Origin: Planctomycetota bacterium
GTDB taxonomy: Bacteria > Planctomycetota > Phycisphaerae > Sedimentisphaerales > Anaerobacaceae
Reading direction: 5' to 3'
DNA length: 32,588 nucleotides
Assembly (NCBI GenBank): GCA_016872975.1
Contig: VGYL01000005.1
Span: 1 to 32,588 of the forward strand
Shown here: positions 1 to 32,588 of the stretch, piece by piece
How the letters are laid out: every line of letters starts with the position of its first letter
Position numbering within the stretch: position 1 is the stretch's first letter
Notes under the pieces: generated by a model
Seen by the model: the letters and a program-made list of their open reading frames with translations, nothing else
Databases searched by the model: none
What the model was told of the DNA's origin: nothing
Program-made: the position numbers and the translations under genes

Positions 1-42
1 CCGCTGCCCGTCGCGGCCGAACTTGCACTATGCTGTTCTTTT

Positions 43-475
43 ATGAATACAACAGTCTGGGCTCTGCCGCTTTCATTCGGCGTATTCGTCGGAATCACCG
101 TTCTCCTGGATGTTGGCTATCGCCTGGGTCGCCGCCATTCCGAGAGCCTGGCCCATGAGGGCATCGGAGCCATTGAGGCAGCCGTGTTCGGACTGCTCGG
201 TCTCCTCCTGGCCTTCAGCTTTGCCGGAGGGACGTCCCGACTCGATCAGCGGCGCCAACTGATTGTTGAAGAGGCGAATGCGATCGGAACCGCTTATCTT
301 CGTCTGGACCTGCTCGCTGCTGCCGACCAAGCCGAAATGCGCCGTTTGTTTCGGGAGTACCTGGATTCACGGCTTCGAGTTTACCAGAAGCTCCCGGACT
401 TGCCGGCCGCCGAGCAGGAGATGGAGCACGCTGCCGGGATCCAACAGAAGATATGGTCCGGGGCAGTAGCTGCTA
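43..475 (+). pseudogene. N-terminal half of a DUF4239 (bestrophin-like domain) membrane protein, interrupted by an IS630 element; C-terminal half resumes at 1674
   Basis: ORF MNTTVWALPLSFGVFVGITVLLDVGYRLGRR...; removing 476-1673 joins it in frame to ...SRTDNTSALAIVLLPALNQMIDITTSRSVALRTHLPSLI..., a DUF4239-style C-terminus. Confidence 0.85.
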
Positions 476-478
476 GGT

Positions 479-1150
479 CTATGACCGCTTAAAAGGTTTG
501 GGTTTGTAGTCAAACTTTCGACGTGCCGTCTTGCGGTCGAACTTCCAGTCGATTTTGACCCGATCCCGGTTCACCCGCCGGTTCCAGGCTTTCGCTTCTT
601 GACGTAGAGTCTTCAGGTCAGGGATGCGTCGGTGTCCCAGGCATTGTCGCGAAAAGATCCCGATCTCGATTTCCGCTTGGTTCAGCCAACTGCCGTGAGT
701 GGGCGTGTAATGGACAGTGAACCGATCCCAGACTTCGGCGGCCATGTCCGCGCCAAAGGCATCCGCCAATGCTTTGCGGCGATGGATGTTGAGGTTGTCC
801 AGTACGAGATGGATCGTCTCCGCCTCCGGATATGCCATCGCCAAGGTGACCGCGACCTGAGCAAACTCGAAGCCCGAGCGATCCGGCGTCGCGAAGGTGA
901 AATGGCGGCCTGCCTTCGGCTCTACTGCACAGAAAACATTGGCGGTCCCGCAACGCTTGTATTCATTGTCTCGGCGCGCTTCTCGTCCCGGTACTGCCGG
1001 CGAGGCGGGCCGCACATCGGCGTGCAGCGTGACTGGCTTCTCATCGATACAGACGACCGGTTGTTGCGGGTCCAAAGGCCGCTCATATACTTCCAGGACG
1101 TCTTCCATCCTGGCGATGTACTCGTCATCCAGGTCGGCGACCACCCACAT
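479..1150 (-). CDS. IS630-family transposase, ORF B (DDE catalytic domain)
   Basis: VCIDEKPVTLHAD ... HLVLDNLNIHRRKAL ... YTPTHGSWLNQAEIEIGIFSRQ: canonical IS630 DDE motifs. Confidence 0.9.
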   Translation of the reverse strand: MWVVADLDDEYIARMEDVLEVYERPLDPQQPVVCIDEKPVTLHADVRPASPAVPGREARRDNEYKRCGTANVFCAVEPKAGRHFTFATPDRSGFEFAQVAVTLAMAYPEAETIHLVLDNLNIHRRKALADAFGADMAAEVWDRFTVHYTPTHGSWLNQAEIEIGIFSRQCLGHRRIPDLKTLRQEAKAWNRRVNRDRVKIDWKFDRKTARRKFDYKPKPFKRS

Positions 1151-1619
1151 TTTTTTCCCGCCACGGTTTGAGATCGTGGCTTATAAGGAGAACTCGGACC
1201 GTCTCTCTTCCCACGCGAGGGACCAATTTGCGTTTGACGGCCTCTTCCGCCACCAGACGCACGGTCCAGCGGGCGCGGCCTTCTGGCGGGCTACTGCAAA
1301 CCATTGCAATCAAACGTTGTTTCTGGCTGGCATCGAGTACTTCGGCGGCGCCCGGCCGCTGGCGTTCGTACAGTGCCCCTTCCAACCCGCTTTGCTGGTA
1401 ACGGCGGCCAATGTTGCGGATGGCCTGGGCACTGAGTGGAACTCCGGTGGCGATTTGCGGTGCACTGGCGCCTTTCGCCAACTGCAATAGAGCCAAGGCG
1501 CGCAGCACAACCCGAACCTGCTGGACGCCGCCGCCCAATAACTGTGCGAGTTGTCTTTGGTCCTTCGGCGCGATGTCGATGCTCAGAGGTGGACGACCCA
1601 TACCCCGAGTATGCGCCAA
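1125..1619 (-). CDS. IS630-family transposase, ORF A (HTH region)
   Basis: MAHTRGMGRPPLSIDIAPKDQRQLAQLLGGG...; helix-turn-helix type N-terminus; overlaps ORF B at an A7 run. Confidence 0.8.
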   Translation of the reverse strand: MAHTRGMGRPPLSIDIAPKDQRQLAQLLGGGVQQVRVVLRALALLQLAKGASAPQIATGVPLSAQAIRNIGRRYQQSGLEGALYERQRPGAAEVLDASQKQRLIAMVCSSPPEGRARWTVRLVAEEAVKRKLVPRVGRETVRVLLISHDLKPWREKNVGGRRPG

Positions 1620-1673
1620 AACAATTCTACATAAAAATGGTTTTTCTACACTTTTCAGGCGGTCGAAGACCTA

Positions 1674-2008
1674 GCCGAACCGACAATACATCGGCCCTAG
1701 CAATAGTCCTCTTGCCGGCTCTTAATCAGATGATTGACATTACCACTTCGCGCTCCGTCGCCCTGCGCACTCACCTGCCTTCGCTGATCCTTAACCTGCT
1801 GATCGCTGTCGCCCTCCTTAGCGCATTCCTGGCCGGTTATGCCATGGCGAAGCGCAGGAGCCGCAGTTGGCTCCACATCCTTGTCTACGCGCTGTCCATC
1901 ACTTTCACGATTTATACCGTAATCGATCTTGACTATCCTCGCTCCGGCTTGATTCGGCTTGAAGCGGCCGACAGCGCTCTCGCGAAGCTTCGGGATTCTA
2001 TCCGGTAG
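1674..2008 (+). pseudogene. C-terminal half of the DUF4239-type protein split by the IS630 element
   Basis: LLPALNQMIDITTSRSVALRTHLPSLILNLLIAVALLSAFLAGYAMAKRRSRSWLHILVYALSITFTIYTVIDLDYPRSGLIRLEAAD; frame matches 43-475 after excision. Confidence 0.85.
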
Positions 2009-2558
2009 GTGACCTCATCAGAGCATGCAACGCCTCATCGGCTCCACTGGGTAGACCGCCATCTGGACACCGGGTGTCAGCCGGCGATCTCAGTTCAACG
2101 CTCGATCACGCGCCGACCGACGATTCGCCGGAGTTCTTACTCCCGGAATACGGCGCATCCTTTCACTATGCGTCCCCGCAGATCGGACCAAGACCACCTT
2201 TCCAGCGTATTGCACAGACCGCTCGTCCAGAATGTATTCGACAGAATGTATTCGACAGCATCAGGAGGTTGGCCGGATTTGGGAAGACTGCGGGCGTTAC
2301 CAGGCGCTATTGCGGTCCCGAGGGTCTGGATCAAGGGAACTTGCAGTGTCTCTGACGGCTGGGCCGCCGAACTCGTTTGGGAGCGGCAGGATGAAGTAGA
2401 CTGCTTAGACGGAAGCCGCTCGGTTTAGCATGGATGGTGTCCAGGACGCGAAAAGGAAATCCTGGCTCGAACGAGTCGGCCGCACGCCATGGCTCTCTGG
2501 CCACCTCGATCGCGGCCCGAAAACGACACCCCGGGACCGGGGGAGGGAGCATAGCCGC

Positions 2559-3458
2559 ATGAAGCCTTGCGCGTGGTACTGCGGGTTGATCGCCGCCTCA
2601 GTCTGTACTTTACTTGCCGAGACTCCCGCCGCACGGCCGGCAGAGAAGTTGCAGCTCCGTTTCGGCCTCGCCAAATTTGCTGACTACAATCCGCTCGCGG
2701 ACATCGACAAGATCGGGGCCTGGGGCTTCGACTACATCGAGCCCGCGGTCACGCAGACCATGGAGTTGAGCGACGCCGAATTCGAGGCCGCGCTGGCCAA
2801 GGCCCGTGCCTCGAAGATCCGTGTGGAGGCGATGAACATGTTCCTGCCCGGCGCCTTGAAGGTCACCGGACCGTCGGTGGACCGGGAGAAGGTCCGTGCT
2901 TACGTCGAGAAGGCGCTCGCACGCGCCGAGGCGCTCGGGGCGAAGGTTGTCGATTTCGGGAGCGGCGCCGCGAGATCGGTCCCGGCCGGCTTTCCGCGCG
3001 AGCAGGCTTGGCGGCAACTGCAGGAGTTCCTGCGCGACTGCGGCAGCCACATCGTGAGCCGCAAGTACGGCATGGTCATCGGCATCGAACCCATGCAGAA
3101 GGCCGAGTCCAACATCGTGAACTCCATAGAAGAAGCCTGGAAGCTCGCGAGAGACACAAACCATCCGAAGGTACGGATCATGGCCGACTTCTATCATCTT
3201 GCGGTCGAGAACGAAGACGCAGCCGCAATTCTCGAGGCAGGACCGTACATCGTCCACACCCACATCTCCAATCCCGGCCGCGGCCGGGTGTTCCCGAGAG
3301 ACGAAGCCGAGGATTCGCGCTACGCCGTTTTCTTCGGAAACCTGAAGCGGATTGGCTACAGCGGGAGAATGAGTGTCGAGGCAAACACAAACGATCTCCA
3401 GTCCGACGCGAAGGCGGGCCTCGAGTTCATGAAGCGCATGTACGCAAAGTACCAGTGA
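2559..3458 (+). CDS. Sugar phosphate isomerase/epimerase-like (xylose-isomerase-like TIM barrel) protein with signal peptide
   Basis: ATG at 2559 (MKPCAWYCGLIAASVCTLLAETPAA signal-like), then LQLRFGLAKFADYNPLADIDKIGAWGFDYIEPAV...IGIEPMQ...MADFYHLAVENED...HTHISNPGR...VEAN. Confidence 0.8.
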   Translation: MKPCAWYCGLIAASVCTLLAETPAARPAEKLQLRFGLAKFADYNPLADIDKIGAWGFDYIEPAVTQTMELSDAEFEAALAKARASKIRVEAMNMFLPGALKVTGPSVDREKVRAYVEKALARAEALGAKVVDFGSGAARSVPAGFPREQAWRQLQEFLRDCGSHIVSRKYGMVIGIEPMQKAESNIVNSIEEAWKLARDTNHPKVRIMADFYHLAVENEDAAAILEAGPYIVHTHISNPGRGRVFPRDEAEDSRYAVFFGNLKRIGYSGRMSVEANTNDLQSDAKAGLEFMKRMYAKYQ

Positions 3459-5046
3459 TCCCCCGGGCCAGCGCGGTGCACGCTCACGCTGGAGAACTCG
3501 ATGTTCTGGAGCACTTCCAGGCGCTCCTCTTCGACGCAGCTCATTTCAGCCGCGTCCCCCGCTTGGACGTACCCGGCTGGACCGTCGCGCTGCCGATTCT
3601 GGCGATCCCACCGACGATGACGCTGGCGGTGCGAAGGCAGGCGCCCCACCAGAAACGGGAAGTTCCGCCCGGATCGCGGCGCATCCGGACCATGGGCAAC
3701 CGCGCGGTGACTGGACACGCCGAACCGCCGAACTGGTTCGTCTCCCTGCTTCTCGGAGCGCTGGCGGCCCTGCCGGTAGCAGCGTGAGCTCAACAGCATC
3801 GCCGTTCGCAGTGGGCCGCCCACGACGAGTTCCGCCTGGCGGTCGAGCCGGCGTCTGGTGGATGTGATCGACGCGGGCGTGTTGCCGCGTTCGTTAACTA
3901 TATACGCCGCGCGGGTTCGGCACGTCCTACCTGGGTTCTGACAACCTGGCGGAGCCGTTAACCAACTCAGCGAATCGGCCCGGAGACGGGGAGAAACGGC
4001 CTCCGGTGACCGCGACGGGCGCGCGCACCTGGCGCACCAAGCCGAACGCGGAGACAAACGGAAAGAGGGAGAACGCGCGAAACGTCGGCCAGTTGGGGAC
4101 TTGCAGAAGCGGCTGTGCCGTCAACAAACTGCGGGGAAAACGTTGCAGGGAAAAGAATTGGCTCCGCGAGACGGACGCATTTCCGGAACCCTCGTGGAGA
4201 ATCTCCGAAGTTGCGCTTGGCGCCCCGAGTGGAGCCGGCCTCGAAACGGCGAATCAACAATGCTGAAGAACTTCTAAGAAACCAAACGGTTTGCAGTTCT
4301 TCTGCCTCTGAAGCTGGCTCTTAACCAAGCCCCGGCCCCGGGGCGCTGGCCGCCGTTCAGACGGAGGCGCTGTCCGCTCCGTTGCTCTCGAAGCACCCGG
4401 TCTTCTTCCCGAAGATCGTTGCTGGCATCCCGCTACTGCTGGCCCCAGGCTCCGGCCCTGCCAATGAGCGGAATCGGAACGGATCGAAGCTCCGGCGCCT
4501 GGGCGCAGGATGGAAGCGAAGACCGCCGTCACGGGCGCGGCGGGCCGGGCGAGAGGAAGCAGAGCGAGGCTTTGGCCACCCTGCTCTACGGCCACAGAGT
4601 CGCCGGAACCACGGCCAGACCAAGTGCCGGATATGGGCCAGGTTGTGGCGGTCCCTCGGGTCGGCGGCCTGCACCACCGTTACGAACGCCGGACGGCGTG
4701 AGACAAGCGCCGGCGCATTCCTCCCATGGGATCGGTGGGTCGTCAGGGCTGTTGCCCACCCCGCGAACCCGCCGCCCGCCGTGACCGAGTGCGTTCGGCG
4801 ATCGGCTGCGCCTCGGAAGCCATCGGCTCCCCACCAGTTCCACCGGAGTCCCGGCAGTCCCTCACTTCCTCACGGATCGTTCCTAGCCGCTGGCTCGCTC
4901 AGCTGGGATTTACGGTAGGCACAGGCTTGCCGCCACTGCTGATTTCGGCGCTCGCGGCCTCGGCAGGCGGCCGGAATGACGGCCGGAGGCGGCACCCAAG
5001 CCCCGGCGCGCCGAAAGCCGCGAAAACCGCGCTGGGGGTTTGACGC

Positions 5047-5062
5047 GGGGGGGGGGGGGGGG
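5047..5062 (+). repeat. Homopolymer tract G16
   Basis: c-G16-t read directly at 5046-5063, just left of the IS1111-type element. Confidence 0.9.
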
Positions 5063-5177
5063 TGTATTCTGAACTCGTCCGGTAGTCCAAAATGATTGAA
5101 TAACGGCGTCGGCTCCAGTCGGCCGGGTAGACTTGGCAGTAACGATCTGACCAAGACTCGGACGAAAGGAGCCGAGC

Positions 5178-6188
5178 ATGTTGATTATAGGCTGTGATTT
5201 GCATACGCGCTTCCAGCGGATCGCCATGCTGGATACACAGACCGGCGAGCTGGTGGAGCGCCGGTTGGAACATGAGAACGGAGAAGCCCGCGCCTTCTAC
5301 GCCGGCCTTCCAGAGCCGGCGCGAGTAGGAATGGAAGCCACCGGCTACAGTCAATGGTTTGAAACCATGCTGGCGGAGCAAGGGCATGAGCTGTGGGTGG
5401 GAGACGCGGCGGAGATCCGGGCGGCGGTGGTGCGCAAGCAGAAGACGGACTCCCGCGATGCGTACCATCTGCTGGACTTGTTGCTGAAGGACAAGTTTCC
5501 ACGCATCTGGACTGCGTCACCCAGGGAGCGCGATGTGCGGCAATTGCTCCGGCATCGGCATAAGCTGGTTGGCTGGCGCACGTCGGTGCGGAACCAGTTG
5601 CACGCTCTGGCGATGGGTGAGGGGATCTGCCGAAAAGGAAAGCTGTGGACGGCGGCGGGCCGCCAGGAACTGGAAGGCCTCGCCCTGGGTCCGTGGGCCA
5701 GCCGTCGGAGGCAGGAACTACTGCAGATGCTGGACTGGCTGGCGGCCCCCATCCGCGCTTTGGACGAGGCAGTGATTCAGGAAGCCGAGCGCCGCCCCGC
5801 CGCCCGGCGCCTCATGCAACAGCGCGGCGTGGGTCCGGTGACGGCCCTGGCGTTTGTGGCGACGATCGGGCCCGTGGAGCGCTTTCGCAACAGCAAGCAG
5901 GTGGTCAGTTACCTGGGGTTGAATCCCCGGGAGTCGAGTAGCGGAGGCAAACAACGGCTGGGACGGATCAGCAAGCAAGGCAATTCGATGCTGCGCTTCT
6001 TGCTGGTGGAAGCCGCGCAGACCGCTGCGCGGGAGGATCCGGAACTGCGGCGGGACTACCTGAGATTGAAGTTCCGTCGTAGCAGTGCGGTAGCCAAAGT
6101 GGCCATCGCGCGAAAGTTGGTGGTGCGGCTGTACTGGAAGCTGCGGCACGCCGGGCAGCCAGGCGCCGCCGGCTCGTATGCAGGGTAG
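5178..6188 (+). CDS. IS110-family transposase (DEDD N-terminal, Transposase_20 C-terminal)
   Basis: MLIIGCDLHTRFQRIAMLDTQTGELVERRL...GMEATGY...KTDSRDAYHL...RGVGPVTALAFVATIGPVERFRNSKQVVSYLGLNPRESSSGGKQRLGRISKQGNSMLR. Confidence 0.93.
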   Translation: MLIIGCDLHTRFQRIAMLDTQTGELVERRLEHENGEARAFYAGLPEPARVGMEATGYSQWFETMLAEQGHELWVGDAAEIRAAVVRKQKTDSRDAYHLLDLLLKDKFPRIWTASPRERDVRQLLRHRHKLVGWRTSVRNQLHALAMGEGICRKGKLWTAAGRQELEGLALGPWASRRRQELLQMLDWLAAPIRALDEAVIQEAERRPAARRLMQQRGVGPVTALAFVATIGPVERFRNSKQVVSYLGLNPRESSSGGKQRLGRISKQGNSMLRFLLVEAAQTAAREDPELRRDYLRLKFRRSSAVAKVAIARKLVVRLYWKLRHAGQPGAAGSYAG

Positions 6189-6541
6189 CCCGGGGATTTC
6201 CGTGGTGGACCGAAGTCCATCGACAAAATGGTGGAGCACCCTGCCTCCCCTGGCAACGGAGAGGGGAGTTCGAACAACGAATCATGGTCTGTGGTGGAAG
6301 ATCGGATAGATGGCTGGTAGAAGCTGATGGTACCGTGGGATTCGAGGGTACGAGTCTTGGTCAGAGGCGGCCAAAGAATCCTGATATGGACGAAGCCGCG
6401 CTTTGCGCAGGCTTCATCCCCGTCCCAGTATGGGGAGCCGTCCGCAGCGTCAAGGGTCTGCGATGAACGGTCCGACAGAAGACGTCGGACCGCCCTTGAC
6501 TCTGCTCCCGGCTCCAAAAAGTCGAGGTGTCGCTTGACAAG
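6180..6541 (+). ncRNA. Candidate seekRNA/bridge RNA in the 3' non-coding part of the IS1111-type element
   Basis: Several hairpins: GCAGGGT/ACCCTGC (6180-6186/6238-6244); TGGAC-CGAA-GTCCA (6206-6219); CTCCCC/GGGGAG (6245-6250/6263-6268); GAAGCCGCGC-TTT-GCGCaGGCTTC (6392-6415); GTCAAGGG[tctgcgatgaa]CGGTCCGAC-agaagac-GTCGGACCG-CCCTTGAC (6449-6500). Confidence 0.55.
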
Positions 6542-6599
6542 GCCGACGCCGTTATAGATGGAAATCTCGGACAAGAGTTGTTCCGTCGCATGTCACAGC

Positions 6600-6866
6600 T
6601 GTCCAAATCAGCCGCGAACCGGGCATGTTGGGCAGGTTAAGTCGCTGATTTTATTGAGGCGGCAGTATGGCGTGAAAAGCAGGTTCTCGTCGGCTTTCAG
6701 ATGCTGTCCAAATTGGCGCCGGCGGGACTCGGGACCCTCCCCGGGCCGCGGGGCACGCCGAAGGCTCGTGCTACGGGCCTCCGGAGCGGTCTGGGGGTCG
6801 GCGGCGGCCTCAGAGGTGCCGCCACGTGCTGTCCAAACTGGCCCGGCTGAGAAGCTAATTTGGACA
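6600..6866. repeat. Possible non-autonomous element or IS remnant with TGTCCAAAT(C/T)AGC termini and two internal copies
   Basis: TGTCCAAATCAGC (6600-6612), TGTCCAAATTGGC (6705-6717), TGTCCAAACTGGC (6830-6842) and inverted GCTAATTTGGACA (6854-6866). Confidence 0.5.
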
Positions 6867-6928
6867 AGCGTGGTTGCATGTGAGTGCTCTGCTGGGTCGG
6901 ATGGCCCGATGTCTGGAGGTTCTTTGAC

Positions 6929-9367
6929 ATGAATGACATTCGAAGGATTGTCTTTTCTGTCCGCATGTTCTCCATGGCGTTACGCGCGCATGCTGCTCAG
7001 ACGCAGACACAGAGCCGGGGAGCGGTAATCGTTTCGCTTCTGGCCGCGGTGGCGGCGTATTCCGCGCAAGTCGCGCCCCAGCCGCCGAAGGTGGTGGCGG
7101 TCGTGGGGGCGAAGGTCGAGGTCATCTGGCAAAGCCAGAGAACCACGATGGGCGTGGGGGAGCGCACCGGCCCTTGGACTGTCATGGCTGTTTTCAGGAC
7201 CGAGAATGGGACCCCGACCGCCGTGTTCGAAGACTTTAGTGACCGAGCCGGCAGCCTTATCTACGCTGGCACGGACGGGGTGCGGGCCAGTCTGCCGAAG
7301 TCGCTCGAGCCCACTTACGCCGCGCCGACGAGCCTGTACCGCGGCCACACGCTCGAAGAGGTCCTCCAGAGCGAGCACGATCTCCTGGGAAGGGAACTTC
7401 TGGAGCAGGGAGGCGATCCCGAGTACTCCGAGGTGGCCGGGTGTTTTCCGCCGATCACCACCATGCGGACCCAAACCTTCACATTCGTGGGCACGCGCCA
7501 AAACCGTGACAAGGTGGGATTCGCCTACGGAGGGCGCACGGCTAACTTTGACCCTGCCGTGTACGCACCCCAGATTCGCGCTGTCCGGCAGCAACGCAAA
7601 GTGTGGGACGGTTTGGTGGGCGGCTGGCTGCCCGTGGTGCGGTTCGTCTACCCGGACGAGGACGGCAACTGGTCAGAGATGATTGCCTTCGCGCCGCCGC
7701 GACTGGAGAATGAGTGGATTCAGCCGGTCTGGTATCGCGTTTGCCGGGTCGAGAATGGCGAGTTGAAATGGGTGCGCTATTTCGATTCGTACCACCCGTT
7801 CCCGCCGCGAACCGAAGCGGCACCGGGGCCTTTTTATGCGGACCTGGAAGCAACGCGCGCGTACTGGAGACGCATGCTGGCGCCCGCCATGGAGATCGAG
7901 ATTCCGGACCAGCGGCTCGCGGACATGGCGCGTCATTCCCTGGCGCGAGCCATCATCACGCGCGTCGGCGCCGAACCGAAGTACGGTGTTTCCGACAAGG
8001 CGTATGCGGGCTACGAGCACGACGGTTTTCCGGACACCCTCAACGCGGACACCACGGCCATGCTGGAGTGGGGGCTCTTCGGGCTGGCCCGGGACTACAT
8101 CGATAACTACTTCAGCAAGTTCGTCCGGGACGACGGATCGATCCTCTATCGCGGGCCGGAAACCGGCCAGTATGGGCGAATGCTGACGGTGGTCGCCGCA
8201 TACGGGGATTACAGCGGGGATACCGATCTGCTGCTGCGGCTCCGGCGGCGCATTGACGCGGTGGCGAAGTTGCTGCTGGAAATGCGGAAGAAAGCACTGG
8301 ACCTGCCGCGGGAGAGCCCGGCCTTCGGCATGATCGCGGGATGGAGCGAGGCGGATTCCTGTCTCGATCCCGACCCGTTGCGCTACATGCAACCGTATTT
8401 CGGAAACAGCACGGAGGCGGCGCGCGGTTTCCGGGACCTGGGTCGAGTGTGGGAAAGGATCGGCAAAGCGAAGTCGGATGCTTCGTTGGAAGAGTGGGGC
8501 CGAACGCTCCAAAAAGAGGCGGCGGCGCTGCGCGGTGATCTGCGAACCGCGATCGAGCGATCCATTCTTCGAGGAGTGCAGCCGCCGTTTCTGCCGGGGA
8601 TTGCGGGGGTGCGGGAGGCTTTCCCCGAGGCGCTGAAGCGCGACCCGCTGGACCCGCAGTCTCGCTCGTACAGGACCTACATGGAGATGCTGTTTTCCGG
8701 CAATCTCAGCCGCGAGCAGGTCGAGATGGTGGTGAACTACCGCGCGGCGCACCGGGACATCATTCTGGGTGTGCCGGCAGCGTACGGCTACGGCAGGAAC
8801 GAAATGGCCGGGTTCCTCACGTACGGGCACGCCTACGGCCTGCTCCAGCACGATTTCATCCCATCGTACCTGCTGACGCTTTACAGCATCATGGCACACC
8901 AGTACACGCGCGGCGGGTGGGTCGCGCCGGAGACGCGCAACATCGGTCTGGAGCGGCCGGCGGCACCGTACTGCACTCCGGCGCAATTGGTGGTTCCGAT
9001 GATGGCGCGTTGGATGCTGGTGTTTGAGGACTGCGAGTCGGACGTAGTCTGGCTGGCGAAGGGAACGCCCCGAGAATGGCTGGAGCACGGGAAAACCATC
9101 TCGGCGAGTGGCGCACCGACGCGGTTCGGACCTGTCAGTTTCAAGCTGGTCTCGAGGCTGCGCGACAATCGAATCGACGCCGATCTCACGCTACCGGAGA
9201 CCTTCACTGCTACTGTAAAGCTCCGCTGCCGCGTGCCGGGAGGGAAACGGATCCGCGCGGTGACGCTGAATGGCAGGCCCCTGCGGCAGTTCGATGCTGT
9301 CGAAGAAACCATTACTCTGCCGGCGAACTCATCTGGACGGCAGCTCATCACAATTCACTTGAGATGA
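6929..9367 (+). CDS. Secreted six-hairpin (alpha/alpha toroid) glycosidase-like protein, specificity unknown
   Basis: ATG 6929 with upstream GGAGG; ORF of about 812 aa with toroid-like segments (DMARHSLARAIITRVG, GQYGRMLTVVAAYGDYSGDTDLLLRLRRRIDAVAKLLLEMRKKAL) and a C-terminal beta-sandwich-like tail. Confidence 0.6.
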   Translation: MNDIRRIVFSVRMFSMALRAHAAQTQTQSRGAVIVSLLAAVAAYSAQVAPQPPKVVAVVGAKVEVIWQSQRTTMGVGERTGPWTVMAVFRTENGTPTAVFEDFSDRAGSLIYAGTDGVRASLPKSLEPTYAAPTSLYRGHTLEEVLQSEHDLLGRELLEQGGDPEYSEVAGCFPPITTMRTQTFTFVGTRQNRDKVGFAYGGRTANFDPAVYAPQIRAVRQQRKVWDGLVGGWLPVVRFVYPDEDGNWSEMIAFAPPRLENEWIQPVWYRVCRVENGELKWVRYFDSYHPFPPRTEAAPGPFYADLEATRAYWRRMLAPAMEIEIPDQRLADMARHSLARAIITRVGAEPKYGVSDKAYAGYEHDGFPDTLNADTTAMLEWGLFGLARDYIDNYFSKFVRDDGSILYRGPETGQYGRMLTVVAAYGDYSGDTDLLLRLRRRIDAVAKLLLEMRKKALDLPRESPAFGMIAGWSEADSCLDPDPLRYMQPYFGNSTEAARGFRDLGRVWERIGKAKSDASLEEWGRTLQKEAAALRGDLRTAIERSILRGVQPPFLPGIAGVREAFPEALKRDPLDPQSRSYRTYMEMLFSGNLSREQVEMVVNYRAAHRDIILGVPAAYGYGRNEMAGFLTYGHAYGLLQHDFIPSYLLTLYSIMAHQYTRGGWVAPETRNIGLERPAAPYCTPAQLVVPMMARWMLVFEDCESDVVWLAKGTPREWLEHGKTISASGAPTRFGPVSFKLVSRLRDNRIDADLTLPETFTATVKLRCRVPGGKRIRAVTLNGRPLRQFDAVEETITLPANSSGRQLITIHLR

Positions 9368-9368
9368 G

Positions 9369-10112
9369 ATGGAGTCCATCGTCATCAACACGAACTATGA
9401 CGTCCATCGGACGCTGGTCTGCGTCAAGCGCCTGCTCGGGTTGAGAGTACCAGGCGTTGCCATCCTGACCTCCCAGATCGATCCCTGTGTGATGGAGATG
9501 CTCGTCCAGGAGAAGGTTGGCTCGGTGTACCTCGATCTGGGCCGGGTGGACCGGTTCGTCAGCAACATCGTGCTGGACTACGAGAACGGCATCGGCCAGG
9601 CGATGGAACACCTGAGGGCGCTGGGGCACCGCGAAGTCGGCTTCATCGGCGGACCGCTGCACCTGCATTCCGCCGACCGGCGCCGGCGTGCGTTTCTCGA
9701 CTGCGCCGGCGCGGGCAGGCCCATTGTCGCTCGAACGGTCGAATCGGACCTGACCGTAAAAGGCGGGTACTTCGCCTGCTCCCGGCTCCTGTCCACCGGT
9801 CCACTCTCGGCCATCGTCGCGGCCAACGACCTGATGGCCATCGGCGCCATGCACTGCGCGTACGACAAGGGCATCGCGGTTCCGGCCGAGTTGTCGATTG
9901 TCGGCTTTGACAACATCACGTTCTCCGAGTACGTGCAGCCCGCCCTTACGACCGTGGCGGTCCCCAGATCCAAGATCGGCACCGCGGCCTTCCAGGCACT
10001 GTGGGATATGCTGGCCGACGACAGCCGGCCCGGCAACGAGTACCGCGTGGAAACCAGCCTGGTGGTGCGCCAATCGACCGCTCCCGCCCGTACGGGGTGG
10101 TCGCAGTCATGA
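9369..10112 (+). CDS. LacI/PurR-type sugar-binding regulator domain lacking the N-terminal HTH (possible pseudogene)
   Basis: INTNYDVHRTLVCVKRLLGLRVPGVAILTSQ...FVSNIVLDYENGIGQAMEHLRALGHREVGFIGGP...AIVAANDLMAIGAMHCAYDKGIAVPAELSIVGFDNITFSEYVQPALTTVAVP; no HTH; starts 1 nt after the upstream stop. Confidence 0.88.
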   Translation: MESIVINTNYDVHRTLVCVKRLLGLRVPGVAILTSQIDPCVMEMLVQEKVGSVYLDLGRVDRFVSNIVLDYENGIGQAMEHLRALGHREVGFIGGPLHLHSADRRRRAFLDCAGAGRPIVARTVESDLTVKGGYFACSRLLSTGPLSAIVAANDLMAIGAMHCAYDKGIAVPAELSIVGFDNITFSEYVQPALTTVAVPRSKIGTAAFQALWDMLADDSRPGNEYRVETSLVVRQSTAPARTGWSQS

Positions 10113-10190
10113 GGACCTTCGTGCAGCGTCCGGGCCGCAGGGATGCCACATTCCGTGGCCCGAGGTCTTATCCGACCGGAGACTTCATCC

Positions 10191-11801
10191 ATGAGCAGAT
10201 CTGCCATCGCAATCCGATTCACAGTGAGCCTGGCGATGCTCATCGCCGGGTCCGCCACGCCGGCGCAGAGTGAACCGCTCGTATTGATGACGGCTGCGCT
10301 GAAGCGCTATGTCGACCGTTTCAACCGGCACGACGTCGAATCGATGATCAACCACATTCCCAACCAGGCTGCTTTCGATTTCCTGAAAGACAATATCCCG
10401 TTGCTGGACTGTCCGGACGAGGACATCGAGCGGACGTACTACTTCCGCTGGTGGACGTATCGCAAGCATCTGAAGGAAACGCCCGACGGCTTCGTCGTTC
10501 TCGAGTTCCTGCCGCCGGTTTCGTGGGCGGGCAAACACAACACGATTTCCTGCCCCGCCGGGCACCACTTCTACGAGGGGCGCTGGCTGCGCGAAAGGCG
10601 CTATCTGGATGACTACAGCGTGTTCTGGATCCGCAAGGGAGGCGAGCCGAGGCGCTACAGCTTCTGGGCGGCCGACTCGATTTACAGCCGCTTCCTGGTT
10701 ACCGGCGACCGGCGGCTAACTACCGAGCTGCTCCCCGATTTAGTGGCGAATTTCGAGGCTTGGGAAAACGGCTGGGCCGTGGACCCGAAACAAAAGGACG
10801 CCGGAGCCGCCAGGCTGGGGCCGAATGGCCTGTTCTGGCAGATCGACGACCGCGACGGGATGGAGATCTCGATCGGCGGCAGCGGGTATCGCGCAACGAT
10901 CAACAGCTACATGTATGGGGATGCGGTCGCTATCGCCCGGATCGCCGAGATCGCGGCCCGCAGCGATATCGCCACCAGGTTCCGGCGCCGGGCGGCCGAG
11001 ATCAAGACTGCCGTAGAGGAGAAGCTCTGGGACGAACAGGCGCAGTTCTTCAAAGTGCTGCCGCAGGATCCCGGCGCAAAGCTCGCCGACGTTCGGGAGC
11101 TCCACGGCTATACCCCGTGGTACTTCAGCCTTCCCTCATCCCGCTACTCCGTAGCATGGAAGCAGCTCATAGACCGTGACGGGTTCTATGCCCCCTACGG
11201 TCCGACCACGGCCGAGCGGCGGCATCCCCGCTTCATGTTCGAGCACAAGCACGAGTGCCTGTGGAACGGTCCAAGTTGGCCTTTCGCCACTTCGGCAACC
11301 CTGACCGCGATGGCCAACCTCTTGAACAACTACTCGCAGGAGTTCGTTTCCAGGCGAGACTACCTGGAGCTGCTCCGTATCTTCGCGCGGTCCCACCGAA
11401 TGAAACTGCCGGATGGCACTATCGTGCCGTGGATCGACGAGAACCTGCACCCCGACACGGGCGAGTGGATCGCCAGGACGATCCTGCACGCGCGCGACCG
11501 GCGCGATAAGGATCGCGGGAAGGATTACAACCACTCCAGTTTCTGCGATCTCGTGATCAGCGGCCTGATCGGGCTGCGGCCCCGCGCCGACAACGTCGTC
11601 GAAGTACGCCCGCTCGTTCCGGACGGGGCCTGGGATTACTTCGCGCTTGATAACGTCCGCTACAGAGACAGGACGCTGACGATCCTCTACGACAGAACCG
11701 GCAGGCGATACGGCCGCGGCCGGGGGCTGCGGGTCTACGCCGACGGGCAGCAGATCGCGGCCAGCGAGAAACTTCAACGGGTCACCGGCTCGTTGAAATA
11801 G
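10191..11801 (+). CDS. MGH1-like/GH63-like six-hairpin glycoside hydrolase
   Basis: Signal peptide MSRSAIAIRFTVSLAMLIAGSATPAQ; YYFRWWTYRKHLKETPDGFVVLEFLPPVSWAGKHNTI...DDYSVFWIRKGGEPRRYSFWAADSIYSRFLVTGD...ECLWNGPSWPFATSATL. Confidence 0.75.
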   Translation: MSRSAIAIRFTVSLAMLIAGSATPAQSEPLVLMTAALKRYVDRFNRHDVESMINHIPNQAAFDFLKDNIPLLDCPDEDIERTYYFRWWTYRKHLKETPDGFVVLEFLPPVSWAGKHNTISCPAGHHFYEGRWLRERRYLDDYSVFWIRKGGEPRRYSFWAADSIYSRFLVTGDRRLTTELLPDLVANFEAWENGWAVDPKQKDAGAARLGPNGLFWQIDDRDGMEISIGGSGYRATINSYMYGDAVAIARIAEIAARSDIATRFRRRAAEIKTAVEEKLWDEQAQFFKVLPQDPGAKLADVRELHGYTPWYFSLPSSRYSVAWKQLIDRDGFYAPYGPTTAERRHPRFMFEHKHECLWNGPSWPFATSATLTAMANLLNNYSQEFVSRRDYLELLRIFARSHRMKLPDGTIVPWIDENLHPDTGEWIARTILHARDRRDKDRGKDYNHSSFCDLVISGLIGLRPRADNVVEVRPLVPDGAWDYFALDNVRYRDRTLTILYDRTGRRYGRGRGLRVYADGQQIAASEKLQRVTGSLK

Positions 11802-11861
11802 CCCGGCGGCGGCCGGCTCTTAAGGCTGGCCTGCGGCGCCGGCGGGTGTGAACGAACATGG

Positions 11862-11869
11862 AAGCGCTT
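11862..11869. promoter_or_regulatory. LacI-type operator-like palindrome AAGCGCTT upstream of the GH127 gene
   Basis: TGGAAGCGCTTATCG, 20 bp before ATG 11890. Confidence 0.4.
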
Positions 11870-11889
11870 ATCGGATAGGGAGATCCCAG

Positions 11890-13863
11890 ATGCGACAGAT
11901 TTGTATTCCAGCCCTCATCGTTGTTGGGGCTTTCGCGGCCTACGCCGCCGAGCGGCCGCCATCCGTGATCCTCAACCTGGAGAAATCACCGCACGCCAAG
12001 CTGCGGAACGTGCCGGTCTCAGCCGTCAAGATCAGCGAGGGTCTCTGGGCTGAGCGCCGGAAGATCAACGTGGAGAAGAGCATTCCCACGCTGCTGGAAC
12101 TGCTCGAACAGAACGGCATTGTGGACAACTTCCGTCGCCTGTCCGGGCGCAAAGACGTGCCGCGGCGCGGGCCCCTCTACACCGACTCGGACCTCTACAA
12201 ATGGATGGAGGCGGTCGCTTTCGTGCTGCAGAGCGAGGACCGGCCCGATCTGCGCGCCAACTTCGACCGCCTCACCGATGAAATCCTGGCCGCGCAGGAG
12301 CCCTCGGGTTATTTGAACACCTGGTACGTGGAGGACCGCAAAGCGCTCCGCTGGAAGGAGCAGGAACGCGGCCACGAGCTGTACTGCCTGGGCCACATGC
12401 TGCAGGCTGCGATCGCCTATTACCGCGCCACCGGCAACCGCAAACTGCTTGACGGTGGCATCAAGTTCGTGGACTACCTGCTGCGGGACTTCGGGCCGGA
12501 CAAGCAGCCGCTGCTGGCCGGCCATCCGGAGATCGAACTGGCACTGGTTGAGCTGTACCGCGTGACCGGAAACCGGCAGCACCTCGACCTAGCTGGTTAC
12601 ATCCTGCGCGGAGACGGCGAGCGCCTGAAGCTCCGGCCCCAGCAGCTCGTGTACATGTTCAGCGGCAAGCCTTTCACACAGCGGACGATCATGGAGGGCC
12701 ACGCGGTTCGGGCCGCATATGCCACCTCCGGCGCGACGGACTACTACATTGAGACCGGCGACGCGGAATACCGCAGGACGCTAAACCGCCTGTGGAACGA
12801 CATGGTCACGAGCAAGATGTACATCACCGGCGGCATCGGCTCGCGCGCGGCGGGGGAGGCCTTCGGCGATCCCTACGAGCTGCCCAACGCCAGGGCGTAC
12901 ACGGAGAGCTGCGCCGCCATCGCCAACCTGATGTGGAACTGGCGCATGCTGGCCGCCGCGGGCGAGGCCAAGTACGCCGACGTTATCGAGCTCGCGCTGC
13001 ACAACTCCATCAACTCCGGAATGTCCCTCGAAGGCACCCTGTACTGCTACCGCAACCCGCTGGAACTGACGGCCGAGGCGGCCAAAGGGATCCGGAATCC
13101 CTGGTACAGCACGACGTGCTGCCCGCCCAACCTGGAGCGCACGTTCGCCTCGCTGCCGGGCCTGTACTACAGCACCAGCCGGGACGGGCTCTACGTCCAT
13201 CTTTACGGTCCGAACGAGATGAACTGGAAGCTGGAGGACGGGACGCCGCTGAAGGTGAAGCAGGATACGCGTTATCCCTGGGATGGGACCGTGGACCTGA
13301 CGGTGAATCCCGCGGCCGCGAAGGAGTTCACGATTCACGTCCGTATCCCTGAATGGGCCGAAGCAGCGGAGGTGCAGGTGGGCGGCAGACGCATCGCCGG
13401 GCCGGTGAAAGCGGGCGAGTATATCCCCATCAAGCGGCGCTGGGCGCCCGGGGACACGGTCCGCATTGCCCTGGATATGAAGCCGCGTGCGATCAAGTCG
13501 CACCCGCGCGTCGTGGATAACCAGGGCAGGGTGGCGATCATGCGCGGCCCGATCGTCTACGCGCTGGAGCAACACGACCAGCCCGCGGGCGTCGACGTGT
13601 TCGACACCTTTTTTAAGCTTTCGGCCGATCCGGCCAAGGACTTCACCGCCGAGTTCCGGAAGGACCTGCTCGGCGGAGTGGTGGTCCTGCGCCATCGCGG
13701 GCTCAGCGCCACGAGACCCGCCTCGGGACTGTCGCTTTACGAACCGGTGCAGAGCTTCGACTACAAGGGCGGCAAGCCGGCGGACCTGGTGCTGATTCCC
13801 TATTACACCTTCCTGAACCGGGGCCCGGCGGCGATGCAGGTCTGGACGCTGTACCAGAAGTAG
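11890..13863 (+). CDS. GH127 (DUF1680) beta-L-arabinofuranosidase-like protein (A)
   Basis: Signal peptide MRQICIPALIVVGAFAAYA; VVDNFRRLSGRKD...DSDLYKWMEAVAFVLQ...GHELYCLGHMLQAAIAYYRATG...STTCCPPNLERTFASLPGLYYSTSRDGLYVHLY (CC motif). Confidence 0.9.
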   Translation: MRQICIPALIVVGAFAAYAAERPPSVILNLEKSPHAKLRNVPVSAVKISEGLWAERRKINVEKSIPTLLELLEQNGIVDNFRRLSGRKDVPRRGPLYTDSDLYKWMEAVAFVLQSEDRPDLRANFDRLTDEILAAQEPSGYLNTWYVEDRKALRWKEQERGHELYCLGHMLQAAIAYYRATGNRKLLDGGIKFVDYLLRDFGPDKQPLLAGHPEIELALVELYRVTGNRQHLDLAGYILRGDGERLKLRPQQLVYMFSGKPFTQRTIMEGHAVRAAYATSGATDYYIETGDAEYRRTLNRLWNDMVTSKMYITGGIGSRAAGEAFGDPYELPNARAYTESCAAIANLMWNWRMLAAAGEAKYADVIELALHNSINSGMSLEGTLYCYRNPLELTAEAAKGIRNPWYSTTCCPPNLERTFASLPGLYYSTSRDGLYVHLYGPNEMNWKLEDGTPLKVKQDTRYPWDGTVDLTVNPAAAKEFTIHVRIPEWAEAAEVQVGGRRIAGPVKAGEYIPIKRRWAPGDTVRIALDMKPRAIKSHPRVVDNQGRVAIMRGPIVYALEQHDQPAGVDVFDTFFKLSADPAKDFTAEFRKDLLGGVVVLRHRGLSATRPASGLSLYEPVQSFDYKGGKPADLVLIPYYTFLNRGPAAMQVWTLYQK

Positions 13864-13929
13864 ACGCTCTCGCCGAAAGGGGGCGCGGCGGCCGACCTCC
13901 GCGCCCTTTCTCCCGGACGCCCGGAGCTT

Positions 13930-15017
13930 ATGACGTCACGCTGGAGGCACACCTTGCGTCGTGGGAAGAACAGTTTCAACGGAGGGCAGATAGGCCGGCG
14001 GGCATTTCTGTCGCTCGCCGCGGTACCCCTCGCCGGTGCCACGCGCGGCATTCCGGAGGATCTCAAGACTCCCTACAAAATCGGGCGGCTCGTCGTAGCG
14101 CCGTCGGAAGCTGCCGGTGATTTCGACAGCCAGGGCGCGGATTGTCCATTTGTATACCACCACGGTGGCCGGTTCTGGATGACTTACGTCGGCTTCGACG
14201 GCATCGGCTATCAGACCGGCCTTGCGTCATCGCACGATCTGGCGAGCTGGAAACGCGAGGGGCTCATCATACGGCGGGACCGGGAAACGCCGCTGATCCG
14301 CTACAGCATTGCCCTGACGTGGATCCTCCGCGAGAACGACGTCTTCGCGCCCGGCCGGTTGCGGCGCGTGCGCGGGCGATTTCTGGGCGTCTATCATGCC
14401 TACCCCAAGCCTGGCTATGAGCAGGGCCCTGCGGTGATCGGGTTGTGCTGGAGTTCGGACCTGAGGAAGTGGGAGATCGAGCCTCCCTGCCTTCGCGCTG
14501 AAGACGGAGCCGATTGGGAGCGCGGCGGGCTCTATAAAGCCTGCATCGTGGAGCAGGGCGGCCGTTATTTCCTCGTTTACAATGCGAAAGACGAAGGGCG
14601 CCGCTGGAAGGAACACACCGGCGTGGCGGTCTCGCGCGACCTTCGAACCTGGACCCGCCTGCCAGCCAACCCATACTGCCGGCCGGCGCGCCCGGCTCAC
14701 CAGACGAGATCTTTGCCAGCGACCCCTGCGTCTTGCGCTACCGCGGCGGCTGGGCCATTTTCTATTACGGTCTGGACGCCAAGGGCGTCGCTCGCGACCT
14801 GCTCACACTCTCTCGCGATCTTGAAAGCGCCGAAAAGTGCGAGGGCGTGCTGATCGACGTGGGAGCGCCCGGGTCGGTGGACTCGCGGTACGCTCACAAA
14901 CCGTCGGTGGTCGCCCACCGCGGCACATTGTTCCATTTCTATTGCGCGGTCTCGAAGGAGTTCGGCCGCGGCATCTCGGTGGCCGCGTCGCGTCCGTGGG
15001 AACCTCGGGCGCGCTAG
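13930..15017 (+). pseudogene. Five-bladed beta-propeller glycosidase (GH43/GH32/GH130-like) with Tat-like signal, frameshifted
   Basis: Frame 1 from 13930 (GRRAFLSLAAVPLAGATRG...FWMTYVGFDGIGYQTGLASSHDLASWKREG...) continues in another frame near 14660-14735 (ILPAGAPGSPDEIFASDPCVLRYRGGWAIFYYGLDAKGVARDLLTLSRDLESAEK...) to TAG at 15017. Confidence 0.75.
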
Positions 15018-15210
15018 CCTCGATTTCCACGCGTGATCAGCGGGTCGAGACTCCAGGCCCCCTCCTCGTGGAAGCCGCGCCATTCGCTCAACTGGCGCCG
15101 CTCACTGTTAACGGAATCAGGTCCTGAAACATTTTTTGCCGTGTTTCTTGTGTTTAAGCGGCCGCCGCTGAGTCCGAGAGGGCTTGATCGCTCACACCTT
15201 CGGTGAAACT

Positions 15211-15390
15211 TCGGCACTCGCGAGAAATGACCCGGGTTCGCTCGCCAAGAGTGACCCACCCCAGTACTCTTGACGCTCCTTTGGCGCGCGCCAAATCGCT
15301 GTGAACTGCATCTGAGAGGCATTCCCGATCCTGTTCCCCGCCCGGGTCACTCTAACCGAGCACAACTGGGTCATTCCTGCCAAGCGCCGA
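15211..15390. mobile_element. 180-bp MITE-like element (IS-end-derived) with bipartite inverted termini
   Basis: First and last 50 bp align as ungapped inverted repeats (about 35/50 by eye); each side carries two (A/G)(A/G)(A/G)TGACCC sites 24 bp apart (15225, 15249 and inverted 15342-15353, 15366-15377). Confidence 0.65.
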
Positions 15391-16595
15391 GGGGGGGCGA
15401 GTGTTTCGAGGATTTCCAGCGACTGCGGGAAGACCCGGGATTGAGCGAGATGATCGGGCACGGGATTCCCTCGCCCGAGGCGGCGCGGAAGTTTCTGTAT
15501 CAGTTTCACGAGGAAGAAAAGATCGAGGAGGCCAAGCAGCGGCGCCGGGGCGAGGAGATCGCCTACATTCCCGCGGAGAGCGAAGCGCTGGTGGGGCTGG
15601 GTTGGGTGAACCGCGGCTTGGTGCAGGAGTTGGGGCGGCGGTGTCCCGACCAGCGGATCGCCACAGTGGACCAGGACGCAACCATCATCGAGAGCCGCAA
15701 GCAGGAGGCCTTGCGGACGTACGAAGGAGAACGGGGTTACCAGCCCATGCTGGCGGTGTGGGCGGAGCTGAACGTGGTGCTGGCCGATGAGTTCCGGGAT
15801 GGGAATGTGCCGGCGATGATGGAACCGCTCACTGTGGCGAAGCGGGCGTTCGCGGCGCTGCCGGAGACGGTGACGACGTACTACTACCGGGGCGATTCCG
15901 CCTGTCATGAAAGCGATCTGATCAACTGGCTGCGAAACGAGAAGCGTACGGAGGGGCCGCGCGGACGCATCGGCTTCGCGATCAGCGCCCGGATGAGCGA
16001 GCCCCTGCACAAGGCCATCGAGAAGGTGCCGGAAGCAGCGTGGGAGCCCTATGGGGCCGCGCATCCGGTGGAGATCCGGGAATGCGCAGAGGTGAGCTTT
16101 GTGCCCGGCGAGAAGTCCGAGCACAAGGACACGCAGCCGCTCCGTTACCTTGCGATCCGGATTCGGCAACGGCAGGAGAGCCTGTTTGCCGACGGCAGCA
16201 AGGTGAAGCACTTCGCGGTGGTGACGAACATCCGGGAGTGGAAGGCGGGACGGTTGATTGAGTGGCACCGGGAGAAGGCGGGAACGATTGAAGGCGTGCA
16301 TGACGTGGTCAAGAACGAACTGGCGGCGGGGGTGATGCCGTCGAAGTACTTCGGGACCAATGCGGCGTGGCTGCGCTTGGCGGTGATCGCACACAACGTG
16401 ATGACGGCGCTGAAGAGGCTGGCACTGCCGGCGGAACTGCTGACGGCGCGGCCGAAGCGGCTACGGTTTTTGATCTTCAACACGCCGGGCCGGCTGGTGC
16501 ATCACGCCCGCCGCCTGGTACTGCGTCTGGCCACGACCGCGGCCCGGCTGGCCGAATGGCTGGCGGCGCTGAGGATGCTGCCCATCCGCGTGTAG
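15391..16595 (+). pseudogene. 5'-truncated IS1380-family transposase
   Basis: GGECFEDFQRLREDPGLSEMIGHG...VDQDATIIESRKQEALRTYEGERGYQPMLAVWAELNVVLADEFRDGNVPA...YYYRGDSACHESDL...; normal N-terminus missing, homology begins at the MITE boundary. Confidence 0.88.
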
Positions 16596-16833
16596 CCGGT
16601 CTTCGGGAAACCTTATCGACGGATTTGCAGACCACTTCTTGGCAGGCCGCAGGTGGAGGTGTGGCTCCCCCCGGCGTTGGAGCGTCGCCTAAGGGGCAAA
16701 GGACGCTCAAGGTCAGCCAACGACACGCCGCGACGCGAGAACACGCCTGATTGCGCAGTCGCCGCAGCCACCCTCAGGGGCCGTGCCCTTGCATCCAGGT
16801 GGCTACGGACGGATCAGGGCGGGCCGATTTCCA

Positions 16834-16862
16834 TTGACAGGGTCTTCAGTCTGTGCTACACA
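16834..16862 (+). promoter_or_regulatory. Candidate sigma70 promoter for the TonB-dependent receptor
   Basis: TTGACA (16834-16839) - 17 bp - TACACA (16857-16862). Confidence 0.5.
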
Positions 16863-16881
16863 TACGAACAGGTTGACAAGG

Positions 16882-16936
16882 CAGCGCTGAACACCGAACG
16901 GAGTTGCACCCTCCGGGCCGGCAGGGGTAAGCGCTG
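16882..16936. promoter_or_regulatory. Two operator-like half-palindromes (CAGCGCTG 16882-16889; AAGCGCTG 16929-16936)
   Basis: Resemble the central GCGC palindrome of LacI-family operators; between candidate promoter and receptor start. Confidence 0.35.
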
Positions 16937-17030
16937 CTAGTATGCCAGCCGGGTCTCTGCGCCACGGCGGCTAAGGGAAAGAACGGAGGGCACGTGCGCC
17001 AAGCCGCGGGTGCCCTGGAAGGAGGGAGTG

Positions 17031-20000
17031 GTGTCTGTACAATCCATAGCCCGGGCGATGCTGCCGATCCTGATGCTGGGTCTCACGCAAATGGCGTGGC
17101 CCCAGTTCAGCAGCAATGTGCAAGGTGTCGTGCAGGATCCGTCTCTTGCGGTCATCCCCGGCGTGACAGTCACGCTAACAAACCTCGCGACGGGCGTAGA
17201 AGTCACCACCGTAACGAGCGACTCGGGAGTGTACCGCTTCAGCAGCCTGGCGCCGGGCCGGTACCTGGTATCGGCACGTGCCAGCGGGTTTCAGCCAACC
17301 ACTCTGGAGATCACGCTTCAAACCGCGCAAACGGCCGGCGTAAATCTCGTTCTGCAAGTGCGGGGAACCGCCGAGGAGGTGACGATCTCGGCCCAGGCGC
17401 CGGTCTTGAACATCGCCGAAACGCGAATTCAGACCACAATCGAGCGCGAAGTCCTGCAAGAGCTGCCGCTGAAGAGCCGCGATGGTCTGGGGCTCGCGGT
17501 CATAGCGCCGGGCGTGACCGGACTCGGCGCCAGCGGGGGCACGGGCTTCGGCGCCGCCGACAACTTCGCCAATGAGCGCATGCTCGACTTCAACGCCGGT
17601 GGGCGCAACCTAAGCGGCAACCAGTACACCGTGGACGGGCTCAACGTGACCAGCAACATCATGCAGGGGACGACGAACCTCTCGCCCAACCCTGACTCGA
17701 TCGAGGAAATCGCCATCCAAACCAACACCTTTAGCGTCGAGGGGGGCTGGGGCAGTTCGATCCAGATTGCCGTCACCACGAAGTCTGGCAGTAACGACTT
17801 CCACGGCACCGCCAACTACATGTTCAACAACCAGCACCTGACCGCCCGGACGGTGTTTACCCAGAAGTACGAGCCGTTCAAGAAGCACTACATCACCGGC
17901 ACCTTGGGCGGGCCGGTGGTTCGGAATAAGACGTTCTTCTTCGTCTCCACGGAAGCTCTGCGATCGCAGATCTCCATGGGTGACTCGGTGAGAACCTTCG
18001 AGAGCACCGAGTTCGTCAACTGGGCCAAGGCCAACTTCCCGAATTCGCTGGGCACGAAGATTCTGGCCGGCTATCCCATGCGCGACACCACCATCACAGG
18101 GGTGGTCCGCACGGCGGCGGACGTTTTGGGAGCCGAGTGCGGCACACCCGCGGCGCGGAACGTGCCCTGCAACATGCCCATGGTCATGACCGGCCTGTTT
18201 CGACGCAACGTGGCGCGCAACGCCATCCAGTGGAACGTGCGCGCGGATCAGTATCTGAACGCCAATCGCGACCGCTTCTATGTCAACTATTACAAGAAGG
18301 TCCTGGACATACAGCCGCTGATCCTGCGCCAGGGCGTCGAGAACTACAAGGACGACGATACCGTGCCCGCGCTGCAGGCCAGCTGGTCGCATACCTTCTC
18401 GCCCAGCCTGCTCAACGAGGTCGGCTTCGGCTACCTGCGGATGCAGGGGAAACGCAATTTCACCGAGCAGGAAGCGATGAAGCTGCCCAGCATCAGCATC
18501 GGCTTCCAGGGCACCGGCATCAGCCTCGGCGGACCCAACACCTGGATTCAGCACAACTATAACTGGCGTGACGTGCTGAGCTGGGTGCGAGGCTCGCACT
18601 CGCTGAGGTTCGGGTTCGGAGCCTGGCATGGTGACGACGACGCGCGGTTCCACGGCGGCTCAGCCAAGCCGTCCTTCTACTTCAACAACCTGCTCGACTT
18701 GGTGCTGGACAATCCCTACAGCCAGTCCGGCCTCGCCTTCGACCCGCTGACCGGCAAGGTCGCGAAATACGATTACTGGTTCAAGCTGACCACCTTCGGC
18801 GCGTTCGTCCAGGACGAGTGGAAAGCCAGGCCCAACGTCACCGTCACGGCGGGAGTCCGTTGGGACGACTACGGTAACCACTACCCCGCCGGGGAAACCA
18901 AGCTCGGCAATATCGTTCTCGGCCAAGGCAGCACGATGGACGAGAGGATCGCTGCCGCGGCGGTGCGCCAGATGCCCGGCATGTATTACAGACGGCAGAA
19001 CAAGAATATCACCCCCCGGGTCGGCATCGCCTGGGATCCCAGCCGCGCGGGCAGGTGGTCCATCCGGGGCGGTATCGGCCTCTACCGGGACTGGATACCG
19101 CTGGGCGAGGAGAACCGTATCCGCGCGAACCCTCCAAGCTTCATCTTCCCGACGCTTTACGCGCACGGGGATCCGAAGCCCGTCTTCTCCATGGGCACCA
19201 GCACGAAGTACCCCTTCGGCTTTGCGCTCCCGACCATCCCGGCGGCCGACCTTGACGAGAGGGGCGGGTTGAAGGGTGTGCAGGCAAACGTCGGCGGCGT
19301 GGATCCGGCAATCAGGGCGCCGAAGACCATAAGCTACCTGGCCGGATTCGAACGCCAGCTCGTCGGCGCTCTGGTCGGAGGTGCGACGTACAGCGGCTCG
19401 CGCAGCTGGGATCACATCAACGGCACCGATTTCAACCGCTTCCCCGGAGATCTGCTCGACGGCAAACTCCACCGCCTGAACCCCAGCTTCGGGCAGATGA
19501 TCTACGAACTGAACCGCAACAAGATCTACTACAACGGGATGATCCTTACGCTGCGCGGCCGCTGGGGGCCCGGCAGCTTCCAGAGCTCCTACACTCTGGC
19601 CAAGGTCGAGGACTACGGCCAGGGGGGCTCGCGGATCAACCGGGATGGCGGGTTTAACTATCCCGACCAGCATGAATTCGAGCTGTACAAGTCCTATGCT
19701 GATTGGGATATCCGCCAGCGGTTTTCCCTGAGTGGCGTATACAATCTGCCCACCCCGCACGGGCACCCCGTTCTGAAGGTCCTGTTTGGACGGTGGACCC
19801 TGTCGTCGGTCACCATTCTGCAAAGCGGAACTCCGTTCATGGTGGTCAACACCAGCCCGTTCAATCCGATTCGCGATGCGACCGGAAAGGTGGTCGGCTA
19901 CCGTCCCGGCAGCGGCGATTACAACGCCGATGGTTTGAACTACGACTACCCCAACGCTCCAAGCAGGGACCTCACCGGAAAGCACAGCCGCCAGGACTAT

Positions 20001-20303
20001 ATCCGGGGGATCTTCACGGCCGCTGACTTCCCCGCTCCGGCCCCGGGGACACAAGGCAACCTCAAGCGGCATCCGTACCGCAACCCGGGGTTCATTAGTG
20101 TCGATACGGCAGCGATCAAGAACGTACCCGTGCCGCCGCTTGGCGAGCGCGGAAATCTTCAACTTCGGTTCGAGTTCTTCAACGTGCTGAACCGGGTCAA
20201 CCTCCTGGGAGTAAGCGGCAGCGTCACCGGCGCCACCTTCGGGCGGGTGACTTCCACCCTGGATCCGCGCATCATTCAGTTGGCCGCGCGGATCTCGTTT
20301 TAG
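17031..20303 (+). CDS. TonB-dependent receptor (Oar-like, carboxypeptidase-regulatory N-domain)
   Basis: GTG 17031 after GGAAGGAGGG; VQGVVQDPSLAVIPGVTVTLTNLATGVEVTTVTSDSGVYRFSSLAPGRYLVSA..., plug-like GGRNLSGNQYTVDGLNVTSN, outer-membrane beta-barrel C-terminus ending in ISF. Confidence 0.92.
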   Translation: MSVQSIARAMLPILMLGLTQMAWPQFSSNVQGVVQDPSLAVIPGVTVTLTNLATGVEVTTVTSDSGVYRFSSLAPGRYLVSARASGFQPTTLEITLQTAQTAGVNLVLQVRGTAEEVTISAQAPVLNIAETRIQTTIEREVLQELPLKSRDGLGLAVIAPGVTGLGASGGTGFGAADNFANERMLDFNAGGRNLSGNQYTVDGLNVTSNIMQGTTNLSPNPDSIEEIAIQTNTFSVEGGWGSSIQIAVTTKSGSNDFHGTANYMFNNQHLTARTVFTQKYEPFKKHYITGTLGGPVVRNKTFFFVSTEALRSQISMGDSVRTFESTEFVNWAKANFPNSLGTKILAGYPMRDTTITGVVRTAADVLGAECGTPAARNVPCNMPMVMTGLFRRNVARNAIQWNVRADQYLNANRDRFYVNYYKKVLDIQPLILRQGVENYKDDDTVPALQASWSHTFSPSLLNEVGFGYLRMQGKRNFTEQEAMKLPSISIGFQGTGISLGGPNTWIQHNYNWRDVLSWVRGSHSLRFGFGAWHGDDDARFHGGSAKPSFYFNNLLDLVLDNPYSQSGLAFDPLTGKVAKYDYWFKLTTFGAFVQDEWKARPNVTVTAGVRWDDYGNHYPAGETKLGNIVLGQGSTMDERIAAAAVRQMPGMYYRRQNKNITPRVGIAWDPSRAGRWSIRGGIGLYRDWIPLGEENRIRANPPSFIFPTLYAHGDPKPVFSMGTSTKYPFGFALPTIPAADLDERGGLKGVQANVGGVDPAIRAPKTISYLAGFERQLVGALVGGATYSGSRSWDHINGTDFNRFPGDLLDGKLHRLNPSFGQMIYELNRNKIYYNGMILTLRGRWGPGSFQSSYTLAKVEDYGQGGSRINRDGGFNYPDQHEFELYKSYADWDIRQRFSLSGVYNLPTPHGHPVLKVLFGRWTLSSVTILQSGTPFMVVNTSPFNPIRDATGKVVGYRPGSGDYNADGLNYDYPNAPSRDLTGKHSRQDYIRGIFTAADFPAPAPGTQGNLKRHPYRNPGFISVDTAAIKNVPVPPLGERGNLQLRFEFFNVLNRVNLLGVSGSVTGATFGRVTSTLDPRIIQLAARISF

Positions 20304-20352
20304 GTCCGCATACGGGGGCGACTCTGGTCGCCCCCGTCCGAGTCTGCTCCCG

Positions 20353-21504
20353 ATGACACCGCACCTCAAGCGGGCTGCGCTTGCGACCGGCTGTGTGGCC
20401 CGCCTGTGCGCCCTGGCGCCGGCGGCCGAACCCGACTGGCGCTCCCAGGGCATCCTGTATCTCGAGGACTCTCCGCACGCAAAGTTGCGCTCCGTTCCTG
20501 TCCGTGCCGTGAAACTGGGCGAGGGATTCTGGTCCCGCCGAATGCAGGTCACCGTGGAACGGAGTATACCGACCCTCCTGCCGCTCATGGAAGAGAAGGG
20601 CGTGGTGGATAATTTCCGCTGCCTCTCGGGACGCAAGGACGACCCCCGGCGCGGGGCCCTGTTCACCGATTCCGATCTCTACAAGTGGATGGAAGCGGTC
20701 GCCTTCGTGCTCCAGCGCGAGGACCGCCCGGAGCTTCGCTCCACGCTCGACAGGATCATTGACGAGGTCGTAGCCGCACAGGAGCCGAGCGGATACCTGA
20801 ACACCTACTATGTCGACGAACGGCGACCGCTGCGTTTCGCGCAGATGCAGAGCGGCCACGAGCTGTACTGCCTGGGGCACATGCTACAGGCCGGCATCGA
20901 GAAGACGGACTACCCGTGGAGCGACACCGTCGAGATCACAGTCGCGCCCGCGGCGGCTGCCGATTTCACTCTTCATCTCCGCATCCCGGGCTGGGCCCCG
21001 TCGGCCGCCGTCGCCGTGAACGGCAGCGCGTGGCAGGGCGCCGCGCAACCCGGCAGCTATCTTCCCCTGCGCCGGCGCTGGCGCCCTGGCGACAAGGTCG
21101 CAGTGAAATTCGACCTCCGGCCCCGCCTCATCCAGGCGCATCCCTATTCCAGGGACAACCACGGCAGAGCCGCGCTCGAACGAGGGCCGCTGGTGTATTG
21201 CCTGGCGCAGATCGACCAGGAGGGAGTCACGTCCCTGGCCGAGGTGTCCCTGGCGCTGGGCCCCGAACCCTGGAACCGGTTTCAGTCCGAGGATCGGCCC
21301 GACTTGCTCGACGGAATCCGGACCCTGCGCCACAAGGGCGCCGTTTGCCCCAACTCTCCCATCGAGGAACCGCTCTACCGCGCCCTTGCGGCAACGCCCG
21401 CCAGGCCCGTTCGGCAAGCGGAACTTGTTTTTGTTCCCTACTACACCTACGGCAACCGCGGGCGCAGCCCGCTGCTGGTTTGGGTGAAGTACACGTGGAA
21501 CTGA
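20353..21504 (+). pseudogene. GH127 paralogue (B) with in-frame internal deletion of the catalytic core
   Basis: N- and C-terminal parts align with GH127 A, but HMLQAGIEKTDYPWSDTV joins HMLQA|AIAYY... directly to ...VKQDTRYPWDGTV; about 284 residues including the CCPPNLER motif are absent. Confidence 0.85.
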
Positions 21505-21528
21505 AATGAACAGAACGAGGTGAAATCA

Positions 21529-24033
21529 ATGACGCCAATCCGTGCCCGGCTCGCGAAGCCGGCGGCCTGTCTGGTGCTGCTTGTGGCGGTGGGATCGCCG
21601 GTGCAGGCCTCTGCGCCCGCGCGGCGCGACGACACCAAGGTCACCGCCGTCGAAACTCTTCCCCCGAAAGGCAAAAACGATTATTACGTCGGCAACCGGG
21701 AACCGCTGTTGCCGAGCACGCTGATCAAGCTGCCCATCGGCAGCATCCGGCCCGACGGCTGGGTGCGGCGCCAACTCGAATTCAAAGCCGAAGGCTTCAT
21801 CGGTCACCTCACGGAGATCAGCGAGTTTTGCAGGTTTGACGGCAATGCGTGGACCCATCCCAGCGGCCAGGGCAAGTACGGCTGGGAGGAGGTTCCCTAC
21901 TGGCTGCGGGGCTTCTGGAACCTGGGTCATATCCTGGACGATAAGCGCATCTCCACGGAGGCCCAGCGATGGGTTGAAGCGGTCCTCGCCAGCCAGCGGC
22001 CCGACGGTTACTTCGGCAGCCAGAGCAACCTCGACGGCGACCGGTTCCCTCGCGGCTCCAACGTCCCGGACCTCTGGCCGAACATGGTCATGCTGTACCC
22101 GCTGCGCTCCTACTACGAAGCGACTGGAGACAAGCGCGTGCTGTCGTTCATGTTGAAATACTTCCGCTGGCAGACGACAATTCCGCTGAACCGTTTTCTG
22201 CCGTTCAGCTGGCAGCACTGGCGCGCGGGCGACAACCTCGACAGCATCTACTGGCTTTATAACCGCACCGGCGAAAGCTGGCTGCTCGACCTGGCCCGCG
22301 TAAACCACGAGCGTACCGCCGGCTGGGTGGGGGGGATACCGACCTGGCACGTTGTCAACATTGCCGAGTGTTTCCGCGCGCCGGCGCAATTCTATCAGCA
22401 ATCGAAGGACATTCGGTATCTGCGCGAGACGGAGCGGGTCTACGACACGGTATTCGAGATCTACGGCCAGGTGTCCGGCGGCCTCTACGGCGCGGACGAA
22501 AACGCGCGGCCCGGCTTTACCGGACCGCGCCAGGCAGCGGAGACCTGCGCGAAAGCCGAGATGATGTACAGTGACTATCTGCTGGTCGGCATCAGCGGCG
22601 ATGGGAAGTGGGCCGACCGCGCCGAGGACATTGCCTTCAACTCCCTGCCTGCCTCGATGACACCGGATCTGAAGGGCCTCCACTACCTGACCGCCCCCAA
22701 TCAGATTCAGCTCGATCGTCAGAACAAGGCGCCGATGATACAGAACGGCGGCGATATGTACTCCTACAACCCTCACCAGTACCGGTGTTGCCAGCACAAC
22801 GTGGCGTTTGCCTGGCCCTACTACGCGGAGCACCTGTGGATGGCCACGCCGAATAACGGTCTCGCGCCGGTGCTCTACGCTCCCAGCCAGGTAACCGCCA
22901 GGGTGGGCGACGGGACGAAGGTGACGATCACCGAAACCACGGACTATCCGTTTGACGAGATCGTCACCTTCAGCGTATCGTCTCCGAAGCCGGTGCGCTT
23001 CCCGATGACGCTGCGAGTGCCGGCCTGGTGCAAGGCGCCGAAGTTGCGCGTCAACGGGCAGCAACAGGCGCTGCCCGTGAACGCGCGCGGATGGCTCGTC
23101 GTGGAACGCACCTGGAGCAACGGAGACAAGCTCGAACTCGAGCTGCCGATGGAGATTGCCACCACGCAATGGTCGAGAAACAGAAACACGGTTTCGGTAC
23201 ATCGCGGCCCGCTGACCTACTCGCTGCGGATTGGCGAGAGATGGGAGCGCAAGGAAGGCACGGACAAGTGGCCCGGCTTTGAGGTGTACCCCACCACCGC
23301 CTGGAACTACGGCCTCCTCGTGGACCTGAAGTCTCCGGCCGCCTCCTTCGAGGTTGTCCGGAAGCCGGGCCCTCTGGCGGCGCAGCCGTTTACCGTGGAT
23401 GCAGCCCCGATCGTGCTGCGCGCGAAGGGCAAGCGCATCCCCGAATGGAAGCAGGAGTCCAACGGTCTGGTTGCCGAGGTGCAGCAGAGCCCGGTGCGGT
23501 CCACCGCGCCGGTAGAGGAGATCACGCTCATCCCGATGGGCTGTGCGCGCCTGCGCATCGCGTCGTTCCCCCAGATCGGCGAAGGCCCGGACGCGCGTGT
23601 CTGGCAGGATTCCCTCCCCATCATCCTCTACTCCAACGCGTCTCACTTCGAACAGCCCACCGCGATCAACGATGGTGTTCTGCCCCGCAACTCAGACGAT
23701 CCCGATACGCCGCGTTTCACCTGGGATGGCCGGCGCGGCATGCTGGAATGGGTGGAATACCAGTACGGGGTTCCGCGGCGGTTTTCCGCGACCGAGGTCT
23801 ACTGGGCTGAGGACAAGTCCCCGCGCGCGCCCTGCCACCTGCCCGAGTTCTGGGAGGTGCAATGGTGGGACGGCAGCCGATGGCACGCCGTCAGCCGCAC
23901 CTCCGAGTACGAAACACGCGCGGACGGGCTCAGCCGTGTCAGCTTCCAGCCGGTCGAAACCAAGCGGGTCCGTTTGAGAGTCCAGACGCAAGAGCGTTTC
24001 GCGGCGGGCATTTACGAGTGGCGCCTGCAGTGA
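21529..24033 (+). CDS. GH127/DUF1680-type beta-L-arabinofuranosidase-like protein (C) with C-terminal F5/8-type-like domain
   Basis: ATG 21529; signal peptide; YRCCQHNVAFAWPYYAEHLWMATPNNGLAPVLYAPSQV; C-terminal EFWEVQWWDGSRWHAV...FQPVETKRVRLRVQTQERFAAGIYEWRLQ. Confidence 0.85.
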   Translation: MTPIRARLAKPAACLVLLVAVGSPVQASAPARRDDTKVTAVETLPPKGKNDYYVGNREPLLPSTLIKLPIGSIRPDGWVRRQLEFKAEGFIGHLTEISEFCRFDGNAWTHPSGQGKYGWEEVPYWLRGFWNLGHILDDKRISTEAQRWVEAVLASQRPDGYFGSQSNLDGDRFPRGSNVPDLWPNMVMLYPLRSYYEATGDKRVLSFMLKYFRWQTTIPLNRFLPFSWQHWRAGDNLDSIYWLYNRTGESWLLDLARVNHERTAGWVGGIPTWHVVNIAECFRAPAQFYQQSKDIRYLRETERVYDTVFEIYGQVSGGLYGADENARPGFTGPRQAAETCAKAEMMYSDYLLVGISGDGKWADRAEDIAFNSLPASMTPDLKGLHYLTAPNQIQLDRQNKAPMIQNGGDMYSYNPHQYRCCQHNVAFAWPYYAEHLWMATPNNGLAPVLYAPSQVTARVGDGTKVTITETTDYPFDEIVTFSVSSPKPVRFPMTLRVPAWCKAPKLRVNGQQQALPVNARGWLVVERTWSNGDKLELELPMEIATTQWSRNRNTVSVHRGPLTYSLRIGERWERKEGTDKWPGFEVYPTTAWNYGLLVDLKSPAASFEVVRKPGPLAAQPFTVDAAPIVLRAKGKRIPEWKQESNGLVAEVQQSPVRSTAPVEEITLIPMGCARLRIASFPQIGEGPDARVWQDSLPIILYSNASHFEQPTAINDGVLPRNSDDPDTPRFTWDGRRGMLEWVEYQYGVPRRFSATEVYWAEDKSPRAPCHLPEFWEVQWWDGSRWHAVSRTSEYETRADGLSRVSFQPVETKRVRLRVQTQERFAAGIYEWRLQ

Positions 24034-24082
24034 CTCGTCCCGGTTGCGCTTGCTAAGCGCCGGGCCACGGTAGTATGGAGCG

Positions 24083-25549
24083 ATGCAAGTCGTTATCGCC
24101 ACGGTCGCAGTGCTGTTGCTGGGTGGCCAGCCGGTACCGCGGGCGGGCGCGGTCGAGCAGGTCGGGCACGCGCTCAGGTTGAAACGCTTTGACGAGGCCT
24201 TGCGATTGCTCGACCCCCTTGTCTACGCGGCGCCTCGCGACGCTCGCTTGTGGACGCTGCGCGGGTTGGCGTTGGATGGTCTGGGCCGTTCACGCGAAAG
24301 CCTGGAGGCCTACGACCGCGCCGTCGCCGTGGCGCCCGAGTATCTCCCGGCGTTGTTGGGCAAGGCGCAGGTGGAGTATACTCTCGGAGAACCGCGTGCG
24401 TGGCTCACGCTGCGCAAGGTCGTTGCGCTTGACCCCGGGAATGCGACTGCGCACGCAATGCTTGGCAGTCTGGCCTTCGAGCGCAAGCAATGTCGAGACG
24501 CCCTCGGCCACTTTGAAAAGGCCCGTCGTGAGATTCAAGCCGAACCGTTAGCGCTCTGGCGTTTCGGGCAATGTCTGCTGCTCGAAAATCGCCCTGCTGA
24601 TGCCGCCGCCGTCTTCCGTATCCTGGTCGATCTGCAGCCCGACGACGAAAAGCCGCGCCTGAATCTTGCGTTGTGTTTGCATGAAGCCCGCCGGTACGAT
24701 GAGGCCTCAGACATCCTGCGGCCGCTCACCGGGCGGCCTGATCCCAGCTCTGACGCGCTAACTCTGGCCGCCGCTGTCCAACGCAGCGCCGGGCGGCCGG
24801 AAAAGGCCATGGCCGCGCTGCGCCGTGCCGTCGAGCTCTATCCGCGGGAAGAGTCCCATTACCTGGACCTCGGCGCCCTTTGTGTGGATTACGGGTCACG
24901 AGCGATCGGAATCGAGATCCTTCTGGTGGGCGCCAGGAACATTCCGACGTCGGCTGCCCTACGAGTGATGCTCGGCGTACTGTGGGCGCAAGAGGGCAGT
25001 TTTGACGAAGCGCAGGCGGCGTTTGATGAGGCAGACCGTCTTCAACCGCACGCCGGACTCGGTGCCGTTGGCCTGAGCTACAGTTCGACGCAGTTGGATG
25101 CCCAGCTCGACAGTGCGATCGAGCAATTGCGGCTACGGCTGGTCGAGAATCCAGGAGATGCGCTCCTCAACTACCTGCTGGCCGACGGCCTCATGCGGAA
25201 GAAGGTGCAGCCGGGAGATCCCGAATTCGAGCAGGCCCACCTCGCCCTGCTCCGCTCCGTGGCATCGAAACCCGATTTCGCCAAGGCCCGCACGGCACTC
25301 GGCAAGATATACCGGATAACCGAGAAGATCCCGGAAGCCATTCGTGAATTCGAATTTGCGGTGAAGCTGGACTCCAGCGACCAGTTCGCGACCTATCAGC
25401 TCGCGATGGCCCTGCAGCGCGCCGGGCGCACGCAGGAGGCCCGTGCAATGGTGCAGAAACTCCGCGAGCTCAAAATGCAGGAGCGTGCTATCGAGGACGA
25501 ACGGGCCAGGCTACGCGTTTTCAAAGAAGCTCCCGGGCGCCCGCGCTGA
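24083..25549 (+). CDS. Tetratricopeptide repeat protein
   Basis: Repeated TPR signatures, e.g. RLWTLRGLALDGLGRSRESLEAYDRAVAVAPEYLPAL and ARTALGKIYRITEKIPEAIREFEFAVKLDSSDQFATYQLAMALQRAGRTQEARAM. Confidence 0.88.
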   Translation: MQVVIATVAVLLLGGQPVPRAGAVEQVGHALRLKRFDEALRLLDPLVYAAPRDARLWTLRGLALDGLGRSRESLEAYDRAVAVAPEYLPALLGKAQVEYTLGEPRAWLTLRKVVALDPGNATAHAMLGSLAFERKQCRDALGHFEKARREIQAEPLALWRFGQCLLLENRPADAAAVFRILVDLQPDDEKPRLNLALCLHEARRYDEASDILRPLTGRPDPSSDALTLAAAVQRSAGRPEKAMAALRRAVELYPREESHYLDLGALCVDYGSRAIGIEILLVGARNIPTSAALRVMLGVLWAQEGSFDEAQAAFDEADRLQPHAGLGAVGLSYSSTQLDAQLDSAIEQLRLRLVENPGDALLNYLLADGLMRKKVQPGDPEFEQAHLALLRSVASKPDFAKARTALGKIYRITEKIPEAIREFEFAVKLDSSDQFATYQLAMALQRAGRTQEARAMVQKLRELKMQERAIEDERARLRVFKEAPGRPR

Positions 25550-25597
25550 CCCGATGAGCCTCCCGGCACACCGGTACCGGCACACCTATCCCGGGGT

Positions 25598-27588
25598 TAG
25601 CCCAAGTTCGTCACGGAGAGGGCGGGACTTGAGTTAAGCCCTTTGGAATCAGTTCAGGCTATCGTCGAGTCTGCACTACATTCCTGATCGAAACTGAGGC
25701 GTTCTGGCAGGGTGATCCCGAGCTGATCCAGCAGAGCTTTTTGCTCGGTCGTCGGCGTGGTGACGCGCCGGAGTCGGATCTGATGGCCGTCGGCGGTGGG
25801 CAGGACGATGTCGGCGCTGATCAACCTGCCGAGCAACGCCAGCGCCTGGGCCGGCGAGAAAGCGGAATGTTTCCGGGCCAACAGGTGCTTCAAGGTGACC
25901 CACAGGGCGTAGCCCAAGAAGGCCACCAGGATGTGGGCCTTGGCCCGTCGCTCCAGTTGATGGAAGATGGGCCGGATGGATAGTTCGCTCTTCAGGGCCC
26001 GGAAGGCGGCCTCGGTGAGCTGAATGTAGTTCTTCCACAGCTTGTCCGGCGCCGCCGGGGACAGGTTGGTGCGCAGCAAGTAAGCCCCCTCCCGGGCCCG
26101 CTGCCAGCGCTGGCGGTCCGCGATCAGTTTCCATTCCAGCGTGAGGACACCGGCTTTTTCCGTGACACTCACTTGGTAGAGATCGGCCACCTGGGGATGG
26201 CGCGCCTGGAGGCTGCCCAGCCGCCGCTCGACTTTATGGCGGTCCTTGAGCTGGCCTTCGGCCACCCGCTTCTGGAGGGCCTTGAGCGCCTTTTCCATGC
26301 GCCCGGAGAATCGGCTCCGGATGGCTTGCTCCTTCTGTCGTCGCGCTGTCGATCGGCACAGGAGGTAGGTTTCCTCGCCCTGCGGGATGGGCACCAGTTT
26401 CACTTCGACCTCCCGGCGCACGCGCTCCCAGCCGCTGGTCTCCAGCAAGGACTGCTCGAACTGCTTGAGTTTCGAGCGCGGCGTGCCCACTAGGTACTGA
26501 CCGCCGCGCCGCCGCAACGCCTCCAGATTCTCCTCGCTGACCACGCCGCGGTCGAACACCCAGATCCGGCGTGCCTTCCCATACTTGCGCTCCACCATCC
26601 GCAGCACCGCTTCCAGCGTGGTTACATCCGCGCGGTTGCCATCGAAGGTCACGTAGCTGAGAGGAAAACCCTCCACGTTCACGATCAGCGCGATCACCAC
26701 CTGCTTGCAGTCCGGCCGGTGGTCGCGGGAGTACCCGCGGCGCATCATGGGATCTTTGCGCGCCGCGCCCTCCACGTAGCTGCTGGTCAGGTCGTAGAGC
26801 AGCACATCGAACTCGGCCGCGAACAACTCGCCGTAGCGGCGCGTCAGGTGCTGCTCGAGCTTGGTCTTGTGCGGCAGCAGGCGGTCCAGAGCGCGATACA
26901 GGCGCGTGTGGTTGATCCTACCTTCCTCGATCCCCAGCAGGTCGTCGAGAGCCGTGGCCGGGTACCAGCGCTCTTCAATCGCCAGTTCGCTGCCCGGCGC
27001 GCACAGCCGGTTGATGGCCAGCAATGCCGCCACGCGCGACCAGGTCACCTCGGCCGGATCTTCCTCCCGGTCCAACAGTGGTTCCCAGAAGCGGTCCAGC
27101 CCCAGCCGCTTCCACAACTCCAGTCCCAGTAGACAATCCCCGAAGCGCCGCGGGCGTTCCAGGCGCACCTGCTCGACGAGTACCCGCACTACGGCGGGAT
27201 CGTCCTCGGGAACCTCGGCCTCACACGGGAACAGCTTCAGTTGCCTGCTCTCACCCTGCTGATTGAAGACCTCCGTCGTCTTCAGCCAGCGCGCCTGCCC
27301 GGAGGCGTTGAGTTCGCCCAGGTAGCACAGCCTGCGCTGACGTGGCCCATCCGGGGTCCGGACCGTTTCCACCAGCGACCAATAGGTGTGGGGCTTGCCA
27401 TCCTTGGTGCGCCGGTGGGGCCGCAGAAACATTCTGCGTTGATATTGTCACGGCTTTGCCGGGCCTTCAAGAGGGTAGGTCTGCACTACATCGGACTTCA
27501 GATCGAGCCCTGTTGCAGGCAAAGCACTTCCGCGCCTCATCGCGCCCCAAAAAGCCAAAATCCGCCCGTCCGTGACGAACTTGGGCTA
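25598..27588 (-). mobile_element. IS1634-family insertion sequence
   Basis: Perfect 20-bp terminal inverted repeats TAGCCCAAGTTCGTCACGGA (25598-25617) / TCCGTGACGAACTTGGGCTA (27569-27588); GGGG on both flanks. Confidence 0.92.
25654..27432 (-). CDS. IS1634-family transposase
   Basis: FDVLLYDLTSSYVEG...GYSRDHRPDCKQVVIALIVNVEGFPLSYVTFDGNRADVTTLE...RIWVFDRGVVSEENLEAL...IRPIFHQLERRAKAHILVAFLGYALW. Confidence 0.93.
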   Translation of the reverse strand: MFLRPHRRTKDGKPHTYWSLVETVRTPDGPRQRRLCYLGELNASGQARWLKTTEVFNQQGESRQLKLFPCEAEVPEDDPAVVRVLVEQVRLERPRRFGDCLLGLELWKRLGLDRFWEPLLDREEDPAEVTWSRVAALLAINRLCAPGSELAIEERWYPATALDDLLGIEEGRINHTRLYRALDRLLPHKTKLEQHLTRRYGELFAAEFDVLLYDLTSSYVEGAARKDPMMRRGYSRDHRPDCKQVVIALIVNVEGFPLSYVTFDGNRADVTTLEAVLRMVERKYGKARRIWVFDRGVVSEENLEALRRRGGQYLVGTPRSKLKQFEQSLLETSGWERVRREVEVKLVPIPQGEETYLLCRSTARRQKEQAIRSRFSGRMEKALKALQKRVAEGQLKDRHKVERRLGSLQARHPQVADLYQVSVTEKAGVLTLEWKLIADRQRWQRAREGAYLLRTNLSPAAPDKLWKNYIQLTEAAFRALKSELSIRPIFHQLERRAKAHILVAFLGYALWVTLKHLLARKHSAFSPAQALALLGRLISADIVLPTADGHQIRLRRVTTPTTEQKALLDQLGITLPERLSFDQECSADSTIA

Positions 27589-29334
27589 GGGGCGCAACTT
27601 GTCCCTCTTGACGATGCCTTCGCCTTCCCGGATCACCACCAGTTGGTCGCAGGTCACGTTGGGGAAGCTCTCCACCGAGCCGTTGGGCCAGCGCACGGTG
27701 AGATCCGCGCTGGCAGCGGCGCCCAGGCCGAAGTGCAGGCGGCGGTCGCTCACCGACAGATAGCTGCACTGGGCCAGCACCTCCTGGACCTGCCGGCGCT
27801 CCCCGTAGCGCGCCGTGACCCGCGCGCCGATGGCGCTGCGGTTGGATCTGGTCCCCGTCAGCTTCACCTTCAGCCAGTGGTTGTCCCCGGTGACGTCGTT
27901 GCGCAGCAGCGACGGCGGCTCGTTGATGTTCATGATGAGGACGTCCAGGTCGCCGTCGTTGTCGAAGTCGCCGAAAGCGCAGCCGCGGCTGGCGTGCAGG
28001 GCGCCCACGCCGGGCCCGGCCTCCTCGATCAACTGCTCGAACCGGCCGCCGCCCAGGTTGCGGAAGATGAAGCGCGGCATGCGGTGCGGATACTCGGGAT
28101 ACTGCTTCTCCACCTCGGGGTAGACGCTGCCGCTGACCACGAAGATGTCCGGCAGTCCGTTGTTGTCCAGATCGGCCATGCCCGCGCCCCAGCAGATGAA
28201 ACGCGTCTCCACGCCGAGGCCGGCGCGAATGGTCACGTCTTCGAAGACGCCCTTGCCGCGGTTGGCGTACAGCGCCGGGGTGTCCTCGGTGAAGTGGGTC
28301 TTGAAGATGTCCAGGCGTCCGTCCAGGTTGTAATCGCCGACCGCCACGCCCATGCCGGCCTGCTCCTGGCCGTCTTCATTGAGGCCGAGGCCGCGCTCCA
28401 GGCCCTCCTCGCTGAAGGTGCCGTCGTGGTTGTTGCGGAACAGCAGGCTGGGGGTGGAGTCGCAGGCCACGTAGATGTCCGGCCAGCCGTCGTCGTCGAA
28501 GTCGGCGGCCACCGCGGTGAGGCCGTAACTGCCGGTGCCCTTGCCGATGCCGGAAGGGGCGGTGACGTCGGTGAAGGTGCCGTCGCCGTTGTTGCGGTAA
28601 AGGCAGTGCGTCTCGGGGGGCAGACCCCGGGGGCCGCAGTTGATGGGGATGCCCTTCCAGTTGCAGTTTACGTCCTGGCCGGCGCGAGGGATGGTTTTGA
28701 AGTCGAACTTGAGGTAGTTGGCCACGAACAGATCCAGGCGCCCGTTGCGGTCGTAGTCCACCCAGGTGCAGCCGGCTCCCCAGCGCGGGCCGGGCGCCAG
28801 CAGGCCGGCCTCCTTGGTCACGTCGGTGAAGGTGCCGTCGCCGTTGTTGCGATAGAGGACGTTCTGGCCCCAGTAGGTGATGAACAGGTCCTCGAAGCCG
28901 TCGTTGTTGTAGTCGCCCACGGTCACCCCGTAGGCCCAGCCGGAGCGCGCCAGGCCGGCCTGCTTGGTCACGTCGGTGAAGGTGCCGTCGCGGTTGTTGC
29001 GGTAGAGGCGATTGGTGGCGCCCTCGGGGATGCCGTCCAGTCGGCGGCCGGACAGCACCAGGATGTCCAGCCAGCCGTCGTTGTCGTAATCCAGGAAAGC
29101 GATGCCAGCGCCCATGGTCTCGATGATGTAGTCCACGCGGTCGGCAACGCCGTAGATGACCGGCTCGCGCAAGCCGGCCGAGGCGCCCACGTCGGTGAGC
29201 CGGGCGTGGAAAGGCAGCCCGGAGGGCTTGCCACGCGGGGTGGGCTTGACCCCGCGGGAGGCCATGCCGCCGCGCTGCGCGCGCAGGCCGGCGGCTGGGG
29301 CAGTCAGCAACGCCAGCAGGCCGCGCCGGGTCAT
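27586..29334 (-). CDS. CRTAC1-type protein (FG-GAP/VCBS repeats plus ASPIC/UnbV domain), secreted
   Basis: MTRRGLLALLTAPAAGLRAQ signal; repeated NNGDGTFTDVT, DYDNDGWLDILV, DFDNDGDLDVLIMN; C-terminal ASPIC/UnbV-like SNRSAIGARVTARYGERRQVQEV...HFGLGAAASADLTVRWPNGSVESF. Confidence 0.92.
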   Translation of the reverse strand: MTRRGLLALLTAPAAGLRAQRGGMASRGVKPTPRGKPSGLPFHARLTDVGASAGLREPVIYGVADRVDYIIETMGAGIAFLDYDNDGWLDILVLSGRRLDGIPEGATNRLYRNNRDGTFTDVTKQAGLARSGWAYGVTVGDYNNDGFEDLFITYWGQNVLYRNNGDGTFTDVTKEAGLLAPGPRWGAGCTWVDYDRNGRLDLFVANYLKFDFKTIPRAGQDVNCNWKGIPINCGPRGLPPETHCLYRNNGDGTFTDVTAPSGIGKGTGSYGLTAVAADFDDDGWPDIYVACDSTPSLLFRNNHDGTFSEEGLERGLGLNEDGQEQAGMGVAVGDYNLDGRLDIFKTHFTEDTPALYANRGKGVFEDVTIRAGLGVETRFICWGAGMADLDNNGLPDIFVVSGSVYPEVEKQYPEYPHRMPRFIFRNLGGGRFEQLIEEAGPGVGALHASRGCAFGDFDNDGDLDVLIMNINEPPSLLRNDVTGDNHWLKVKLTGTRSNRSAIGARVTARYGERRQVQEVLAQCSYLSVSDRRLHFGLGAAASADLTVRWPNGSVESFPNVTCDQLVVIREGEGIVKRDKLRP

Positions 29335-29336
29335 TG

Positions 29337-30142
29337 GTAGATTATGGCGCGGTACCGGCCATCGGGCCGGCCCGTTTCCATGTAACCCCCTTTCAAACCG
29401 TACGTGCGGTTTTCCCGCATACGGCTTACCGATGATCTTCCGGGCGCGGCTTGGGCAGCGTAGCGCACGGTTCCCGCCTCCACGCTTCCCCCAGGACGTC
29501 ACCCCTGGACATCCGGTCGTACAGCACGTGGAAACGCCGTGTCTTGCTCTGCTTGGCACACGCCCATAGCTTGCGCTGGAGTTCTCGTACTTTATCGACT
29601 ACCGGGTGGTTGTCCGTTTCCGGCATGCCCTCGTGCTTACCTCCCCACAAGCCCGATCAAAGCAGGGCCCCTTCCCTCCAGCGCGTTGTCTTGCGCGCCT
29701 TCACCGGTACTACCGGCCCCTCGGACTCCCTCCCGGCTCCGCACGACTTCAGCCATCCGGCCTTATACGCACGGTCTTTGCACGACGCGGGCTGCCGGGT
29801 AGGGTCTCTCCTGTTCCACATCCTTCTGTCCAAACGTGCCGCCGCCTCCAAACCCCGGAGAGGTCCAACAGGCGCTCTGCAACCGGACTGCTGTCTGTTG
29901 CCTTCGCCGCGACATGACCGGCTCGGCCCTCTCAAACACCTTTCGGCTGATACTATGACGTGGCTACAGCGTTCACTTGCGTTGCGGCCCGCTTGCTTGC
30001 CCTCCACCCAAAGTGGACTTTCGACACCCCGCTCTGGCCGGTTGGATCTCTCCTTCCGGCTGGGGTCTGCTACCGGGTGCTCCAGCGCTTGCCCGGGCAG
30101 GACTTTCACCTGCAAGAAGAAGGCGTCTTTGTCAGGACGCAC
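29337..30142 (-). mobile_element. Group II intron with most of the RT/maturase ORF deleted
   Basis: Minus strand: 5' GTGCGTCCTGAC at 30142, DI-like CAGGTGAAAGTCCTGCCCGGG, RT N-terminal fragment, domain V AGCCGTATGCGGGAAAACCGCACGTACGGTT (29396-29426), DVI-like 3' end ...CCATAATCTAC. Confidence 0.82.
29426..29650 (-). pseudogene. Residual group II intron reverse transcriptase/maturase N-terminus
   Basis: VDKVRELQRKLWACAKQSKTRRFHVLYDRMSRGDVLGEAW then jumps to intron-ORF C-terminal type sequence (other frame: GTVRYAAQAAPGRSSVSRMRENRTYGLKGG). Confidence 0.85.
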
Positions 30143-30189
30143 CATGGCCTTAACAGTATAGCGGCATAAGCGACGTCGTGTGTTATGAT

Positions 30190-30205
30190 CTCCTGAAGAC
30201 AGGAG
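30190..30205. other. Perfect hairpin CTCCTG-AAGA-CAGGAG in the intergenic region
   Basis: 6-bp stem, 4-nt loop read directly. Confidence 0.5.
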
Positions 30206-30265
30206 CGAACAGCAGGTGCTGTGGCCCGGAAGGGGAGGCTTGCTCCACCCCAAGGAGTCGCGAGC

Positions 30266-30763
30266 GTGGTTGTCAACGGGGTCTTGAACGAGATTGCCGC
30301 AACAACGGTGATCAAGCAGCCGGTGAGCGCGCCGGAGGTGCTCAACGAGGCTTACCACTACGCGCGTCCCAGCTCGTTTTCCCGCGCTATGCGGGTGGAG
30401 ATCGGCAACGTAGGGGTGCTGTTCATCTCCGGCACCGCCAGCGTGGATGAGAACGGCCAATCGGTGCACATCGGCGATTTCCGGGCGCAAACCCAGCGCA
30501 TGTTCCAGAACGTGACCGCGCTGCTGGAGCACGGCGGAGGGAGCTGGCAGGACGTGGTGCGCACGTGGTACTACCTGCGCGATATTGACCGCGACTACGC
30601 CGTCTTCAACGAGGAACGCACCGCCTTCTACCAGGAAGTGGGGCTGGACCCGCTGCCGGCGTCCACCGGCATCGAGGCCAAGCTGTGCCGGCCGGAGCTG
30701 CTGGTGGAGATGGAAGCGGTCGCCATCTTCCCCAAGCGCCCGGACACCGGGCCCCAGCCCTGA
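30266..30763 (+). CDS. RidA/YjgF-family (Rid-like) protein
   Basis: GTG 30266 with AAGGAG 8 nt upstream; GVLFISGTASVDENGQSVHIGDFRAQTQRMFQNVTALLEHGGGSWQDVVRTWYYLRDIDRDYAVFNEERTAFY...LPASTGIEAKLCRPELLVEMEAVAIFP. Confidence 0.87.
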   Translation: MVVNGVLNEIAATTVIKQPVSAPEVLNEAYHYARPSSFSRAMRVEIGNVGVLFISGTASVDENGQSVHIGDFRAQTQRMFQNVTALLEHGGGSWQDVVRTWYYLRDIDRDYAVFNEERTAFYQEVGLDPLPASTGIEAKLCRPELLVEMEAVAIFPKRPDTGPQP

Positions 30764-30789
30764 CGGGCCGACGAGGGCGCCGGAGAACC

Positions 30790-31230
30790 ATGCCGCGCCT
30801 CCACCGACACCGCAGCGCAGTCTGGCTGGGCAGCCTGATGGCGGCCGCCCCGCTGGTTGCGGCGGAGCCGGTGGTGGGGGCGGAGCTTCTGCGGGCGCTG
30901 GCGCCCAAGCATGGCGGCGTGGTGTTGACCCAGCTTCCCGTCGGCGCGCCGGCGAAGCCGCCGGCTGGGGCGATGCTGCGAGCCGGTTACGGCGACGGGG
31001 CGCGTCTGGCGCTCCCTTCTCCGGACGGCGCCTTCCGCATCCTGAGCGAAAGGTTCCACAGCGCCGCCGACCCGGAGGTCTCCTTCGACGGCGGGCGCCT
31101 GCTCTTTGCGGGCCGGAGGACGGCCTCGGAGGAGTGGAACATCTACGAGATGGAACTGGCCGGCTCGGGAGCGCGCCAGATCACCCGAGGCTTGGGCGAC
31201 TGCCGGAGCCCCGCGTACCAGTCTTCTCTG
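30790..31230 (+). pseudogene. 3'-truncated secreted PD40/TolB-like beta-propeller protein
   Basis: MPRLHRHRSAVWLGSLMAAAPLVAAEPVV...DPEVSFDGGRLLFAGRRTASEEWNIYEMELAGSGARQITRGLGDCRSPAYQSS; propeller motif stops after one blade. Confidence 0.6.
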
Positions 31231-31310
31231 GCTGCGCTTTCGCTCGCGCCCATTCTCCGATCTCCTCGGCCCGTTTCGAGATACGCTCCAAGCTATCAGA
31301 TGCCTGGGGG

Positions 31311-31835
31311 TTACGTCTGGATCACTACGGTTAGATCAGACCCGGGATCGGGGGAGGGGGCGGCGAGGATGTCGAACGCCAGGTCGTCGCCTTCGTTGAA
31401 AACCGGAGTGGGCCATATGGTCAGGCGGATGCGCTCGTCGGCGGCGTGGTCGCGCGTGACGACCGCCTGGAAGGTCTGGTTCGGCGCGTCAACGCTGATG
31501 ACCTTCATGTATTCCTCGTTCGGCCCGCTGAGGGCGATGAAGACGAACCTGCCCGCATCAAGGCCCAACCGGTTCGCGCCGTAAGAGACGGCGAGGACCC
31601 TCCGGGGCGACCCACTGCCGGTGATTGGCTGGGCCAGCACGATGCCGTAGTCGGCATAGGGCAGCCGGCGCGTGGCGGGCAGACCGTAGCCCTCGTTGAT
31701 GACCAGGAAGTCGTAGGTGTTCTTGTAGGGCGTTGGCAGCGCCTGGGCGATGCCCATCTGCTCCAGCGGCGCTGGAACTGCCAGGCCTGGCGTGAACGCC
31801 GGCTCGATGTCGGGATTGTCACGCCCAACCTGCCG
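31311..31835 (-). pseudogene. C-terminal fragment of an uncharacterised protein
   Basis: Minus-strand frame GRDNPDIEPAFTPGLAVPAPLEQMGIAQALPTPYKNTYDFLVINEGYGLPATRRLPYADYGIVLAQPITG...DLTVVIQT*, protein-like composition, in-frame stop just upstream and no good start. Confidence 0.4.
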
Positions 31836-32383
31836 TCATGGCCCAGCAAGCCACGCCGTTGGGTCGGCTCCTCATCATGGGCGCAGGGGACGCCGGAGCC
31901 CGCCCGCCCCCACCGCTACGCTCTGACATTCTTGGCACCCGCCTTTGTCCTGACCGCTGCGTCGGCCGGCTTCTTCCGGCTCGTGCCGTCACGCCTCGGG
32001 CCGCCTTCCGGAGTGCTGCTTATCGCCACCGCACCTCGCAAATGCGTCGTCTGGTGGCAGCGCCGAGAGCCGGCGGCCGGAACGTGTAAGATCCAGCCGA
32101 ACGACGGCCCGAGCGCCCCAGGAGTTCAGCTTTTGCTCAAGAGGTGGGAGCAGGCCGGATTCTTACAAGAGCTCCTCATTGGCGCGAGCCTCGTTGCTGT
32201 ACGTGGGGTCACTGCGGCCACTGAGGCTGCGCCCGCGACGCCGAGCCGGCGATCCGGATAGGCGGAACCGCGGCCCGGCCTCGTGATAGAATGCTTCGGA
32301 GCCGCCCAGCCGGCACCCGACGACTGGAGGGCGATTGTCGCCCGTTAGCGGCGGTGAGAAGCAGCGTTTCGCTGCCGCGGACG

Positions 32384-32588
32384 ATGATCAGCCTCGACGA
32401 ATTCCTGGCTCGGACGGCTTTGCCGCCGCCGTCCCTGAATCTGATCCGGCAGGCCCGGAAGAAGATCGAGTTGGTGCTGACTCAGCGGGTGAATGCTCTG
32501 CTGACGCGCAAGCTCGGCCCGTCCGGTACCGACCTCGGACCTCGGCTTACCTTCAGCGCCCAAGGCACAATCCAGGGCACAATCCTCC
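32384..32588 (+). CDS. Start of an unidentified CDS running off the window
   Basis: Open frame MISLDEFLARTALPPPSLNLIRQARKKIELVLTQRVNALLTRKLGPSGTDLGPRLTFSAQGTIQGTI... to window end (possible GTG start at 32354). Confidence 0.35.
   Translation, partial: MISLDEFLARTALPPPSLNLIRQARKKIELVLTQRVNALLTRKLGPSGTDLGPRLTFSAQGTIQGTIL

What the first reader, a model, noticed from the sequence alone, without database searches (positions are those of the whole stretch)
6180..6555. Structured ~350-nt 3' non-coding region of an IS1111-type element: candidate seekRNA/bridge RNA
The transposase ends at 6188 but the subterminal repeat is not reached until 6542. The interval contains at least five strong hairpins, including a nested helix in which GTCAAGGG/CCCTTGAC (8 bp) encloses an 11-nt one-sided loop (tctgcgatgaa) and a 9-bp stem (CGGTCCGAC/GTCGGACCG). 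IS1111-group elements are known to carry a guide RNA downstream of the transposase, and the IR arrangement fits that group. The specific RNA of this acidobacterial-type element is, as far as I can tell, uncharacterised.
Basis: partly seen in the sequence, partly recalled or inferred. Interest (0 to 1): 0.75.

Follow-up and report, generated by a model that had tools for sequence, protein, structure and literature searches.

The report
IS1111 bridge RNA with leader-pairing arm
This stretch encodes the guide RNA of a jumping gene (an IS1111-type insertion sequence): its short guide segments match the DNA on both sides of the insertion, and in related elements they change together with the insertion site; unexpectedly, the same RNA also carries a stretch exactly complementary to the start region of the transposase's own messenger RNA, which suggests that the guide RNA may also control its enzyme.

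Summary
The window holds a complete 1,466-bp IS1111-group element (5093-6558) with a structured 353-nt non-coding region after the transposase. In 24 elements (this one included) and a second set of 15 found afterwards, the RNA contains a target loop and a donor loop. Its right-target guide (6195-6202) and left-target guide (6224-6230) match this element's own flanks. Across elements the guides track each element's own flanks (p<=5e-5 in both sets), and wrong-strand controls are null. One genome with five copies shows the same rule at five sites. The guides lie in the first half of the region.

Two features go beyond published IS1111 elements. (1) The transposase leader folds into a covarying hairpin that hides the ribosome-binding site. 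(2) A 15-nt arm of the guide RNA (6351-6365) is exactly complementary to part of that hairpin (5146-5160), and this complementarity co-varies in most relatives. Guide-RNA pairing with its own transposase mRNA is the new, untested hypothesis. I classify this as a new variant of a known kind.

The parts
5093..6558 (+). Whole IS1111-group element (1466 bp); the exact crossover is ambiguous within a shared ATG
   Evidence: sTIR pair plus 7-bp/3-bp extensions; the joined-flank query matches 5033-5094 and 6558-6618, i.e. ATG is shared by both junctions
5100..5113 (+). Left subterminal inverted repeat ATAACGGCGTCGGC; preceded by the 7-bp extension TGATTGA (5093-5099)
   Evidence: the two repeats co-vary in relatives
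6542..6555 (+). Right subterminal inverted repeat GCCGACGCCGTTAT; followed by the 3-bp extension AGA (6556-6558)
5109..5175 (+). Leader hairpin hiding the ribosome-binding site: stem 5109-5116 / 5168-5175 contains the GGAG; inner arms 5123-5136 and about 5150-5161
   Evidence: -40.9 kcal/mol, z -5.8; similar fold in the relatives; 95.5% of cells paired, 13 double changes against 2.3 shuffled
5146..5160 (+). Leader site TCTGACCAAGACTCG (3' part of the apical loop + 3' arm), perfectly complementary to guide-RNA arm 6351-6365
   Evidence: 15/15 bp; permutation p<=5e-5 in the first set and in the second set
5178..6188 (+). DEDD transposase, 336 aa; D7, E53, D91, D94; GLNPRESSSGG motif from residue 247
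   Evidence: Pfam DEDD_Tnp_IS110 and Transposase_20; PDB relatives ISCro4 and IS621; residues
6180..6244 (+). [quoted passage not shown]
   Evidence: outer stem 83% of cells paired with 3 compensated pairs; the five outer pairs of the inner hairpin 94% paired, all compensated
6195..6202 (+). Right-target guide GATTTCCG; [quoted passage not shown]
   Evidence: rank 1 of 24 flanks
6224..6230 (+). Left-target guide CAAAATG; same sense as the left junction CAAAA|TG, so pairs with the bottom strand
   Evidence: rank 1 of 24 flanks
6245..6268 (+). Spacer hairpin CTCCCC/GGGGAG between target and donor loops
   Evidence: covarying in relatives, e.g. GCCCCGAT/ATCGGGGT in L021
6279..6343 (+). Donor-binding loop; closing stem 6279-6283/6339-6343, inner stem 6286-6289/6300-6303
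   Evidence: inner stem 96% of cells paired; outer 69% with compensating changes
6280..6284 (+). Right-donor guide AATCA; complement of TGATT of the left-end extension
   Evidence: tracks TGATT/TGATG/TGATC in relatives, p=6e-4; overlaps the closing stem, so weaker
6306..6312 (+). Left-donor guide ATAGATG; same as the right-end ATAGA plus core TG
   Evidence: tracks ATAGA/AGAGA/ATCGA/ATACA classes of right end, p<=5e-5
6351..6365 (+). Leader-pairing arm CGAGTCTTGGTCAGA, 3' of the donor loop
   Evidence: perfect complement of 5146-5160; co-varies
6389..6418 (+). Variable hairpin GACGAAGCC/GGCTTCATC
   Evidence: z -3.7; reformed with other sequences in relatives
6434..6515 (+).
   Evidence: z -6.3; present in the window, L003, L005-L007, L009, L010, L020, L029, L035; absent from other relatives
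6534..6539 (+). TTGACA, candidate -35 of a circle-junction promoter (with GATGAT at a 17-bp spacing across the RE|LE junction)
   Evidence: a junction promoter is published for ISEc11 (PMC11187229)

Best explanation
The region is the bridge RNA (seekRNA) gene of an IS1111-group element. The RNA structure starts at the end of the transposase gene. [quoted passage not shown] all four share a TG core. Bound by the DEDD transposase, it brings circle junction and target together for recombination without target duplication. Shown here by comparison: the element's anatomy, the folds, and the guide-to-DNA correspondences. Inferred from the family: transcription, processing, RNP assembly and strand exchange. 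In addition, the same RNA carries an arm complementary to the loop and 3' arm of the transposase leader hairpin that hides the ribosome-binding site. The complementarity is shown. That it regulates transposase translation, in cis or in trans, is inferred, and the sign of the effect is unknown.
For: In the first set of 24 elements, the right-target guide scores 5.81 on its own flank against 3.23 on others, and the left-target guide 4.06 against 1.95 (both p<=5e-5). Wrong-strand controls are null, and the window ranks 1/24 for both. In the second set of 15 elements the scores are 7.53 against 4.35 (14/15 rank 1) and 4.23 against 2.15. Five copies in one genome (L089, L091-L094) lie at five sites with right flank (G/A)GGGCACCC, the reverse complement of guide GGGTGCCCC. 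Donor guides track the element ends. Stems covary. The transposase has both IS110-family domains and is related to IS621 and ISCro4 recombinases. Match order (top-strand match first) is the published IS1111 order (PMC11187229). Leader/arm complementarity: cognate -48.3 kcal/mol against -40.0 for permuted pairs; second set -45.2 against -39.1, p<=5e-5 each.
Against: No RNA data are available. The window element is a single copy in its genome and no empty site was found, so its own target rests on one insertion plus the relative L003, which shares target and guides. A few relatives have guides that do not fit their present flanks (L024, L029, L042). The right-donor guide evidence is weaker and overlaps a helix. 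For the leader arm: known enterobacterial IS1111 elements (ISEc11, IS5075) lack it, L018 and L103 lack it, and in six of the seven cofolds computed (all but the window) the arm did not open the ribosome-binding site.
Confidence: 0.93

Rival explanations
1. The guide RNA arm 6351-6365 pairs with the leader loop of the transposase mRNA and controls translation or couples enzyme and guide synthesis (an addition to the bridge-RNA function, not an alternative to it).
For: 15-bp perfect complement in the window, longer than the 14-bp sTIR. The site is the apical loop plus 3' arm of the RBS-hiding hairpin, mostly 30-45 nt before ATG. Complementarity is kept with unrelated sequences: GCTTCGGTCCTCC, TCTTGGTCTTCC, AGGGTGGACACC, CTTCAGACCTCA. 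Precedent for an RBS-hiding transposase leader under sRNA control: ISPpu9 (PMC8450116).
Against: No expression data. Cofolding shows little exposure of the RBS, though the arm binds strongly (-11 to -20 kcal/mol) to leaders that start inside the hairpin (seven elements before the script stopped). Absent from ISEc11 and IS5075.
Confidence: 0.5
2. The leader/NCR complementarity is a DNA-level inner inverted repeat bound by the transposase, not an RNA interaction.
For: It is an inverted repeat between the two ends; protein sites can co-evolve.
Against: The distance from the right end differs by about 100 bp between elements with and without the 3' domain. The site coincides with the loop of an RNA hairpin. 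Departures from Watson-Crick pairing include more G.U (9) than A.C (4) in the sense strand (small numbers).
Confidence: 0.2
3. The structured region is only a 3' UTR/terminator or DNA end structure without guide function.
For: Strong hairpins occur in such regions too; no RNA evidence here.
Against: Guide segments track each element's own flanks in two sets of elements; terminators would not.
Confidence: 0.03

Closest known systems
IS1111-group seekRNA (ISEc11, ISPa11, ISKpn4; Siddiquee et al. 2024, PMC11187229)
   Same: DEDD transposase, sTIRs with terminal extensions, NCR downstream of tnp, top-strand match 5' of bottom-strand match, no target duplication
   Different: Much diverged transposase (about 31% identity to ISEc11). 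NCR 353 nt with extra 3' domain. Leader hairpin hiding the RBS and guide-RNA arm complementary to it; no such arm found in ISEc11 or IS5075
IS621/IS110-group bridge RNA (Durrant et al. 2024, PMC11208160)
   Same: Two loops with LTG, RTG, LDG, RDG and a shared core dinucleotide
   Different: RNA in the right instead of the left end, order of guides reversed, long sTIRs
ISPpu9 with Asr9/Ssr9 (PMC8450116)
   Same: IS110-family element whose transposase leader hides the RBS; [quoted passage not shown]
   Different: In ISPpu9 an antisense RNA (Asr9) opens the leader and Ssr9 sponges Asr9; here the downstream guide RNA itself is complementary to the leader loop

Membership tests
IS110 family, IS1111 group | DEDD (RuvC) domain plus Transposase_20 C-terminal domain | tested here: met
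   Pfam 3e-14 and 8.6e-28; D7, E53, D91, D94 and GLNPRESSSGG present
IS110 family, IS1111 group | Subterminal inverted repeats of 7-17 bp with short terminal extensions | tested here: met
   14-bp perfect repeat, extensions TGATTGA and AGA, of conserved type in relatives
IS110 family, IS1111 group | Long NCR downstream of tnp, short left end | tested here: met
   353 nt between stop and IRR; 85 bp from left tip to ATG
IS110 family, IS1111 group | No target-site duplication | tested here: met
   Flanks share only the ATG overlap at the junctions; no empty site was available to confirm
Bridge RNA / seekRNA | Target guides complementary to top strand of right and bottom strand of left target | tested here: met
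Bridge RNA / seekRNA | Donor guides complementary to the joined element ends | tested here: met
   LDG p<=5e-5; RDG p=6e-4 but overlaps a helix
Bridge RNA / seekRNA | Conserved secondary structure with two internal loops | tested here: met
Bridge RNA / seekRNA | RNA transcribed and bound by the transposase | not testable with these tools
   needs RNA-seq / co-purification
Rfam families | Match to a curated RNA family | tested here: not met
   No match in 5093-6558 at gathering threshold
ISPpu9-type leader control | RBS-hiding transposase leader | tested here: met
   predicted in the window and its relatives
ISPpu9-type leader control | Antisense RNA over the leader opens it | not testable with these tools
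   no transcript data; here a same-strand RNA carries the complement

The most novel reading that the evidence does not exclude
In this clade of IS1111 elements the bridge RNA has a second job: an arm behind the donor loop base-pairs with the loop of the RBS-hiding leader of the transposase mRNA, so the guide RNA sets the translation of its own recombinase or couples the two in assembly.
Probability: 0.45. Interest if true: 0.75.

Novelty: new variant of a known kind. Interest (0 to 1): 0.57.

Why it matters
Bridge RNAs are programmable recombination guides under active development. This clade provides a naturally varied set of about 40 elements with readable guides and many different targets. 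If the leader pairing is real, it would be the first case I could find of a recombination guide RNA that also controls its own enzyme's mRNA. It would bear on how IS1111 elements keep transposase and guide in balance, and it can be tested with simple reporter fusions.

Tried and rejected
Rfam search: no family in the element. Viral contigs: no relatives. The window's own relatives (99 genomes) and 392 genomes of its phylum: no close copy. Joined-flank search in the own genome: no empty site. Target as a repeated genomic motif: GTCCAAANTGGNAAT has one other match in the own genome, with one mismatch. GTCAAGGG...CCCTTGAC as the guide helix: rejected because the stem and loop hardly vary across elements with different targets and are absent from many relatives. 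Simple toehold-type opening of the RBS by the arm: not supported by cofolding in six of the seven elements computed, the window being a partial exception (the script then stopped on an error). Leader/NCR helix as a general IS1111 feature: not seen in ISEc11, IS5075 or L062. A circle-junction promoter: only a consensus match. Structure prediction was not run because sequence family and PDB matches sufficed.

Full report
Element. The window carries one IS1111-group element, 5093-6558. Its 336-aa product (5178-6188) matches DEDD_Tnp_IS110 and Transposase_20 and, by sequence, the solved recombinases ISCro4 and IS621. It keeps D7, E53, D91, D94 and the GL-P----SG motif as GLNPRESSSGG. The 14-bp subterminal repeats 5100-5113 and 6542-6555 are perfect inverses, with a 7-bp left and a 3-bp right extension; the 7-bp left extension is stated for ISEc11 in PMC11187229, the 3-bp right one is from my own knowledge of the group. 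It is the only copy in its genome. None of 99 relatives or 392 genomes of its phylum has a close homologue at the E-values used, whereas eight MAGs titled Acidobacteria or Terriglobia encode relatives with 67-82% identity.

Observation. The 353 nt between stop and right repeat fold better than shuffles (z -4.0). The quoted nested helix is at 6449-6500 exactly as described; that domain has z -6.3.

Comparison set. Genome searches gave 24 non-redundant elements, the window included, with both ends identifiable, 46-82% identical to the window transposase. A later search gave 15 further elements used as a second set, plus four extra copies of one of them.

Guides. Directly after tnp, before a conserved TGGT, lies a variable segment that is the reverse complement of the right flank: GATTTCCG against TGGAAATC in the window, ACCGGACA against TGTCCGGT in L046, AAAAGTCA against TGACTTTT in L035, GGGTGGCCG against CGGCCACCC in L037. 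After the hairpin that follows, a second variable segment has the sense of the left flank: CAAAATG in the window. Scored in fixed register with all flanks permuted, own flanks win: 5.81 against 3.23 and 4.06 against 1.95, p<=5e-5 each; scoring against the wrong strand gives nothing. In the second set, right guides rank first in 14 of 15 and left guides in 11 of 15, p<=5e-5. Anchors in both sets were placed by eye on conserved letters, so the second set is not a fully blind test. In the second set the right-guide register could move by one base either way, equally for non-cognate flanks. One genome holds five copies with right flanks GGGGCACCC (four) or AGGGCACCC (one) and left flanks ending A(C/T)AT; the guide reads GGGTGCCCC. 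In the donor loop, ATAGATG tracks the right end (ATAGA, AGAGA, ATCGA, ATACA classes; p<=5e-5) and AATCA tracks TGATT/TGATG/TGATC of the left extension (p=6e-4), although AATCA also lies in the closing stem. Permutation ignores kinship between elements, but several target classes recur in diverged elements and near relatives differ. The top-strand match lies 5' of the bottom-strand match, as published for IS1111 and reversed in IS110. Core TG is shared by the four guides in the window (in the right-target guide as a G.T wobble), as the bridge-RNA model requires (PMC11208160).

Structure. On the sequence-only alignment the proposed stems pair in 79% of cells, with 68 double changes against 28.9 +/- 4.7 after shuffling, and drop when slid. 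The inner hairpin of the target loop pairs in 94% with compensating changes at five of five outer pairs.

3' domain. Its 8-bp stem never varies and its loop hardly does, so covariation says nothing about that stem; the apical and outer stems are reformed with other letters. It is not a guide. A search of ten genomes found it only at recognisable element ends, apart from one weak three-mismatch hit. Its function is unknown; RNA stability or transposase contact are guesses.

Leader. The 80-nt leader folds to -40.9 kcal/mol in the window (z -5.8), with the ribosome-binding GGAG inside an 8-bp stem. Similar folds are predicted in the other elements, and the stem covaries. The 15 nt at 6351-6365 are a perfect complement of 5146-5160, the 3' part of that hairpin's loop and its 3' arm. 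Many relatives keep 12-15 bp with changed letters. Cognate pairs are more stable than permuted ones in the first set (-48.3 against -40.0) and the second (-45.2 against -39.1), p<=5e-5 each. Exceptions are L018 and L103, and several relatives have only 6-8 consecutive bp. The known elements ISEc11 and IS5075 lack it. In the seven cofolds that ran before the script failed, the arm binds weakly (about -2 to -6 kcal/mol) to the complete leader and strongly (-11 to -20) to leaders starting inside the hairpin, and exposes the binding site only partly and only in the window. The direction of any control is therefore open. The nearest precedent is ISPpu9, whose RBS-hiding leader is opened by an antisense RNA that is itself sponged by a downstream RNA (PMC8450116). 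Searches of the open-access library found no report of a bridge RNA complementary to its transposase leader; most subscription papers and preprints were not covered.

Verdict. The element is a member of a known kind. The leader-pairing arm and accessory domain make it a variant worth testing.

Noticed in passing
L003:3842-3920: Right end of the relative L003 is duplicated in tandem (about 31 bp: TTGACAACGCCGACGCTGTTATAGATGGAAA twice), including the first bases of the target.
   Followed up: no
window 5127-5134 and the matching place in relatives: The leader bulge reads GTANNCT (TAGACT, TAAACT, TACACT, TATTCT ...), with T1 A2 T6 conserved like a -10 box; a start there would remove the 5' arm of the RBS-hiding hairpin. 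No -35 is conserved.
   Followed up: partly
L069 and L079: Element 3' ends (NCR with right repeat) without a recognisable transposase; in L069 the orphan guide still matches its own right flank, reminiscent of orphan ssr9 copies of ISPpu9.
   Followed up: partly
window 5040-5070: TTGACG, a run of 16 G and TGTATTCT directly upstream of the insertion: promoter-like, so read-through into the element is possible; the G run could also be an assembly artefact.
   Followed up: no
window 6600-6866: Three forward and one inverted copies of TGTCCAAANTGG-like words beside the element (13 in the window against 5.3 expected).
   Followed up: partly
window 29325-30115 (-): Rfam group II intron pieces (RF02003, RF00029).
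   Followed up: no
window 25654-27432 (-): DDE_Tnp_1 transposase gene, a second mobile element.
   Followed up: no
L021, L037, L040, L045, L085, L089, L098, L102, L105, L107: Many relatives share one kind of right target, such as GGGGCACCC, GGGCCACCC or GCGGCACCC; what the target is was not determined.
   Followed up: no
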